Shown: piece after piece, positions 1 through 64,000 of the stretch
How the letters are laid out: every line of letters begins with the position of its first letter
Position numbering within the stretch: the stretch's first letter is position 1
DNA from: Deltaproteobacteria bacterium
Lineage (GTDB): Bacteria > Desulfobacterota > Binatia > UBA1149 > JAJCZL01
Direction: 5' to 3'
Assembly (NCBI GenBank): GCA_029262415.1
Contig: JAJCZL010000022.1
Coordinates: forward strand, 1-64,000
DNA: 64,000 nucleotides
Notes under the pieces: generated by a model
What the model was told of the DNA's origin: nothing
The model's database searches: none
The model's input: the letters and a program-made list of their open reading frames with translations, nothing else
Translations under genes and position numbers: made by a program

Positions 1-2
1 TT

Positions 3-290
3 TACGGCTTGGTCGTCGGTGACCTCGAGCACCACCCGCTCAGCGCGCGACTGCTTCTTGTTTGTAAACCGTGATCGGACACGCGCAAAGGTGCTCGTGT
101 GGGACGGAATGGGGCTTTGCATTTTTCAGAAGCGGCTGGAGCGCAAGGCCGATTCGCCTGTCTGTGGAAGGCCCCGAAATTGTCTAAAGATGCGAAGTCG
201 GTCGGGCTTACGATGATCGAGCTGGGATTGTTCATCGAAGGCAGTACGCTCGTTGGCCGACGGCGTCTCTCACCTCAGCAAGTTATGCCT
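3..290 (+). pseudogene. IS66-family TnpB (Orf2) remnant
   Basis: Translated pieces in two alternating frames line up with the IS66 accessory protein TnpB: a first piece (about 3-74) resembling the HPLSARLLL region, then from about 58 a second frame with KVLVWDGMGLCIFQKRLE, the family's hallmark VLWWDGxGLCLxxKRLE block, then a return to the first frame from about 150 giving GRF and a TMIELGLFIEG block like the family's LALLLEGID. At least two frameshifts are needed, so it is inactive. The 5' part lies outside the window and no TnpC follows. Identification is from remembered family consensus, not a search. Confidence 0.7.
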
Positions 291-782
291 CGGTCTCTTC
301 AGGAACGCCGAACTGTATGAGACGTTACCAAGTATCGTGTTCAACGCCGCTGAGCCTGCAGCGTATACCAGCGAGGCGGCCCGACGGGCGATTGAGTCGC
401 CGGGCACCGTCACCCTAACCGCACGATCTGGCCCAGTAGTCAGCACCGGCACCGCAGATGCGCACCATCCCCCCAGATGGAGCGGGCAGATACCCTGAAC
501 TACTGCTATCGCGAGGCCGTCTGATGCTCGGCTGAATAATGGAACATTTTGGGTTTTAGCCTGACTTTCCGTCGTCTTCTTGACCCGGTTCATAAGCTGC
601 GGCACCGTGGAAGCTGTATTAAAGAGGAATTATCAGCATTCGCGCAAGTTGTGGAAGAGCAGCCAGAATTGCCGATACAGGTCACAAAACGTTCACACGC
701 GGACGCGCGGCTGCATGGGCACCAGTCGACGAGTTCCGATCCCTATCGGACCTCCTATGGGCCTGCGGAGTTAAGATAGCTC
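291..782. other. Gene-free stretch between IS66 remnant and BNR protein
   Basis: No open frame here has a recognisable domain or a convincing start; short frames on both strands read as noise. It may be decayed insertion-sequence DNA, as the flank to the left is IS66-derived. The last bases carry a weak GGAG ahead of the ATG at 783. Confidence 0.5.
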
Positions 783-3062
783 ATGCGTAGTGTGCTCCAA
801 TTCCGGCGGTCGAGCCTCACGGCCGCGGCGATTTTGTTCGCAGCGGCGCTTGCTGGTCCCGCACCGGGTGCATCCGCGTTCGTATCCCTGACGCCGCCGC
901 GGCCGGCGCTTGGCACTGAAGCGCTATCCGTCGGTGAGAATCCGGAGGTCGCTTACGACGGTAACGGCGGTTGGGGTGTCGTGTTCATACGCGCTTACGA
1001 TGTGTATTTCTCTAAAACTGCCGACGGTTTTACATGGACCACGCCCGTAGCTTTGACCACCGGTGCCGACATCACGCGACCTCCTGTGTTGGTGCGTGAG
1101 TCCGGTGGTGCGTGGATCGCTGCTTGGATTAGAAGCGGATTTACTTTCGTTGGGACGCTGGAGTTCGCGCGTTCCGCCGACGGGGGCGCTACGTGGACCA
1201 CCGGAACCCTCGCGGGCCCTTTTACCCTCCACGGTTACGGCTATACGCCGGGGATCGCCGCCGACGGCGCCGGTAACGCTGTCGTGGTCTACACATCGTC
1301 GGACGATCCCGCAGCGGGGACCGGCGTCCAATCCAAGTTTGTTCGATCGGGCGACGGCGGTTCAACGTGGAGCCTTCCCGGATTGTTGGACCCGGATCCC
1401 GGTTACTTCGACTCTTTCACGACCGTAACGGTCGCCTCGAACGGAGATTGGCTGGCGGCTTGGGTCGATGTCGAAACCATCGTTCCCAGCTCCGAGTTCG
1501 ATGTTCGCATTCGGGGAGCACGATCGACCGACGGCGGCACGACTTGGAGCGCTCCGTTGCAATGGACCCCCACCATCCGAATCAACACGACCCTCGCCGG
1601 CGATCAGCAGGTGCACCGGATGCTAAGGATTCACGCGGGCCCAGGAGGCACGGTGGTCCTTGCTTGGCAGCGACAAAGTTCCGTGCATTACGCACGTTCG
1701 CCGGACTCCGCCAACACGTGGAGCGCAGAGTCGTCGCTAGGTCCCATGGAAGTCTTGGGCCTCGACCACCGCCCGCTGGCGATCGACACCGACGAAGCCG
1801 GTCGCTGGATCGTGGTGTGGTGGTCAACGCACAGCGGCGACGCGACGTACGCGACGTACGGTGGCGACCACGATCTATTTCATTCGCGCTCCGACGACGA
1901 CGGTTTGACTTGGACCGCATCGGAGCCGGTGAATCTCGATGCGGAGGACGTGTTGGTGAGCGAAGAACTCACCGCCTTCGAGCGGTCGGACGTGTTGCCG
2001 TCGCTTGCGAGTGATCGCAACGGCGACTGGCTGTTCGCATGGATGATTTCCGGGGGCGGTATGGTCGTCGCGAGCTCGCAGTGCTGGCAGTGTACGGGCA
2101 TTCCTCTGATTTGCAGCCCGGACGACGGTTCGGCGTGTGACGACGGGGATGTGTGCACGCTCGCGAGCTCCTGCAGCGCGGGAACGTGTCAGGCCACTTC
2201 CTTTGTCGAGGCCGAGCCCGTATGCCGTTGGGCGCTCATTGCCGGTGCGGACGCGGAAGACGGTCGATTGAAAATGACCAACCGGATTATCGGCGACGTC
2301 TGCACTGCGACGGGTCGGTTGGGCGATGTCGCGATCCGCGGGCATCTCGTCGCTACGTCGGCCGACGGGACCAAGGGCCTGATCGTCAAAGGCGCCGCGG
2401 CGACTCTTTATAAACACGTCGTCACGGGCGGTTCGGGGATTCGGCAAACGATCCGGGGAGGTTCGCTGCCAGGCACGGGGCTGGGTGAGATCGCGCCGGG
2501 CTCCATCGTCACGAAGTATCCGCAGGGTGTCTACGATACGACCGGTACGCATGACTTGGTTGCCCAGTGCTTAGCGAACAAGAACGCGATCGAGCCGCTC
2601 TCGGCACTTCTCGATTCGCTTCCCGCGACGATGAGCGTGGGTGACATCAAAACGGGCTCCGGTCAAGACCTGATGTTGATGTCGCCATTGCCGGGGGCGT
2701 TGAACGTATTGGAAGTCGACCGCCTGCGCATTGGGCGCGGTTCGACCGTCTCGCTCGACGGCGGGGGCGACCCATCGACCGTGCTGATCGTACGCATCGA
2801 TCGCACCGTAAAAATGGCGAATGGCGCCACGTTGGCTTTGACGGGCGGTCTCACTGCTGAACGCACCTTGTTATACGTTCGCGGAAAACGCTTCGCGACG
2901 AGCCGTGGTACGGCGACCGGCGCGGGTGCGGTCGTGTCGGCCACTGCCAAGGTAAGACTCGGCGGAACTACGACGTGGGTCGGTGCGATTGCAACGGGCG
3001 GTCGCTCGGTCGTGATCGGCGACTCAGCGAAGTTGATGCATGCGCCGTTCGTCGGATTCTAG
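783..3062 (+). CDS. Secreted BNR/Asp-box repeat protein with Cys-rich and C-terminal beta domains
   Basis: This is a 759-residue exported protein. The first 30 or so residues form a signal peptide (RRSS, hydrophobic run, then ASA). Residues about 60-430 contain at least six Asp-box motifs of the S-x-D-x-G-x-T-W type (ADGFTW, ADGGATW, GDGGSTW, TDGGTTW, DDDGLTW and a degenerate one), which mark sialidase-like beta-propellers. About residues 440-475 form a Cys-rich knot (CSPDDGSACDDGDVC) like those of Myxococcus/Binatota surface proteins. The C-terminal 140 residues (GSTVSLDGGG, TLALTGGLTAERTLLYV, TTWVGAI) recall DUF3494 ice-binding-like adhesin domains. Sialidase catalytic residues were not identified, so a binding or adhesion role is as likely as hydrolysis. 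It stands alone between IS remnants. Confidence 0.8.
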   Translation: MRSVLQFRRSSLTAAAILFAAALAGPAPGASAFVSLTPPRPALGTEALSVGENPEVAYDGNGGWGVVFIRAYDVYFSKTADGFTWTTPVALTTGADITRPPVLVRESGGAWIAAWIRSGFTFVGTLEFARSADGGATWTTGTLAGPFTLHGYGYTPGIAADGAGNAVVVYTSSDDPAAGTGVQSKFVRSGDGGSTWSLPGLLDPDPGYFDSFTTVTVASNGDWLAAWVDVETIVPSSEFDVRIRGARSTDGGTTWSAPLQWTPTIRINTTLAGDQQVHRMLRIHAGPGGTVVLAWQRQSSVHYARSPDSANTWSAESSLGPMEVLGLDHRPLAIDTDEAGRWIVVWWSTHSGDATYATYGGDHDLFHSRSDDDGLTWTASEPVNLDAEDVLVSEELTAFERSDVLPSLASDRNGDWLFAWMISGGGMVVASSQCWQCTGIPLICSPDDGSACDDGDVCTLASSCSAGTCQATSFVEAEPVCRWALIAGADAEDGRLKMTNRIIGDVCTATGRLGDVAIRGHLVATSADGTKGLIVKGAAATLYKHVVTGGSGIRQTIRGGSLPGTGLGEIAPGSIVTKYPQGVYDTTGTHDLVAQCLANKNAIEPLSALLDSLPATMSVGDIKTGSGQDLMLMSPLPGALNVLEVDRLRIGRGSTVSLDGGGDPSTVLIVRIDRTVKMANGATLALTGGLTAERTLLYVRGKRFATSRGTATGAGAVVSATAKVRLGGTTTWVGAIATGGRSVVIGDSAKLMHAPFVGF

Positions 3063-3144
3063 GCTCGGAGCGGCGTCCATAACTCTACCCCGGTTGGGCT
3101 TCTTCGCCGCGGGCGTGCGTCCGGGCCTAACAACCTCATAGCGT

Positions 3145-3720
<576 letters not shown>

Positions 3721-3727
3721 GGCTTGC

Positions 3728-3940
3728 GGCACACACGGCGAGCCTACCGAAAGGATGTCGAGATCTTTATCGACTTCCTCGGCATCGACTAGCCGAACCG
3801 AGCCCATGAGATTCTCAAAGTGTCGGTGGCTGACGTTCAGTCCTGGCGTGATGAGATGCACGCTGCTGGCAAAGCCCCGAGGACGCTCAACCGTCGGGTC
3901 TCCTCGGTCTCGAGCTTCTACCGCTTTAGGGCTCGCCGAT
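3728..3940 (+). pseudogene. Tyrosine recombinase (XerC/phage integrase) N-terminal domain remnant
   Basis: One frame reads TRRAYRKDVEIFIDFLGI, a stop codon at 3790-3792, then SVADVQSWRDEMHAAGKAPRTLNRRVSSVSSFYRF. This is the SAM-like core-binding domain of tyrosine recombinases (cf. TxxxYxxDLxxFxxFL and RTxNRRLSSLRSFYRF). The catalytic domain with the R-H-R-Y residues is absent: the sequence runs into the 3' end of the oppositely oriented acyltransferase gene. Directly abutting the IS3 remnant, it looks like the stump of an integrated element. Confidence 0.75.
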
Positions 3941-4615
3941 GCCGGCCATGACTTGGCGGAGGATTTCCGGTGCCGACAGTGTGTAGTCGATGTCGAGCGG
4001 GCGGCCGTATCGGACACTCATCTCAACGCCGATCTTGCGCAGCTTCAGGCCGCTCTTGTCGAAAGCGGTTCTCAGGCCTTCAAGGCGTACGGGAATGACG
4101 ACGGGTCGGAACCGTTTGATTATGTGGGCGCAGCCAAGACGCCCCGGCGCGCCAGGGGTCGTGGTGCCCTGTGGGTAGGTAAGCACCCACCCTCCGTTCA
4201 GCCCGGCACCAACCTTCTTGATGTCGTCGGGGTCAATCTTACGTTTGATGAGTTTACCCTGCTCCTTCCACGTACGTTTGACGCTGATCGTGCCATTGTA
4301 GGCCATTAGGCGAGGTAGCCATCCGCTCTTGTGCATCGTTTCGAGCGCCGCCACGACGTACAGGTTTGTGCGCGGCCAGAGCAGATATGGACGCCGTAGA
4401 TAGCTGACTGAGTGGAACACCACGATCGAGTCCATGTAGTGTGTCATGTGGTTGGAAACCAACAGCACGCCACGGCCCGGGAGGTTCTTGAGATTCTCAA
4501 CTCCGGATATGCGCAGCCTGTTGAGCACACGAAGCTGTAAGGCGGTCAGGTATCCGCCTAGATTGATCATTGCCCAGCGAACCGGGCGCAAATGGCCAAA
4601 CGCGTCTCGGAGCAT
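3926..4615 (-). CDS. PlsC-like 1-acyl-sn-glycerol-3-phosphate acyltransferase
   Basis: A 229-residue protein of the LPLAT/PlsC family, which transfers an acyl chain to a lysophospholipid or similar acceptor at the inner membrane. The HX4D catalytic motif is present as NHMTHYMD about residue 56, and a YPQGTTTPG block about residue 149 replaces the usual FPEGTRS substrate-binding motif, with Gln in place of Glu. A hydrophobic N-terminal segment (INLGGYLTALQLRVL) may anchor it. It is transcribed away from the methyltransferase at 4726. The Glu-to-Gln change in the second motif makes the exact acceptor uncertain. Confidence 0.75.
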   Translation of the reverse strand: MLRDAFGHLRPVRWAMINLGGYLTALQLRVLNRLRISGVENLKNLPGRGVLLVSNHMTHYMDSIVVFHSVSYLRRPYLLWPRTNLYVVAALETMHKSGWLPRLMAYNGTISVKRTWKEQGKLIKRKIDPDDIKKVGAGLNGGWVLTYPQGTTTPGAPGRLGCAHIIKRFRPVVIPVRLEGLRTAFDKSGLKLRKIGVEMSVRYGRPLDIDYTLSAPEILRQVMAGIGEP

Positions 4616-4725
4616 TGAGCGGGATCATAGAGAACAACCGTTTCAAAGAACAGCGCGGCCGCGTCCCTGAACCGCGCCGCTCTTGCGCGAGACGTTGCGG
4701 TCGAGTGCTGCTACAGTTCTCTGTT

Positions 4726-5463
4726 ATGGGTGCTGTACCTGAACGACTGGCTGATGGCGCGTGGATCCCACCGTGGGTGCGCTCCCAGCATTTGATGCGC
4801 TACCGGTGGGCTGGAGGCCTGGTTGAAGGGTTGCGTGTTGTCGATGCGGCTTGCGGTACCGGCTATGGAGGGCCGATCCTAATGGCCGGCGGAGCAGCGT
4901 CGGTTGACGGGTTCGACCTAAGCTCTGATGCAGTCACGGAGGCGCGAAGGTCGTCGGCGCGGCCAGGCGTAGAGTTCTCAGTCGGCGACATCACCCGGCT
5001 ACCCGTCGGAGACAACAGCTACGATCTTTACGTGTCGTTCGAAACCCTCGAACACATACAAGAGGACCACGCGATGCTCGCTGAAGCGGTGCGGGTGCTG
5101 AAGCCAGGCGGTCGGCTACTGTGCTCAACCCCCAACCGCGACGTGATGAACCCCGGCAAGACTATCGAGCAAGGGTCGTTTAACCCGTATCATGTCCGCG
5201 AGTATTCACCGGGGGAGTTTCGAGAACTCCTCGGGCGTTATTTCCCACAGGTGGAGATATTGGGCCAGACCTTTTTTCGCGACGCTTACTGCGATGGCCT
5301 CGCCCGGCTCGGCGCTGTGCACAACGAGCTAGGCGTCAAAGTTCATCAGATGCGCAAATTCGCCGGAATGTTGCGCGACAACGAAGCCCGCCATTTCCCC
5401 GGACCGCTGCAGGCCGGGTGGCAGCCGGAGTTTATGGTCGCGATCTGTCACAGTCCGGACTAG
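4726..5463 (+). CDS. Class I SAM-dependent methyltransferase
   Basis: A 245-residue Rossmann-fold methyltransferase. Motif I is VVDAACGTGYG (about residues 39-49), the acidic residue ending strand 2 lies in GFDLSS, and YDLYVSFETLEHI plus the LKPGGRLLCSTPN block match the Methyltransf_11/UbiE-like fold. The frame is open further upstream to 4570, but that would overlap the divergent acyltransferase, so the ATG at 4726 is preferred. The substrate cannot be told; such enzymes commonly act on quinone precursors, sugars or lipids. Confidence 0.75.
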   Translation: MGAVPERLADGAWIPPWVRSQHLMRYRWAGGLVEGLRVVDAACGTGYGGPILMAGGAASVDGFDLSSDAVTEARRSSARPGVEFSVGDITRLPVGDNSYDLYVSFETLEHIQEDHAMLAEAVRVLKPGGRLLCSTPNRDVMNPGKTIEQGSFNPYHVREYSPGEFRELLGRYFPQVEILGQTFFRDAYCDGLARLGAVHNELGVKVHQMRKFAGMLRDNEARHFPGPLQAGWQPEFMVAICHSPD

Positions 5464-5494
5464 GGGCTGGTGACTCGTTTCAGCTCTACCGCTG

Positions 5495-6352
5495 TCACGA
5501 CGCGAGCGCTCTTTCAGATGGTTCGAGTTCCGCGAGAAAACCGACGAGGGAGTTCGCAAAGAGTTCCGGCTGTTCTAGAAACGGACAGTGTCCTCCCCGG
5601 AACAGCTTCGTCCTTGCATCGGGAAATCCGGCGAGTGCGCCGCGCGCCAATAGGTATCCATTGTAGGGATCGGAACGTGCCCACGCCAACAGGACCGGCA
5701 TCGCTACCTGGGCAACCAGCGGTCGAATGTCGGCGCTATCGTCTGCAAAGCTGCTCCAGGCCTGCTCGAGAACCGCGGCCATCTCCGCACCGGCTGCCTT
5801 GATTCTAACGCGCTGGGAACGAGCCGCGTCTCCGCGCAGGAGCATTGCGTACTGCGCTGAGTAGAAGGCGGGGTACCACCAGGCCCCGCGTTGCCCGCGG
5901 CGGTATGCGGAAGCCATTGCTCGGCAAAACCCTCGCGTCAAGGGATTCGGTGATATCAGTCCGCCGGAGTCGGAGACGACCAATGCGCGTGCGTTATGCG
6001 GTGAGGCCGCGGCGTGCCTTATCGCGGCGGCACCGCCGATCGAACAGCCGAGCAAGACGGCCGGCTCGCTGCTCACCTTGGCAAGGAATCCCGCCAACAG
6101 CGTTGTGTAACGTTGCGCCGAAGCAGGTTCTTGATCGCAATCGGAGAGGCCGTGGCCGGGCCAATCGAGCGAAACCAGTCTGCAGGTGTTGCCTAACTGA
6201 TTACGTAGCTGTTCGAAATCGCGCGATCCATGGCCGACGGCATGCAGGCACACGACGGTTTGCCCCTCTCCCTCGTCCCGGTAGGCGAGGCTGACACCGT
6301 CGACGATTACGCGGGTACCCTTCGATTCGCTTAGTTCGGCACGTGCAGTCAT
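5495..6352 (-). CDS. Alpha/beta hydrolase
   Basis: A 285-residue serine hydrolase of the alpha/beta-fold type. The nucleophile elbow is GCSIGG (about residue 103), an oxyanion segment HAVGHGS lies near residue 40, an acidic candidate is in ARSDPYN near residue 230, and the catalytic His is in GGHCPFLEQPE near residue 256, followed by the usual C-terminal helix. The ATG at 6352 has GGGAG just upstream; an ATG at 6388 with GAGAG is an alternative. It is divergent from a TetR gene with a palindromic candidate operator between them, so it is probably induced by an ester or lactone sensed by that regulator. The substrate is unknown. Confidence 0.82.
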   Translation of the reverse strand: MTARAELSESKGTRVIVDGVSLAYRDEGEGQTVVCLHAVGHGSRDFEQLRNQLGNTCRLVSLDWPGHGLSDCDQEPASAQRYTTLLAGFLAKVSSEPAVLLGCSIGGAAAIRHAAASPHNARALVVSDSGGLISPNPLTRGFCRAMASAYRRGQRGAWWYPAFYSAQYAMLLRGDAARSQRVRIKAAGAEMAAVLEQAWSSFADDSADIRPLVAQVAMPVLLAWARSDPYNGYLLARGALAGFPDARTKLFRGGHCPFLEQPELFANSLVGFLAELEPSERALAS

Positions 6353-6400
6353 GGACTCTCCCGCTGTTTCACCGGTCGATGGGTGCATTGGCTCTCAGAT

Positions 6401-6418
6401 AGTGATAAAAATATCACT
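6401..6418. promoter_or_regulatory. Candidate TetR operator (7-4-7 palindrome)
   Basis: AGTGATA-AAAA-TATCACT is a perfect 7-bp inverted repeat with a 4-bp spacer, ending one base before the regulator's ATG at 6420 and lying just upstream of the divergent hydrolase. Size and position suit autoregulation by a TetR dimer. No binding data. Confidence 0.55.
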
Positions 6419-6419
6419 T

Positions 6420-7022
6420 ATGCTGCGAGTGGCAAATACGCAAGCGCGACAGCGCCCGCGTGACTCCGTGCGCACGCGTGACGCATTGATTGAAGCGGCA
6501 GCCGCTGAGTTCAACCGACACGGATATTTCAATACCGACACCAACCGTATTGCGGCAGCAGCCGGCTATGCTCCGGCCAGTTTTTACAAGCACTTCACCG
6601 ACAAGAGAGAAGTATTTCTCGAGGTCTACGCGGTTTGGGTTGAACGCGAATGGGCCGAGATCGGTGAACTGCTGACAGCTCGGATGGGCCGGCGGAGGAT
6701 GCCGGGGCGGCTCGCGAAGGCCGCCTTAGAACACCACAAGCGTTGGCCGCTCTTTCGCGCCGACTTGACCGCATTGGCAGCTACCGATCCGCAAGTGATG
6801 GCGGCGCGCCTCAAAAGCCGCCGCCGGCAGATTGACGTGATGACTGAGCTGCTGTGTCACGCGGGGGCGGCCTCGCCTAGTCGCGCACGGGTGTTGAGCG
6901 TCCTTCTCAGTTTCGAGCGGATCTGCGACGCGGTGGCTTGGGGCGAAGCGGAATCGCTGGGCGTATCGGAACGCTCGGTGCTGCGCGAGTTACGCCGTGT
7001 ACTGCGCGACCTCTTCGGTTGA
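6420..7022 (+). CDS. TetR-family transcriptional regulator
   Basis: A 200-residue one-component repressor. The N-terminal helix-turn-helix is clear (TRDALIEAAAAEFNRHGY, then RIAAAAGYAPASFYKHFTDKREVF, about residues 20-65); the C-terminal ligand-binding half is helical and unassigned. The frame extends upstream to 6351, but that would place the operator-like palindrome inside the gene, so the ATG at 6420 is chosen; no strong ribosome site precedes it, so a near-leaderless transcript is possible. It probably controls itself and the divergent hydrolase. Confidence 0.82.
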   Translation: MLRVANTQARQRPRDSVRTRDALIEAAAAEFNRHGYFNTDTNRIAAAAGYAPASFYKHFTDKREVFLEVYAVWVEREWAEIGELLTARMGRRRMPGRLAKAALEHHKRWPLFRADLTALAATDPQVMAARLKSRRRQIDVMTELLCHAGAASPSRARVLSVLLSFERICDAVAWGEAESLGVSERSVLRELRRVLRDLFG

Positions 7023-7048
7023 TGCTTGGCTCGGGCCGAAGCTCAGTA

Positions 7049-8464
7049 TCAGAACTGGAAGTAAATAAACGGCTGGTAGCCGGTTTTTATCCAAGGTAGC
7101 ACCAAGCCGACGACAGCGCCGAACGCCGGTGCGAACAAGAGCGCCGGGACGCGCTCGGCTATCTCCGGTAGGGACGCGCGTGAAGTTACTACGTGTACCG
7201 ATGTAAATCCGGCTAACACTCCCCACCACCAGAGGTTCAGCGCTGGTTTGCCGAGTGCTTCGGGGAATGTTGCTGCCTGGCGTGCGGCGTCGCCGTCGAC
7301 TCCGATCAAACCGATGATGAAATGGAAAGCCGCCTGTATATCGGGTGAGCGGAAGATCACGAAGCCGATAACGACGACCAGCACGACGTAGACGTGGCGA
7401 AGCACGCGGGGGGCACGCGCGATCGGGACGAAACGTTCGGCAACTAGGAACGCTCCGTGGAACAATCCCCACAGGACGAACGTCCACGCGGCTCCGTGCC
7501 ACAGCCCGCACAAGAAGAACACCGCCAGCAAGTTGAACGTTGTACGCGCCCGTCCCGAACGGTTGCCACCGAGCGGAATGTAGAGATAGTCGCGGAACCA
7601 CGTTGATAGCGAAATGTGCCAGCGCCGCCAGAACTCGCGCATCGAGTCGGCCAGGTATGGAAAGGTGAAGTTCTCGGGCAATCGAAAACCGAGCAGGCCG
7701 GCGCTGGCGATCGCCATGTCGGAGTAGCCCGAGAAGTCGCAGTAGATTTGCAAGCTGTAAAGCGATGCGGCCAGCCACTTGCTTGCCGCTCCGAAGAGGT
7801 CGGGATCTGAGAACACGGCATCGACAGCCACGGCGGCGTGGTCGGCGAGGCAGGATTTCTTGATAAATCCGACCAGGAAGAGCGTTAAGCAGGCGCGCAC
7901 GCGCACGTCGCGCCACGGCCGCGCCGCGCTGAGTTGGGGTAGGAAGTTGATTGCACGAACGATCGGGCCGGCTACGAGCTGAGGGAAGAAGCACACGAAC
8001 AACGCGAAGTCGACGGGAGAGTCAGTCGGAGCGAGCTTGTCTCGGTACACGTCGATCGTGTAGCTGAGTGTCTGGAATGTGTAGAAGCTGATGCCCAGGG
8101 GTAAGATTAGGTCGAGTGCAGTCGTTGAGACCGGCAGTCCGAGCCAATTGCTGAAGGCGACGGCGGAGTCGGCGAAGAAGTCGAAGTACTTGAATACGGC
8201 TAGGATCCCGAGGTTAACGGTTAGGCTGGTCCATAATAGCACACGGCGAGTCGCCGGAGTTCGGGTCGGCATCGCTGCGGCTACCAAGAAATCGACGGCG
8301 GTCGAGAGTAGAACCAGTGAAAGGAAACGCCAATCCCACGCTGCGTAAAACGAGTAGCTCGCGGCCAGCAGCCAAAGTTTGCGTGGCCGGTTACTGCGTA
8401 GCGTCCAGTAAACCCCAAGGACAACCGCGAAAAATACCGCGAACCTGAACTCTGTAAACAGCAT
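7049..8464 (-). CDS. MBOAT-family membrane O-acyltransferase (AlgI-like)
   Basis: A 471-residue polytopic membrane protein of the MBOAT/AlgI type, which moves an acyl group across the inner membrane onto an extracytoplasmic acceptor such as a polysaccharide. Diagnostic blocks are LPLGISFYTFQTLSYTIDVYR (split here as LPLGISFYTFQ and YTIDVYR), FCGYSDMAIA-like DFSGYSDMAIA, MREFWRRWHISLSTWFRDYLY-type sequence and the catalytic His in LWHGAAWTFVLWG. About ten hydrophobic segments are visible. It begins one base after the SGNH gene ends, the usual pairing of an MBOAT with a periplasmic SGNH partner, and is last in a six-gene operon. Confidence 0.92.
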   Translation of the reverse strand: MLFTEFRFAVFFAVVLGVYWTLRSNRPRKLWLLAASYSFYAAWDWRFLSLVLLSTAVDFLVAAAMPTRTPATRRVLLWTSLTVNLGILAVFKYFDFFADSAVAFSNWLGLPVSTTALDLILPLGISFYTFQTLSYTIDVYRDKLAPTDSPVDFALFVCFFPQLVAGPIVRAINFLPQLSAARPWRDVRVRACLTLFLVGFIKKSCLADHAAVAVDAVFSDPDLFGAASKWLAASLYSLQIYCDFSGYSDMAIASAGLLGFRLPENFTFPYLADSMREFWRRWHISLSTWFRDYLYIPLGGNRSGRARTTFNLLAVFFLCGLWHGAAWTFVLWGLFHGAFLVAERFVPIARAPRVLRHVYVVLVVVIGFVIFRSPDIQAAFHFIIGLIGVDGDAARQAATFPEALGKPALNLWWWGVLAGFTSVHVVTSRASLPEIAERVPALLFAPAFGAVVGLVLPWIKTGYQPFIYFQF

Positions 8465-8465
8465 C

Positions 8466-9527
8466 TCAGAGGTTCTTAACTGTTTCGGCCAGCCGCGCGG
8501 CGAACGCTTCGCTGAAGACTTGCGCGCCTTCGTGGTTGAAATGGTGTGGATCGAAGCGCAACTCAGCGTCGAACAAGCGCGGGGCGGTGCGCGGATCGCT
8601 TAAGTTGATTAGCGTGAAACCTGAGTTGTCCGTGGACAACCACTCCGTGAGCTTATTACGCTCGAGCGTCGGCATGCCGACAAGCACCAGCTCGATGTCG
8701 TGTTCCGCCGCGCGCCGTTTGGCGCTGTCAAGTAGTTCGTAGAGGTAGGAGTCGCGGACGTTTGTGTGGATGTTTGTTGGGGCCTGGCTCCAATCCTCGA
8801 GCTTGCGCCGATACGCAGCTCGGCCGCCGGAATTGTCGGCGAAGCGCTGCCGACGCTCGATGAACTCGGTGTCGGTCTCTGCGTCCAGCGATGCGTAGCC
8901 GCGTGCAACTAAGAACTCCCGCTTCTGTGAAACCAGGGTTTCGGTTCGCGCACCAAGAATAGCCTGCCAGAGCTGCGGCCCAAGTCCGATGCTGCCGTGC
9001 CGACGCACGGCCTGTCGAACGTGATTGGCCGCAACGGTTAGGCGTTCGTGTAACGATGGCATTGTGCGCCAGTTCTGGTGACGTAGCAGTGCGAGCGTCT
9101 GGCGCGGCGCATAGGCGAACACGGCGCGTTGGTTGTCGCCGAGTTGCTCGTGTGCGAACGGAGAGAACCAAGCTGGGACCTGGACTACGATCCATCGTAG
9201 GCGTGCGGGCTGCTGGGCGAGGACACGGTCGAGCAGTGCGTCGGTCTCCTGCGTGAACATCCCGGCCATCCCGAGATTAAACGAGCGAAACTCTTGGCCC
9301 GTTGCTTGTGACAGGAACGGGTCGATGACGTCGGGGCGGAACGAACGGTAGACGAGGCTGCTTCCGAGATAAACCGCAGTGTAGTCCCCGGCTGTCTCTT
9401 CGAAGGCCTCAAACTTTGCGCGTAGGCCGTACTCTTCGGAGAGCGGGACAAAGGGGCGCTGCAGTCCAGCGCTGGCCGTGTAACCCGCGAGTGCAAGTAC
9501 AAGACCCGCGGCGATACGCGGGGTCAT
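8466..9527 (-). CDS. SGNH/GDSL-like periplasmic protein, MBOAT partner
   Basis: A 353-residue protein with an N-terminal signal or anchor (AAGLVLALAGYTASA). It has SGNH-hydrolase features: a YLGSSLVYRSF block near residue 55 that carries the nucleophile Ser, a FNLGMAGM block near residue 84, and a C-terminal DPHHFNHEGAQVF block that supplies the Asp/His pair. Proteins of this kind (AlgJ/AlgX, DltD, PatB) finish acyl transfer onto a polymer outside the inner membrane after an MBOAT delivers the acyl group. Its start overlaps the crotonase stop codon (ATGA), implying translational coupling. Confidence 0.75.
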   Translation of the reverse strand: MTPRIAAGLVLALAGYTASAGLQRPFVPLSEEYGLRAKFEAFEETAGDYTAVYLGSSLVYRSFRPDVIDPFLSQATGQEFRSFNLGMAGMFTQETDALLDRVLAQQPARLRWIVVQVPAWFSPFAHEQLGDNQRAVFAYAPRQTLALLRHQNWRTMPSLHERLTVAANHVRQAVRRHGSIGLGPQLWQAILGARTETLVSQKREFLVARGYASLDAETDTEFIERRQRFADNSGGRAAYRRKLEDWSQAPTNIHTNVRDSYLYELLDSAKRRAAEHDIELVLVGMPTLERNKLTEWLSTDNSGFTLINLSDPRTAPRLFDAELRFDPHHFNHEGAQVFSEAFAARLAETVKNL

Positions 9528-10321
9528 TTCCCCTTGAATTCCGGATCACGACGTTCGACGAAAGAGCGTACGCCTTCGGCTGCGTCCTCAGATCTGCCGA
9601 GCACCGCCTGTGTTTCGCCGAACTCGGCGCGGCACGCCGCTTCACCGTCTTCAGCGTAAATCCGCGCCGATCGTTTGGTTGCTTGGATCGCCAGCGGCGC
9701 CAGTTTGGAGATCTTGTTGGCGAGCTCGACGGCGCGGTCCAATTGGGTTCCCGCAGCGACGATCTCCTGAACATGGCCGATCCGGTAAGCTTCTTGTGCG
9801 TTCCATTCATCGGCGATCAGCAGGTGGTACATCCCGTTGCCCCAGCCGCCGCGTTCGATGAATCGAAACGTTGCCCCGCCCGTAGCCATGATTCCACGCT
9901 TGGGTTCGAGCTGGGAAAAACGGCAATCGTCTGCGGCTACGACGATGTCGGCGGCGAGCATGAGTTCGATTCCTATGGTGTAGGTAATGCCTTGAACCGC
10001 GGCGACGATCGGCTTACGGCACTTGCGACCGAGCGAAGTCGGATCGACGTGGCCACCGCGGCCAAGTGGGCCGCCTTCCTTGATCCGCTGTTGCCATTTG
10101 GGAAGGTCGAGACCGGCAGTGAAATGCGGTCCGTGACCGAACAGGACGCCGACCCGCAGCTTGTTGTCTTCGTCGAGGGCGGTATAGGCGTCGGCCAACG
10201 CATCGTACATTGCGGGGGTAAACCCGTTGTATTTCTCGGTGCGGTCGATGCCGATGAGCATTGTGTGATCGCGGATCTCGGTTGTTATACGCCCGTTGGG
10301 GTTGCGAAAGGTTTGGCTCAT
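9524..10321 (-). CDS. Enoyl-CoA hydratase/isomerase family protein (crotonase fold)
   Basis: A 265-residue cytoplasmic crotonase. The two oxyanion-hole segments are visible (GPHFTAGLDL near residue 68 and GITYTIGIEL near residue 116), and the LEPKRGIMATGGATF block near residue 143 covers the usual catalytic Glu region. The C-terminal RSFVERRDPEFKG is typical of the family. It acts on an acyl-CoA; hydratase, isomerase or hydrolase activity cannot be distinguished. ATGA overlaps on both sides place it firmly between the Fe-S/SCP2 protein and the SGNH protein. Confidence 0.88.
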   Translation of the reverse strand: MSQTFRNPNGRITTEIRDHTMLIGIDRTEKYNGFTPAMYDALADAYTALDEDNKLRVGVLFGHGPHFTAGLDLPKWQQRIKEGGPLGRGGHVDPTSLGRKCRKPIVAAVQGITYTIGIELMLAADIVVAADDCRFSQLEPKRGIMATGGATFRFIERGGWGNGMYHLLIADEWNAQEAYRIGHVQEIVAAGTQLDRAVELANKISKLAPLAIQATKRSARIYAEDGEAACRAEFGETQAVLGRSEDAAEGVRSFVERRDPEFKGK

Positions 10322-11994
10322 CCTCGCAGACTAGCGGCCGACCAGCGTCTTTTCCACCAGCGCCGTGCGTGCCAGCGGGCTTTTGCCATGAGGCCGTCGG
10401 GCGGCCTGACGGGGAAGATTCGTGGAAAAGCGAGGAACAACTGTTTCTGACCGGACAGCCGAATCCGGCCGCTTAACAACGCGGCGACGGGATCGATCTC
10501 GCCTCGGTGTAAGCCGAGAAATACGGCGCCGTTGCAGCGGACTGTCAGATCGGGCAAGGCCGGGGCCGCGACCGTTCCCGGCCGCACGCTGCACCGGCGG
10601 TCGGCAACGCGTAGCACCCAGGCCCCGCCACCCTCGCCGGTGAACTCAAATTGGCACGAGAAGTCGAGCCCTGCTGCGTCGGTTGGACGGAAGTAGAACT
10701 GCATCATGCGCATCATCGTATCGATGTTGGAGACGCGGATCCTTTGTAGCTGCACCAGACGGATGGTCCGGCCTTGCCCGGGACGGTTCGGGTCGGGGGC
10801 GGTGCGGAACTTGCCCGGCGCGATATCGTAAAACTCGCGGGCCGAAGGAGTGTCGATGACGAAGCGCTGCTCTACGCTTTTACGTGTATAGGTCAACGGC
10901 TTGAGCGTCTCATCCATATACGACCGGCGCGCGGTCTTGTCGTCGTGGAAAGCGTCGTGGATTTCAGCAGGACAGGTCGCGACGCAGTTGAAGCAGCGAT
11001 ACTCGACACGAAACGCAAGCGACTGCCAGAGTGCGGCTATTTCTGCATCGCTCCATCGGTGCTCAAACCGACGTGGTTTGGCCTCGGCTAGGTCACGTGC
11101 GAAGTCGAGAAAACCGGGGATCGAATCGCGATAGGTGTGGTTATAGCAGGCGAAAAAATCGAACTCGCCGTCAGCCTTAATCGCTTCGGTAGGGCACGAG
11201 GCGACGCAGAGATTGCATTCCAAGCAAGGGTTCCACTCCATAGACGCGACCGCGGCGTATTCTGCCTCGGCGAATTCCAGGTTTGTCACTACAGTATCGA
11301 TCAGACAGTAGGCACCGAACGTTTTGTGTAGCAGGTTGCGGCTGGTGCCGATGACCCCTAGGCCCGCTGCCTGGGCCGCGAGTTTGTGACTGAGCGGCCA
11401 GATCTTGTCCGGCCAGCGTTGTGAGACCTCCTGCGGCCATCCGATCGTGGTGGTGAGTGCTTCGCCGCCGAGGGAGCGGATGTAGCCGGTGACCTCGTGT
11501 CCCCACTTGAAGAGACGTTCTTCGCACGCGTACAGCTCGTGGTTGGCAGTAGGCAGATACCGCGATTGCAGCGAGGGTTTGTTCTCTTCTCCGATCATCA
11601 CCACGAGCGATCTTGCGTGCGGGTAGACGTAGCGGATTTCGTCGGCCTCGTGCGCGATGGCGGGATGGTCGATCGAGATCACGCCGACGTCATCGGCGAT
11701 CTGCGCTACCCGCTCTTTGAACTCGGCCATGCTCACCCGTGATCGCACCCAACGTGGTTCGATCTTGACCGGGTCGTACGCATCGATATCCACGAAGGGT
11801 TGGCGGCGTTCGCTGTTAGCCGGGATCGCTTTCTTGCCCTGCCAGCGGCCCGGGGTGGCGAAAGGAAAGTCCCAGTCTGCGCTGGTGTTGCGCCGGCCGT
11901 TCGGTGTGGCGGGGCCGATCTCGTTCTCGTCGGCAATCGCGTTCCGCTGATGGGTTGGCTGTTGCTCCAGCCGGAGGGGCTTGGTGGTTGCCAT
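10318..11994 (-). CDS. Reductive-dehalogenase-like Fe-S protein fused to SCP2 lipid-carrier domain
   Basis: A 558-residue two-part protein. The N-terminal 380 residues resemble the QueG/reductive-dehalogenase superfamily: a YPHARSLVVMIG block, AAQAAGLGVIGTSRNLLHKTFGAYC, and two Cys clusters, CLECNLCVASCP near residue 261 and CFNCVATCP near residue 350, suited to two 4Fe-4S centres. About residues 420-540 form an SCP2 sterol/lipid-carrier fold (LPDLTVRCNG, LSGRIRLSGQKQLFLAFPRIFP). No twin-arginine signal is seen, so it is probably cytoplasmic. The family reduces a substrate with or without a cobamide; here the SCP2 part suggests a lipophilic one. It sits between the cytochrome c and crotonase genes. 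Confidence 0.78.
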   Translation of the reverse strand: MATTKPLRLEQQPTHQRNAIADENEIGPATPNGRRNTSADWDFPFATPGRWQGKKAIPANSERRQPFVDIDAYDPVKIEPRWVRSRVSMAEFKERVAQIADDVGVISIDHPAIAHEADEIRYVYPHARSLVVMIGEENKPSLQSRYLPTANHELYACEERLFKWGHEVTGYIRSLGGEALTTTIGWPQEVSQRWPDKIWPLSHKLAAQAAGLGVIGTSRNLLHKTFGAYCLIDTVVTNLEFAEAEYAAVASMEWNPCLECNLCVASCPTEAIKADGEFDFFACYNHTYRDSIPGFLDFARDLAEAKPRRFEHRWSDAEIAALWQSLAFRVEYRCFNCVATCPAEIHDAFHDDKTARRSYMDETLKPLTYTRKSVEQRFVIDTPSAREFYDIAPGKFRTAPDPNRPGQGRTIRLVQLQRIRVSNIDTMMRMMQFYFRPTDAAGLDFSCQFEFTGEGGGAWVLRVADRRCSVRPGTVAAPALPDLTVRCNGAVFLGLHRGEIDPVAALLSGRIRLSGQKQLFLAFPRIFPVRPPDGLMAKARWHARRWWKRRWSAASLRG

Positions 11995-12006
11995 TTCAGT
12001 CTCCTG

Positions 12007-14142
12007 TCATTCGGAACCGATTCGGTATTCGCCCGAGTAGCCGAGCCAGAATGAGTCGCCGGTCATGTCGTCGTTGTCAGGCGGTGCGGGCGGAGGAATC
12101 TTAGAAAAGGCCGCGGGGATACTGCGTAGATAGAACACCAGCGCCTCCAGGTCCTCGCTCTTGAGCCGTGAGAAGTGATCCCAAGGCATTGCTTGCCAAT
12201 GCATCGTTCGACCGTCGCGCGAGAGTCCTGTGGTAACCGCACGTTTGATCTCTGCGTCGCTCCAAGCGCCGATGCCGGTCTCCGTGTCAGGTGTGATGTT
12301 GCGCGAGTAAGTTGTCCCGTAAACTTCCCAGTTAGCCTTCATGCCCCCGCCTAGTTCGGGGAACGGCGACCACAAGCGTATCCACGACGGTCCGGCCGTG
12401 TGACACAGCGAACACGTGCCCGTGGTCGCAACTTCACGACCTCGCCGTGCGAGTGCTTCAAGCCCGGGGTCGCGGCTATCCAATGGCGGTGGCGGCTGAC
12501 GCAGCGGCGGCAGGTTCAGTGCTGTTGCCGCAGGTCCGTATAGGCCCTCGCCGAGGAGAAGCCCGGTCGGCATCCACATCAAGAACGGCCAGTTGTAGAC
12601 TGCTGTTGCCGTGAACATCGCCGCGATCCAGACGCCGACGGCAATACGCCGCGGAGGCGGGGTGGGGCGCCGTCGTCCGGGGCGCCCGAGCCTGAGCCCG
12701 AGAAGCGCAGCCGAGGCGAGCATTGAGGCGGCAAGTAGCAACAGACCTGTGGTCGGGTTGTGCACATTACGTCGCGCCGCCGTCGGAGTGTTTGCGATGT
12801 CGACGCCGTCTGCGCTCAACGCACTACCAGCGTTGCCGGGGTGGAACCGAAAGAACGCGCCTTCGTGTGAACCGGTGATCAGGGCCCTGCCTTTTTCGAT
12901 TACTCCTTCGACGAGCCCCGGCGCTCGAGGTGCGGGGATCTGGTTGTCGACTGGTTCAAGAGCCGAGAAGTAAGCGTACAAGGCATCGGCATCGCTATCC
13001 GCTAGCCCCGTGAGAATCGTCCATGGCATATCGAGCGGGTTCAGGCGCCTACCGTCCTTCGCGCGGCCGCGTTTGATCGCGCGACGGAAGTCCGAGGCGA
13101 ACCAGCCGCCGATACCCGTGGCGGGTTCAGACGTCAGGTTGCGCGAGTACTGCGTGCCGATGTATTTAATCCGCACACGCATTCCACCGGCTCCGAAGCT
13201 CGCCGAACTGTAGGACCCATCGGGCTGCATCTGGACGTGGCAGAGAAAGCAGGTGCCGCTCTTTGCTAGATACTCGCCGTAGTCTCTAGGCTCTTGGTCG
13301 AGGCCGTGCGGTCGCAGCGCCGCAGCGATCGCCGCCTCGCGGAGCGAAGGAGCCGCGGCGAGTGAGCGGACGTAGTAGGCCAGAGCCCACAACTCCTCCA
13401 TACGCGCGGATCGCGCGTAGCCGCGCATCGGCGTTCCGGAAATTCCGGCGGCGAGCCTCATCACGATATCTTCTGCCTCGCTGCCTCCTCGGAACCCCCA
13501 GGGACGGGTGAGGTCGGTTGCGACTGCGACGCTGCCGTCATCGTTGGTGAGATGCGGTGGGGTAAAGCTCGCGGGGGCAAACATGAATGCGGGTACACCT
13601 GTGTGTTCGCCGATCGCAGAATCAACCAGCGCTCCAGTTCCGTCGAGCCCGTGGCAGCGTTGACAGCCGAGGGCGCTATAGATTCGACGCCCGGATTCTA
13701 ACACTCGCGCGTCGGGTGTAGGTGGTTCGCCGATGGTGAGAGCTATAGGAGCGGTGGTTGGCTTCAGGTGGAAGCCACGTAATGTGGTGATTGCTTCTTC
13801 GATCTGTGCGTCACTGAGAATTCCCGCGAAAGCCGGCATCGCTGTTTCCGCTAGCCCGTTGCGAATCGTGCGCCGGAGATCGGCATCAGAGGCGGAAGTT
13901 TCCTCTGTCGTGGTTCGGTATCTGAATACCCCGGTGGTGAAGTCGCGTGGTGCGCGGTCGTTGAACCGTAAGGTAGCTGCTGCAGGTCCGTTGCCACTAC
14001 CGTCGGTTCCATGGCAACGCTCGCACCAGCGCTCGTAGGTAGCGTTCTCGCTACGGGGTTGCGCCGCTAGCGTCGGTGATGCGGCGATCCCGATCGCGAC
14101 AGTAAGCACGCCGACAACTGCCGCTGTTATGCGATCATCCAC
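12007..14142 (-). CDS. Membrane-associated tetraheme cytochrome c
   Basis: A roughly 711-residue exported cytochrome with four CXXCH haem sites: CERCH (about residue 40) and CQRCH (about 155), each followed by GxDGxG as in class I cytochromes, then CFLCH in the middle and CSLCH in the last third, both near YSRNxTxxxxTGIGxW blocks. Two membrane spans lie between the third and fourth haems. The frame is open to 14325, but a GTG at 14142 starts a clean signal peptide (ITAAVVGVLTVAIG, cleavage after LAA) and overlaps the TetR end by only 16 bp. It could carry electrons to or from the periplasmic face for the operon's redox step; that role is inferred. Confidence 0.85.
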   Translation of the reverse strand: MDDRITAAVVGVLTVAIGIAASPTLAAQPRSENATYERWCERCHGTDGSGNGPAAATLRFNDRAPRDFTTGVFRYRTTTEETSASDADLRRTIRNGLAETAMPAFAGILSDAQIEEAITTLRGFHLKPTTAPIALTIGEPPTPDARVLESGRRIYSALGCQRCHGLDGTGALVDSAIGEHTGVPAFMFAPASFTPPHLTNDDGSVAVATDLTRPWGFRGGSEAEDIVMRLAAGISGTPMRGYARSARMEELWALAYYVRSLAAAPSLREAAIAAALRPHGLDQEPRDYGEYLAKSGTCFLCHVQMQPDGSYSSASFGAGGMRVRIKYIGTQYSRNLTSEPATGIGGWFASDFRRAIKRGRAKDGRRLNPLDMPWTILTGLADSDADALYAYFSALEPVDNQIPAPRAPGLVEGVIEKGRALITGSHEGAFFRFHPGNAGSALSADGVDIANTPTAARRNVHNPTTGLLLLAASMLASAALLGLRLGRPGRRRPTPPPRRIAVGVWIAAMFTATAVYNWPFLMWMPTGLLLGEGLYGPAATALNLPPLRQPPPPLDSRDPGLEALARRGREVATTGTCSLCHTAGPSWIRLWSPFPELGGGMKANWEVYGTTYSRNITPDTETGIGAWSDAEIKRAVTTGLSRDGRTMHWQAMPWDHFSRLKSEDLEALVFYLRSIPAAFSKIPPPAPPDNDDMTGDSFWLGYSGEYRIGSE

Positions 14143-14795
14143 GCTCGTGTCGCCTCGAGCAGAGCCTCGAGGACTTCCGCTTCGCGCCCCTCGGCTGTTG
14201 CGCTCGAGTGGCCGGAAACAACCGTGGCCGTCAAACCATGAACGTGCATCCACACCACATTGGCCACGATTGTTGCGTCGCTCCCGGGGCGCAACGTGCC
14301 GGTCTCGATAGCTTCCTGGGCGCACTGTTTCACGATGTCGAGAGAGAACGCCTCTTCTCTGACTGCCGCTGTTAACGCGGTTGCGGCGAGGTCGACAGGG
14401 AACATGAGACGGAAGTAGTCGCGATTCTCGGTTCCGAACAAGTAGTAGCGCCGCTGCATTTCGATGAGCCGCTCGACCGGGGCCAGACTCGCTGGGGCTT
14501 CGGCCAGCGCGCGCGCGAGCTTAGCATGACCCTCCATGCGCAGGTGGTGAAGCACGTCGCCGATGCCGTCGTAGTGCAGGTATATGGCCGTGGCGCTGCA
14601 GCCCAGGCGTACTGCGATCTTGCGAGCGGATATGCCCGCGACCCCGCCTTCGAAGTACAACGCGCGGGCGGCTTCGAGAACGCGTTGTTTCAGCGCCGGT
14701 GCAGGCTGTTTCCGAGGTTTGCGTGAATCGACAGATGATAAACGATTTGTTAACACCGTTAACCGACGATAGGGCGGCGTCACCCCCCCAGTCAA
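14127..14795 (-). CDS. TetR-family regulator with WHG domain
   Basis: A TetR repressor with an N-terminal helix-turn-helix (KIAVRLGCSATAIYLHYDGIGDVLHHL) and the C-terminal WHG-type domain (VWMHVHGLTATV). It heads the six-gene operon and is probably its ligand-responsive switch. The longest frame starts at TTG 14795, but TTGACT at the same place with TATCGT 18 bp on looks like a promoter, so translation may begin further in, for example at the GTG near 14756; no good ribosome site decides it. The gene's end overlaps the cytochrome start. Confidence 0.82.
   Translation of the reverse strand: MTGGVTPPYRRLTVLTNRLSSVDSRKPRKQPAPALKQRVLEAARALYFEGGVAGISARKIAVRLGCSATAIYLHYDGIGDVLHHLRMEGHAKLARALAEAPASLAPVERLIEMQRRYYLFGTENRDYFRLMFPVDLAATALTAAVREEAFSLDIVKQCAQEAIETGTLRPGSDATIVANVVWMHVHGLTATVVSGHSSATAEGREAEVLEALLEATRAWMIA
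14749..14763. promoter_or_regulatory. Candidate operator, paired GTTAAC sites
   Basis: GTTAACACCGTTAAC contains two 6-bp palindromes 3 bp apart, at the upstream end of the TetR gene and just downstream of a possible TTGACT-18-TATCGT promoter on the minus strand. The position suits autoregulation. Nearby, 14781-14802 contains CACCCCC and GGGGGTG facing each other. Confidence 0.35.
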
Positions 14796-15039
14796 GGGGG
14801 TGCAGGGACCGAATATAAAAAGCTACTCTTTATAATGGCTTACGTGGTGTTGAACGGTAGCCCAAGTGTTTACCAATCGGTTTTTTTTGACAGACGAGGG
14901 CCTGGGAAACTACCCTGGCTGGCCGATGAGCGTGGGCAGGTGGGATTGGAAGATGAGATGCCTAGTTGCGCCGCGTCCGGTTTTTGAGGAGCGTGAAGAC
15001 CGAACAGTTGCCGCAAGTGCAGCACTAAGGAGATTTTCG

Positions 15040-16968
15040 ATGCTTAGACCCTCAACCGTCGCCTCAGTTACGGCGGCGCTTACGTTTTTCAGCATGACGG
15101 CATTCGCCACTGCCGCCCATGCAGGTGCATATCCGACCAACACGTGTGTGTCGGCCAAACAGAAAGCTGCCGGTAAATTCTGCCAGAGCGGGCTCAAGGC
15201 GTGGTCGAAGTTCCAGAAAGCTCCGGGCAAGGACCCGGGTGGTGCTAAGCGGAACGCAGCCATCGATAAGGCAGCGAGCAAACTCACGGGCGCGTGGGGC
15301 AAGGCCGAAACGAAAGCCACTGCCAAGGACGTGGAGTGCGCCGTTACAACGGTAACTGCCGGGGAGGCGGAGACCAACCTGCGAACACGTATCGACGACC
15401 TGCAAACCGCCGCGCTCGCGGGGCTGAACCCGACTGATGCCGGTGACCAGAAGTGCGGAGCGGGGATCCTCAAGTCGCTCGCGAAGATGTGTAGCGGGTT
15501 GCTCAAGGCTGAGTCGAAGTTCGTGAAGGCGCAGTCGAAGGATCCCGATCGGAGCGGTCTCGGAGCGGGAAAAACCAAGCAGACGACGAAATTCCAGGCC
15601 GGCTACGATAAGTCGGCATCTGCGTGCACCTCGCCCCCTGCATTGGCGGTAGATCTGGTAACCGCGGCGCAGACCGCCAGCGGAGACACGGTGCTTGACA
15701 CCGTAACCTCGCCCGGCTTGCCGACGGTGTTCACGCAGGAGATTCCCGGCACTGCCGTTCCCTACAAAGGCAACACTCTATCGCCGCGCTGCTCGCGCGA
15801 TACTCCGTATTCGTATTTCTACAAGCGTGGCACGACCAACAATCTGCTCGTGTACTACCAGGGCGGAGGCGCGTGCTGGGATCTGGCCACTTGCTGGAGC
15901 CTTCCGGTCTACAAGATCGACGCGGGCGCGGGCGACAACCCAGACCTACAGGGCACCGGCTTTGCGGACCCGAACAACGTTCTCAATGTGTTTAAGGACT
16001 GGCACGTGGTCTTCGTTTCCTATTGCACGGGAGATGTTCATTGGGGCGACAACGTTGCGAACTACGCCGGCAGTACAACCCATCACGTCGGCCGGGTGAA
16101 CGCTTCGGTCGCCGAGAAGTTCGCACGCGAGCACTTTCCGAACCCTGACAAGGTCTTCGTGACCGGCTCCAGTGCGGGCGCTTACGGCGCGGCGCTCAAC
16201 TCGGCGTTTTTGATGGACGAAGTCTATCCGGCCGCCGAGTTCAACGTGCTCGGCGATGCGGGCGCGGGGGTCATCACCCAGCAATGGCTGCAGACTAAAA
16301 TCGGTTCGTGGAACGTCGAAAAGAACCTGCCGACGTTCATCCCTGGGATCAACTTACCCTTGTCTGACTTCTCAATGGTCGAGATCTATGAGTCGCTGGC
16401 AGCCGCTTTTCCGCAGCACCGCTTCGGGCAATACCAAAGCAACTACGACGGTGGCAACGGTGGGCAGACCTCGTTCTTTCACATCATGCGGGTTGGCGTG
16501 GATGCCAACTGGTGGGAACACCAGTGCGAGTGGACGGCTTGCTTGCGCCACTACTTGGCTGAGTTGAAACTACGCATCCCGACCAACTTCCGTTCGTATA
16601 CGGGGGCCGGGTCGCGGCATACGGTGTACGGCTCCGACAAGCTTTACACCGACCTGACGGGACCGGTGCCGATCACGGTCCGCAATTGGGTCGACGCGAT
16701 GATCAACGACGACGTCGGCTGGGTCGATGTCGACTGTCTTGACGGCGGCGACTGCGATCTCGTCGATACCTGTCAGGGAGGGGACAACGCAGGGCTTGCG
16801 TGCGTCGATGATACCGACTGCCCGAACGGTGGAACGTGCGAACTCGACCCGAGGCCGAGTCCGCTAGCGCCTCCGTATGAGGCGGGTGGCGTTGTCAACT
16901 GTCCCGCGACGACTTGCGAGTGCTTCGACATCCTGACCGCGACCAACGGGGTTAACTGTCCAGACTGA
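15040..16968 (+). CDS. Secreted pectinacetylesterase-family protein with duplicated N-terminal helical domain
   Basis: A 642-residue exported protein. The ATG at 15040 has TAAGGAG 7 bp upstream and starts a signal peptide ending in ATAAHA; the open frame extends further up without support. Residues about 35-215 hold two copies of a Lys/Ala-rich helical unit bounded by Cys (AWSKFQKAPGKDP and AESKFVKAQSKDP). Residues about 240-580 match the pectinacetylesterase/Notum alpha/beta-hydrolase family: LVYYQGGGACWD oxyanion segment and VFVTGSSAGAYG nucleophile elbow with Ser about residue 376. A Cys-rich tail (CQGGDNAGLACVDDTDC) resembles surface proteins of Myxococcus-like bacteria. It would deacetylate an extracellular polymer; the substrate is unknown. 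A strong terminator follows. Confidence 0.82.
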   Translation: MLRPSTVASVTAALTFFSMTAFATAAHAGAYPTNTCVSAKQKAAGKFCQSGLKAWSKFQKAPGKDPGGAKRNAAIDKAASKLTGAWGKAETKATAKDVECAVTTVTAGEAETNLRTRIDDLQTAALAGLNPTDAGDQKCGAGILKSLAKMCSGLLKAESKFVKAQSKDPDRSGLGAGKTKQTTKFQAGYDKSASACTSPPALAVDLVTAAQTASGDTVLDTVTSPGLPTVFTQEIPGTAVPYKGNTLSPRCSRDTPYSYFYKRGTTNNLLVYYQGGGACWDLATCWSLPVYKIDAGAGDNPDLQGTGFADPNNVLNVFKDWHVVFVSYCTGDVHWGDNVANYAGSTTHHVGRVNASVAEKFAREHFPNPDKVFVTGSSAGAYGAALNSAFLMDEVYPAAEFNVLGDAGAGVITQQWLQTKIGSWNVEKNLPTFIPGINLPLSDFSMVEIYESLAAAFPQHRFGQYQSNYDGGNGGQTSFFHIMRVGVDANWWEHQCEWTACLRHYLAELKLRIPTNFRSYTGAGSRHTVYGSDKLYTDLTGPVPITVRNWVDAMINDDVGWVDVDCLDGGDCDLVDTCQGGDNAGLACVDDTDCPNGGTCELDPRPSPLAPPYEAGGVVNCPATTCECFDILTATNGVNCPD

Positions 16969-17013
16969 GTGGGCAACGATAACAGAGTGCGCGGTCGGTT
17001 ATTCGCACTCATA

Positions 17014-17055
17014 AAAAGAAAGGCCCGGGAGTTTGCGCTTCCGGGCCTTTCTTTT
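17014..17055. terminator. Bidirectional rho-independent terminator
   Basis: A perfect 15-bp stem (AAAAGAAAGGCCCGG and its complement) around a 12-base loop, with A-rich and T-rich arms so that it works in both directions, lies between the convergent esterase and small lipoprotein genes. Confidence 0.93.
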
Positions 17056-17075
17056 GTCCGACCGCGCAGATTCGG

Positions 17076-17492
17076 TCAGGGCAGGCCCATTCCTTCGGAG
17101 GCGGCTTTCAAGCCGCCCATTGAGCCCTTAGCCGCATCGAGCTTTGCCTTCGCATCGCCGGCTGCCGCCGTGTCGATTGCCGCGTTGCTCTTGGCAGCGT
17201 CGAGTGCTGCCTGAACTTCGGGGTTCTTCGGCTCGAGGTTCGCAGCTTTCAAGCAAAGTGGCAGTGCTTCCGTAAACGCCTTGGCCTTCACCTTTGACAG
17301 ACAGCCTTGGACGTTGGGGTCAACAGCCTTCTCCATCGCGGTGTTCATCAAGTCTCCAGTCGTCTTTGCCGCCGGCTTCGCGGTCTCGGTGGCCTGATGA
17401 GCGGTACCGGTGCTCGAGCCGGTGGTGTCCGGCCCGCTGTTACATGCGGCGGTGCTGAATACCAGCAGTGTCAAAGTCAGAATTATCTTCAT
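17076..17492 (-). CDS. Small exported lipoprotein-like protein
   Basis: A 138-residue protein. The ATG at 17492 has GGGAGG upstream and starts a signal sequence (MKIILTLTLLVFSTAAC) that could be a lipobox, though Thr at -3 is not ideal. A Ser/Thr/Ala-rich linker follows, then a helical segment (LSKVKAKAFTEALPLCLKAANLEPKNPEVQAALDAAK in part) resembling a single TPR-like repeat. The remainder is Ala/Lys-rich. No function is assigned. It is convergent with the esterase gene and divergent from the sulfite reductase gene. Confidence 0.7.
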   Translation of the reverse strand: MKIILTLTLLVFSTAACNSGPDTTGSSTGTAHQATETAKPAAKTTGDLMNTAMEKAVDPNVQGCLSKVKAKAFTEALPLCLKAANLEPKNPEVQAALDAAKSNAAIDTAAAGDAKAKLDAAKGSMGGLKAASEGMGLP

Positions 17493-17767
17493 TCGAGTGA
17501 GCCTCCCGCTTGCTTCTCGTTGCGCGCCCACTAACCCTTCCCTCGATTCCGCACAACTGCAAGGCGCGAGACTCGCAGGGCCGGCCGCCTGGCGGTTTCG
17601 CGGCACAAGGCCGCACAAGTAACGTTTAGACAGCGCCGTTGGTGATCGCGGGCGACCCTTTGAGTGAGTGCAAACCGCAGGAAACCGGATTATTTGTGGG
17701 GGCGGGGTTTCATGGCTACACTCACCGAGCTGCGTGCGAGTTCTACAACTCGGGCGAGGTGAGAATC

Positions 17768-20044
17768 ATGACGACTTGGAAAGAAGCTCTTGGCGATCGC
17801 ATTCCCGAGGACCTCGGGCGTGAAATCGATATTTTCGAAACCCAGATCGAGCTCAAACGGGTCGGCAAGATGGATGAGAAGGTCTTTGCCGAAACTCGCC
17901 TGCGCCGTGGGGTCTACGGACAGCGTTATGACAACGGGGCCAGGCACGACGGCAACGGCCAGAAGACTTTGCCGTTCCCGTCCGCCGAGCTGACCAAGGG
18001 GCCCGAGACGCTTTGGGACGCACCCGGAATGATGCGTATCAAGATCCCTTTTGGCGGTCTCAACCCCGTACAGATTGAGGTCTTGGCCGATCTTGCCGAG
18101 GAGTACTCAGACGCGATCTGTCACGTCACGACCCGTCAAGACTTTCAGCTTCACTACGTTCATCTTGAAGACACACCCGATCTGATGCGTCGGCTTGCCG
18201 CAGTCGGCATCACCACTCGCGAGGCATGCGGCAACTCGGTGCGCAACATCACGGCTTGTCCTATAGCCGGTGTTTGCCGTGACGAGACGTTCGATGTCAC
18301 ACCCTACGCCGATGCGACGATGAAGTTCCTGCTCGGTCATCCCGACACCCAAGACTTCGGACGCAAGTTCAAGGTCGCATTTTCCGGCTGCGGGCAGCAC
18401 GCGTGTGGACTTGTGAACATGCACGACCTCGGTCTGATCGCGCGTATGCGCCAGATAGACGGCAAGACGGTGCGTGGCTTTGAGGTTTACGTCGGTGGTG
18501 GGCTCGGAACGGTTCCCTACGACGCCAAGCTTTATGACGAGTTCGTCAGCGAAGATCAGATCTTCCCGCTGACGCAAGCGATCGCGCGTGTGTTCGCGCG
18601 GCTCGGCGAAAAGAAGAACCGCGCGCGTGCGCGGATCAAATTCCTTATTGCCAAGCTCGGCATCGAAGAGTTCAAGAAGCTGGTCGAGGAGGAGCGCCGG
18701 GTGCTCAAGCCCGATGAGCGCTGGTCAGACTACATTCCCGGTGTCGCCGACTACAAAGAGACACCACTAAAGGACGGCGCCGAGCTTGTCTTAGCTAAGA
18801 ACCTGCCTGAAGGGTTCGCGGCATGGCGCGAGACCAATGTCTATGCGCAGCGACAGCCCGGCTACGTCGTTGCCACGGTTACGTTACCTCTCGGCGACAT
18901 TTCCTCTGAGCAGATGCGGGCTTTGGCCGATCTCGCTCGCAAGTACGTTGGTGAGAGTGTGCGAACCACTGTCGAGCAGAACATAGTCCTGCGCTGGGTG
19001 AGCGAAGCCGAGCTCCCCGAACTCTATGCCGAGCTGGCCGCATGCGGTCTCGGTTCGGCGGGAGCCGAGTCGATCATCGACGTGACGGCATGCCCCGGCA
19101 CCGATACCTGCAAGCTGGGTATTGCCTCATCGCGTGGGCTTGCGGGCGAATTGCGTACGCGGCTGGCTGCCAAGTCGCATGAACTCGATCAGGCCGTCAA
19201 AGCCCTGCGCATCAAGGTGAGCGGTTGCTTCAACTCGTGCGGCCAGCACCACCTAGCCGACCTCGGCTTTTACGGGGTGAGCCGTAAGATAGGCGGTACC
19301 ACAGTCGCGCATTTTCAGGTCGTGCTTGGTGGCAAATGGGCCGACAACGGCGGGTCCTACGGTTTGGCGATCGGTGCGGTGCCGTCGAAACGTATTCCCG
19401 ATCTTGTCAGTCGGATAACCGGCAACTACTTACGCGACCGCACCGGGCAGGAGAGTTTTCAAGACTACACGGCGCGCATCGGCAAGAAGGCGCTCAAGGA
19501 GATGTTTGCCGACCTCACCCCGGTGCCGTCGATGGACGCGGATCCCTCGTACTATTCTGATTGGGGCGATCCGCGTGTCTTCACCATCGGCGATATGGGC
19601 ATCGGGGAGTGTGCCGGCGAGGTGGTCTCGCTCGTCGACTTCGATATGGCCGGCGCCGAGCGCGAGGCGTTTGAAGCGCAGATCCTCTTAGAGGAACACG
19701 ACTACGAACAAGCCGACGATATGGCCTACAGTGCTATGCTTGAGGCGGCTAAGGCGCTTGTGAAGCTTCAGGCCCGAGATATCGGCGATGATCCGGACAT
19801 GATCGTCGCGGAGTTCAAGAAACTTTACTACGACACCGAAGTGTTCTTCGACAGATTTGCCGGCGGTAAGTTCGCGCAGTTCCTGTTCGTGCGTCACGAC
19901 GACAACAACAGAGCCTATAGCGCGGAGATAGCGAAGCATTTGATAGAAGAGGCGAATCTCTTCATCGAGGCCGCCCACGCCTGCCACGGCAAGATTGCAG
20001 AGCAAGGTGCGGCCGCGCCTGCTCTACAAGTGTCTCCCTCTTAG
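17768..20044 (+). CDS. Siroheme-dependent sulfite/nitrite reductase with C-terminal helical extension
   Basis: A 758-residue ferredoxin-type siroheme reductase that carries out the six-electron reduction of sulfite to sulfide or nitrite to ammonia. It has two tandem ferredoxin-like/siroheme halves. The second carries the 4Fe-4S/siroheme ligands: TACPGTDTC (about residues 440-447) and SGCFNSCGQH (about 486-490). The first half keeps related Cys pairs, TACPIAGVC near 164 and SGCGQHACG near 208. The last 140 residues (YEQADDMAYSAMLEAAKAL onward) are an added all-helical region that looks HEPN-like. ATG 17768 follows GAGGTGA. With cysC further along, an assimilatory sulfite role is slightly favoured, but nitrite cannot be excluded. 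Confidence 0.88.
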   Translation: MTTWKEALGDRIPEDLGREIDIFETQIELKRVGKMDEKVFAETRLRRGVYGQRYDNGARHDGNGQKTLPFPSAELTKGPETLWDAPGMMRIKIPFGGLNPVQIEVLADLAEEYSDAICHVTTRQDFQLHYVHLEDTPDLMRRLAAVGITTREACGNSVRNITACPIAGVCRDETFDVTPYADATMKFLLGHPDTQDFGRKFKVAFSGCGQHACGLVNMHDLGLIARMRQIDGKTVRGFEVYVGGGLGTVPYDAKLYDEFVSEDQIFPLTQAIARVFARLGEKKNRARARIKFLIAKLGIEEFKKLVEEERRVLKPDERWSDYIPGVADYKETPLKDGAELVLAKNLPEGFAAWRETNVYAQRQPGYVVATVTLPLGDISSEQMRALADLARKYVGESVRTTVEQNIVLRWVSEAELPELYAELAACGLGSAGAESIIDVTACPGTDTCKLGIASSRGLAGELRTRLAAKSHELDQAVKALRIKVSGCFNSCGQHHLADLGFYGVSRKIGGTTVAHFQVVLGGKWADNGGSYGLAIGAVPSKRIPDLVSRITGNYLRDRTGQESFQDYTARIGKKALKEMFADLTPVPSMDADPSYYSDWGDPRVFTIGDMGIGECAGEVVSLVDFDMAGAEREAFEAQILLEEHDYEQADDMAYSAMLEAAKALVKLQARDIGDDPDMIVAEFKKLYYDTEVFFDRFAGGKFAQFLFVRHDDNNRAYSAEIAKHLIEEANLFIEAAHACHGKIAEQGAAAPALQVSPS

Positions 20045-20052
20045 GTATCGAC

Positions 20053-20637
20053 GTGGCAGGTGAACTTAGTTTGTACCGCGTCGGGGTGAAGTTCTATCTG
20101 GACAAGGTCGCGGGCCACGAGCCCGCCGTGCTGATCCCGGTGTTTCATAAATGGATCCAGAACGAGTCACTGCCCGGCCTGTTGATCGACGTAGCCGACT
20201 ACCGCCACGTACCCGACGGCCCTGTGCTTATGTTGATCGCCCACGAGGGCAATTACGCACTCGACCTCGGCGACGGGTGCCCGGGAGTGGTCTATTACCG
20301 CAAGCGTCCCGACCCCCGAGATCCGGCAGAACTGTTGCGTGAGGCTGCGCGAAACGCCCTTACGGCGGCGTCCTTGCTCGCCGAGGAGACCGGTATTACG
20401 GGGTACGCCACCCTCGCCGGGCCTTTCAAGGTCTTTGCGCAAGACCGGCTTGTAGCACCGAATACAGACGCTACTGCGCAAGCTTTGCGTTCTGCGCTGG
20501 AGGGTCTGATCGCACCGCTTTGTGCTGGGGCGGAGACCACTCAGCAACGGATCGCCGACCCACGCGCTCCGTTTAGTGTTGAGATCTCCGGCCTTGGCGA
20601 GAGCAAAGCTGAGGATTTGCTGGCTCGCTTGCAGTAA
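20053..20637 (+). CDS. Hypothetical protein linked to sulfite/nitrite reductase
   Basis: A 194-residue soluble protein with a GTG start 8 bp after the reductase stop, so almost certainly co-transcribed. I do not recognise a named domain. Visible features are YRVGVKFYLDK at the N-terminus, PVFHKWIQ, HEGNYALDLGDGCPGVVYYRK and a C-terminal helix ending SKAEDLLARL. No Cys cluster or membrane segment is seen. The tight linkage suggests a role in reductase activity or its regulation; that is inference. Confidence 0.7.
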   Translation: MAGELSLYRVGVKFYLDKVAGHEPAVLIPVFHKWIQNESLPGLLIDVADYRHVPDGPVLMLIAHEGNYALDLGDGCPGVVYYRKRPDPRDPAELLREAARNALTAASLLAEETGITGYATLAGPFKVFAQDRLVAPNTDATAQALRSALEGLIAPLCAGAETTQQRIADPRAPFSVEISGLGESKAEDLLARLQ

Positions 20638-20796
20638 TCTGAGCGGCAGAGCGTAGGTTCTGCAGCCTGCGATCTGCACACGGCGCTCACTTTTGTGTCG
20701 ATCGCCTCTTTTTTCGCAAAACGCGACCATCCCATCCGATATACTTCTAGCATTAGCGGCTTTCTGCGGAGGCTGCGCTAACAGGAGTAAGCTTAA

Positions 20797-21270
20797 ATGG
20801 GTATGCAAATCGCAAAGCGATTGGGAAACAAGAAGGATCAGCGTGGCTTCACGCTCGTCGAACTCGCGATCGTTATCGTTATAATCGGCGTTTTGGCGTC
20901 GTTTGGTGTCCCACGTTTTCGGAGCGCCGTCGAGCGTTCCAAAGCGGGTGAGGCTTTCGCCTACCTTGCTTCGATTCGTGCGGCGCAAGAACGTTATCAC
21001 GCTCGCACCGGTGCGTACGCTGTGGCAGTGGCAAGCCTCGACGTATCGATGGACGCGCCGAAGTACTTTACCATTACCGAGCCGACTGCAGGCTTGTCGC
21101 TTGACATTCAGCAAGACTGGCAGATGCAGCTGACGCGCTCGGGTTCAAACGCGGGCTTTGGCGCCTACACGGTTGTGTGGTCGGAAACGGGATTCGTCGA
21201 CGGCGTTTCGACCAGCACGATCTGTGGGGTGCCGGCAATCCTTCCCGTCGAGGCCTGCACCGGAACCTGA
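20797..21270 (+). CDS. Type IV pilin-like major prepilin
   Basis: A 157-residue prepilin. After a 17-residue basic leader comes the class III cleavage site and hydrophobic helix, RG^FTLVELAIVIVIIGVLASFGVPRF, with the conserved Glu at +5. The body (AYLASIRAAQERYHARTGAYA) resembles type IV pilins and type II pseudopilins, and two Cys near the C-terminus could form the D-loop disulfide. ATG 20797 follows AGGAG about 8 bp upstream. As the first gene of the assembly operon, it is probably the major subunit, which needs a prepilin peptidase encoded elsewhere. Confidence 0.92.
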   Translation: MGMQIAKRLGNKKDQRGFTLVELAIVIVIIGVLASFGVPRFRSAVERSKAGEAFAYLASIRAAQERYHARTGAYAVAVASLDVSMDAPKYFTITEPTAGLSLDIQQDWQMQLTRSGSNAGFGAYTVVWSETGFVDGVSTSTICGVPAILPVEACTGT

Positions 21271-21298
21271 TCAGGTTAGGCTGAGTTATCGGTCGGCC

Positions 21299-21745
21299 AT
21301 GACGATTGCAGCCGATACGATGAAGCGGCGACAGCGAGGCCCCGAGCGCGTCCTGTCGCCGACAGCGGAGTCCGACGCGGGGGCGGTTGTTCTGAGCGGG
21401 GCAGCGTCGATGGAAAGCCAACCCCCGTTCACGTTGGCCGCTCTGTGCCGAAAGGCGCAGAGCGGTTTTACATTCTTGGAAGTCCAAGTCGCGATGCTGC
21501 TGTTGCTAATCGGGATAATGGGCATCGTTCTTCACGGAGCCGCCCAGCGTCGGCATCTCGCATGGATTTCCGAGTACGGAAAGGCGCGTGGCATTGTGAA
21601 CCTGGTCGCTTCACGAGCGGTTCTCACCTACACCGAAGACGACAACTCGGCACGGCTACCCGAGTGCACGATCACGCTGCTGGCAACTGCAAGCGTCGGG
21701 GCAGTCGCTAGCGCCGAGGTGCGTGTCGCGAGGACAGGGCCGTGA
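21299..21745 (+). CDS. Minor prepilin, PilV/GspI-like
   Basis: A short protein carrying the prepilin signature SG^FTFLEVQVAMLLLLIGIMGIVLHGA, like PilV or GspI minor pilins. The start is unclear: ATGs at 21299, 21320 and 21410 are all in frame and none has a good ribosome site. The 21410 start would give a normal 19-residue leader, so the longer N-terminus may be untranslated. The C-terminal body is short (about 75 residues). Its end overlaps the next GTG, showing operon coupling. Confidence 0.8.
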   Translation: MTIAADTMKRRQRGPERVLSPTAESDAGAVVLSGAASMESQPPFTLAALCRKAQSGFTFLEVQVAMLLLLIGIMGIVLHGAAQRRHLAWISEYGKARGIVNLVASRAVLTYTEDDNSARLPECTITLLATASVGAVASAEVRVARTGP

Positions 21746-22245
21746 CGGGGTTAGCAGCGAGCCCGCCCGCGGCTTACGCTCGAACGAGTGAGAGTGGGGT
21801 GACCCTCATCGAGACGGTTATCGCTTCGACGATGATCACATTCGTCGCGACCATCCTTGCGGCCTCTGCCGGTGGGTTCGCGCGTAACGTAAGCGAGCTG
21901 CGCGAGGCAACCGACGTTCTTGTTGAGGTACAGACCGCACGCAATAGACTCATGTCCGATGTCGCCGATGCAGCGACCTTTATCTGTAGCGCTGCCGACG
22001 TGTTTCGTATTCTCACTGACGGGGTTTCTCCTCCGATCTCTACAATCGAGTATCGACAGACCGCGGGAGATCTCCATCGCATTAACACCACCACTGGGCT
22101 CGAACTCACCGTCGCGAAGGATCTCGCGGCGATTGCTTGTACCGATGCGGGTGGCGGAGAACTCGATGTCACGATGACATTCGGAGTCCTTGATACGCAA
22201 ACGCGCCTGCGTTTACGCGTGACGGATGCAGGAGTGGGGCCGTGA
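21742..22245 (+). CDS. Minor prepilin, PilW/GspJ-like
   Basis: A 167-residue prepilin beginning at GTG 21742 in a 4-bp overlap with the previous gene. The leader ends at ESG^VTLIETVIASTMITFVATILAAS, with Val instead of Phe at +1 and Glu at +5. The body contains a helix rich in TARNRLMSDVADAATF and a beta-rich C-terminus, as in PilW or GspJ. It is probably part of the tip complex that primes pilus assembly. Confidence 0.82.
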   Translation: MTGLAASPPAAYARTSESGVTLIETVIASTMITFVATILAASAGGFARNVSELREATDVLVEVQTARNRLMSDVADAATFICSAADVFRILTDGVSPPISTIEYRQTAGDLHRINTTTGLELTVAKDLAAIACTDAGGGELDVTMTFGVLDTQTRLRLRVTDAGVGP

Positions 22246-22640
22246 TGATGCGTTCGGGTCAACGCGGGTTCGTCCTGATCGGTGTTCAGGTCTTTGTGAT
22301 GATTGTGTTTATCGCACTCGCGCCCAGTTATTCGAGGCTGCACGAGGCTCTAAGCGCCGAGCGGAAAACGATCAACGTGATTGGGGGCACCGCAGTCCAG
22401 ATAGAGGACGTGTTGGGAACGGCCGTTGCACGGCTACAGACCGGAGTGCCGGCGACCGACATCCTCAACTGTAAGCTGATAGTGGAAAAGAAAAGCTCCT
22501 TGAAGACGGAGACCTACGTTGTTAGCTACGAAAAACTACTCGTCGATGAGTGGCGCGTGACGGTGACGAAAGACAATAATAGTACTGACCCCGACTGTGC
22601 GGTCGTGTTCGGCGGCCAGTGTCCGGCGGTGGGACCATGA
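22242..22640 (+). CDS. Minor prepilin-like protein, PilX/GspK-like position
   Basis: A 132-residue protein starting at GTG 22242 (ATGs at 22245 and 22248 also possible), with a hydrophobic N-terminal segment RG^FVLIGVQVFVMIVFIALAP. The cleavage-site context is prepilin-like, but Gly replaces the usual Glu at +5, which is characteristic of GspK/PilX tip subunits. Two Cys pairs lie in the C-terminal half. The position as the fourth prepilin fits a tip role. Confidence in the exact class is modest. Confidence 0.72.
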   Translation: MMMRSGQRGFVLIGVQVFVMIVFIALAPSYSRLHEALSAERKTINVIGGTAVQIEDVLGTAVARLQTGVPATDILNCKLIVEKKSSLKTETYVVSYEKLLVDEWRVTVTKDNNSTDPDCAVVFGGQCPAVGP

Positions 22641-24121
22641 ACGCGGCGCTTCTTCCACGGCTCTTGAAGCTCCACGTCAAATCGTCGATCGGGTTTTTCC
22701 GTAGCGATGATGCCGTAAGCATCGTCGAAGCGGCGCGGACGCCGCTGGGGCTCGGGAGTATCCGATCACAGCGGATCCCGCTGGATGATACTTCGGCGTC
22801 AAGTACGGAGGCCGTACGGGAGATCCTCGCGGACCTTATGCAGCGCGAGAGTACTAAGACCGTAACCGTCGGGATTCGATCAAGTGCCGTTGACTTTGTC
22901 GCTGACCTCGCCCGAGAAGAAGAGCAGTGGGACGGCGAAACCAAACCGTCGAAGCAGGCCGCGTCGAAGAAGGCTTTGGAAGCGTCGGTTCTGATCGACA
23001 GCCTCGCGATCACTGCAGCAAGGACGAAGTATGTTCTCACCGGTCGTGTACGGGCCCAAGAAATCCGTGCGACCCTGCCGGAGGATGGAGACGAAGAAGA
23101 GGAATTTGTCCACCCGCGCTACGAGCCTGGGCCATGGGCGGCCTGGCGGGCATCCAATCATTTTGCTCCGTTGCGACCGCGTTCCGGCGTTCACTTGCGC
23201 TATATCCTCGGTGCGACGACCGGGTTGGCGATTCTTGGCGACAAGAACTGGCCGCTGGCCTGGCAGCTGCTTTCTTGGAAGCGGGACGCGAAGGGATCCG
23301 CGCTCATCCAGGCTTACCACATGCTTGCCCTCTATGGCCGGCGCCGTCTATCGTTGGCGGAAATCCCACACGTAAGCGTGCAAGGTGACCACGATTTGAG
23401 TGAGGGGTGGGGGATCGTTGAGACTGCACTCGGCCGTGAGGTCGAAGTGGTTAAGGGGCCCTGCTACGACGCCGAGTTCGTCGCGCTCGGACTCGCGCTC
23501 GGCGGCCTGGAGCAAGAAGAGCGCACTCTGGACCTGGGCCGCGCTCTGCGGCCACCGCGCTCGATTCTTTCCATGCTCCCACGGGGGGAACTGGGGTTCC
23601 TCTGTTTCCTGTTTGCTTCGATGTTCGTGGCGCTATGGGGACACAGCCTTTCGCTTCGAGCCGACCTACGAGAGGCGATGGCCGAGAACGCTGCCTCGTC
23701 TTGGGCGACGGCCATCTCTGCGAGCCAGCTCAAGAACGAACGGGTTCGTCTGCTCAGCGAGGTACAGCCTCTCAGTCGATTCCTTACGCGCAATATTGCA
23801 TTTGCGCCGGTGGTAGCGGCGATCGCACAGAACATCCCTGAAAAAGCCTGGCTCGAGTCACTGCACGGTGTCGACTTGGTGTGGCAGCGCGCATCCAACG
23901 CGGGGCTCGGAAACTCCTATGTGTTGCTGCGCTACGGTGCGCCGTTGGTGCGACGCGGGACAGTGCCCGTCGAGATGGATCAGTTGGTCAAAGGCTTACG
24001 TGCCTCGAGCTACATCAAGGAAAGCCTACCCGAAGTGAAGCTCTCCGACATCAACTGGAAGCGTGAAGGAGAAGCGGGCGTCACCGTGTTTACAGTGACC
24101 GCCACGCCGAAAACCAAATAG
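22637..24121 (+). CDS. PilM-PilN fusion / GspL-like inner-membrane assembly protein
   Basis: A 494-residue protein starting at ATG 22637, overlapping the previous stop by 4 bp. The N-terminal 320 residues have the layout of the actin-like PilM/cytoplasmic GspL domain (opening IGFFRSDDAVSIVEAARTPLG, and paired beta/alpha segments around GATTGLAILGDKNW). A single membrane span follows (LGFLCFLFASMFVALWGHSLSL), then a coiled region and a ferredoxin-like periplasmic domain as in PilN/GspL. It would link the ATPase to PilO and the pilus. PilM and PilN are separate genes in most type IV systems, whereas GspL is a single chain, so this looks more T2SS-like here. Confidence 0.78.
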   Translation: MNAALLPRLLKLHVKSSIGFFRSDDAVSIVEAARTPLGLGSIRSQRIPLDDTSASSTEAVREILADLMQRESTKTVTVGIRSSAVDFVADLAREEEQWDGETKPSKQAASKKALEASVLIDSLAITAARTKYVLTGRVRAQEIRATLPEDGDEEEEFVHPRYEPGPWAAWRASNHFAPLRPRSGVHLRYILGATTGLAILGDKNWPLAWQLLSWKRDAKGSALIQAYHMLALYGRRRLSLAEIPHVSVQGDHDLSEGWGIVETALGREVEVVKGPCYDAEFVALGLALGGLEQEERTLDLGRALRPPRSILSMLPRGELGFLCFLFASMFVALWGHSLSLRADLREAMAENAASSWATAISASQLKNERVRLLSEVQPLSRFLTRNIAFAPVVAAIAQNIPEKAWLESLHGVDLVWQRASNAGLGNSYVLLRYGAPLVRRGTVPVEMDQLVKGLRASSYIKESLPEVKLSDINWKREGEAGVTVFTVTATPKTK

Positions 24122-24123
24122 TC

Positions 24124-24702
24124 ATGTTCGAGGTCGCAGCTCAACGACAGATCGATCAGCTCAAGGAACGCTATGCTTGGGTTTTCGATGCCCTGCAAGA
24201 CCGCAGCCGACTGCGGCTCATCGCGATCGGTGCCGCGGTGTTTCTTGGTATGGCGGTGGTCTACAACCCCATGAACGAGGCAATCTCACGACTGCGCAAA
24301 CGGGTAGCATACGAGCAGCAAAGGCTTGAATTGGTACGCGACGTCGAGGGGTTGCGTTCCAGCCGCGAGGCTCTCCTCAAGACCGTCCCGGATTCTGCCC
24401 ACGCGAACTTCTGGACCGAGTACGTGCTCGGTGGTCTCGGCGACGTCGGTGTTCAACTGAGGCACTTTGAGACCAATTTCAACGCCCAACAATCGATTGG
24501 CAGCTATCGCGCGCTCGAACTCAATATCGAGGTTAGTGGTGAGTATCGCCAGGTCTACGAGCTCATTTCTTGGATCGAGTCGAGCCCCTGGTACATGCGG
24601 ATCATGGATGTACGATTTCGTAGAGAACGTAGCACTCTCTTTGCTACTCTGAAGGTAGGCGTACTCGCATCCGAGGGCGCCACGGTGAGTGATGAATCTT
24701 AG
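24124..24702 (+). CDS. PilO/GspM-like inner-membrane assembly protein
   Basis: A 192-residue bitopic protein: a short cytoplasmic N-terminus, one membrane span (LRLIAIGAAVFLGMAVVYNPM, about residues 35-55), a coiled-coil (SRLRKRVAYEQQRLELVRDVEGL) and a C-terminal ferredoxin-like domain ending in VSGEYRQVYELISWIESSPWYMRI, a block typical of PilO. It would pair with the PilM-PilN fusion gene that ends 2 bp earlier. Confidence 0.82.
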   Translation: MFEVAAQRQIDQLKERYAWVFDALQDRSRLRLIAIGAAVFLGMAVVYNPMNEAISRLRKRVAYEQQRLELVRDVEGLRSSREALLKTVPDSAHANFWTEYVLGGLGDVGVQLRHFETNFNAQQSIGSYRALELNIEVSGEYRQVYELISWIESSPWYMRIMDVRFRRERSTLFATLKVGVLASEGATVSDES

Positions 24703-25363
24703 TCGAATCCCAGGCTTGGCTGCTATCGGACTGGTCGCGTTCATGACGTGGAGCGCAATTGGCTCGGCTCCGCTCGCGCTTGAGCGAACGGCTTCAGCGT
24801 ATGGACAAATCCTCAAGGCCCAGGCAACGCACCCGCTTGCTGATGCCCGTGACGATGGCTTCCGCGATCCGTTCCTTCGTCCAGATGAAGCCGCAGCTGC
24901 ACGCGTGTCCGGGCAGTCCGCGCCGAGTGGGCTCAAATTCGAAGACCTACGCCTGACCGGCGTAGTGGTTACCGGCTCGCACCGATTTGCTTATATCAAT
25001 GGTAAGCGGCTGCGCGAAGGCGAGCGGCTCGACAGCTTTCTGGTCGATCAGATCGACTTCAACCGGGTGACAGTCTCCGGTGGAATGGGGAAAAACGATC
25101 TTTGGCTTACCGCGGCCCTACCGCGCGAAGACCCGGCCAAGCGGCAGTTGCCTCCCGAACAGGTGTTTCCCGGCCTTGCGGGCATACTCGCTGCAACCGC
25201 AGCCAGTGCTGCCGCACAAGCCGCGTCCACACAAGGCGTGGCCGGCGGTAACCAGGCGGCGACGCAGAGCGCAACGCAGCAGCTGCCGACTCCGCCCCCA
25301 ACGGCAGTGAAAACGGTTCCCGGCGAACTACCGTCGGGATTGTCGTTCTTCACGGGAAGCTGA
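24692..25363 (+). CDS. PilP/GspC-like protein
   Basis: A 223-residue protein with an N-terminal signal or anchor (LAAIGLVAFMTWSAIGSAPLAL), then FRDPFLRP, a proline-rich stretch and a small beta domain (LRLTGVVVTGSHRFAYINGKRLREGERL, split by loops) as in PilP or the HR domain of GspC, which contacts the secretin. The Ala/Gln/Thr-rich C-terminus looks disordered. The ATG at 24692 overlaps the PilO-like gene by 11 bp; a GTG at 24689 is an alternative. Its expected partner, a PilQ/GspD secretin, is not in the window. Confidence 0.78.
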   Translation: MNLSRIPGLAAIGLVAFMTWSAIGSAPLALERTASAYGQILKAQATHPLADARDDGFRDPFLRPDEAAAARVSGQSAPSGLKFEDLRLTGVVVTGSHRFAYINGKRLREGERLDSFLVDQIDFNRVTVSGGMGKNDLWLTAALPREDPAKRQLPPEQVFPGLAGILAATAASAAAQAASTQGVAGGNQAATQSATQQLPTPPPTAVKTVPGELPSGLSFFTGS

Positions 25364-25368
25364 GGCCG

Positions 25369-27090
25369 ATGCAAGCTGTCGCCGTCGACGACTCGCGCCC
25401 ATTGATCCTCGATCTATTGCTTGCCGACCGTCGCATCGAGCAGAAGGACATAGACGCGGTCTACCAACTCAGAGCCAAAGAAGGCCTGAGTGTTGAGCAC
25501 GCGCTGGTAACCACCGGTCTGGTTTCTGACACCGAAATCGCCGAGGTCTATTCGCGTTTGATGCGCGTCGAGATTGTCGATCTCGACAAATGCGAACGTC
25601 TCGCCGCCGATGAAGCGCAATCGTTGGTTCCGGAGAAGATTCTCAGGGATTTGCGCGTCGTACTGATCTCCGTCGACGGCGGATCTCTCCACGTAGCGTT
25701 AGTCGATCCGACCGACCTCAGTGCGTTGCATCAGATCCAGCTTTACTGCGGGCTCACACCTGTCGCCCAGGTCGCACCGCTCTTACAGGTTGACGCTGCG
25801 CTCAATGCCATGTTCGGCAAGCGCAACGTCGTACGCGAGATTGTGCTCGAGTCGGCTATGGCCGAGCAGGGGCTCGACGCCGACCTCGAAGACGACGTGC
25901 TCGACCTGGATCGTCCGATTCCGGATACCCCTGACACACAGGTGATTCGCATGGTGAACCATATTCTGCGCCAAGCGATCAGCGAAGGCGCGAGCGATGT
26001 TCACATCGAGCCCCGCGTGAGTGAAGTCGCCATCCGAATTCGCGTCGACGGTGAGTTACACGAACGCCCGTCGCCGCCGAGATCACTGTATCTACCTTTG
26101 CTGTCGCGGTTGAAGGTCGTCTCGCGCATGGATATCGCCGAACGCAGGTTGCCGCAGGACGGTGGCTTCTCGCTCAGACACCGTGGCAACCCTGTAGACG
26201 TTCGCGTTTCGACCATCCCGACGATTTTCGGGCAGAAGATGGTTCTACGGTTGCTCCACAAAGATTCGACACTGTTGAGTCTGGAAGCGCTCGGCATGGA
26301 CCCCGATCAGTGCGAGCGTTTCGTGAACAACGTACGCGCCCCTCATGGTTTGACGTTCGTGACCGGACCGACCGGGAGCGGTAAGAGCACGACGCTTTAC
26401 GCGGCACTTAACTTGCTCAACTCGCCCAGTAAAAATGTCGTGACGGTCGAGGATCCCGTCGAATACAAACTCGACGGGATTAACCAGGTACAGGTTCACA
26501 ACCAGATCGGTATGGACTTTTCGCACACGCTGAGGGCGTTCCTACGCCAGGACCCCGACGTGATCATGGTAGGAGAGGTCCGCGATCAGGAGACTGCGCA
26601 GATCTGTCTGCGCGCGGCACTGGTCGGACGGGTGGTTCTCTCGACCCTCCATACAAATAGTGCACTCGGTGCGGTCGAGCGTCTGTTCGACATGGGCATT
26701 GAGTCCTTTATGGTCGCGTCCACGCTGAGGATGGTCGAAGCCCAGCGGCTCATCCGGCGGCTTTGCGAACACTGTAAGGAGCCCGAAAAGCCCGACCCGT
26801 GCACCGCAGAGCGGTTCAAGCTCGAGCCGGACGCAGAGATCTTCAGGCCGCGTGGATGCAACGCCTGCAGCGGAGTCGGTTACAAGGGCCGCATCGGTAT
26901 CTTCGAGGTCGTTGAGGTAACTCCTGAACTTCGAACGATGATCCAGCGGCGTGAGTCGCTGCAGGATCTGCAACGCAAAGCCGCAGAGGCGGGGATGAAG
27001 AGCCTCTTTGACAGCGGCCTCGACAAAGTGCGCGCCGGTAAGACCAGCCTCGAAGAACTGGTGAAATCGACGCTTGCGGGCGAGGACTGA
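25369..27090 (+). CDS. Type IV pilus/T2SS assembly ATPase (PilB/GspE family)
   Basis: A 573-residue hexameric secretion ATPase. The N-terminal 150 residues form the MshEN/GspE-N domain (GLSVEHALVTTGLVSDTEIAEVYSRLM). The core has Walker A GPTGSGKST (about residue 336), the Asp box EDPVEYKLDGINQVQV, Walker B-like VGEVRDQETA and the His box LSTLHTNSA. A tetracysteine zinc site is present (CEHC about 464, CNAC about 502). It powers pilin extraction from the membrane. No retraction ATPase (PilT) is in this window. Confidence 0.96.
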   Translation: MQAVAVDDSRPLILDLLLADRRIEQKDIDAVYQLRAKEGLSVEHALVTTGLVSDTEIAEVYSRLMRVEIVDLDKCERLAADEAQSLVPEKILRDLRVVLISVDGGSLHVALVDPTDLSALHQIQLYCGLTPVAQVAPLLQVDAALNAMFGKRNVVREIVLESAMAEQGLDADLEDDVLDLDRPIPDTPDTQVIRMVNHILRQAISEGASDVHIEPRVSEVAIRIRVDGELHERPSPPRSLYLPLLSRLKVVSRMDIAERRLPQDGGFSLRHRGNPVDVRVSTIPTIFGQKMVLRLLHKDSTLLSLEALGMDPDQCERFVNNVRAPHGLTFVTGPTGSGKSTTLYAALNLLNSPSKNVVTVEDPVEYKLDGINQVQVHNQIGMDFSHTLRAFLRQDPDVIMVGEVRDQETAQICLRAALVGRVVLSTLHTNSALGAVERLFDMGIESFMVASTLRMVEAQRLIRRLCEHCKEPEKPDPCTAERFKLEPDAEIFRPRGCNACSGVGYKGRIGIFEVVEVTPELRTMIQRRESLQDLQRKAAEAGMKSLFDSGLDKVRAGKTSLEELVKSTLAGED

Positions 27091-27095
27091 TCGCC

Positions 27096-28214
27096 ATGGG
27101 TGCCGCGATCCACGGGCTCCACGGCAACGGGCTGCGCTCGCTGCGGGTACGTATCCGTACCTCGCAGCACGGGCGTACCAAGCCGGATGATATCATCTCA
27201 TTCTTCCAGCAATTCGGCACGCTTCTCGCCGCGGGGACGCCGCTACTTAGGGCGTTACAGATCACGCGCGAGCAGTGCGAAAGCACATCGTTCGCGAACA
27301 TCCTACGGAGACTCACGCAGAGCGTTTCCGCCGGCAACTCGCTCCACGACGCGATGGGCAAGCACCCGAGTGTGTTTGAGACCCAGTGGGTCGAAATGAT
27401 CAAGGCGGGAGAGCGTAGTGGGCAATTGCTTGGAACCGTAGTTGGACTAGCCGACTACATAAAGACGAGGAGATCGGTGCGCACGCGTGTGACCTCGGCG
27501 ATGATCTACCCCTGCGTCTTGATGGTAGTATTGGTCGGTTCATTGGCGATCATGCTGGGTAAGGTGGTGCCGACCTTTGCGGCGTTCTTAACCGATTTTG
27601 GCACCGAGTTGCCGGCCATCACCCAGACTGTGATATGGCTGTCCGACTGCTTCAAACGTTACCTGGGTTTGCTCGTATCCGTGCCGATATTCACCGGACT
27701 TGCCGTGCGCAGCTATCTGCGCACGCCCTCCGGCGCGCGGCGGTGGGATGTGGTGATGATCAGACTCCCGATCTGGGGAACCTTCATGGTCGAGTCGGCG
27801 ATGGAGAGGTTCACACACAACCTCTCGTTGTTGCTGGAGTCGGGAACCCCACTTCTAGAAGCGCTGTCTGTGATCGCAAAAATGTTCACGCGTCACGGCG
27901 TATACGCGAGCGCGGTAGGCACTGCGTGCCATTCGGTCGGGAAGGGTTCACCCCTAGGCACATCGCTGGAGCAAACCGGACTGTTTACACCGCTGGTTGT
28001 CAACATGATTCATGTGGGCGAGCAGGCGGGTAACCTGACCACTGTTCTCGATGAAGTCGCGAGCTACTATCGTGCGCGGGTGGATGTACGGATCGGACGG
28101 CTCATGTCGATGCTGGAGCCCGCGATTGTCATAATCCTCGGTATAACGGTGGGAGTGATTTTGCTCTCGGTCTATTTACCGATGTTTGAGATGGCCTCTG
28201 GACCCGGCGGCTGA
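27096..28214 (+). CDS. Type IV pilus/T2SS inner-membrane platform protein (PilC/GspF family)
   Basis: A 372-residue polytopic platform protein with two GspF domains. The first holds FFQQFGTLLAAGTPLLRALQI and GNSLHDAMGKHPSVF, the second FTHNLSLLLESGTPLLEALSVI and SLEQTGLFTPLVVNMIHVGEQAGNL. Three membrane spans are visible, the last at the C-terminus (AIVIILGITVGVILLSVYLPMF). It starts 5 bp after the ATPase, its direct partner, and closes the assembly operon. Confidence 0.95.
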   Translation: MGAAIHGLHGNGLRSLRVRIRTSQHGRTKPDDIISFFQQFGTLLAAGTPLLRALQITREQCESTSFANILRRLTQSVSAGNSLHDAMGKHPSVFETQWVEMIKAGERSGQLLGTVVGLADYIKTRRSVRTRVTSAMIYPCVLMVVLVGSLAIMLGKVVPTFAAFLTDFGTELPAITQTVIWLSDCFKRYLGLLVSVPIFTGLAVRSYLRTPSGARRWDVVMIRLPIWGTFMVESAMERFTHNLSLLLESGTPLLEALSVIAKMFTRHGVYASAVGTACHSVGKGSPLGTSLEQTGLFTPLVVNMIHVGEQAGNLTTVLDEVASYYRARVDVRIGRLMSMLEPAIVIILGITVGVILLSVYLPMFEMASGPGG

Positions 28215-28228
28215 GCCGATCAGTCGAG

Positions 28229-28819
28229 TTAAACCAGGAACCAGGCTGTCCACCAGCCGGCCAACGCGAGGTGTGCGGCGATAAGTACACCTTGCCCCGT
28301 CCAGACGACGCGTCGAACACGGGGGGTGTGCGCATCAGGCATCCGGCCGTCACGGTACATCCTGAGTGCCCAGACGAGGACGCCGCAGCCGACCAAGGTC
28401 ATCCCTGAGCGGTAAAGTCCCACGCCGAACGCGCCGCCGATCTCGATCATATAGGCCATGACTGGGTTGAGCTCGATGAGCAGTCCCATCTTCAAAGCTG
28501 CGAGTGTGCAGGCAGTGTCGATCGCACCGACGATCAGCATGATCGCCGGGCAGACCCAGATCCAATTACTCGGACGCGGCGCCGGAACGGCTTCGGTTAT
28601 TACCGCCGGTGCCGACGTAAACGTCCAGGTGGGCGCATCCACCATCGTCGCGTCGATTATGGTCCGATGGACTGTGGCCGCGGTGGTGACAGCCGGGCGC
28701 CGACGGCTACGGACGCTGTGACGCAGAGGACGGGTCGGTGTAGGAGCGGCGGTCTCAAACTCGGCGCGAGGATAGAAACACCGGCTTGCAGGGCTGTACG
28801 TGTGAGTGCCGCTTCGCAT
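28229..28819 (-). CDS. Hypothetical multispan membrane protein (DUF5658-like)
   Basis: A protein of up to 196 residues with an N-terminal disordered segment and three or four membrane spans. The segment AIDTACTLAALKMGLLIELNPVMAYMIEIG (in parts) resembles the DUF5658 pattern D-x2-T-x6-G-x3-E-x-NP. The start is uncertain: the first 58 residues are Arg/Thr/Ala-rich and an ATG at 28645 could be the true start, but neither has a good ribosome site. It converges on the pilus operon. Function unknown. Confidence 0.6.
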   Translation of the reverse strand: MRSGTHTYSPASRCFYPRAEFETAAPTPTRPLRHSVRSRRRPAVTTAATVHRTIIDATMVDAPTWTFTSAPAVITEAVPAPRPSNWIWVCPAIMLIVGAIDTACTLAALKMGLLIELNPVMAYMIEIGGAFGVGLYRSGMTLVGCGVLVWALRMYRDGRMPDAHTPRVRRVVWTGQGVLIAAHLALAGWWTAWFLV

Positions 28820-29058
28820 ATGTAGGAAACTACCCGCGGTTCAGACTCAGTAGAAGAGCGATCGTCAAGAAACCGCCGAAGTTCATCGTAAATGCCGCCC
28901 CCACAAGCCGAACCGTGCGCCAGGGTTTATGCGCTTTGTCAGGTTTTTGGCGTACGGCAAGGACGGCCCAATGCGTTGCCGTACGTAGATTCGTACCCCG
29001 TAATGTGAGTCGTTTTCAAGCTCGCGGTGGTAGAAGGGGGGTGGTAGACAAACCAGTC

Positions 29059-29628
29059 ATGTCTCGCGATTACGTGACCGTCGTGTCGGGTCTTCCACGT
29101 TCCGGAACCTCCATGCTTATGCGCATGCTGTCGGCCGGAGGCCTGCCGCTAGTGACCGACGGAGAACGGCCTGCGGACAACGACAATCCGTTGGGTTATT
29201 TCGAATACGAGCCGGTTAAGAAGCTCGGTCAAAGCCGCGAGTGGGTTGCGGAAGCGGCGGGCAAAGCGGTCAAAGTCATCTCGATGCTGCTGCGCGAGCT
29301 ACCCGTGGATTGCCGCTACCGCGTGCTTTTCTCCGAGCGGGATATGGACGAGGTTCTCGCGTCGCAAGCCGAGATGCTTACCCACCGGGGACGCGAACCC
29401 GGCGGCGACGATGCACGCATGGGCGAACTGTTCCGGAAACACCTGCTTCAGGTCCAGGGGTGGTTGGCGCAATCCGAGCACACGGACGTTCTCTATCTTC
29501 CTTACGCTCAGACGGTGTCGGATCCAGGCGCTGCGGCCGAACGGATATCGGACTTCCTGGGCGGCGACCTCGACACAGCAGCGATGGCGGCGGCGGTTGA
29601 CCCCGCACTGTACCGGCGTCGTGCTTAG
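29059..29628 (+). CDS. Sulfotransferase-like P-loop protein
   Basis: A 189-residue protein with a 5' PAPS-binding loop typical of the sulfotransferase family near its start, VVSGLPRSGTSMLMRML, followed by DNDNPLGYFEYEPVKKL and later FSERDMDEVLASQ, which corresponds to the family's RDxRDVxxS region. The ATG at 29059 is used; the frame stays open to 28786 but upstream residues look random. The protein is short for the family (usually 250-350 residues), so it is a minimal form. Its acceptor is unknown. cysC, elsewhere in the window, makes PAPS, the sulfate donor. Confidence 0.72.
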   Translation: MSRDYVTVVSGLPRSGTSMLMRMLSAGGLPLVTDGERPADNDNPLGYFEYEPVKKLGQSREWVAEAAGKAVKVISMLLRELPVDCRYRVLFSERDMDEVLASQAEMLTHRGREPGGDDARMGELFRKHLLQVQGWLAQSEHTDVLYLPYAQTVSDPGAAAERISDFLGGDLDTAAMAAAVDPALYRRRA

Positions 29629-30317
29629 GATTTGGTTCCAGGCGAGAGCAGACGTCGCGTATCGCGGACGAGATCGGTGAGAGCCTCGGGGTCGTTGGTG
29701 TCGTAGTAACCGCGGATTCGTCCCTTGCCATCAATGAGAACGACGCGCAGGCTGTGGACGATCGGTCCGTGCATCGGTTCTAAGTACTTTTCTGCGTCGT
29801 CAATCCCAAGCTTTGCGGCAAGCTCGCTCGCACGCGACGCATCGAGGTAGAACCCTTTGCGAATGGTAGCGATCATGTCTGCGTACTCACCCGTCAAGAA
29901 ACTCCAGGTACGTGGGTCGGCACCGTGCCGCTCGGCGTATTCTTTCAACACCCGAGAAGTATCGCGTTCGGGGTCGACGGAGAACGAGACCAAGCGAAAA
30001 CGCGGATCGCTGCCGAACTCGTCTTGCAGTCTTTTGACCTTGCGGGCGAGGATTGGACACGGACCCGGACAGGTCGTGTACAGGAAGCTCGCTATCCAGA
30101 CCTTGTCGGCGAGCATCGCTGTGCTGAAGGACCGTCCGTCCTGATCGAGGTGTGAGAATTGTGGTGTTTGACCGAGTACCGGCAAAGCACGAACCGGTTC
30201 GACGAGCGGTCCGATGGTTTTTACGGCAACTGCTGCGGCTAACGCTGCCCCGAGCACGAGAACTAGGGCACGTAGAAATGCCCGTCCACGGGCGGGAACC
30301 CCGTCGGTAAGACGCAT
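29625..30317 (-). CDS. SCO1/SenC copper chaperone
   Basis: A 230-residue membrane-anchored thioredoxin-fold protein that delivers copper to the CuA site of cytochrome c oxidase. It has an N-terminal anchor (LRALVLVLGAALAAAVAV), the copper-binding CPGPC motif in YTTCPGPCPILARK about residue 83, and the distal His in GPIVHSLRVVLID. The ATG at 30317 overlaps the permease stop (TGATG), so translation is coupled; an ATG at 30362 is also in frame. It ends a block with ctaA and ctaB. It overlaps the convergent sulfotransferase by 4 bp. Confidence 0.92.
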   Translation of the reverse strand: MRLTDGVPARGRAFLRALVLVLGAALAAAVAVKTIGPLVEPVRALPVLGQTPQFSHLDQDGRSFSTAMLADKVWIASFLYTTCPGPCPILARKVKRLQDEFGSDPRFRLVSFSVDPERDTSRVLKEYAERHGADPRTWSFLTGEYADMIATIRKGFYLDASRASELAAKLGIDDAEKYLEPMHGPIVHSLRVVLIDGKGRIRGYYDTNDPEALTDLVRDTRRLLSPGTKS

Positions 30318-31168
30318 CACGACACGTAGCGGCTGCGGGCCGTAACGGCCGTAGCGAGCCATGTCATCGACGCGGCGAATAGCAGGGTAACGACCAACGA
30401 CAGCCCAAGCCCAGGGATGTCGCCGAGAACTTCGGGGCGGTCGAGATACAGCAACTGACGGAGAGCCGCTAAAGCGTAAGTAAGCGGGTTTATCTGCATC
30501 AGTATTCGCATCGGCGTAGGCATGCCGTCAGGAGGAAAGAACGCTCCCGAGAGAAACCACATCGGCATGAGGAACGCCATCATGATCGCATGGAAGCCTT
30601 GCGTGGAATCCATGCGCCAAGCAATTGCGAAGCCCAAACCCGAGAGCGCGAAGGCGATGACGATCAGCAAGAAGAACGCCGCGAACGTTCCGATCAGTGA
30701 CAACTCGAACCCCGCTAAGGGTGCCAGCACGAAGATCAGCGCGCCTTGGCCGACCGCGAGCACCGTGGTGCCCAAGAGTTTCCCGTAAACGATCGACGAG
30801 GCCGGGATTGGCGCGACCAACACGCTTTGCAGTAAACCTTCGTTGCGGTCTTCGATGATCGAGATCGTTGCAAAGATCGCAGTGAACAGTACGATCAACA
30901 CCACGGTGCCGGGGAAAAAGTACTCGACGTAAGCGAGCGGGCTATCTGCCCCGAGCGGCTGGAACGAAGCGCTCAGTCCGACCCCGAATAATCCCCAAAA
31001 AATCAACGGCTGCACGAGTGCACCGAATACACGGTTACGCTGGCGTACGAAGCGAACCAGCTCGCGCTTGGCGAGCGCGAACACCGCCGACCAGCGTGCG
31101 GTCGCGGTCGTGGTGTCCCGGTCTACCGTGACTTCAACCGCTTGTGTAGTCGTCTGTTCAGCTTGCAT
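30317..31168 (-). CDS. ABC-2 type transporter permease
   Basis: A 283-residue permease of the ABC-2 family with six predicted spans (for example VVLIVLFTAIFATISI and LSLIGTFAAFFLLIVIAFALSGLGFA) and the EDRNEGLLQSVLVAPIPASSIVYGKLLG block typical of the family. It overlaps the ATPase gene by 11 bp. The complex exports an unidentified substrate; the placement between ctaB and sco1 suggests copper, haem or oxidase maturation, comparable to NosFY-like exporters. Confidence 0.9.
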   Translation of the reverse strand: MQAEQTTTQAVEVTVDRDTTTATARWSAVFALAKRELVRFVRQRNRVFGALVQPLIFWGLFGVGLSASFQPLGADSPLAYVEYFFPGTVVLIVLFTAIFATISIIEDRNEGLLQSVLVAPIPASSIVYGKLLGTTVLAVGQGALIFVLAPLAGFELSLIGTFAAFFLLIVIAFALSGLGFAIAWRMDSTQGFHAIMMAFLMPMWFLSGAFFPPDGMPTPMRILMQINPLTYALAALRQLLYLDRPEVLGDIPGLGLSLVVTLLFAASMTWLATAVTARSRYVS

Positions 31169-32090
31169 TCCAAAACCTGTGGCCGGTCTCGCGGATGAAT
31201 ACGTCTTCGAGGGTGGGCTTGGCCAGGCTGATCCCGTCGATTTTATCCTGGAACGTCTCCATCAAGCGTTTTACCAGTACGTGACCGTTGGGTTGTTCAA
31301 TACGCAGACTGCCATCGACAAGGACGGGCGACTCGCCGAGTTCGTCGGTGATCCGGGTTGCGAGTGTTTCGGGTTCGGGGCTACGAATCGTCACGACATC
31401 GCCACCGATAGCGCTGCGCAACGTGACCGGCGATCCCGCTGCGACAACGCGACCTTCGTCGAGGATGATCAAATCGTCGCAGCGCTCGGCTTCCTCCATC
31501 AGGTGGGTGGTGACGAGAACGGTGACGCCCTCCTCGGCTCGGAGAGAATCCAGGTGCTCCCAGAGGTCGCGGCGGCCGCCAGGGTCGAGGCCTGTCGACG
31601 GCTCGTCGAGGATGAGGACACGGGGTTGTGACAGTAGGCATTTGGCCAACTCGACTCTGCGCTTGAGCCCCCCCGAGAGCTTCTCGACAAGTTGACCGGC
31701 GCGGTCGGCGATACCCAGCCTCTCGAGCGCGCGCGTGGAGGCGTCGCGGAGATCGTTTCCCGTTCTACCGTAAAGGTGGCCGTGTAGATGGAGGTTCTCC
31801 AGCACCGTGAGCTTTGGGTCGACGCTTGGAGCCTGAAAGACAACGCCAAGATTCTCGCGGATCGCGTGCCGTTCCGACGCCAGGTCGTGACCGAGGATCT
31901 GTGCGCGACCTTCAAAGCCGGAAACCAGCGTTGCCAGGATTCGAAACAGCGTGGTTTTGCCGCCGCCGTTGGGGCCGAGGACCCCGAAGAAGCTGCCTGG
32001 ACTCACGCTGAACGAAACACCGTCGAGCGCGCGGCGTTCTTGGTAGGAGAAAGCGAGGTTCTCGGAGGTTACGGCGGCGTTTGGGTTCAT
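31158..32090 (-). CDS. ABC transporter ATP-binding protein
   Basis: A 310-residue ATPase with Walker A GPNGGGKTT (about residue 39), Q-loop region FQAPSVDPKLT, signature LSGGLKRRVELAK (about 138), Walker B VLILDEPSTGLD and switch His in TTHLMEEAE. Residues beyond 220 form the C-terminal extension of ABC-2 partners (CcmA/NodI/DrrA type). It pairs with the overlapping permease gene and starts 15 bp after ctaB ends. Confidence 0.94.
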   Translation of the reverse strand: MNPNAAVTSENLAFSYQERRALDGVSFSVSPGSFFGVLGPNGGGKTTLFRILATLVSGFEGRAQILGHDLASERHAIRENLGVVFQAPSVDPKLTVLENLHLHGHLYGRTGNDLRDASTRALERLGIADRAGQLVEKLSGGLKRRVELAKCLLSQPRVLILDEPSTGLDPGGRRDLWEHLDSLRAEEGVTVLVTTHLMEEAERCDDLIILDEGRVVAAGSPVTLRSAIGGDVVTIRSPEPETLATRITDELGESPVLVDGSLRIEQPNGHVLVKRLMETFQDKIDGISLAKPTLEDVFIRETGHRFWNAS

Positions 32091-32104
32091 GATCGTAGGA
32101 GCGC

Positions 32105-33010
32105 TTAGCTGCCCAGCCTATCGACGACCATGGCGGCGAGTAGCAGCGGCAAGTATAACACCGAACAAAGCATAAGTTGTCTGGCGGAGGTTTTACTCAT
32201 ACTACGCGCCGCCGCGATTGAAAATCCGATGTAAGTGAGGCCAAGGACGAAGGCCGACCAGAAGTAAAGCGTGCCTGCCATGCCGGCCGCTGAGACTGTT
32301 AACGACACCGGGAGGATCGCAGTTGCGTAGAGCACCATCTGCCGTCCGGTAAGTCCGCCGTCTGGGTCTATGACGACGAGCATCGGGAACCCTCCTCGCG
32401 TGTAGTCGTCCTTGTATATTACCCCGATCGCGAGAAAGTGGGGGATCTGCCAAAGGAACAAGATCGCGAACAGGATCCAGGCGCGTAGTTCGACGTTGCC
32501 GGTTGCAGCGGCCCAACCAATCATCGGCGGTAATGCACCAGGGATCGCACCCGCAAGGGTCGAGTAGGCTGACAGACGCTTCATCGGAGTATACAAAAAC
32601 AGGTAGGTCACCAGTGTTGCGGCATCCAAAGACGCAGCAACCCAACCGACCAGCGCCGCAAGATAAAGTACGCCACCGGCGGCAATCAGCGCTCCGAGTG
32701 AGAAAACGTAGGCCGGCGAGATCCGTCTCGTCGGCAGCGGCCGGAAACGCGTCCTGTCCATGGAGCGGTCGCTCTCTCGTTCCATGTACTGGTTGAGCGC
32801 GCCCGCCCCGGCACAAGAGAGCCCGGATCCGATCAATACGTGGAGGAGGACCAGCGGAGTGGTGGATGCGAACGTCGAGCCGAGCAGCCACCCGACTCCG
32901 ACGGTCAACAGCACCATTGCCGTGATACGCGGCTTGAACAGCTCGACGTAAACCTGTGAACGCGCGTGGTCGAATACGTCGGCGGTGGCTTCTGAGTGTG
33001 CGGTTTTCAT
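32105..33010 (-). CDS. ctaB: Protoheme IX farnesyltransferase (haem O synthase)
   Basis: A 301-residue UbiA-type membrane prenyltransferase that converts haem B to haem O for haem-copper oxidases. The first Asp-rich motif lies in NQYMERESDRSMDRTRFRPLP (about residues 72-92, shown as the usual NxxxDxxxDxxMxRTxxRPL), and LFLYTPMKRLSAYSTLAGAIPGALPPMIGW (in parts) matches the family core. Nine hydrophobic segments are visible. It overlaps ctaA by 4 bp, the next step being haem O to haem A. Confidence 0.96.
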   Translation of the reverse strand: MKTAHSEATADVFDHARSQVYVELFKPRITAMVLLTVGVGWLLGSTFASTTPLVLLHVLIGSGLSCAGAGALNQYMERESDRSMDRTRFRPLPTRRISPAYVFSLGALIAAGGVLYLAALVGWVAASLDAATLVTYLFLYTPMKRLSAYSTLAGAIPGALPPMIGWAAATGNVELRAWILFAILFLWQIPHFLAIGVIYKDDYTRGGFPMLVVIDPDGGLTGRQMVLYATAILPVSLTVSAAGMAGTLYFWSAFVLGLTYIGFSIAAARSMSKTSARQLMLCSVLYLPLLLAAMVVDRLGS

Positions 33011-33954
33011 CGCGCCGTGACCACCGGGTTTGCGAGAGCCGCGGGCTCGGCCAACCCGCCGACGAAGCAGCGAACCGAGAGCAAGACGCTGGTGGCAAGA
33101 ATGGCCGCGCCGACAGCTACGTGCAGTGTTGGAAGCCAGCCTTCGAGCATTGTTGCCTGTCGGTCCGGAGTCATCGCGTCGGTGATGATGAAGGTCGCAA
33201 ACCCCAGACCGATCTGTACTACTACGAGGCCGGTGACGGCGGAAGCGGGCCTCCGCAGTAACCTAGCGGCTGCTCCGCTTGTGCCCTCTGCGTTGGCGGC
33301 AAGCAGCGTCAACACTGCCAGTAGCGCCACTGCCAGGCCCAACCCTATGTGTGTGTAGAAGATCGGAGCGGCAAGCAGACTTTGCTGGCCGGCGGAGACG
33401 ATGTGGCGGATCGACAGGCCGACCAGCAACTGACCAAAAACCGCGACGGCCAAAAGCGTTGCCCATCGACGCAGATGCGGACGTCGGCCGTTGTCTTGTT
33501 GCAGATCAGCCCACACGGGCGAAGTCGCAGCGGCGAGCAGCACGGTTAGGCAGAAGAATGCCTGGCCGACTGCGCCGTGGACGATGGCGAAATCAATGTC
33601 GAGCGACAGAACGCGGATTCCGCCGAGTAGAGCCTGCAGCAGGACAGCTCCTGCTGCCGCGGCAGCAAGGCGTCGGGCCCATCTTCGCGGATCGCGTCGC
33701 TTCGCGATAATCGCCGTGGTCAGTGTAGCGAGAGTGACGATACCCGCGATCAGACGGTGGCCGTGTTCGGTGCGAACGTTCTCGATCGCGTACCAATGCG
33801 GCGGGTTGATGCTGCCGAACGAAAGCGGCCAATCGGGAACCGCCAAGCCGGCATCGCGACTGGTCACCAGACCCCCGGCGATGATCAAGAGGAAGGTGAG
33901 GCCTGCCGTCAGCACCGCGGCGCGGTGCAAGAGACGGTCGTAATAGTCAGGCAC
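33007..33954 (-). CDS. ctaA: Haem A synthase (CtaA/Cox15)
   Basis: A 315-residue eight-span protein that oxidises the C8 methyl of haem O to give haem A. The four haem-ligand His are visible: two near RTEHGHRLIAG and VHGAVGQAFF in the first half, and two in FYTHIGLGLAVAL and LHVAVGAAIL in the second. The AGLAVPDWPLSFGSINPP block matches the family's first periplasmic loop; the Cys pair of some family members is not seen there. Its position next to ctaB is canonical. Confidence 0.93.
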   Translation of the reverse strand: MPDYYDRLLHRAAVLTAGLTFLLIIAGGLVTSRDAGLAVPDWPLSFGSINPPHWYAIENVRTEHGHRLIAGIVTLATLTTAIIAKRRDPRRWARRLAAAAAGAVLLQALLGGIRVLSLDIDFAIVHGAVGQAFFCLTVLLAAATSPVWADLQQDNGRRPHLRRWATLLAVAVFGQLLVGLSIRHIVSAGQQSLLAAPIFYTHIGLGLAVALLAVLTLLAANAEGTSGAAARLLRRPASAVTGLVVVQIGLGFATFIITDAMTPDRQATMLEGWLPTLHVAVGAAILATSVLLSVRCFVGGLAEPAALANPVVTAR

Positions 33955-34186
33955 CCGCGCTTGCTCCTGCTACGGCAGCGGCCAGCGTGGCGAGCATCGC
34001 CAACGCGACGGCGGTCCACCCGGCCTCGATCAGACGACGCTGTCTCGCGGTAGCTCCGGCTGCGAAAGGTATAGAAAGAATGCTCACCAGCAGAACGGCC
34101 GAGAGTAGCGAGACGCTCGCAATGGTCACGAGTTCGAAAGTGCTGCGGGCGATGCCCGTCAGTTCCACAAGGGGAGGGGTGAACAC
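33947..34186 (-). CDS. Small two-span membrane protein upstream of ctaA
   Basis: A 79-residue protein with two hydrophobic segments (LVTIASVSLLSAVLLVSILSI and AVALAMLATLAAAVAG) joined by ARQRRLIEAGWT. It starts at GTG 34186 and overlaps ctaA by 8 bp. The hairpin layout, with an IEAGWT block before the second span, recalls the membrane hairpin of cytochrome oxidase subunit II (IExxWT), but the CuA domain is missing. It may be a small oxidase-assembly protein. No family is firmly recognised. Confidence 0.6.
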   Translation of the reverse strand: MFTPPLVELTGIARSTFELVTIASVSLLSAVLLVSILSIPFAAGATARQRRLIEAGWTAVALAMLATLAAAVAGASAGA

Positions 34187-34216
34187 CGGGGCGCCGCCGA
34201 ATTACGGTGCCCCGGT
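34185..34216 (-). other. Hairpin between cupredoxin-like gene and next gene
   Basis: ACCGGGGC and GCCCCGGT form an 8-bp perfect stem that ends at the GTG of the small membrane protein. There is no T-run, so it may attenuate or protect RNA rather than terminate. Confidence 0.4.
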
Positions 34217-34226
34217 GAAACAGGCT

Positions 34227-34952
34227 TCAGGGCGCCGCGGGCGCGAACGAAAAGTTGACGCTGGCGGTACCGTCGGCGGCAACGGTGGCTGTCCCGGTCT
34301 TGGTGCCGAGGTGTTCGTGCCACGCTTCGACGGTGTACTTTCCCGCCGGAACGTCGGTGATACTGAAGCTTCCGTCCTCACCAGTGACACCGAAGTAAGG
34401 GTGGTCGAGAACGCCGATGTAGGCTCCCATCCACGGGTGCACGTCGCATTTCATCTTCACCATGATCTCAGGAGCGGTGAACTTCTTCTTAATCTTCATC
34501 CCCTTGATGGGCATGGCGCTGTTGAACTGCCTACTTTCCTTCGCCAGCGAGTGGACGTTGTGCAGCGTCGGGTCGCTGTTCATGATCTGAACGACCTGGC
34601 CGACGCGGGCGCCGACTACGTGGGGGGTGTACATGCACCCGCTCTGGTCGATAACCACGGGATCGGTCGGGACCGCAGGCTTGACATCGCCGAGACCGTC
34701 TTTGATGTAGACGAACACGTTGGCGATCTTGCCGTTGTTGATCACCATGACCTCGCCGAGGCGGCCGTCGGGATTGGCCTTTTCACAGACCGGATCGGCC
34801 GCCATCTGCATCGGCCGTCGGGTTGGGCTGTCACCTTCGAAGCTCACTGTTCCCGCGATTGCCCCGTTGGCAATAGCGGACTGGGGGAACATGGCGCCGA
34901 CTGCTGTGGCAGCCAGAGTCGTACAAAAAGCGGTCGTGAGAAACTTCCTCAT
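34227..34952 (-). CDS. Exported cupredoxin-like protein with carboxypeptidase-regulatory domain
   Basis: A 241-residue exported protein. The ATG at 34952 (GGAGG about 11 bp upstream) begins a signal peptide ending SAIA. Residues about 25-165 form a cupredoxin-like domain with type 1 copper candidates: His in LHNVHSLAK and the Cys, His and Met of KMKCDVHPWMGAY. Residues about 170-240 are a beta-sandwich of the carboxypeptidase-regulatory type (GSFSITDVPAGKYTVEAWHEHLG). Such proteins occur with cytochrome oxidase and methylamine genes as periplasmic electron carriers or copper proteins. It heads the block running to sco1 and is divergent from the DUF1329 gene. Confidence 0.82.
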   Translation of the reverse strand: MRKFLTTAFCTTLAATAVGAMFPQSAIANGAIAGTVSFEGDSPTRRPMQMAADPVCEKANPDGRLGEVMVINNGKIANVFVYIKDGLGDVKPAVPTDPVVIDQSGCMYTPHVVGARVGQVVQIMNSDPTLHNVHSLAKESRQFNSAMPIKGMKIKKKFTAPEIMVKMKCDVHPWMGAYIGVLDHPYFGVTGEDGSFSITDVPAGKYTVEAWHEHLGTKTGTATVAADGTASVNFSFAPAAP

Positions 34953-35013
34953 TTTTACATTTGCCTCCAGGGCGAAAAGCACCCGCGTGTATAGACGCAC
35001 CCGCTTTCGTCGA

Positions 35014-35033
35014 TATTCGAGCAAACTCGAATA
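35014..35033. promoter_or_regulatory. Candidate operator (8-4-8 palindrome)
   Basis: TATTCGAG-CAAA-CTCGAATA is a perfect 8-bp inverted repeat with a 4-bp spacer in the 237-bp region between the divergent cupredoxin-like gene (start 34952) and the DUF1329 gene (start 35190). It could bind a dimeric regulator controlling either side; no candidate regulator is adjacent. Confidence 0.5.
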
Positions 35034-35189
35034 CCAAGAAACAGAGTATAAGCAAACCCCGGTATCTCGGGTATCCGAAGATGCGGGGAGGTGTCGCGAG
35101 GGGTTGTTTCAGTAGCCAAAACTGGTGTAGGTATGGCGGGTATAAGATCACCCTGGGTTCTGACTGGGGGAGTGGAGGATTCGAGAAAC

Positions 35190-36473
35190 ATGACCAGGCA
35201 ACTCACCGTATATCTGAGCGTCGCCCTCGCTCTCGCAGTCGCGTCCGTAGTGCCGTCGGCATCGGCCGACGTGGCGCCGGGCGATATAATCACCGGCTCG
35301 AACATCGAAAAAATCAAGGATCTCTCGTCGCCCGGTTTGATGTGGATCATCAAGAACGGCGTGACGATGAAGATCGTCGCACCGAAGAAGATCGCGCTTC
35401 CGCCGCCTTACCTGCAAGCCACCGAGCAGTACTCCGGGCAAGTAAAGCTGGCCGCAGATGGTCAGAGCATCGAAAACTGGGTGGCAGGTGCGCCGTTCCC
35501 CACTGTCGATGCCAACGACCCCGAAGTCGCCCGAAAGGTTATGTACAACTACCAGGCGCGATGGGGCGAGACCGACGACCTGGATCTCAGCAACTTCGAC
35601 GCCGATACCGGTACGATCGGTCGCGACGGTGACGGTATGACCGTCGAGCGTCACTTCCTGATCGACCACTTCAAGCGCATGTACTTCAAAGGCCGCATGT
35701 TCTTGGATCCGAAACCGGCCTACGCTCCGAACCAGGACGAGGTCTACTACAAGGAATCCCTCCACCCGATCATCGAACCCTTCGATTTGAAGGGCACGGG
35801 GCTGAGCTACTACCGTTATCTCGACCACAACCGCCACGACGACAGCTGGCTGTATCTCCCGCAGCTGCGCCGCGTTCGTCGTTTGTCCTCGGCGCAGCGT
35901 TCCGACGCACTGTTCGGTCAGGACACCGACGTCGACAGTTACGGCGGCTATGCCGGCAACATCGCCTGGATGGATTGGAAGTTCCTTGGCAGTAAGACCA
36001 TCGTTGCGTCGATGCACGCGGAGAACTTCCCGGTCGTTTGGGGTGAGAAGAGCGGCGACTTCATGTACACCGACACCTGGGAAAAGCGTGAGGTCTGGGT
36101 CGTAGAAGGCTTCTCCAAGCTTCCCCAGTACGCATACTCAAAGCGCGTAATCTTCGTGGATAAAGAAGCGTGGGTGATCCCCTACAGTGACATCTACGAT
36201 CAGGCCGGCCAGCTCTGGAAGGTTTGGGTGAACCTCTACAAGATCGCCAAGTCTCCATTCGATGGAGCACCGGCTGACGGCACCTTCGAATGGGAGATGC
36301 CTTTTCTCCCGGCCATCTGCATGGTGGATATCCAACTGCAGCATGCCACCCGCGCCGCACTGCCCAGTTCGCAGTTCCCAGGCGAAGTCGGCTGGCGCTT
36401 TAACAAAGGTGAAGCTAGCGGCACGAACGAAGAGTTTTTCTCGATCTCGCACTTGATCTCCTCGGGCCGCTAG
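35190..36473 (+). CDS. DUF1329 family outer-membrane-associated protein
   Basis: A 427-residue exported protein of the DUF1329 family (related to the LolA/LolB lipoprotein-carrier fold). The ATG at 35190 (GGAGG about 11 bp upstream) starts a signal peptide ending SASA. Family blocks are PGDIITGSNIEKIKDLSSPGL, DDSWLYLPQLRRVRRLSSAQRSD-type sequence and WEKREVWVVEG. Members occur in Pseudomonas and deltaproteobacteria near RND exporters or hydrophobic-compound catabolism and are thought to move lipophilic ligands in the periplasm. Here no RND gene is adjacent; the divergent neighbour is a copper protein. Confidence 0.88.
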   Translation: MTRQLTVYLSVALALAVASVVPSASADVAPGDIITGSNIEKIKDLSSPGLMWIIKNGVTMKIVAPKKIALPPPYLQATEQYSGQVKLAADGQSIENWVAGAPFPTVDANDPEVARKVMYNYQARWGETDDLDLSNFDADTGTIGRDGDGMTVERHFLIDHFKRMYFKGRMFLDPKPAYAPNQDEVYYKESLHPIIEPFDLKGTGLSYYRYLDHNRHDDSWLYLPQLRRVRRLSSAQRSDALFGQDTDVDSYGGYAGNIAWMDWKFLGSKTIVASMHAENFPVVWGEKSGDFMYTDTWEKREVWVVEGFSKLPQYAYSKRVIFVDKEAWVIPYSDIYDQAGQLWKVWVNLYKIAKSPFDGAPADGTFEWEMPFLPAICMVDIQLQHATRAALPSSQFPGEVGWRFNKGEASGTNEEFFSISHLISSGR

Positions 36474-36494
36474 GTCCGAAGACGCAGCAACCAG

Positions 36495-36535
36495 GCCCCA
36501 GTCGGCCGTTCGGAGAGCCGAGCGGCGGCTGGGGC
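36495..36535 (+). terminator. GC-rich hairpin after DUF1329 gene
   Basis: GCCCCAG and CTGGGGC enclose a further partly paired inner stem, about 22 bp after the stop codon. No T-run follows, so termination is plausible but not proven. Confidence 0.45.
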
Positions 36536-36571
36536 GCGCGCAGAGATCTCTACCAAGCTCCCGGCTTCGTA

Positions 36572-36577
36572 TATACT
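36572..36577 (+). promoter_or_regulatory. Possible -10 box with near-leaderless start
   Basis: TATACT lies 8 bp before the ATG at 36586, inside the imperfect repeat GCTTC-N9-GAAGC. There is no ribosome site, so the transcript may be almost leaderless. The -35 is weak. Confidence 0.35.
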
Positions 36578-36585
36578 GAAGCGCC

Positions 36586-37977
36586 ATGGACCCCTCCAAA
36601 CACGGAATGCTTACGCTTGACGGGCTCGCGCAGCTCGTGGAGATAGGCGAAATCGATACCGTCCTTACGGTGTTCCCCGATATGTACGGTCGCTTGATGG
36701 GCAAGCGAATCACCGGTCACTTCTTTCTCTCCGAGACTGCGGCGCACGGCATGCACGTCTGCGACTATCTGCTCGCCTGCGACATGGAGATGGACCCGAT
36801 ACCCGGCTACGCGTTCACTTCGTGGGAGCGTGGTTATGGTGACATCATGGCCAAGCCCGACTTGGCGACCTTGCGGCGCGCAGCTTGGCTGGAGAAAACC
36901 GCGTTGGTGATTTGCGACATGTTTGATGAATCAGGCAGCGAACCGGTTCCGTTCGCACCGCGTACAATACTGAAAAGGCAGATTGCACGCGCCGAGCAAG
37001 CCGGATTCACGGCGTGCGCAGGAACCGAGCTTGAGATGTTCGTGTTGCGCGATGGTTACGAGCAGGCCGCCGCGAAGAACTTCGAGGGACTCGATACGCT
37101 TGGGTGGTATGTTGAGGACTACCACACGCTCAAGGCCACCGCCGAGGAGCCGCTCATCGGCGCGATTCGCCGGGCCATGGACGCATCGGGCGTCACGGTC
37201 GAATTCAGTAAAGGCGAGTGGGGGCCGGGCCAGCACGAGATCAACCTGCGCTACGCAACTATGCTCGAGATGGCCGACCGTCATGTCATCTACAAGCAGG
37301 CGGCCAAAGAGATCGCGATGGCTCAGGGGCTTTCGGTAACTTTTATGGCTAAGTTCGACGAGGCGCTGGCGGGAAACAGTTGCCACGTCCATTCGAGCCT
37401 GTGGAGCAAAGACGGCGCTGCTGCATTCGCCGGTAGCGAAGCGCTGGCCGGTACGCCGACCACGACTTCAGAGCTGTTTCCTGCTTATCTTGCCGGCTTG
37501 CTCGACCACGCTGCGGAGAGCTCGTTGTTTTTCGCTCCGAACGTGAACTCGTACAAACGCTACATCAAGGCCACTTTCGCGCCGACTACGATCGCGTGGA
37601 GTTGGGATAACCGGACTGTCGGTTTCCGCGTCGTCGGCCGTGGATCGGGTGTGCGTGTCGAGTGTCGCGTCCCCGGCGCAGACACCAACCCCTATCTTAC
37701 CTTGGCAGCGACGCTTGCTGCAGGTCTGGACGGGATCAAGCGTGGCGCGGTTCCGCCTGCGGCGTTCAGTGGAGACGCATACGCCGCCAACGATCTCGAG
37801 CGGGTGCCCGGCAATTTGACCTCAGCTCTGGAGCTATTCCGTAGCAGTGCGTTTAACGAGATTGCCTACGGTAAAGAAGTTGTCGAACACTATGCCCACT
37901 TCGCCGAGGTCGAATTGGCTAAGTTCTCTACCGCGGTAACCGGTTGGGAAAGGCGTCGCTACTTCGAGCGCGTGTAA
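36586..37977 (+). CDS. Glutamine synthetase-like gamma-glutamyl-amine ligase (PuuA-type)
   Basis: A 463-residue member of the glutamine synthetase superfamily, which joins glutamate gamma-carboxyl to ammonia or an amine at the cost of ATP. N-terminal beta-grasp domain about residues 15-110, catalytic domain after it. Metal and ATP-site blocks are AGTELEMFV, GEWGPGQHEINLRY, NSCHVHSSLW, NVNSYKRYIKATFAP and RVECRVPGADTNPYL. The next gene is a PuuD-like gamma-glutamyl hydrolase, which argues for a gamma-glutamylated amine pathway rather than glutamine synthesis. The amine is not known. It appears to start near-leaderless from a TATACT box. Confidence 0.88.
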   Translation: MDPSKHGMLTLDGLAQLVEIGEIDTVLTVFPDMYGRLMGKRITGHFFLSETAAHGMHVCDYLLACDMEMDPIPGYAFTSWERGYGDIMAKPDLATLRRAAWLEKTALVICDMFDESGSEPVPFAPRTILKRQIARAEQAGFTACAGTELEMFVLRDGYEQAAAKNFEGLDTLGWYVEDYHTLKATAEEPLIGAIRRAMDASGVTVEFSKGEWGPGQHEINLRYATMLEMADRHVIYKQAAKEIAMAQGLSVTFMAKFDEALAGNSCHVHSSLWSKDGAAAFAGSEALAGTPTTTSELFPAYLAGLLDHAAESSLFFAPNVNSYKRYIKATFAPTTIAWSWDNRTVGFRVVGRGSGVRVECRVPGADTNPYLTLAATLAAGLDGIKRGAVPPAAFSGDAYAANDLERVPGNLTSALELFRSSAFNEIAYGKEVVEHYAHFAEVELAKFSTAVTGWERRRYFERV

Positions 37978-37984
37978 GCACTGA

Positions 37985-38731
37985 ATGACAACGATTGCAC
38001 ACGTCGGTCTCACGGCCTACTCGCCGTGCGACGACCCCAAGCGGGCGCATTCGCTCCCGGCAGACTACATTGACTGCACCAAGGCTGCAGGATTGCATCC
38101 GGTGCTGCTGGTCGGTGGCGCGCCCCGCGAATCGTTGCGCAGACTCGACGGTCTGGTGTTGTCGGGCGGTGGGGACATCGATCCGGCCTGTTATGGCGGT
38201 TCGGTGCATGAAAACAACTATATGGTCGATCCGACTCGAGATGCCTATGAGCTGGAACTGGCGCGCATCGCGTTGGATGTAGGGATGCCGGTGCTCGCGA
38301 TCTGTCGCGGTATGCAGATATTGAACGTTGCCTGCGGCGGGACCTTGGTTGCGCACCTGCCAGAACGCTACGGAGATGCGGTTATGCATCGTGCGCCACC
38401 GCGCGAGCCCATCGCCCACCAGGTTCAGATCGAGCGGGGAAGCCGTTTGGCGGCGGTTGTCGGGGAGCAGGACCTTGAGGTCATGTCCTGGCACCACCAG
38501 GCCGTCGACCGCTTGGGTGACGGGTTGCGACCGGCCGCACGTGCGCGCGACGGTGTAGTTGAGGCGATGGAGTTCGAGGACGACTCGCAGGTGCTTGCGG
38601 TGCAGTGGCATCCCGAACTCAACGCTGCACGGAGTCCTCGACAGCAATGCCTGTTCTCGGCACTGGCCGGATATATCGCCGGGACGGCGTCGGGCAACGT
38701 GCACGGCGGAAAAGCGCCGAGAATCGACTAA
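37985..38731 (+). CDS. Gamma-glutamyl-GABA-hydrolase-like class I amidotransferase (PuuD-type, peptidase C26)
   Basis: A 248-residue hydrolase. The nucleophile Cys is in [16 protein letters not shown] (about residue 107), and the His/Glu of the triad are in VQWHPELN about residue 205. [15 protein letters not shown] is the family's conserved strand-turn. It would release glutamate from a gamma-glutamyl compound made by the preceding ligase, whose stop is 7 bp away. Confidence 0.92.
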
Positions 38732-38748
38732 CCAATGGGGGGCAACGC

Positions 38749-39522
38749 ATGAGACTTGCGAACAAGACCGCAATCGTGACCGGTGGGGCTGGGGGCATCG
38801 GGCGTGCGAGTTGTCTAATCTTTGCACGAGAAGGTGCCGGGGTCGTGGTGGCAGACAGAGCATTCGAAGCTGCCGAAGGTGTGGCCGCGGAGATCAGGGA
38901 TGCAGGTGGTGACGCGCACGCCTTTGAGGTCGATGTTACCGACGTAGACTCAGTCGATGCGATGGTTGCGGCGTGTATAGATCGCTACGGCCGACTCGAT
39001 GTCATGTTCAACAACGCCGGGGTGTTCCCCGATGCGGACGGATCTGTGACCGACACTCCGCTCGAGGTTTGGCACCAGGTCATCGACATCAATCTCAAGG
39101 GCGTGTTTCTCGGCTGTAAGGTCGGGATTCCGGCGATGCTCGCCTCCGGCGGAGGTTCGATCATCAATACCGCCTCGTTCGTTGCGTTGATGGGCGCGGC
39201 GACGTCACAGTCGGCGTACACGGCCAGCAAGGGGGGGGTGCTCGCATTGACTCGTGAGATCGCGGTCGAGTACGCGCGTCAGGGTATTCGTGCTAACGCG
39301 CTTTGCCCCGGTCCGACCAACACTCCGCTGCTGGCCGAGCTACTGCGCGACGAACCCGCACGCCAGCGGCGTTTCGTTCATATCCCGATGGGGCGACTGG
39401 CCGAGGTCGAAGACATTGCTGCGGCGGCACTGTATTTGGCTTCGGATGAATCCTCCTACGTAACCGGCACCGACTTTGTCGTCGACGGCGGCATCACCGC
39501 CGCCTACGTAACGCCCGAATGA
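38749..39522 (+). CDS. Short-chain dehydrogenase/reductase
   Basis: A 257-residue classical SDR with the NAD(P) motif TGGAGGIG (about residues 12-19), DVTDVDS, NNAG (about 87), the catalytic Ser in NTASF and the YTASK dyad (about 153), and a C-terminal [12 protein letters not shown] 38749 follows a run of Gs 6 bp upstream. An acidic residue in ADRAF after strand 2 suggests NAD preference. Clustered with the PuuA/PuuD-like pair, it may oxidise an alcohol or imine product of the same amine. Confidence 0.88.
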
Positions 39523-39534
39523 TAGCTGCTGTGG

Positions 39535-40587
39535 CTACTGACAAGCCGGGCACGAGAAGGCGCTACCGAGGATGCCGACCGCCACACGAAGGATGCGCAG
39601 TGCATCTACCGCGGTAACGGTACCGACTCCGTCAACGTCGCAGACGCAGGTGGCGCACTCGACTGTGCCGACGGATGCGCGCAGGGCGAAGAGTGCGTCT
39701 ACCGCTGTGAGCAGGGTATTGGCATCGGCGTCGCCGCAGGTGACCAGCTTACAAAGCGGTGAACACCCGCTGCCCACTGCAGCGGTGCCCGCATCGCATT
39801 CTTCACCGAAGTCTAAGCTCCCGTCTCCACAAACCGCTTTTGCCATTGTTGTCGTCGTCGAGGATGTGCTGGTGGTAGATGTCGTTGTCGTCGTCTCTGA
39901 GCCTTCGCAGGGGTTCACTGCAGCGATTGCATCCAGGTCGAAGCCCCCGCTGGTGCCGGGTGGCACGCGGTTACCCGGGTCTTCGATAGATGCGCCTGGA
40001 TCAACGATGCGGATGTAGAGTGCTTCGGCGATGCCGATGTCGCGCAAGTCGAAGGGATCACCGCCGGAAACGGAAGGATCGGTCGGATCGATACCGTTGT
40101 CGGGATGGCTGAATACCGGGGCACGCCCCGCGAGACCTTCGAGCGTGTCCGGGTCGTAGGGGAACTCGAAGAAATCCACACCGTTTGAGCTTACCGATAC
40201 GATTCCGACCTCGGCGAAGATCGGGCCTTGCGCTGAACCTGCATGGAAAGCGTTCTCGAACACGGTGAAGTCGGGACCGGGACCGTCGCATATCGGTTCG
40301 TCGAACACCAAGACGATGCTTCCATCGTTGCCGAGCGCGAGCACGTCGAGCGAGCCGAATGTCTCGCCGCCTCCGCGCGGAGGTCCGAGAACAACCCCGG
40401 GTAGGCCCTGCGCCCCGAATCCCGCACTGGTTCCAGGCGTGAACGCGATGACTTGGTCTACGAATGGGTCGGAGACTTGGCCATGGGCCGCGCTGGAGAC
40501 CAACCCTATCGAGGTTACGGCGGCCAGCGCCCCAACCGCCGCCCGGGCGGCGGCCCGAGCGGTACTCAGAACGGCGCCGCAGTGCAT
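39535..40587 (-). CDS. Secreted surface protein with Thr-rich linker and dockerin-like tail
   Basis: A 350-residue exported protein, second in a cobalamin-riboswitch operon. The ATG at 40587 starts a signal peptide ending AHG. Residues about 40-210 form a domain with FDEPICDGPGPDFTVFENAF, FAEVGIVSVSSNGVDFFEF and GGDPFDLRDIGI, a family I recall from surface proteins near B12-uptake genes. A TTTTTSTTSTSSTTTT linker follows, then a Cys-rich CGDGSLDFGEECDAG element and two dockerin-like EF-hand repeats (DADANTLLTAVDALFALRASVG, in parts, and DVDGVGTVTAVDALRILRVAVG). The frame runs on upstream only as a shadow of the next gene. A surface binding role is inferred. Confidence 0.78.
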   Translation of the reverse strand: MHCGAVLSTARAAARAAVGALAAVTSIGLVSSAAHGQVSDPFVDQVIAFTPGTSAGFGAQGLPGVVLGPPRGGGETFGSLDVLALGNDGSIVLVFDEPICDGPGPDFTVFENAFHAGSAQGPIFAEVGIVSVSSNGVDFFEFPYDPDTLEGLAGRAPVFSHPDNGIDPTDPSVSGGDPFDLRDIGIAEALYIRIVDPGASIEDPGNRVPPGTSGGFDLDAIAAVNPCEGSETTTTTSTTSTSSTTTTMAKAVCGDGSLDFGEECDAGTAAVGSGCSPLCKLVTCGDADANTLLTAVDALFALRASVGTVECATCVCDVDGVGTVTAVDALRILRVAVGILGSAFSCPACQ

Positions 40588-41990
40588 ACCAGCTTTACGG
40601 TGTCGTCGTCCTTGGCACCCGCTGCGGTCTCGGTCTTGACCTGGACCCGACCTTTGCCGTCCTTGAGGGTGCCGGAACCCCTTCTCTTGAGCGGCACAAC
40701 GAGCCCGTCGCTGAAGAAGCAGGCGCTTCCCGAGACTGGCAGCGCGGCGGAAACCGACACTGCGGTGTCTTGCAGCCCAAGCGACGCCGGCTTGGTTTTT
40801 ATCCGGAACGATGTGATCGAACCGGCTGCGTCGCAAAGCGGGAAGGCTGCGTCTTCGACGTTCAGACAAAAACCCACCGGGAATGTGCAACGGTTGTTGA
40901 CGACACCGTCGGCGTCGCAGGCGGCACCGTCGGTGCACAGTGCTTCCTTACCGCTGAGCTCGAGTCCGTAGAACTCGTGAAAGCATTCGGTCTTAGCCGA
41001 ACCCTTGCCGGGCAGTAACCGATCTTTGCGCACAAACTTGTGAATCGACTTCTCTTCGCTGTCGGCAAGCCCCGTTGAAGAGAGCATCTCAACGCGTCCT
41101 GTAAACCCGTCAACTGTCACGCCGGTCGCGAAGCTGAGGCCGGAGACGAAGGGGTTCGACGTCCCGCTCATGTCGACAGCGACAACGTCGCCGCCGAATA
41201 CGCCGGTGGCGATCAGGTTGCCCTCAGCGTCGAGCGCGAGGTCGAAGCTGCCGATTCCAAAGCTCGGTCCGGCAAAGGGCGTGGGCGCGACCGGTGCGCC
41301 GGCCGCATCGAACCGTGAAATTTGATTTTCGAAGCTGGAATTCAGGAGCTCAGCGACGAAGAAGTTACCGCCGCTATCGACGGCGATCCCGCCGGTAAAA
41401 TCGAGTCCGGTCACCAGTGTTGACGACGAAGTCCCCGGACCGATCTCGATGACCGTTCCTGCACCGCTGCCCGCGGCATCGCCGACGAGCAGGCTTCCCG
41501 TAGAACTGAGCGCGACCGAAGCGGCTCCGCCGATCGAGTCTGCGGGCAGTAACTCGACGGCCGGTGCGAGCAGTCCACTTGCCGTCGATGCCGTGGGTAT
41601 CGCAAAAACGGTGTCGCCGGTTTGCGCTCCGGTGTTGCTGAAGCTGCCCGCGGTCAAGCCGAGATCGTCGTTGTCGGCGTTGTCGGTGACGTAGAGAGTG
41701 TCGGTTGCCGCGTCGTACGCACAGTCGCCGATCGAATTGAAGCCGGAAACCACCAGGCGAAACTCGCCGGACTCTTTAGCCAGTACGACCGATTGGGCGT
41801 TGGCGGTAAATCCTGGACCTATTCCGACGAAGGTTCCGCCGGGACCGGCTGCAACGCAGCCTTGGGCGGGTGCGTTGAGGGGCTGGGGTGCGTAGATGTA
41901 GCCCGCGGGTACGGTGACTTGCGCACCTGCGGGCGCGACGAAAACCACGACAATACATGTCGCGGCTGCGGCCTTGATTGAGAGATTCAT
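40566..41990 (-). CDS. Secreted beta-propeller protein under cobalamin riboswitch
   Basis: A 474-residue exported protein. The ATG at 41990 follows AAGGAG and starts a signal peptide ending PAGA. Residues about 30-330 contain repeated blades of the NHL/SMP-30 type, for example DCAYDAATDTLYVTDN, SVALSSTGSLLVGDA, GIAVDSGGNFFVAEL and DLALDAEGNLIATGVFGG. The C-terminal 140 residues are Cys-containing (six or more Cys) and unassigned. Its messenger begins with a cobalamin riboswitch. By analogy with BtuG, the B12-binding propeller of Bacteroides, it may capture cobalamin, but sequence relation to BtuG was not tested. It overlaps the next gene by 22 bp. Confidence 0.8.
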   Translation of the reverse strand: MNLSIKAAAATCIVVVFVAPAGAQVTVPAGYIYAPQPLNAPAQGCVAAGPGGTFVGIGPGFTANAQSVVLAKESGEFRLVVSGFNSIGDCAYDAATDTLYVTDNADNDDLGLTAGSFSNTGAQTGDTVFAIPTASTASGLLAPAVELLPADSIGGAASVALSSTGSLLVGDAAGSGAGTVIEIGPGTSSSTLVTGLDFTGGIAVDSGGNFFVAELLNSSFENQISRFDAAGAPVAPTPFAGPSFGIGSFDLALDAEGNLIATGVFGGDVVAVDMSGTSNPFVSGLSFATGVTVDGFTGRVEMLSSTGLADSEEKSIHKFVRKDRLLPGKGSAKTECFHEFYGLELSGKEALCTDGAACDADGVVNNRCTFPVGFCLNVEDAAFPLCDAAGSITSFRIKTKPASLGLQDTAVSVSAALPVSGSACFFSDGLVVPLKRRGSGTLKDGKGRVQVKTETAAGAKDDDTVKLVCTAAPF

Positions 41991-41993
41991 GAG

Positions 41994-42069
41994 TGCTCCT
42001 TGCACAGATCGTCTTGACGGTCCGACCTCACCCGGGCGGCCCGTGAAAGTTCAGTTCGGTGCAGGAGCA
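41994..42069 (-). promoter_or_regulatory. SD-sequestering helix (riboswitch expression platform)
   Basis: On the minus strand TGCTCCTGCAC (42069-42059) can pair with GTGCAAGGAGCA (42005-41994), one base bulged. This would bury the AAGGAG ribosome site of the ATG at 41990, giving translational control downstream of the aptamer. Confidence 0.65.
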
Positions 42070-42156
42070 ATCGTAGTGGTGGGCGCACCGCCTCCTGCCG
42101 CGCGCCACCGGGTAATCGATTCCTGTCCCCACACCCCGGAGGACGTTCGAAAAGGT

Positions 42157-42303
42157 TTCGTGGGCCAGGTTTCCTGGCTTCCGGCTTCCTACCGACGGCG
42201 CCTTCCCATCTATCCAAGCAGACAGTGGCGGTTTACCGTTTTCGTTCCGGTTACAGTGGCGGGGACCGCGCCGGTATTACACCGGCTTCCCTTTGCCCAC
42301 GAA
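42157..42303 (-). ncRNA. Cobalamin (B12) riboswitch
   Basis: Reading the minus strand, all landmarks of the adenosylcobalamin-type aptamer appear in order: AAAGGGAA, GCCGGTGTAATACCGGC, CCCCGCCACTGTAA, a second GCCACTGTCTG, GATGGGAAGG and the closing GAAGCCAGGAAACCTGG. The ends pair as TTCGTGGGC (42303-42295) with GCCCACGAA (42165-42157), forming a 9-bp closing stem. The leader is about 167 nt before the ATG of the propeller gene at 41990, with no other gene between. Confidence 0.95.
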
Positions 42304-42349
42304 CTCATTCGAATCCGCCGCACCCGTACCACGCGGCTGGCGAAAGTCA

Positions 42350-42382
42350 AAAGCCGCCACGCGGACTACGCGCGACGGCTTT
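42350..42382 (-). terminator. Rho-independent terminator after cysC
   Basis: AAAGCCGTCGCGCG pairs imperfectly with CGCGTGGCGGCTTT around a 5-base loop, followed by TTGACTTT. It lies between the cysC stop and the riboswitch, which separates their transcripts. Confidence 0.75.
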
Positions 42383-42450
42383 CCCGACGGGATATCCGGA
42401 GTCTGCGCTGCCACCGGTGCTGGGCGGGGGTTTAACCCGTGCTGCGCAGC

Positions 42451-43062
42451 TTAGGCGAGGTAGCCGTTAGACTCGAGGTAGGCGAGGATCTCGTCGGCGC
42501 TTTGCTCGGCGGTCTTAGCGGTGTTCTCAAGCACGATCTCCGCTCTCTCCGGCTCCTCGTAGGGTGAGCTGATGCCGGTGAATTCTTTGATCTCGCCCGA
42601 GCGGGCCTTTTTGTACAAGCCCTTGGGGTCGCGTTTCTCGCACTCGTCGAGGTCACACTTTACGTAGATCTCAATGAAGTCGCCGTCGTTCATGATCTCA
42701 CGCACGCGGTCGCGGTCTTGACGGAAGGGCGAAATGAAAGCGGTGACAGTCATGACGCCCGCTTCGGTAAACAGCTTGGCGACCTCGCCGATTCGGCGAA
42801 TGTTCTCGTTGCGGTCTTGGTCGGAGAAGCCGAGGTCTTTGTTGAGGCCGTGGCGGACGTTGTCACCGTCGAGTACGTAAGAACGGACACCGCGTTCCCA
42901 CAGCATCTTTTCGAGAATGTTGGCGATCGTCGACTTGCCTGACCCACTGAGTCCGGTCAGCCATAGTGTCGCACCGCGATGTCCGTTGATCTGCTCGCGC
43001 TCAGACTTACTGACGGTGGCTTGGTGCCAGACTATGTTTGTGGCTTTTTGCTCGGTTCCCAT
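42451..43062 (-). CDS. cysC: Adenylylsulfate kinase
   Basis: A 203-residue APS kinase, which phosphorylates APS to PAPS for sulfate assimilation or sulfotransfer. Walker A is GLSGSGKST (about residues 37-45), followed by [31 protein letters not shown] (in parts), [10 protein letters not shown] and [12 protein letters not shown], all family hallmarks. There is no sulfurylase (cysD/cysN) in the window. PAPS could feed the sulfotransferase-like gene at 29059; the sulfite reductase at 17768 may share the route. Confidence 0.96.
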
Positions 43063-43182
43063 TGCTTATTTAATCTCCTGTGTGGTCGCCACGCGCAAAG
43101 CCGCACCCGACGTTCCGTGCGGGCGCGAGGCGGCGTCGGCATTCGCCGCGCAGCGTGAGTCGTGGGTCGTGGGGAGAACCGG

Positions 43183-43407
43183 CTACTTGTTCGGTTCGAG
43201 CTTCTTGCCGTAGGTCACTTGGCCCTTGTCGATACGGATCGAGAACCCGCATAGGGGGTTTATGCAAACCCAGGCCTTATACATGACCGAGGAGCCGTCG
43301 GTGCCGTAGTCGGATAGCGGGATGAGACGACCCTCGCCACACTTCATGCAACTAGGTAATTCCACTTCCTCGCCTCTTGCCTCGTCCTTCCGTTTTCGCC
43401 CCGGCAC
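43183..43407 (-). CDS. Small zinc-ribbon protein
   Basis: A 74-residue protein with CMKCGEG and, 30 residues on, VCINPLCGFS: two Cys pairs of a zinc ribbon. A GTG at 43407 with GGAGG 8 bp upstream is preferred; the frame opens at TTG 43422, but that start would overlap its own ribosome site. Function unknown; small ribbons of this type are common beside ribosomal genes. Confidence 0.72.
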   Translation of the reverse strand: MPGRKRKDEARGEEVELPSCMKCGEGRLIPLSDYGTDGSSVMYKAWVCINPLCGFSIRIDKGQVTYGKKLEPNK

Positions 43408-43600
43408 ATCCGCAACCTCCAAAAAGCCGCTGCAAGCTGAGCCCGCAACGTGTCGAACTACGTCTTTACTGACGCCTCCGTCGATGCCTGGCCCGGACGT
43501 TACACGACGGTCAATGGGGCGTCAAGCCTTGCAATATCCGCTGCTTACCGAATCCCCGGGTCGTCTATACGACGCACGCCAGGCGACCAAGCGGGTCTGG

Positions 43601-43798
43601 TCAACTGCTCTGTCGCTGCGCACGTCGCATCGCCTTGCGCCTCTTGCGCTCGGCTTCTTGACGTTTACGCTTGCGTCGTACACTTGGCTTTTCGTAGAAC
43701 GCACGGATCTTCATCTCTTTGAAGACGCCTTCTGCTGCAAGCTTCTTCTTGAGAATCTTAATCGCACGCTCTAACGAGCCTTCGACTCTGACCTCCAT
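43601..43798 (-). CDS. rpsU: 30S ribosomal protein S21
   Basis: A 65-residue basic protein matching S21 over its full length: VEGSLERAIKILKKKLAAEGVFKEMK (in parts), RAFYEKPSVRRKRKR and a Lys/Arg-rich tail. GGGAG lies 6 bp before the ATG. S21 helps initiation on the 30S subunit by supporting anti-SD pairing. It stands alone here, without dnaG or rpoD beside it. Confidence 0.96.
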   Translation of the reverse strand: MEVRVEGSLERAIKILKKKLAAEGVFKEMKIRAFYEKPSVRRKRKRQEAERKRRKAMRRAQRQSS

Positions 43799-43910
43799 CC
43801 AGTTCTCCCTGTTATCTTACGCTTCGGTTAACTAAAGTTGGCGAGAATAACGCCGCGCAGCGATGAAAGTCAAGGAAAACGCGGTGCGTGGTAGGGGGGA
43901 GATGCGAAAA

Positions 43911-43986
43911 TGGTGCCCTCGGCAGGACTCGAACCTGCCCACCCGGCTTCGGAGGCCGGCGCTCTATCCACCTGAGCTACGAGGGC
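43911..43986 (-). tRNA. tRNA-Arg(CCG)
   Basis: A complete cloverleaf on the minus strand: acceptor GCCCTCG pairing with CGAGGGC, anticodon loop CTCCGAA between CCGGC and GCCGG giving anticodon CCG (reads CGG), T arm GGCAG-TTCGAGT-CTGCC, and an encoded CCA end. Confidence 0.97.
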
Positions 43987-44021
43987 GAATCCGCTGAGGG
44001 TCGGCCGGCTCAGCTGCAGCT

Positions 44022-44780
44022 TCAATAGCGCACGCCGCCGTCGATGACCATCACCTGGCCGGTCATATACGAAGAGGAGTCAGAAGCCAGGTAGTGTGCC
44101 GCGCCCGCGATCTCCTCCGGTTGCCCGTGGCGCTGCAAAGCCGCCCGGTTGATCGACGCCTGGTGAATCTCTGGGGTATTTATCAAGAGCTCGGCAAACT
44201 TGGTTTCGACGAGTCCAGGGGCGATGCAGTTGACCCGGATCCCCTTGCTGCCGAGTTCCATCGCGAAGACCTTAGTCATGTGGATGACCGATGCCTTGCT
44301 GATGCAGTAGGCACCGACCATTGGGGAGGGTTCCAACCCGCCTATTGAGGCGATGTTGATGATCGCTCCCTTGCCTTGCGCGATCATCACGCGGGCCGCT
44401 GCCTGGATAAGTAGGAACGGCCCGGTGACGTTGGTGGCCATGATCTTATCCCAGCCGTTTACCGGGAGATCAACGAGTGGCCCGAACACCGGGTTGGCGG
44501 CTGCGTTGTTAACGAGGATGTCGACGCCGCCCCAGGCTTCGACGACTGCAGGCACGATCCTCTCTATATCCTCGGAATTGCTGGTGTTGGCCGGGACGAC
44601 GAGCGTTTCACCGCTGAGTTTCATCGCCGCATCTTCAAGCGATTCTTTACGTCGGCTGACGAGTGCGACCTTCGCGCCGTTGCGTGAAAGCCGTTCAGCG
44701 ATCGCCATTCCGATGCCGCGGCTCGCGCCGGTTACGATCGCGCGCCGCCCGCTCAGGTCGAGATCTTTTTCTTCCGCCAT
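44022..44780 (-). CDS. Short-chain dehydrogenase/reductase
   Basis: A 252-residue classical SDR: TGASRGIG (about residues 17-24), an SRRKES stretch after strand 2 (suggesting NADP preference), NNAA about 91, catalytic Ser in INIASIGG and the YCISK dyad about 160, and TGQVMVIDGG at the C-terminus. The closest character is FabG/gluconate-5-dehydrogenase-like, or the peroxisomal DHRS4 type with an Arg-rich cofactor loop. The substrate is unknown. Confidence 0.88.
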   Translation of the reverse strand: MAEEKDLDLSGRRAIVTGASRGIGMAIAERLSRNGAKVALVSRRKESLEDAAMKLSGETLVVPANTSNSEDIERIVPAVVEAWGGVDILVNNAAANPVFGPLVDLPVNGWDKIMATNVTGPFLLIQAAARVMIAQGKGAIINIASIGGLEPSPMVGAYCISKASVIHMTKVFAMELGSKGIRVNCIAPGLVETKFAELLINTPEIHQASINRAALQRHGQPEEIAGAAHYLASDSSSYMTGQVMVIDGGVRY

Positions 44781-44872
44781 GCTGGGCGTTATAGCGCTGT
44801 GACATCACGAACTGAAGCTTGTCAGCGAGCCCCACGCCCGGGGGCCCCATGACTGCGGCAGGAGACGCAGCG

Positions 44873-45685
44873 CTACTTCGCTCGATCCGGAGCGCGGTAG
44901 CCCGCCTCGCCGTCGATCTTGACGAGCAGCGCAGTCACCTCGTCGTGTATGGCGCCGTTGGTCGCGGCGATTCTGTCCGACCAGGGATCAAAGCCGTCGC
45001 CTTCGAAGCCGCTGACGCGGCCGCCGGCTTCCTCGACGATCAGCCAACCGGCGGCGGTATCCCAAGGCTTGAGGCCCCATTCAAAGAAACCGTCAAAGCG
45101 ACCTGCGGCCACCCAACAAAGATCGAGTGCGGCTGACCCGTAGCGGCGTAGGTCTTGGGCGTTGCACATGAAGGCTTCGAAGTAGCGCAAGTAAAACGCG
45201 CTATTGTCGCGCCGGTCGTAGGGGAAGCCGGTGACGAGCAACGATTGGTCGAGTGTGCCGGTTGGAGAAACACGAATTCGGTTGTTGTTGAGGCTCGCAC
45301 CTTTGCCCGCTTCGGCGGCAAATAACTCACCCTTTGCCGGATCGTAGACTACCGCGACCCGCGGCCTCCCATCCACGATCAATGCGATCGAGACCGAACA
45401 GTGGGGGAGTCCGTGGACAAAGTTGCAGGTGCCGTCGATCGGGTCGATATACCAGCAGGGACCGGCGTCGGGGCGCTCTGCTGCACTTTCTTCTGCGACG
45501 ATGCGGTGCTCGGGAAAGGTTTCGCGTAGTCCGTCGATAATTAACTTTTCGCAGGCCCGGTCTACAGGGGTCACGAGATCGACCACGCCCTTGTGGTCGA
45601 CGCGTTTTTCGCGAGGAAGCGCGTCAAGGATGAGATGTCCCGCCTTCTCGGCGAGAACCTGCGCAACTGCGAGAGCCTCAGACAT
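44873..45685 (-). CDS. Inositol monophosphatase family phosphatase
   Basis: A 270-residue Mg-dependent phosphatase of the IMPase/SuhB family. Metal-binding blocks are VAEES (about residue 66), YIDPIDGTCNFVHGLPHCSVSIAL (in parts, about 83-106) and the distal Asp in LKPWDTAAGWLIVEEAGG (in parts, about 208-225). Substrates may be inositol phosphate or similar; a CysQ (PAP phosphatase) role is possible given cysC nearby, but SuhB-like features dominate. It is divergent from ispE, 57 bp apart. Confidence 0.92.
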   Translation of the reverse strand: MSEALAVAQVLAEKAGHLILDALPREKRVDHKGVVDLVTPVDRACEKLIIDGLRETFPEHRIVAEESAAERPDAGPCWYIDPIDGTCNFVHGLPHCSVSIALIVDGRPRVAVVYDPAKGELFAAEAGKGASLNNNRIRVSPTGTLDQSLLVTGFPYDRRDNSAFYLRYFEAFMCNAQDLRRYGSAALDLCWVAAGRFDGFFEWGLKPWDTAAGWLIVEEAGGRVSGFEGDGFDPWSDRIAATNGAIHDEVTALLVKIDGEAGYRAPDRAK

Positions 45686-45742
45686 GCGGCGTTGTTGTCA
45701 TGCTGGGCGGGAGGCGTCAAACTCGCGCGCCAGGTGCAGACA

Positions 45743-46708
45743 ATGACATCCATGCCCACCTCCGTCGCCGTCCGCGCACCCGCAAAAGTGAACCTGACAC
45801 TGCGAATCACCGGGCGTCGCGAGGACGGATACCATCTGCTCGAAAGCTTGATGGTTCCGGTCTCGCTGTACGACGACATCAGGTTGACGGTTGGCTCACC
45901 AGGCGAGGGAGCCCCCTTGGTGGCCTGTGACGTAGCCGGGCCCGAGAAAGTCGAGGGTGGCGAGCACAACCTCGCGGCCCGAGCCGCGCGAGCCGTACTC
46001 GATGAAGCCCAATGCGCGGGGATGGTACTGCACACCGGTGTGCAGATTCACATATTCAAGCGGATCCCAGCTGGTGCGGGCTTGGGTGGCGGCAGTAGCG
46101 ACGCCGCAGCGGTGCTCGCCACGCTGCCGACGATGTTGGGTATGACCGAGGTAGAGCCCGGGCGCATGCACGAGATTGCGCTGGGTTTGGGTGCCGACGT
46201 ACCGTTTTGCTTGGCCTCCACCCCTGCTGTGGCGCGCGGGATCGGTGACGAACTCGAGCCGATTATCGATTTTCCCGAAACTTACCTCGTCGTCGCGGTT
46301 GCTCCAGTGCATGTAGATACCGCGTGGGCCTACGCTAACGCCTTGAAAAGTTTGACATCAGGCGCGAAGGGCCGTACAGACATCGGTTTACTGGCGCGCA
46401 GCGCAGACCTCAGTCGGCTTCTATGTAATGACTTCGAAGCCGGAGTTACGCAGGCGTTTCCAGAAATTGGGCGCGTGCGTGAAGGGTTGTTGAACCGAAA
46501 CGCGTGCGGGGTGGTTATGTCCGGCAGCGGGGCGGCTGTTGTCGGGATGTTTGACTCAGCCCTTGAAGCGGCACGCGCGGCCGAGTCGTTAGGTTTCGAG
46601 TGCAAGACTTTTGCCGTGCAAACGATAGCCGAGCGGCCTGCGGTGGGCGCTGTGGCAGTCGGCGACGTCGCCGCGCGAGAGTCCGAACGGCACGAGCCCA
46701 ACAAGTAG
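45743..46708 (+). CDS. ispE: 4-diphosphocytidyl-2-C-methyl-D-erythritol kinase
   Basis: A 321-residue GHMP kinase of the MEP isoprenoid pathway. APAKVNLTLRITGRREDGYH (about residues 10-29) contains the catalytic Asp region, the ATP loop is PAGAGLGGGSSDAA (about 115-128), followed by ALGLGADVPFCL and the C-terminal VMSGSGAAVVG. The frame extends up to 45593, but that would overlap the divergent phosphatase; ATG 45743 (or 45752) suits the family's N-terminus. It is followed by tRNA-Gln and prs, a conserved order. Confidence 0.95.
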   Translation: MTSMPTSVAVRAPAKVNLTLRITGRREDGYHLLESLMVPVSLYDDIRLTVGSPGEGAPLVACDVAGPEKVEGGEHNLAARAARAVLDEAQCAGMVLHTGVQIHIFKRIPAGAGLGGGSSDAAAVLATLPTMLGMTEVEPGRMHEIALGLGADVPFCLASTPAVARGIGDELEPIIDFPETYLVVAVAPVHVDTAWAYANALKSLTSGAKGRTDIGLLARSADLSRLLCNDFEAGVTQAFPEIGRVREGLLNRNACGVVMSGSGAAVVGMFDSALEAARAAESLGFECKTFAVQTIAERPAVGAVAVGDVAARESERHEPNK

Positions 46709-46739
46709 AGACACGGCTTGCAGATTTCAGCGCACGTGA

Positions 46740-46813
46740 TGGGCGGTCGCCAAGTCTGGTAAGGCACCGGGTTTTGGGTCCGGCATTCGAAGGTTCAAAT
46801 CCTTCCCGCCCAG
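46740..46813 (+). tRNA. tRNA-Gln(TTG)
   Basis: Cloverleaf of 74 nt: acceptor TGGGCGG with CCGCCCA, anticodon loop TTTTGGG between CCGGG and TCCGG giving anticodon TTG (reads CAA), T arm GAAGG-TTCAAAT-CCTTC, discriminator G. No CCA is encoded: the sequence continues TTCG, unlike the two other tRNAs here. Confidence 0.96.
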
Positions 46814-46929
46814 TTCGCCGTGTGGGGCAAAAGCGGCTCGGCCAGAGTGAGGCAGACGCGAGAGCGAGACAGGGTTGAGAGCCAGGCAACAGGTGCGAGC
46901 GCCGAGATCGAGAAGATCGAAATGAAGAG

Positions 46930-47886
46930 GTGGCAGTCATAGCAAAGGATGCAATCCAGGTATTTGCGTGTAACGCGAGCCGCCAGCTTGCAGCAGATAT
47001 CTGCGAGAGTCTGGAGGTTGAGGTTGCGCGTGCCGAAGTCCGCCGCTTCAGCGACGGCGAGGTCTTCGTTGAAGTAACCGACAACGTACGCGGCGGTGAC
47101 ATCTTCGTTGTGCAGTCGACCTCTACGCCCGCGAACGAGAACCTGATGGAGCTGTTGCTCATGCTCGACGCCCTGCGCCGCGCCTCAGCCAAGCGGGTGA
47201 CTGCGGTCATCCCATACTACGGCTACGCCCGCCAAGACCGTAAGGTAGCGCCGCGTGTGCCGATCAGCGCCAAACTGGTGGCTGATCTCATCGTCACCGC
47301 CGGTGCGTCGCGGGTTATGACGATGGAGCTTCACGCGGGGCAGATCCAGGGCTTTTTCAACATCCCGACAGACAACCTATACGCCAATCCGGTTCTGATG
47401 CCGCAGATCGAGGAAGAAGTAGGCGATCTACCGGTAGCTGTGGTTTCGCCGGACGCAGGCGGCGTGGAACGTGCCCGGGCGTACGCCAAACGCTTGGATG
47501 CCAGTCTTGCGATCATCGACAAGCGCCGTCTGCGCGCTAATCAGGTCGATGAGATGCGGATTATCGGTGACGTCTCCGGGTGCGCGGCTGTGCTCGTCGA
47601 TGACATGATCGACACCGCGGGAACAGTATGCAAAGCCGCCGAAGCGGTCATGGAAGCCGGAGCGAAACGGGTAATGGCGGTTTGTACCCACGGTGTGTTG
47701 TCCGGACCGGCGCTCGAGCGAATCCACGATTCTGCGCTCGATCGGTTGATTACCACCGACACCATCGCGCCGACCGAAGCGTCGGCTGCCGAACCGAAGA
47801 TCAAAGTCGTCTCGGTTGCCGACTTGATCGCTGAAGCGATTCGCCGCACCCACAATGAGGAATCTATCAGTTCTCTGTTCGCCTGA
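46930..47886 (+). CDS. prs: Ribose-phosphate pyrophosphokinase
   Basis: A 318-residue PRPP synthase making PRPP from ribose-5-phosphate and ATP. Family blocks: [33 protein letters not shown] (in parts), the [16 protein letters not shown] loop, [12 protein letters not shown] and the PRPP-binding [12 protein letters not shown] (about residue 218). The start used is GTG 46930, which has a poor ribosome site; the better-placed GAGGTGG at 46927-46933 sits 5 bp before an ATA (46939), so the true start is not certain. It precedes rplY and pth. Confidence 0.95.
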
Positions 47887-47918
47887 ACGGCGTGAACCGA
47901 GAGAGCCAGGAGAGAGCC

Positions 47919-48581
47919 ATGCGTACCATCGAATTAAACGTTAACAAGCGCGACAATAGCCAAAGTGTCAGGGCGCTTCGCCGTCTAGGGATTCTTCCCG
48001 CGGTCGTGTACGGCGCGGGCGGGGCGAATGAGTCGCTTTCGTTGGACGCCCGCGACTTCACGAAGGCGGGGCTTTCCAGCGCCGGCGCTCACTTGATCAA
48101 GTTTAGCTCCGAAGATCGGTCGATTAACGGCGGTGTCGCTCTCATTAAGTCGATGCAGACCCACCCCGTGCAAGGCACGCCGACCCATGTCGACTTCTTG
48201 CGCATCGATGTTAACAAGCCTGTTGAGGCATCTATCACCGTCCACTACACCGGTAAGAGCGTCGGTGTGGTTAACGGTGGCATGGTGCAGCCGATTCGCC
48301 GAGAGCTTCTCGTGCGCGCGTTGCCGACGGCGCTGCCCGAGGACATTGAGGTAGACGTCACCGAACTGGATATCCACGATTCGATTCACCTGCAGGACAT
48401 CAGGCTTCCAGCTGGGGTCGAAGCGGTCGATACCGAGAACTACACAATGGTAACGGTCATACCTCCTGTGGTCGAAAAGGCAGCTGAAGAGGAAGCAGGT
48501 GCGGTCGAAGCAGTGGCAGCAGAAGGCGATGCCGAGCCGGAGGACGCGGAAGGCGACGGCGACAAAAAGGCTTCCGATTAA
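47919..48581 (+). CDS. rplY: 50S ribosomal protein L25/CTC form
   Basis: A 220-residue long-form L25 (general stress protein CTC type), which binds 5S rRNA. The N-terminal domain holds SVRALRRLGILPAVVYGAG and HLIKFSSEDRS; the C-terminal beta domain holds THVDFLRIDVNKPVEASITVHYTGKSVGV (in parts) and ends in an acidic Ala/Glu-rich tail. ATG 47919 has AGGAGAG just upstream; a GTG at 47892 is less likely. Confidence 0.94.
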   Translation: MRTIELNVNKRDNSQSVRALRRLGILPAVVYGAGGANESLSLDARDFTKAGLSSAGAHLIKFSSEDRSINGGVALIKSMQTHPVQGTPTHVDFLRIDVNKPVEASITVHYTGKSVGVVNGGMVQPIRRELLVRALPTALPEDIEVDVTELDIHDSIHLQDIRLPAGVEAVDTENYTMVTVIPPVVEKAAEEEAGAVEAVAAEGDAEPEDAEGDGDKKASD

Positions 48582-48615
48582 TCGGGAGTCGGCTACGCCT
48601 AGGACCAGATGACCG

Positions 48616-49206
48616 GTGTACCTCATCGTTGGACTTGGAAACCCGGGCGAGCAATATAGCCGGACCAGACATAACATAGGCTTCGCGGTCGTCGATGCGA
48701 TTGCGGAGGATCTAGGCACTCCCATCCGGCGTCGAGAGTTCTCGGCGCTGACGGCCACCGCAAGGATAGGCCGTTCCGAGGTGTTGATAATAAAGCCCCA
48801 GACTTACATGAACCTGAGCGGTCGCTCCGTGTGCGCTGCATTAACCGCTACCGCGGCGTCGGTAGAAGACGTTATCGTCGTCCACGACGAGGTCGATCTG
48901 CCGCTGGGCAGGCTGCGCGTCAAATCCGGAGGCGGCAGTGGCGGGCACAGGGGTATCGATTCGATCGCCGAGGAATGCGGTTCGCGTGAATTCGCGCGGG
49001 TGCGTTTCGGTGTCGGACGGCCGCCGGGCGAGAAGTCCACAGCCGAGTATGTTTTGGAGCCGTTTACGCCACGCGAGCGCGACGAGTTCGTGCGCCAAAC
49101 CCGAAGGGCCGCTGATGCGGTCTGCAGCGTGATCACCCAGGGGATCGGCTACGCCATGTCCGCGTTCAACGCGGCACCCGATGCGGGCGACGGTCCGATC
49201 TCGTAA
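48616..49206 (+). CDS. pth: Peptidyl-tRNA hydrolase
   Basis: A 196-residue hydrolase that frees tRNA from dropped-off peptidyl-tRNA. YLIVGLGNPGEQYSRTRHNIGF carries the catalytic His (about residue 21); KPQTYMNLSGRSV, VHDEVDLPLGRLRVKSGGGSGGHRGI (in parts) and FARVRFGVGRPPG complete the fold. The start is GTG 48616, preceded by AGGA. It follows rplY as usual. Confidence 0.96.
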   Translation: MYLIVGLGNPGEQYSRTRHNIGFAVVDAIAEDLGTPIRRREFSALTATARIGRSEVLIIKPQTYMNLSGRSVCAALTATAASVEDVIVVHDEVDLPLGRLRVKSGGGSGGHRGIDSIAEECGSREFARVRFGVGRPPGEKSTAEYVLEPFTPRERDEFVRQTRRAADAVCSVITQGIGYAMSAFNAAPDAGDGPIS

Positions 49207-49245
49207 CCAAAGTAAGACGAAGAGAAAAAGAGGAGAGAGAAAAGG

Positions 49246-51303
49246 ATGGAGTTCCTTGGCAGTATTTCGAGTTTCGCAGGCCTAGTAGGCCTGTTGATAG
49301 CAGCAAGCCTATACTTCTCGGTACGCAACGAGTCGCCGGGCAACGCGCGCATGCAGGAGATCGGCGAGCAGATTCGCGAAGGAGCGATGACGTTCCTGGC
49401 GCGTGAGTACCGGATCCTGGCGGTCTTTGAGGTCGTCGTTTTCGCTCTACTGTGGTGGCAACTCAGTTGGGCGACCGCATGCGCATTCTTGTTTGGTGCC
49501 CTTTGCTCGATGGCCGCCGGTTACGCCGGCATGACCTCGGCGACCGCCTCCAACATGCGCACCTCGCAGGCCGCGAAGGACGGTGGTGAAGAGGCCGCGT
49601 TGTTGATCGCTTTCAACGGCGGCGCGGTGATGGGGCTATCGGTTGCGAGTCTCGGACTGATCGGCGTCGGCATCCTGTTCTCGATGTACGGCGATCCGGA
49701 GAATGCGAAGGTCATCAACGGATTTGCCATGGGTGCCAGCTCGATCGCGCTCTTCGCGCGTGTCGGCGGCGGTATTTACACCAAGGCGGCTGACGTCGGG
49801 AGCGACCTGGTCGGCAAAGTAGAAGCCGGCATCCCCGAAGACGATCCACGCAACCCGGGCGTTATCGCCGATAACGTTGGCGACAACGTCGGTGACGTTG
49901 CCGGTATGGGTGCGGACATCTTCGAGTCATACTGCGGCTCAATGATCGCCACGATTGCGATCGCCGCTACTCTGGGCTTGGGACAACTCGAGAAACTGGC
50001 CGATGGAGACGGTAGTCTCGACGCGGTACGGACCTCATTGATGGTTTTGCCGCTGGCGATGGCGGTTATCGGTCTCGCGGCTTCAGTGCTGGGCATCTTC
50101 TCGATGCGTTCGCTCAAGAGCTGGGGGGCTGCAGAGGCACTTCGCTACTCGACGTTCGTCGCGGCCGCTTTTTTCTTGGCGGTAGCGCTGCTGTTCATCT
50201 GGGGGAGCCCGGTCACTACGGCAGTGTGGCTGGCGGTTCTGTTCGGCACGCTCGGCGGCATCGCTATCGGTTTGATCACCGAGTACTACACCGCCGCTGG
50301 ACCGGTTCTTCGGGTTGCTGAAGCGTCCAAAACCGGTGCAGCAACCAACATCATCAACGGCTTGGCTATCGGGTTGGAGAGCTGCGCGCTTCCCGTCCTG
50401 GTGATCTGCCTGACCATTTTCGTCTCCAACTATATGGCGGGTCTTTACGGCATCGGCATCGCGGCCGTCGGCATGTTGGCTACTGTGGGTGTGACGATGA
50501 CGGTAGACGCCTACGGACCGATTGCCGACAACGCAGGCGGGATCTCGGAGATGGCCGAACTCGGACCGGAAGTCCGCAAGGTCACCGACCGTTTGGATGC
50601 TTTGGGCAACACCACCGCTGCGATCGGTAAGGGCTTCGCAATCGGTTCGGCGGCGCTCACCGCGCTCGCTCTGTTCTCGGCTTTTGCGCAGGCGGTGACG
50701 CAGGCGCGGATAGCAGTCGGCAACGACAACCCTCTGCGCATCGAGATTACCGAACCTATCGTCGTGATCGGCTTGCTCCTCGGCGGAGTCCTGCCGTTCT
50801 TCGTCGGCGCGCTGACGATGACCTCGGTAGGGCGCGCGGCCGGTGATATGGTCACCGAGATTCGCCGCCAATTTCGCGAGATCCCCGGGCTTCTCGAAGG
50901 GAAGGAAGGCGTCAAGGCCGACTCGGCGCGTTGTGTCGATATTTCGACCAAGGCCGCATTGCGCGAGATGGTGTTGCCCGGTGTGGTTGCCGTCGTCTCG
51001 CCGGTTATCGTTGGCTTCCTGTTCGGTGCGGAGGCGCTCGGTGGCATGCTCGCCGGTGCAACCGTCGCCGGCGTGTTGCTCGCGCTGATGATGGCGAACG
51101 CGGGCGGCGTCTGGGACAACGCAAAGAAAGCGATCGAGCAGGGCAATATCCCCGGCGAGGCCAAGGGTAGCGACGCGCACCACGCAGCGGTGGTCGGCGA
51201 TACGGTCGGCGATCCGTTCAAGGACACGTCGGGCCCCTCGATGAACATCCTCATCAAACTTATGTCGATCGTCTCGCTGGTGATCGCGCCGCTGCTCGTT
51301 TGA
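49246..51303 (+). CDS. hppA: Membrane-bound K+-stimulated ion-pumping pyrophosphatase
   Basis: A 685-residue, 16-span pyrophosphatase that couples pyrophosphate hydrolysis to H+ or Na+ export. The substrate site is [35 protein letters not shown] (in parts, about residues 180-215); [16 protein letters not shown] and [22 protein letters not shown] (in parts) complete the loop set. [18 protein letters not shown] carries the Ala typical of the K+-dependent type; K+-independent enzymes have Lys there. Pumped ion cannot be told from sequence by eye. It is inserted between pth and rpsF. Confidence 0.96.
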
Positions 51304-51331
51304 GAAGCGGAGAGCCGGAACGAGGTAACTA

Positions 51332-51877
51332 ATGCGACCGTATGAAACAATCTTGGTGCTGAGCACCCAATTGGGCGACAAGAGCCCGGAACTGGTCTCG
51401 AAGTTCGAGTCGGTCATTCGCGACAACGGCGGCACACTTGACGCCAACCATTCTTGGGGGGTTCGCGAATTGGCGTACCCGATCAAGAAAGAGCCCCAAG
51501 GCCTGTACTACCTGCTGGAGTACACAGCCGAGCCGGATTTGGTCAAAGAGCTCGAACGACAGATGCGGATCACTGATGGCGTGCTTCGTTTCTTGAGTGT
51601 GCAGCAGGACCACACCGGTTTGCCTGAGGAGCGTCGCCGCGAGTCCTACGACCGCGACTCGCGAGACCGCGATCCGCGTGATCGTGATCGTGGTGATCGT
51701 GATAGTGGGGCGGGCAGACGGCCGGACGTTCCGATGACCGAATTGCGCTCGACGCCGACTGCAGCGCCGGCCGAGACGGCAACCACTGAGGCTAAGCCGT
51801 CGGTGCCCGCACCCGAACCTGATGCCGAGGTTACTCCTGCGACCGCCGGCGCACCAACCGATGGGACGAAGGAGTAA
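51332..51877 (+). CDS. rpsF: 30S ribosomal protein S6 with long charged tail
   Basis: A 181-residue S6. The first 95 residues match the family ([36 protein letters not shown]). The added 80-residue tail contains an Arg-Asp repeat ([18 protein letters not shown]) and then an Ala/Pro/Glu-rich segment. E. coli S6 is about 135 residues, so the tail is unusually long. It pairs with S18, encoded next. Confidence 0.95.
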
Positions 51878-51883
51878 GATCCG

Positions 51884-52294
51884 ATGGCAGACGAGAATGT
51901 GAAGAAAGAAGGAGCCCCGACGAGTCCGGCAGCTGCTGGTCAAGGTCGCCCTCAAGGTGCCGGTGGCGGGCCGGAGCGTCGCGATTCGCGCGATTCACGT
52001 GGAGGCCCGGGTGGTGGAGGTGGTTTCCGCCGCGGCGGTGCCGGCGGCGGTAGTGGGGGCCCGCGGCGCGGAGGAGGAGCCGGACGCAGCCGTCGGCGCG
52101 TGTGTCGTTGGTGTGCGGACAGCGAGATGCCACAGGATTACAAGTGGGTGGAAATCCTGCGCGACTACTTGACCGAGCGTGGCAAGGTCGTGCCGAGCCG
52201 CACAACCGGTACCTGTGCGAAACACCAACGCGGGTTAGCCCGCGCGATCAAGCGTGCTCGCAACGCGGCCTTGCTGCCGTATACGCGTGCCTGA
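51884..52294 (+). CDS. rpsR: 30S ribosomal protein S18 with Gly/Arg-rich N-terminal extension
   Basis: A 136-residue S18; the core starts about residue 68 ([33 protein letters not shown], in parts) and continues to the Arg-rich C-terminus. The first 65 residues are a low-complexity extension rich in Gly, Arg and Pro ([17 protein letters not shown]). CRWC and the later TGTCAKHQ may form a zinc site, the C+ form of S18. AAGGAG lies 8 bp upstream. Confidence 0.95.
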
Positions 52295-52317
52295 GCGGGG
52301 AAAGGACGGAAACAGCG

Positions 52318-52914
52318 ATGCAAGTAATTTTGCGAGAAGACGTTCCAGATCTGGGGATGATCGGAGAGATCGTCAATGTCAAACCCGGATACGCCAGAAA
52401 CTACCTACTCCCCCGTGGACTGGCCGTGCAGGCGGACAAGCGCAACCTTGCTCAACTCGAGCATGCCAAGCGCGAGATCGAAGCCAAGCGTCTCAAGGAG
52501 CGTGGTTCGGTCCAAGCAATGGCCGACGCGCTTGCCAAGTTGAGTCTGGAGACCGAACGGCGGGCCGGACGTAGGGGGAAATTGTTCGGCTCGGTTACCA
52601 ACCTGGACATTAAGAAGCTCCTTGACGAGAAGGGGTTTGACCTCGACCGTCGGCGTATCGTGATAACAGACGCGATCAAAGAGATAGGCGAACACACGTT
52701 CACCATACGCGTCGGCCAAGATGTGACCACGGACATTAAGGTGGTCGTTAAGCCGCTTGGCGGAGAGTTGGTCGATGAGTCTGTCGAGGGTGACGACGAG
52801 CCTGTCGTTGCAGCTCCGATCATGGTCAGTGCAGACGACGGCGCGGAGCAGGCTGAAGGTGAATCGGCCGACGAGGGCGCTAGCGCCGAAAGCTCGAAAC
52901 CAGACAAGAACTGA
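52318..52914 (+). CDS. rplI: 50S ribosomal protein L9
   Basis: A 198-residue L9: N-terminal domain MQVILREDVPDLGMIGEIVNVKPGYARNYLLPRGLA (in parts), long connecting helix, then the C-terminal RNA-binding domain (KLFGSVTNLDIKKLL, RRIVITDAIKEIGEHTF). An acidic Glu/Asp/Ala-rich tail of about 45 residues exceeds the usual length. ATG 52318 follows a GGAAAGGA stretch. Confidence 0.96.
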   Translation: MQVILREDVPDLGMIGEIVNVKPGYARNYLLPRGLAVQADKRNLAQLEHAKREIEAKRLKERGSVQAMADALAKLSLETERRAGRRGKLFGSVTNLDIKKLLDEKGFDLDRRRIVITDAIKEIGEHTFTIRVGQDVTTDIKVVVKPLGGELVDESVEGDDEPVVAAPIMVSADDGAEQAEGESADEGASAESSKPDKN

Positions 52915-52925
52915 GTGGTCGCGAG

Positions 52926-52957
52926 ATGCGCGGGCCACTGCTTCGCGTGGCCCGCAT
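52926..52957. terminator. Hairpin between convergent rplI and transporter genes
   Basis: ATGCG(C)GGGCCAC and GTGGCCCGCAT form a strong stem with one bulge around TGCTTCGC. No T-run is present; it probably closes both convergent transcripts. Confidence 0.55.
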
Positions 52958-52962
52958 GGCAG

Positions 52963-54057
52963 CTATTCGAGTGCCGCAATCGCCTGTTTGTCCAGGTACT
53001 GTTCACGGTAGATGCTGAGCAGGCAGGCGAACGCAGCGAGCAATGACGGACCGACGAACAGCCCGATAATGCCGTAGGCCTGCAGCCCGCCTACAATCCC
53101 GAAAAATAGCACCGGCGTCGATATCTTTGCCTGGGTTCCGATCAGCACGGGGCGCACAAAGTTGTCAATCGACGATACCGCCGCGGCTCCCCAAATTGCC
53201 AACAGTATTCCCTGGATGACATGGCCGGTCAGCGCTAGGCCGATTGCGCAAGGGGCCCATATCAGAGCCGCGCCGCCGACCGGTAGGAAAGCAAGCACGA
53301 ACGTTGCCGAAGAAAGCAGCAGGGTGAACGGAACCCCAAGTAGCCAAAGCGCCGAACCGACCATCGCGCTCTGAAGCGCCGCAGTCGCGGTGAGTCCTTG
53401 GACGACGGCCTTGATGGTGACCTGGAGGCTGGTGAACAGGCGGTCCCGGTCGCGTTCGGCCATTGGAATCGCGGTCACGAATCGGTCGAGAAAGCTTGGT
53501 CCATCGCGGAACGCAAAAAATAACGTAAACACTAAGATCCCGAGCCCGACGAAGAATGAGAACACGTTGCGCGCAATCTGCGCGGCACGAGCAGCAGCGA
53601 ACTCGCTTGCCCAGCGAAGCCCCGAGAGCAGAAACGAAGTTGGGTCGGTATCGGTCGCAGCCATGCGCTCGCGCGTCCAACTCCATACCGGTTCGATCGG
53701 CCAGGTATGGCCGACCCGATTGAGAATTTCGGCGTAACCGGTCTCGCCGACGTACACGGCAAACCGCTGATATCCTTCGATCGCCTCGCGGGCGACCACG
53801 CCGGAGAGTAGAAGGGTCGGCACCACGACGACCGCGAAGACTAGAAAGGTCGATACGCCTGCCGAAGCGTTGGTCCAGTTAGGCATCGCGGCGGCCAACC
53901 GCCGGTGAGCGGGATGGAACACTACCGCCAAGATCACCGCCCAAGCAATCGGCGATGCGTATGGAGCCAGCAGCTCGACCAACAGGATGAGTAGCCCGAC
54001 CAGCGCCACAAACAAGAAAATCTGAACGAGTTGGTCTTTGTTCACAACGGGTGGCAT
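52963..54057 (-). CDS. AI-2E family (PerM-like) transporter
   Basis: A membrane protein of about 364 residues from the AI-2E/UPF0118 family, whose members export small molecules or exchange ions. Eight hydrophobic segments are visible, along with the family's FLVGLGILVFTLFFAFRDG-type block (FFVGLGILVFTLFFAFRDG), GLTATAALQSAMVGSALWLLGVP and VSSIDNFVRPVLIG. The start is uncertain: ATG 54057, GTG 54045 and TTG 54117 are all in frame without a clear ribosome site. The substrate is unknown. Confidence 0.9.
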   Translation of the reverse strand: MPPVVNKDQLVQIFLFVALVGLLILLVELLAPYASPIAWAVILAVVFHPAHRRLAAAMPNWTNASAGVSTFLVFAVVVVPTLLLSGVVAREAIEGYQRFAVYVGETGYAEILNRVGHTWPIEPVWSWTRERMAATDTDPTSFLLSGLRWASEFAAARAAQIARNVFSFFVGLGILVFTLFFAFRDGPSFLDRFVTAIPMAERDRDRLFTSLQVTIKAVVQGLTATAALQSAMVGSALWLLGVPFTLLLSSATFVLAFLPVGGAALIWAPCAIGLALTGHVIQGILLAIWGAAAVSSIDNFVRPVLIGTQAKISTPVLFFGIVGGLQAYGIIGLFVGPSLLAAFACLLSIYREQYLDKQAIAALE

Positions 54058-54214
54058 CTGGGGTGGGATGGCACTCAGGCCGGTCCACAGGCTAGCCCGC
54101 ACCGCTCCGGACGGCAATGCCGGGCCCCGCCGAGCGATCGCAGACGAAAGTGCAAGTTGACTGCCGCACAGCCGATTGTTAAACGAAAGGGCTGTTTTGC
54201 GTCCGGAAGGCCAT

Positions 54215-54289
54215 AGGCACGTAGCTCAGTGGGAGAGCATCACATTGACACTGTGGGGGTCGGCGGTTCAATCCCGCCCGTGCCTACCA
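54215..54289 (+). tRNA. tRNA-Val(GAC)
   Basis: Cloverleaf with acceptor AGGCACG/CGTGCCT, D stem GCTC/GAGC, anticodon loop TTGACAC between TCACA and TGTGG giving anticodon GAC (reads GTC), T arm GGCGG-TTCAATC-CCGCC, and an encoded CCA end. Confidence 0.97.
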
Positions 54290-54429
54290 CTTCCTTCCAT
54301 CGCATAGGAGGCGAAAAGCACAGAAGCAACGCGGTCTCGACGAGGTTCTGAATAGACAAGCACGGCTTGCGCCGTCGCCTCGATGACCACTGTGTAGAAC
54401 CGATCGCTGCGGCGGTCCTGAAGATAAAG

Positions 54430-56346
54430 ATGCCTGATTCAATCAATGTGACCGAAACACGCGGGGTTCCTGCCGACACTGCTGCGGCGACCACCGCAGC
54501 GGAAATGCTCGGCGATCGCGTGAACGGCCAAGTCATTGCCGCGAAAGTGGACGGCACCGTCGTTGACCTCTGGTCTTTGATCCAGGGCAATCCGGTGGTT
54601 GAGCCGGTCTTGATATCAGACCCCGAAGGCCTCGAGGTCCTTCGCCACTCCTGTGCCCATCTTCTCGCCCAGGCCGTCCAGCGGCTCTACCCTGAGGCGC
54701 AAGTCACGATCGGTCCTGTCATCGATGACGGCTTCTACTACGACTTTAAGTACGACCCCGGATTTAGCCCCGAAGACCTCAGCGCGATCACCAAGCAGAT
54801 GCAGAAGATCGTCAACGAGAACCTTCAGGTAACACGCGAGGTTTTACCCAAGGCCGATGCTATCGCCTTGTTCCGCGAGATGCGCGAGGACTACAAGTGC
54901 GAGATCATTGAAGGGCTCGATGGCGAGCTGTTCAGCTTGTATCGCCAAGGCGAATTTGTCGATTTGTGCCGCGGTCCGCACGTGCCCTCAACGCGCTTCC
55001 TCAAGGCTTTCAAGCTCACCAGCGTTGCCGGAGCCTACTGGCGTGGCAGCGAAAACAACGCAATGCTTCAGCGGATCTACGGAACCGCGTTCGCGGACAA
55101 GACTCAGCTCAAGGAGCACATGCAGCGCCTTGAAGAGGCCAAGAAGCGCGACCACCGAAAGGTGGGCCCGGCGCTCGGCTTGTTCAGCTTTCACAAAGAA
55201 GCGCCGGCCTCGCCGTTCTTTCATCCTGACGGCGCGCTTGTCTACAACCTCTTGGTTGCCTACATCCGTCGGCTCTACGAGCACTACGGGTACTCAGAGG
55301 TCATCACGCCACAGATTCTCGATGTCGATCTGTGGCACAAGTCGGGGCACTACGAGAACTACAAAGACAATATGTACTTCACCGACATTGACGAGCGCGA
55401 GTTCGCGGTCAAGCCGATGAACTGCCCGACTCACTGCTTGATGTACGGTGAGACGCTACGTTCCTACCGCGAGCTGCCGATTCGGTTCGCCGACTTCGGG
55501 CGCCTGCATCGTTTCGAGCGCTCCGGAGTGGTGCATGGACTTACGCGGGTGCGAAGCTTCAGCCAGGACGACGCACACATTTTCTGCACGCCCGATCAGA
55601 TCGGCGAGGAAATCGGCAGCGTCATCAAGATGATTTTGTCGTCGTACGTAGATTTCGGTTTCGAGGAGACGCGTATATACCTCTCGACGCGTCCGGAGAA
55701 GTCGATTGGCGACGACGCGATGTGGGAGAAGGCCGAGTCGACTCTAAAAGAGGCACTGGACGCCAGCGGTCGGGACTACAAGCTGAATCCCGGTGATGGC
55801 GCGTTCTACGGCCCAAAAATTGATTTCTGCGTCCTCGATGCGATGAAGCGCGAGTGGCAACTCAGTACTGTGCAACTCGACTTTTCATTGCCGGAACGCT
55901 TCGAACTTGAGTTCATCAGCTCATCGGGCGCCGCAGAGCGTCCGGTGATGATCCATCGCGCAATTCTCGGGTCACTCGAACGATTCTTCGCGATACTTCT
56001 AGAGCACACCGGCGGGCTTCTGCCTCTGTGGCTTGCCCCGTGTCAGGTAAAACTGGTCACGGTAACCGACAATCAGAACGACTACGCCGCACGGGTCGAA
56101 GCCCAACTTCGCGAACAAGGCATTCGCGCTCGTGCGGATCTCAGGAACGAAAAACTCGGATTCAAGATCCGCGAAGCCCAACAGGCCAAAGTGCCGGTGA
56201 TCGCCGTTGTCGGCGACCGCGAAGTCGAAGCTGGAGAGGTCGCGCCTCGGCTCCGAAACGGCGAGCAGATGGATCCGATGACGCTGGAAGCGTTCGCCCT
56301 CTGGATGGGCGAACACAGCAAACCCGGCGACGGAGGTGTGCCATAG
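54430..56346 (+). CDS. thrS: Threonyl-tRNA synthetase
   Basis: A 638-residue class II synthetase. N-terminal TGS domain (about 1-70), the editing domain with HSCAHLLAQAVQRLYP and its zinc-like CRGPHVP, then the catalytic core with PMNCPTHCLMY, FADFGRLHRFERSGVVHGLTRVRSFSQDDAHIF (in parts) and GAFYGPKIDF, and the C-terminal anticodon domain (LVTVTDNQNDYAARV). The ATG at 54430 is preferred to upstream TTG 54367, though no strong ribosome site is visible. Its stop overlaps the AUA start of infC by 4 bp. Confidence 0.95.
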   Translation: MPDSINVTETRGVPADTAAATTAAEMLGDRVNGQVIAAKVDGTVVDLWSLIQGNPVVEPVLISDPEGLEVLRHSCAHLLAQAVQRLYPEAQVTIGPVIDDGFYYDFKYDPGFSPEDLSAITKQMQKIVNENLQVTREVLPKADAIALFREMREDYKCEIIEGLDGELFSLYRQGEFVDLCRGPHVPSTRFLKAFKLTSVAGAYWRGSENNAMLQRIYGTAFADKTQLKEHMQRLEEAKKRDHRKVGPALGLFSFHKEAPASPFFHPDGALVYNLLVAYIRRLYEHYGYSEVITPQILDVDLWHKSGHYENYKDNMYFTDIDEREFAVKPMNCPTHCLMYGETLRSYRELPIRFADFGRLHRFERSGVVHGLTRVRSFSQDDAHIFCTPDQIGEEIGSVIKMILSSYVDFGFEETRIYLSTRPEKSIGDDAMWEKAESTLKEALDASGRDYKLNPGDGAFYGPKIDFCVLDAMKREWQLSTVQLDFSLPERFELEFISSSGAAERPVMIHRAILGSLERFFAILLEHTGGLLPLWLAPCQVKLVTVTDNQNDYAARVEAQLREQGIRARADLRNEKLGFKIREAQQAKVPVIAVVGDREVEAGEVAPRLRNGEQMDPMTLEAFALWMGEHSKPGDGGVP

Positions 56347-57116
56347 CAAAGGACGACGGTCCGAGAATTAATTCGCAGATCCGCGCGCGTGAAGTGCGCC
56401 TGATCGACTCCGATGGTGCCCAACTGGGGATCGTCCCATTCGAACAGGCGCTCACTAGGGCCGAGGGAAAGGATCTCGACCTTGTCGAAGTCGCGGGTAA
56501 CGCGACGCCGACGGTGTGCCGGATCATGGATTTCCACAAGTACCGCTACGAACAACGTAAGCGGACGCAGGAGTCCAAGCGCAAGTCGAAGTCGGCGGCC
56601 TCGACGGTAAAGGAAGTTAAGATCCGTTCTCGTACCGAGGCACATGACCTTGAGTTCAAGACCGGTCACATCCTGCGCTTCCTGGAAAAGGGCCACCGGG
56701 TGAAGATCTCGGTCTTTTTCAAAGGACGCGAGATTACGCGTCCGGAGTTTGGACGCGACGTGCTCACCAAGATGTGCGAACGCATTGCCGATGTAGCGGC
56801 GCCCGAGGGGACGCCGAGAATGGAGGGGCGGCACATGTCCTTGATGGTCGTGCCGCTCAAAGCGCCGGGCGCAGTGAAAGACAAGTCCGCGGCACCCAAG
56901 CGGCAGGCCGGCAACATGCCTAGTGGTGCAAGTGCGGCAACGCCCGGGACGACAGCTCGGGTTGATGCGGGTGGGGCAGAGACGGAGACCGAAGTCGCTC
57001 CGGCACAGCCGGTTGGTGGCGCAACGCAAGCGCCCGCGAAGAAAGAGTCGATGGGCGCTGAGACAGCCGCACCGGCAGAGACTGAAAGCAGGAGTGAGAA
57101 CGATGCCGAAAATTAA
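56343..57116 (+). CDS. infC: Translation initiation factor IF-3 with AUA start and long C-terminal tail
   Basis: A 257-residue IF3. The N-domain ([24 protein letters not shown], in parts, about residues 8-32) and C-domain ([24 protein letters not shown], in parts; [13 protein letters not shown]) span residues 1-175. No AUG, GUG or UUG lies before [10 protein letters not shown] in frame; an ATA at 56343 is preceded by GGAGGTG with 4 bases between, and forms ATAG with the thrS stop. Rare starts (AUU in E. coli, AUC in Myxococcus) are known for infC and serve autoregulation. About 80 extra residues rich in Ala, Pro and Glu follow, as in the extended IF3 of Myxococcus xanthus (Dsg). Confidence 0.88.
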
Positions 57117-57300
57117 GACACGAAGGGGCGCCGCGAAGCGTTTCTCGTTCACGGGGAGCGGTAAGATCCGACGCAAGAAGGCGTATCTGCGCCACATCTT
57201 GACGCATAAGTCCGCGACCCAGAAGCGCAACCTCCGCAAGTCCGGCCTGGTTGACAAGGCCGACCAGGCCGGAGTTCGCCGTCTGTTGCCGTACGGGTAA
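57103..57300 (+). CDS. rpmI: 50S ribosomal protein L35
   Basis: A 65-residue basic protein matching L35: [27 protein letters not shown] (in parts) and [15 protein letters not shown]. It overlaps the end of infC by 14 bp, with AGGAG about 9 bp before the ATG. Standard thrS-infC-rpmI-rplT order. Confidence 0.97.
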
Positions 57301-57340
57301 ATCCCGTACCGTTGTTAATGAAGACTAAGGAGAGTTATCG

Positions 57341-57697
57341 ATGCCCAGGGTAACAAGAGGCACCAAGGCGCACAGTCGCCGTAAAAAGATATTAAAGGCC
57401 GCGCGTGGTTACGTCGGCGGACGCAAGTTGTACAGGCAGGGTCGCGAGACCATCGAGAAAGGCCTGACCTATGCATATCGCGACCGACGCGTTCGCAAGC
57501 GCGATTTCCGCCGCTTGTGGATTGTGCGCATTAACGCTGCAGCACGGGAAGAGGGTCTGAGCTATTCGAATCTGATGAACGGTCTGAAGCTGGCAGGCGT
57601 CGAAGTTGACCGCAAAGCTCTCGCCGAAATGGCCGTCAACGAGCGCGAGGGGTTCAACCAGCTGGTCGCGGTCGCGAAGTCAAAGCTGGCGGCGTGA
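57341..57697 (+). CDS. rplT: 50S ribosomal protein L20
   Basis: A 118-residue protein matching L20 end to end ([24 protein letters not shown], in parts; [23 protein letters not shown], in parts). AAGGAGAG lies upstream of the ATG. In E. coli L20 represses its own operon; no such site was identified here. Its stop overlaps the pheS GTG. Confidence 0.97.
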
Positions 57698-58770
57698 CCG
57701 CTGGGACCGTCACGCTCGCTTCGATCGAGCGCGAGCTCGAGGACATCGAGCGCGATGCAGTCGTGCGCGCCGCCGAGGCTGCCGATGCTGCTGCTTTGGA
57801 GGCCGTGCGGGTCGGCGTGTTAGGCAAGAAGGGTAGTCTGACCAAGGTTCTACGCGGCCTTGCCGGACTCGACGGTGGCGAGCGCCCGCAGGCCGGGCAG
57901 GTTGCGAACCGTGTAAAGAAAGCCGTCGATGAAGCCCTCGCCGTGCGCCGCGAGGCTATCGGGACCGCTCGGTTGGCCGCTCGGCTCGGCGGGCCGCAGG
58001 TCGACGTAACGCTTCCCGCTTCCGGTCAGCCCACGGGGCACGTTCATCCGCTCTCGGTGGTCATGGATGAACTCTGTGGGATATTCTTGTCCCTAGGCTT
58101 CTCGATTGCGGAGGGTCCCGAGGTCGAGGATGATTTCCACAACTTTGAAGCACTCAATATTCCGGCTGATCATCCGGCCCGGGATATGCAAGACACCTTC
58201 TTCATCGAAGGCGGACGTCTTTTACGTACGCACACGTCGCCGGTTCAAGTCCGTACCATGAAGGGCACCGAGCCTCCGCTTATGATCGTCGCGCCCGGCG
58301 CCGTCTACCGTCACGATGACGACGTAACGCACTCGCCGATGTTCCACCAGATCGAGGGGTTGATGGTCGGTCGCGGCGTTACCTTCCGGAACTTGAAAGC
58401 GGTCTTGACCGAGTTTCTAGCGCGCATCTTCGGGCCCGACCTGGCCGTAAAGTTCCGCCCGAGTTACTTCCCGTTCACTGAGCCGAGCGCCGAGGTCGAT
58501 ATAGGGTGCGTTATGTGTCGTGGAACCGGGTCCGGAGACGCAGGCGCTGATGCCGGTAGGTGCAAAGTCTGTAAGGGAACCGGTTGGCTGGAAATTCTCG
58601 GCTGCGGGATGGTTCATCCCAAAGTGTTTGCCGATGTCGGTTACGACCCTGAGGTCTATACCGGGTTTGCGTTTGGCATCGGTGTTGAACGTATCGCGAT
58701 GCTCAAACTTCGTATCGACGACATCCGCCTGTTTTACGGCCACGATATGCGCTTTCTTGCGCAGTTCTGA
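57694..58770 (+). CDS. pheS: Phenylalanyl-tRNA synthetase alpha subunit
   Basis: A 358-residue class II catalytic subunit beginning at GTG 57694 in a GTGA overlap with rplT. Motifs: [13 protein letters not shown], the ATP-site [32 protein letters not shown] (in parts) and [13 protein letters not shown]. An insertion between residues about 268 and 295 contains two CxxC pairs (CVMC and CKVC), a zinc-ribbon loop seen in some bacterial PheS proteins. It works as a heterotetramer with the PheT subunit encoded 12 bp on. Confidence 0.96.
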
Positions 58771-58782
58771 GAGGTCTCTGCG

Positions 58783-61230
58783 ATGCGTGTGCCTTACTCA
58801 TGGCTCGGCGAGTTCGTCGAAAACCTTCCTGCCCCTGATGTAGTTGCCGAGCGTCTGACGATGTCGGGGCTTGAGGTCGAGTCGATCGAACGGCCGCCGG
58901 AGATGCCCGCCGAGCTTCTCGTCGTCGCGCGCATTGAAGAAAAAAGGCCGCATCCGAACGCCGACAGGCTCAGCCTTTGTACCGTTTTTGATGGTGAGAT
59001 GATTCGCGAAATCGTCTGTGGCGCGCAGAACATGGAAGCCGGTGATCACGTCGTGCTGGCGAAGCCCGGCGCGCGCATGGCCGGCGGCATGACGATCAAG
59101 AAGTCGAAGATCCGCGGCGCGGTATCCGAGGGCATGTTGTGTTCAAGCGCCGAGATCGGCGCATGGGGAGACTCCCCTGGGATCATCATCTTGGCCGAGA
59201 GTGCTGAGCCGGGTGCTGCCGCGTATGATGTTCTCGGGCTTGACGACTGCGTATTCGAACTGGGGATCACGCCGAACCGTGGCGATTGTCTAAGTATCCG
59301 CGGGGTGGCCCGCGAGGTGGCGGCTGTGTGCCGCCTAAGTACGTCACCGATGCTAATGCCGTCTCTCGGTTCGCCGGGGGCAACGCCAGTGCGGGTTTCT
59401 GAGTTGGAGTCGAAGGGCGATTCTCCGTTTGAAGTCGAGGTGGAAGAGCGTGACGGCTGTCTTGCGTATCGAGGGATCGTGGTCGACGGCCTGCGCATCG
59501 GCTCCTCGCCCGATTGGATGCAGCGCCGTTTGGCGGCTTGCGGACTGCGCCCGATTAACAACATCGTCGACGTCACCAACTATGTCTTGTTCGAACTGGG
59601 CCAGCCTTTGCACGCCTTTGATACGGCGCTTTTGGCAGGCAACCGGATTTCGGCGCGCAGCGCAGGTGCGCTGCGCGAGTTCATCACACTCGACGATGAG
59701 ACACGCGAACTTGAGCCGTCCGATATCGTTATCTGCGATGGGTCGGGCCCCGTGGCGCTGGGCGGTGTCATGGGTGGTGCGTCGACGGCGGTGTCAGATT
59801 CGACGACATCTATCTTTCTCGAAGCCGCGCTGTTCGACTCCGCGCGGATTCGATCTACGGCGCGCAGGCTTGGTCTGCTCTCGGATTCGTCCTATCGTTT
59901 CGAGCGTGGTGTAGACTCTGCGATGACCGAGACCGCGTTGCTTCGAGCGGCCGCGCTGATCGCGAAAACCGGCGGTGGTGTGATCCGCGGCGGCGTTGCG
60001 CGTGCGGGCGAGCTACCCGTACACGGGCCGGTGGTGCGTTTGCGTCCCGAAAGAATCGAACGTGTACTCGGATCGCCGGTGCCGACCGGTGATGCGCTGG
60101 CAGCACTGTGCCGCCTCGGTATCAAAGCCGGCGAAACCGGCGGTGCTATCGAAGCACGAGTTCCCACCCATCGTCCGGACATCGAAGCCGAGATCGACCT
60201 GATCGAGGAAGTCGCGAGGATTCACGGCTACGAAAAGTTCACGCCGGAAATGCCGGTGTTTAGCATGCACGCCGCCGAGACCCCGCCGGTGCGAAGCTTC
60301 GCGCAGAGGCTGCGGAGCGAGCTTGCCGCGATTGGTTTGAGTGAGATCGTTGCGTTGTCTTTCTGCTCGGCGGAGATGAACCGAGCTTGCCCGGGGCTGC
60401 ATACTGCAGAGGCCCGGGCGCTCAAATTGCGTAACCCGTTGCGGGCCGACGAAGGTGAGATGCGCAAAAGCCTTCTGCCGGGGTTGCTCGACGCTCTGAG
60501 AACCAACTGCCGGAACGGCGTGCGCACGGTCGATCTGTTCTGCTCAGGTCGTACCATGGCGGCAGACCATGGATCGGCCGAAGCAGTGGAGCCGGTAGAG
60601 ATCGATGCACTGGCTGCGCTGATTTGCGGCCCGCGTCGTGGTCGCGAGCCCGGTCTGGTCGGTGAGGCGAGCTTCGCCGACCTCAAAGCGGTGCTTTCAC
60701 GTGTGGCCCGTAGCGCTGGGATCCGTGAGGGTTTTGAACTCGTGCCGACCGATAAACGGCCTGAACTCCACCCGCGCGCCGCAGCAGACATTCGTTTTTC
60801 AGGGGAGAGCGTCGGAAGCGTCGGCCAGCTTCACCCGCTGCTTGCAGAAACGCTCGAACTTAACCAACATACCTATGTCTTTGAAATTGACTCACGAAAA
60901 CTGGTTGCATATGCTCCGCGGCACCCTGGACTCAAGCAGGTTGCGCGGTTCCCGTCATCGGCCCGTGATGTATCGTTTCTGGCGTCCGAAGAACTGCTTG
61001 CCGGGGACATTGTCGCGACAATCGACGGTTTGCAGGAGCCGCTGGTGGAGATGGTAGAGATCTTCGACGACTATCGCGGACGCGGGGTGGAAGCGGGCAA
61101 TAAGGCATTGGGTATTACTGTGGTGTATCGATCCGGTAAAGGTACTTTGACAGAAGAAGAAGTGTCAGCAGTCCACGCACGCGTAGTCGCCGCAGTCACC
61201 CGGCGGCTGAACATCAGTGTCAGGGGCTGA
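58783..61230 (+). CDS. pheT: Phenylalanyl-tRNA synthetase beta subunit
   Basis: An 815-residue beta subunit. It starts MRVPYSWLGEFVEN, has the EMAP/OB-like tRNA-binding domain (about 40-150, VVLAKPGARMAGGMTIKKSKIRG in parts), the B3/B4 editing domain (about 210-400, RPINNIVDVTNYVLFELGQPLHAFD in parts), the B5 domain, the catalytic-like core and the C-terminal anticodon-recognition domain ending VTRRLNISVRG. Full length for the family. Confidence 0.97.
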   Translation: MRVPYSWLGEFVENLPAPDVVAERLTMSGLEVESIERPPEMPAELLVVARIEEKRPHPNADRLSLCTVFDGEMIREIVCGAQNMEAGDHVVLAKPGARMAGGMTIKKSKIRGAVSEGMLCSSAEIGAWGDSPGIIILAESAEPGAAAYDVLGLDDCVFELGITPNRGDCLSIRGVAREVAAVCRLSTSPMLMPSLGSPGATPVRVSELESKGDSPFEVEVEERDGCLAYRGIVVDGLRIGSSPDWMQRRLAACGLRPINNIVDVTNYVLFELGQPLHAFDTALLAGNRISARSAGALREFITLDDETRELEPSDIVICDGSGPVALGGVMGGASTAVSDSTTSIFLEAALFDSARIRSTARRLGLLSDSSYRFERGVDSAMTETALLRAAALIAKTGGGVIRGGVARAGELPVHGPVVRLRPERIERVLGSPVPTGDALAALCRLGIKAGETGGAIEARVPTHRPDIEAEIDLIEEVARIHGYEKFTPEMPVFSMHAAETPPVRSFAQRLRSELAAIGLSEIVALSFCSAEMNRACPGLHTAEARALKLRNPLRADEGEMRKSLLPGLLDALRTNCRNGVRTVDLFCSGRTMAADHGSAEAVEPVEIDALAALICGPRRGREPGLVGEASFADLKAVLSRVARSAGIREGFELVPTDKRPELHPRAAADIRFSGESVGSVGQLHPLLAETLELNQHTYVFEIDSRKLVAYAPRHPGLKQVARFPSSARDVSFLASEELLAGDIVATIDGLQEPLVEMVEIFDDYRGRGVEAGNKALGITVVYRSGKGTLTEEEVSAVHARVVAAVTRRLNISVRG

Positions 61231-61254
61231 ACAACTTAGATATCGAGGTTTCGT

Positions 61255-61536
61255 ATGACCAAAGCTGATCTTGTCGAACGTATCTACGACCGCGTCGGGT
61301 TCTCTAAGAAGGAAGCAGCCGAAGTCGTGGAATCGATCTTCGAAATCATCAAAGTGCGCCTGGAGGCTCGAGAGAAAGTGAAGATTTCCGGGTTCGGGAA
61401 CTTTGTGATCAACGAGAAGCGGCCGCGCAAGGGTCGTAACCCACAGACCGGAGACGAGATTGTGATATCCGGCCGCCGCGTCTTGACCTTCAAGCCCTCT
61501 CAGGTGCTCAAGCGCACCATCAATACTCCGTCATGA
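61255..61536 (+). CDS. ihfA: Integration host factor alpha subunit
   Basis: A 93-residue HU/IHF protein. [31 protein letters not shown] (in parts) forms the dimerising helices and [26 protein letters not shown] (in parts) the DNA-bending arm with the conserved Pro/Gly turn. Its position after pheT is typical for ihfA. It may assist sigma-54 or recombination complexes. Confidence 0.94.
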
Positions 61537-61546
61537 GGTTGGGGTC

Positions 61547-61918
61547 GTGAGCACTCCAGAACTCCCGTCGGAAAAGCTCTATTTCAAGATTGGTGAAGTC
61601 GCGAAGATCGTTGGCGTGAAGCCCTACGTGTTGCGCTACTGGGAGACCGAGTTCACCGCTCTCAAGCCCGGCAAGACCCGCTCCAAGCATCGTCTGTACA
61701 GACGCAAAGACGTCGAAACCCTGCTGCGCATCAAGCAGTTGTTGCACAACGAGCGTTTTACCATTGAGGGGGCTCGGCGTCAGCTTAAAACCGAGACTGC
61801 CAAGCCCACGAAGGTGGAGACAGGGACGGCTACGGCCACGCCGCCCGCATCGGTCCAACTCAAGGAACTGCGCGAGATCCGTGACGCTCTAGTCGACCTT
61901 CGAAAACGTTTCGACTGA
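61547..61918 (+). CDS. MerR-family transcriptional regulator
   Basis: A 123-residue regulator starting at GTG 61547. The N-terminal winged helix-turn-helix reads [24 protein letters not shown], then [36 protein letters not shown] (in parts). A short C-terminal helix follows and no metal-binding Cys is present. This ihfA-linked MerR is common in deltaproteobacteria; its target is unknown. Confidence 0.92.
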
Positions 61919-61927
61919 CCTTTCTTC

Positions 61928-62323
61928 TCAGGCGGCTTTTCCGTTCGCTGAGGCTTCGGTGTGTAGCGAGCGTATCCTGGCTTCCAGTTGCTCGGGATCG
62001 ACATCACGCCAGGCCAGAATCGTCGCGCGCGTATCGCCGTGCTGCAGCCCAAGCGACTCGCAGATGTTGTTGAACGAGAATGGCGATTCCCAGTCCTCCA
62101 AGCGCATCCAATACTCGGCCTGACGGGCGAGGATCTCGGGGTTGGTGCGGTCGTAATGGACGAGTCCGAGGTAACACCGGATCGCGTCTTCAAGCACCGC
62201 GATCATGAGCGCGCGCTCGCCCGGGTACAGCGTCACGGCTGGGCGCGGAGGTGAGTGCTTATTTCCGAAATCACTGTTGGTAGAGATATCGGTACCTTCG
62301 AAAGACAGCAGTGCTTTCACCAT
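61928..62323 (-). CDS. Conserved hypothetical protein
   Basis: A 131-residue soluble protein. It has ERALMIAVLEDAIRCYLG and, 30 residues later, EYWMRLEDWESPFSFNNICESLGLQ, a pattern I recall from an unnamed family of deltaproteobacteria (LLAVLEDA, EAxxW, W-x-FSFxNICxxLGLDP) with no known function. It has no signal peptide or membrane segment. It is convergent with the MerR gene, 9 bp apart. The ATG at 62323 is taken as start; a weak ribosome site precedes it. Confidence 0.72.
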   Translation of the reverse strand: MVKALLSFEGTDISTNSDFGNKHSPPRPAVTLYPGERALMIAVLEDAIRCYLGLVHYDRTNPEILARQAEYWMRLEDWESPFSFNNICESLGLQHGDTRATILAWRDVDPEQLEARIRSLHTEASANGKAA

Positions 62324-62659
62324 GTTGGCTGGATTGCAGTCTGTGTGCCATCGGCTCTTCAGGATAAACCTTTGAGTTATCAGGCACTTGATTGTGGGGC
62401 GTGGTGGTCCAACGGCTTCGCAGGTGACCGTTTGGTGGCGTCCTTGTGTCGGCTAACCCGCCGTCTGCGCACTCTGCTTTGCGTGGCTGCTTGCTGGAAC
62501 GGCAGTGCCTGTGGTTTGAGCGCCACCGGTGAGCCTTGTGCGGGCACAGCAACGAAGAAATGGGCTTCGCAACCCCTATAGGCGCTGGCATGCCGGTTGC
62601 TTCGGCAACCCTAGGAAGGAATCTCGCAACCGGCCCATAAGGGCCGTCAGGAGGGGAAC
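62324..62659 (+). promoter_or_regulatory. Intergenic leader of ammonium transporter with competing hairpins
   Basis: This 336-bp stretch lies between the divergent hypothetical gene and amtB and holds no gene. GCCGGTTGC (62592-62600) can pair locally with GCAACC at 62605-62610 through a TTCG loop, or over 9 bp with GCAACCGGC at 62626-62634. A third GCAACC-like copy precedes at about 62567. The exclusive pairings would suit a regulatory leader, 25 bp before the start codon; no known riboswitch was recognised. Confidence 0.4.
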
Positions 62660-64000
62660 ATGTTTGAGTTTATTACCCGGTCGCGGCGGGTCGCCACGGC
62701 TGCGCCGGTGCTGGCGGTGTGTGCCGTACTCTGCGCCCCCGTCGCGTGGGCCGAAGAGGCCCCAGCGGGCGTCATCGATAGCGGCGATACCGCTTGGATG
62801 ATCATGGCCTCAGCCATGGTCCTGCTCATGACTCCGGCGTTAGCGTTGTTTTATGGTGGGCTGGTTCGCGCGAAGAACGCACTATCGACGATCATGCATT
62901 CGCTGTTCGCGATGGGCCTGATGACCCTGCAGTGGGTCGTCATCGGCTACTCGTTGGCTTTTAGTGACGGTGGCAGCCTCAACTGGTTCGTCGGCGGATT
63001 CGACCACATCTTGCTCAACGGGGTCGGCAACGGTGCTGCTGAAGGGATGACGATTCCTCTCAGTATCTTCATGATCTTTCAGGGGATGTTCGCGATCATC
63101 ACGCCGGCTCTTATCAGCGGCGCGTTCGCCGAAAGGATAACTTTTCGCGGCTACGTAATGTTTTCATTGCTCTGGGCCACGTTGGTTTACGATCCGGTCT
63201 GTCACTGGGTATGGGGCGGCGGCTGGCTCGGAGCGGGCGGGCTCTGGGGAGAAGCGCACGCACTGGATTTCGCAGGCGGCACGGTGGTTCACGTGAACGC
63301 AGGTATCGCCGCGTTGGTCATTGCCTTGATTCTTGGCCGCCGTATCGGCTACCCGCACACAGCGATGAAACCGCACAACCTGGGCATGAGCGTTCTTGGG
63401 GCGGGGATGCTCTGGTTCGGCTGGTTTGGGTTTAACGCCGGCAGCGAGCTCGCGGTTGACGAGATCACCGCACACGCTTTTGTTGTTACGCACATCGCTG
63501 CTGCGACTGCGACAGTGGCATGGGCAGCCATCGAAGGGGTTCACAGAGGTAAGGCCAGCGTGCTCGGGGCTGCGACCGGCGCCGTTGCCGGCCTGGTCGC
63601 GATTACCCCTGCGTGCGGCTTCGTCGGAATCGGCGGCGCAATACTGATCGGCGCTGCGGTCAGCCCGATCTGCTATGGCGCTCTCATTTTGAAGGGCCGC
63701 TTGGGCTACGACGACTCCCTGGATGCCTTCGGCGTTCACGGCATCGGTGGAGCCTGGGGTGCGCTTGCGACCGGGATCTTTGCGTCTACGGCGATTGGTG
63801 GAACCGCGGGACTGCTCGAGGGCGGCGGTTTCCAGCAGGTTTGGATCCAAATCGTCAGCATCATAGCGACGGCTGGGTACGCACTCGTGGTCACATTCGT
63901 GATCGCCAAAGTCGTTGATGCGACGGTTGGGTTGCGAGTCACTGAGGACGAAGAGCGTGAAGGGCTCGACTTGGCGGCCCACGGAGAGACCGCTTACGAC
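62660..64000 (+). CDS. amtB: Ammonium transporter (Amt/AmtB), 3' end cut by window
   Basis: 447 codons are open to the window edge, so the end is missing. ATG 62660 has AGGAGGGG 4-5 bp upstream. A signal peptide (VAAPVLAVCAVLCAP, cleavage after AWA) leads into DTAWMIMASAMVLLMTPALALFYGGLVR (in parts), the Amt signature start. The phenylalanine-gate/His-pair residues lie in DFAGGTVVHVNAGIAAL and FGVHGIGGAWGALATGIFA (in parts). Eleven spans are expected and the last is at about 63840-63910. It carries ammonium or methylammonium, and is usually followed by glnK, which would lie beyond the edge. Confidence 0.95.
   Translation, partial: MFEFITRSRRVATAAPVLAVCAVLCAPVAWAEEAPAGVIDSGDTAWMIMASAMVLLMTPALALFYGGLVRAKNALSTIMHSLFAMGLMTLQWVVIGYSLAFSDGGSLNWFVGGFDHILLNGVGNGAAEGMTIPLSIFMIFQGMFAIITPALISGAFAERITFRGYVMFSLLWATLVYDPVCHWVWGGGWLGAGGLWGEAHALDFAGGTVVHVNAGIAALVIALILGRRIGYPHTAMKPHNLGMSVLGAGMLWFGWFGFNAGSELAVDEITAHAFVVTHIAAATATVAWAAIEGVHRGKASVLGAATGAVAGLVAITPACGFVGIGGAILIGAAVSPICYGALILKGRLGYDDSLDAFGVHGIGGAWGALATGIFASTAIGGTAGLLEGGGFQQVWIQIVSIIATAGYALVVTFVIAKVVDATVGLRVTEDEEREGLDLAAHGETAYD

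Follow-up and report, generated by a model that had tools for sequence, protein, structure and literature searches.

Genes at the locus

The window, that is, the whole stretch of DNA that was analysed (64,000 nucleotides), contains the open reading frame that an earlier note had read as a reductase-like iron-sulfur module fused to an SCP2 lipid-carrier domain. The frame exists as described there and encodes a protein of 558 amino acids, referred to here as P0001. Table 1 lists its parts and the other features of the window.

Table 1. Features of the window, with their positions and the evidence for each.
Feature	Position	Strand	Evidence or remark
ALIL pseudoknot RF01497	3216-3332	(+)	87.2 bits; presumably the frameshift element of IS3-type elements
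MBOAT acyltransferase gene beside an ORF that looks SGNH-like by eye	7049-9527	(-)	second ORF without Pfam match
Crotonase/enoyl-CoA hydratase family gene	9524..10321	(-)	PF00378 136.8 bits; NF005126 331 bits (cut-off 261)
Fe-S/SCP2 fusion protein P0001, 558 aa	10318..11994	(-)	ORF listing and Pfam
SCP2 domain, residues 421-528	10411..10734	(-)	PF02036 over cut-off; fold Z 10-16
Residue 526 (Ile in P0001)	10417..10419	(-)	equivalent in sub2 is Cys in 78/79
Motif 2, CFNCVATCP (C334, C337, C341)	10972..10995	(-)	C334 is the counterpart of QueG Cys236
QueG/reductive-dehalogenase-like corrinoid-type domain and ferredoxin part, residues 84-335	10990..11745	(-)	hhalign, predicted model
C283, fifth cluster cysteine	11146..11148	(-)	invariant in 117/117 family proteins
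Motif 1, CLECNLCVASCP (C257, C260, C263, C267)	11194..11226	(-)	invariant in 117/117 family proteins
Conserved DWxFPFxxPG stretch of sub1, residues 41-49 (W41-G49)	11848-11874	(-)	orthologue alignment; low model confidence
Cytochrome c-type protein, four CxxCH	12007..14325	(-)	12 bases upstream of the fusion gene
TetR-family regulator	14127..14795	(-)	TTG start listed, start unsettled; overlaps cytochrome ORF as listed
DUF1329 protein	35091-36473	(+)	about 23 kb from the fusion gene
Cobalamin riboswitch RF00174	42147-42333	(-)	98.2 bits; before ORF 40566-42005 (-)

A two-cluster reductase part joined to an SCP2 domain

In the Pfam search, PF02036 (SCP2) matched residues 446-527 of P0001 with 28.8 bits against a gathering score of 21.3 (E 1.7e-6), Fer4_16 matched residues 257-286 barely above its cut-off, and residues 80-235 had no match. 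QueG_DUF1730, which is found in the QueG of the same genome, was absent from the Pfam list of P0001 at E up to 1, and no Pfam dehalogenase model was listed at that threshold. Of the curated NCBIfam models, TIGR00276 (QueG) gave 47.3 bits for the N-terminal part against a cut-off of 200 (E 1.4e-12), and TIGR02486 (reductive dehalogenase) gave 22.2 bits for P0001 against a cut-off of 160.35 (E 1.1e-4). That P0001 is QueG itself was therefore rejected, since it falls below the curated cut-off and a separate QueG lies elsewhere in the same genome.

Comparison of profiles placed the reductase part among these enzymes in fold. With hhalign, residues 89-348 matched 15 QueG proteins of the same class at a probability of 98.7 (E 1.9e-16), and a profile of 74 family members searched against the PDB found QueG (5d6s, E 1.4e-10) and a PceA-type dehalogenase (8q4h, E 3.7e-7). 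The AlphaFold model of P0001 (mean pLDDT 72.9, pTM 0.60) matched QueG 5d6s with Z 13.6 (rmsd 5.1, 196 residues) and PceA/NpRdhA with Z 11-12, and its residues 421-528 matched SCP2-type domains with Z up to 16.1 (rmsd 1.7, 104 residues). The SCP2 matches, at Z 10-16, include the C-terminal domains of alkylsulfatases, MFE-2 (1ikt) and UbiJ-SCP2 (Z 10.5). A second model, of the Methylococcus protein from subgroup sub2 (see below), matched QueG with Z 15.0 (rmsd 3.1, 156 residues), NpRdhA with Z up to 14.4, SCP2-type domains with Z up to 15.2, and the B12 chaperones MMACHC/CblD with Z about 10.5; the best matches of its N-terminal part are B12 enzymes and B12 chaperones. The two models give domain folds rather than the placement of SCP2 relative to the remaining protein, and the ferredoxin part is of low confidence in both (pLDDT below 50 at residues 259-267 of P0001).

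Orthologues of P0001 at 60-70% identity are collinear with it across the reductase and SCP2 parts, which excludes a chance read-through. No export signal was seen in P0001 by eye, and the protein is presumably located in the cytoplasm. Taken together, profiles and predicted structure confirmed that P0001 has a QueG/reductive-dehalogenase fold, two [4Fe-4S] sites and a true SCP2 domain, and the fold and the lipid-carrier domain proposed in the earlier note both hold; the delivery of a hydrophobic substrate to a redox centre that it also proposed is putative. The protein shares with QueG the corrinoid-type domain followed by a two-cluster ferredoxin part, and differs in having SCP2 where QueG has a HEAT-like C-terminal domain. 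It differs from known SCP2 proteins, including the SCP2 tails of alkylsulfatases, MFE-2 and UbiJ, in joining the SCP2 fold to a two-cluster reductase.

Distribution of the family

The fusion proteins fall into two subgroups, sub1, to which the window gene belongs, and sub2. Across 84,980 species genomes, at least 367 relatives were detected among at least 594 candidate stretches. Of the 80 relatives kept from these, 5 are sub1 loci, all from metagenome-assembled genomes named Deltaproteobacteria; the other 75 are sub2 loci and belong to Planctomycetota, Pseudomonadota, Nitrospirota, Acidobacteriota, Cyanobacteriota, Actinomycetota, Bacillota, Bacteroidota, Verrucomicrobiota, Chloroflexota and several candidate phyla. 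Thus, among the matches listed, sub1 is small and confined to related uncultured bacteria, and sub2 spans more than ten phyla. Cultured carriers of the family include Methylococcus capsulatus, Methylosinus, Streptomyces and Peribacillus.

A protein search found a sub1-type match in 14 of 98 genomes (G000 included), in G024 and G042 as two pieces. Within the phylum of the window, 32 of 297 genomes matched the family profile with E no higher than 1e-30; sub1 occurs there in the window's class only (G000, G003, G019). The phylum also has sub2 copies, close relatives that lack SCP2 (L142-L150), which end near the expected start of that domain and keep the eighth cysteine in 9/9, and more distant relatives of about 265 aa. 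The window's own genome has the P0001 gene and a single sub2 copy, at 33% identity, which lies together with a MarR gene on a 3.2-kb contig of similar G+C. It also encodes an SCP2 protein standing alone and a genuine QueG (L004). On plasmids, 5 of 72,556 records match the family, three of them with the fusion, publicly labelled only as 'SCP2 sterol-binding domain-containing protein'.

The earlier note knew of no characterised enzyme with this combination, and would count as refuted if the two parts proved common and annotated as a known one. We found no treatment of the reductase-SCP2 combination in the open-licence PMC papers searched, and the passages of PMC11819568 and PMC9323977 that name the 'SCP2 sterol-binding domain' are gene lists with nothing on this family. 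The fusion is nevertheless widespread, under an annotation that gives a domain name and no known enzyme. This is a widespread, uncharacterised reductase-SCP2 family, neither QueG nor reductive dehalogenase by curated models. The note contained neither this spread, nor the division into sub1 and sub2, nor the relocated cysteine described below.

Genomic context of sub1 and sub2

The crotonase gene and the fusion gene share the bases ATGA, in which the ATG of the former overlaps the TGA of the latter. When 17 loci (one of them the sub2 copy) were searched by tblastn, no crotonase homologue was found beside any other sub1 gene, so the crotonase pairing is at best a local arrangement, and the four-haem cytochrome had a homologue beside an orthologue only at L111. 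Because these neighbours are not conserved, an operon logic built on them was dropped as a firm claim. A TetR homologue lies near the sub1 gene in the window and at L028, L104, L107, L109, L110, L111, L113 and L116 (partial), and a DUF1329 homologue at L106, L108, L109 (cut), L111, L112 and L116.

Around sub2 genes the regulator is of another family. Function-blind clustering of neighbours first brought out a set of MarR genes, which lie within 600 bases of the fusion gene in 49/76 sub2 loci (at least 700 bases of upstream sequence being available in 70/76), in nearly every case upstream and in the same orientation, and on the 3' side at L063 and L064. The solved structure closest to these MarR proteins is 4fx0/4fx4 (E 4.9e-23), which we take to be MosR. 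Passages of PMC5823404 describe MosR and OhrR as acting via a cysteine in helix alpha-1, with a Cys10-Cys12 pair as the MosR switch. The alpha-1 column is Cys in 41/41 aligned MarR proteins, and a narrow pattern for the CxC pair found it in 10 of the 49 adjacent proteins. MarR genes with the CxC pair also stand at the SCP2-less loci L142, L147 and L149, with a fragment of one at L148, so the regulator tracks the reductase, not SCP2. The likeness to MosR and OhrR thus covers regulators linked to sub2 and to some SCP2-less relatives, whereas the window gene has TetR instead. The known target of OhrR is Ohr. The MosR target described in passages of PMC5823404 is a secreted oxidoreductase, unlike the reductase-SCP2 family. 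These MosR/OhrR-like MarR genes suggest that sub2 may serve in responding to lipophilic compounds that are oxidised or reactive.

At four sub2 loci (L029, L043, L087, L091) the proteins are 809-856 aa long and carry a long C-terminal extension, which in the two scanned with Pfam (L029 and L091) contains FAD_binding_6, NAD_binding_1 and Fer2. For self-sufficient catabolic RdhAs, passages of PMC10463259 describe a PDOR domain of this type at the C-terminus; in the sub2 proteins SCP2 precedes the reductase module.

Cluster cysteines and the division into sub1 and sub2

According to passages of PMC4646009, the cluster beside cobalamin in QueG is held by Cys194, Cys210, Cys236 and Cys239, and the distal cluster by Cys184, Cys187, Cys190 and Cys243. 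P0001 has eight cysteines in the QueG order (4+1+3), as do sub1 and the SCP2-less relatives generally. The earlier note had picked out the two motifs correctly and missed the eighth cysteine, C283, which stands between them. By sequence order, C334 of P0001 corresponds to QueG Cys236, a ligand of the corrinoid-adjacent cluster.

The protein sets differ between analyses (70 in the tree, 74 in the profile alignment, 117 in the census), and the pattern described here was first noticed on 74 proteins and then counted on 117. The census, which left out duplicate contigs and fragments (L014, L017, L025, L026, L028, L140, L141), the more distant L018, and one further profile match (G207:C34), covers 14 sub1, 79 sub2 and 24 SCP2-less proteins. 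Seven of the cysteines are invariant over all 117, and all eight over the 14 sub1 proteins. Position 334 is Cys in 14/14 sub1 and 24/24 SCP2-less proteins and in 0/79 sub2 proteins, which have Ala (72) or Ser (7). At the C-terminal end of SCP2, 78/79 sub2 proteins and 0/14 sub1 proteins have Cys at position 526; this near-invariant residue sets the sub2 domain apart from known SCP2 proteins. The lone sub2 exception at 526, Streptomyces L097, has no Cys at either position. Three sub2 proteins (L137, L138, L139) have an additional Cys three residues ahead of position 334.

On a tree of 70 proteins built with the columns around 334 removed, C334 is lost once, so the cysteine swap counts as one event kept across a wide clade and not as repeated evidence. 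This tree gives little resolution to the branching order among sub1, sub2 and the SCP2-less group, so that one fusion with later losses and two separate fusions are indistinguishable. It is conceivable, though in our view rather unlikely, that in sub2 the SCP2 cysteine serves as the fourth ligand of the corrinoid-adjacent [4Fe-4S] cluster in place of the lost ferredoxin cysteine; the enzyme would then become ready for electron transfer in the very step in which the loaded carrier docks. The window gene would represent the other arrangement, with all eight ligands within the reductase part.

Cobalamin supply

None of the seven family loci scanned has a cobalamin riboswitch. The riboswitch in the window stands before an ORF for a 479-aa secreted-looking protein with no apparent B12 link. 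CobS had no match in the window's own genome nor in 23/40 genomes carrying family members, and these genomes thus give no sign of assembling cobalamin themselves and would need to import it. PF02310, the B12-binding domain, was found in all 24 (the own genome and the 23 carriers without CobS), and CobS, being absent from these same genomes, was set aside as a non-discriminating marker of B12 supply. The PF02310 proteins and the riboswitch of the window speak for a corrinoid-dependent reading, the missing CobS matches and the riboswitch-free family loci against it. As passages of PMC4646009 put it, class III cobalamin enzymes have no corrinoid-binding sequence motif; P0001 may instead use a flavin, or no extra cofactor.

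Proposed function and alternatives

We lean towards P0001 being a reductase for a hydrophobic electrophile held by SCP2, probably dependent on a corrinoid; we infer the cofactor, the substrate and the SCP2 ligand. The protein would be built as class III cobalamin enzymes are, with a nitroreductase-type corrinoid-binding domain and a two-[4Fe-4S] ferredoxin part, followed by SCP2. The SCP2 domain would hold a lipophilic substrate. The distal cluster would take up electrons and hand them to the one beside the corrinoid, for reduction of an electrophilic group (e.g. a C-O, C-halogen or peroxide bond) on the molecule that SCP2 presents. In sub2 the donor could be the fused NAD(P)H-flavin-[2Fe-2S] module, and for the window gene it would have to be a separate protein. 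The bound corrinoid, the electron route and the lipid substrate are all putative. The linked MarR genes and the NAD(P)H module of sub2 would suit an enzyme that protects against oxidative stress by reducing lipophilic electrophiles or peroxides, and we regard this role as tentative at most. For the window gene, whose sub1 relatives have TetR and DUF1329 neighbours, our best guess is the same chemistry on some hydrophobic compound.

An unlikely alternative is that B12 has been lost from the nitroreductase-type domain, leaving a flavin or pure Fe-S reductase or an electron carrier that serves an SCP2-bound lipid quinone (cf. UbiJ). UbiJ-SCP2 is indeed among the structural matches, many carriers have no CobS, and the catalytic residues of QueG and RdhA are unmatched: the catalytic Tyr common to both has no clear counterpart in the family alignments, and the QueG active-site Asp-Tyr-His and Asp are unmatched in the profile alignment, in each case over a poorly aligned stretch. 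Yet the cluster arrangement and the corrinoid-type domain have been kept together, and the N-terminal part of the sub2 model resembles B12 proteins best.

It is less likely still that the family consists of divergent reductive dehalogenases for hydrophobic organohalides collected by SCP2. The fold shared with PceA/NpRdhA (Z 11-14 over both models), the eight cysteines, and the catabolic-RdhA-type module in four relatives agree with this idea, but the dehalogenase models fail as described above, the catalytic Tyr has no clear counterpart in the poorly aligned stretch, sub2 is spread over many phyla, and its regulators resemble oxidation sensors. We know of no organohalide habit common to these phyla.

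SCP2 fusions with beta-oxidation enzymes are known, MFE-2 (1ikt) among them, and the crotonase overlapping the fusion gene scores 215 bits on the EchA19 model (cut-off 400), but a steroid or fatty acyl-CoA breakdown enzyme partnered with this crotonase is very unlikely, as tblastn found no such neighbour beside the other sub1 genes.

We return to the corrinoid-type reductase as the preferred reading. Passages of PMC4646009 suggest that further B12/[4Fe-4S] enzyme families may exist that cannot be found by motif. The reductase-SCP2 family, widespread and present in cultured organisms, is a candidate for such a family, in which the SCP2 domain points to hydrophobic substrates and the regulators point to oxidative or electrophile stress. 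If the SCP2 cysteine of sub2 is truly a cluster ligand, it would represent a new coupling of lipid delivery to a metal centre. The family offers a direct test of what further class III chemistry does.
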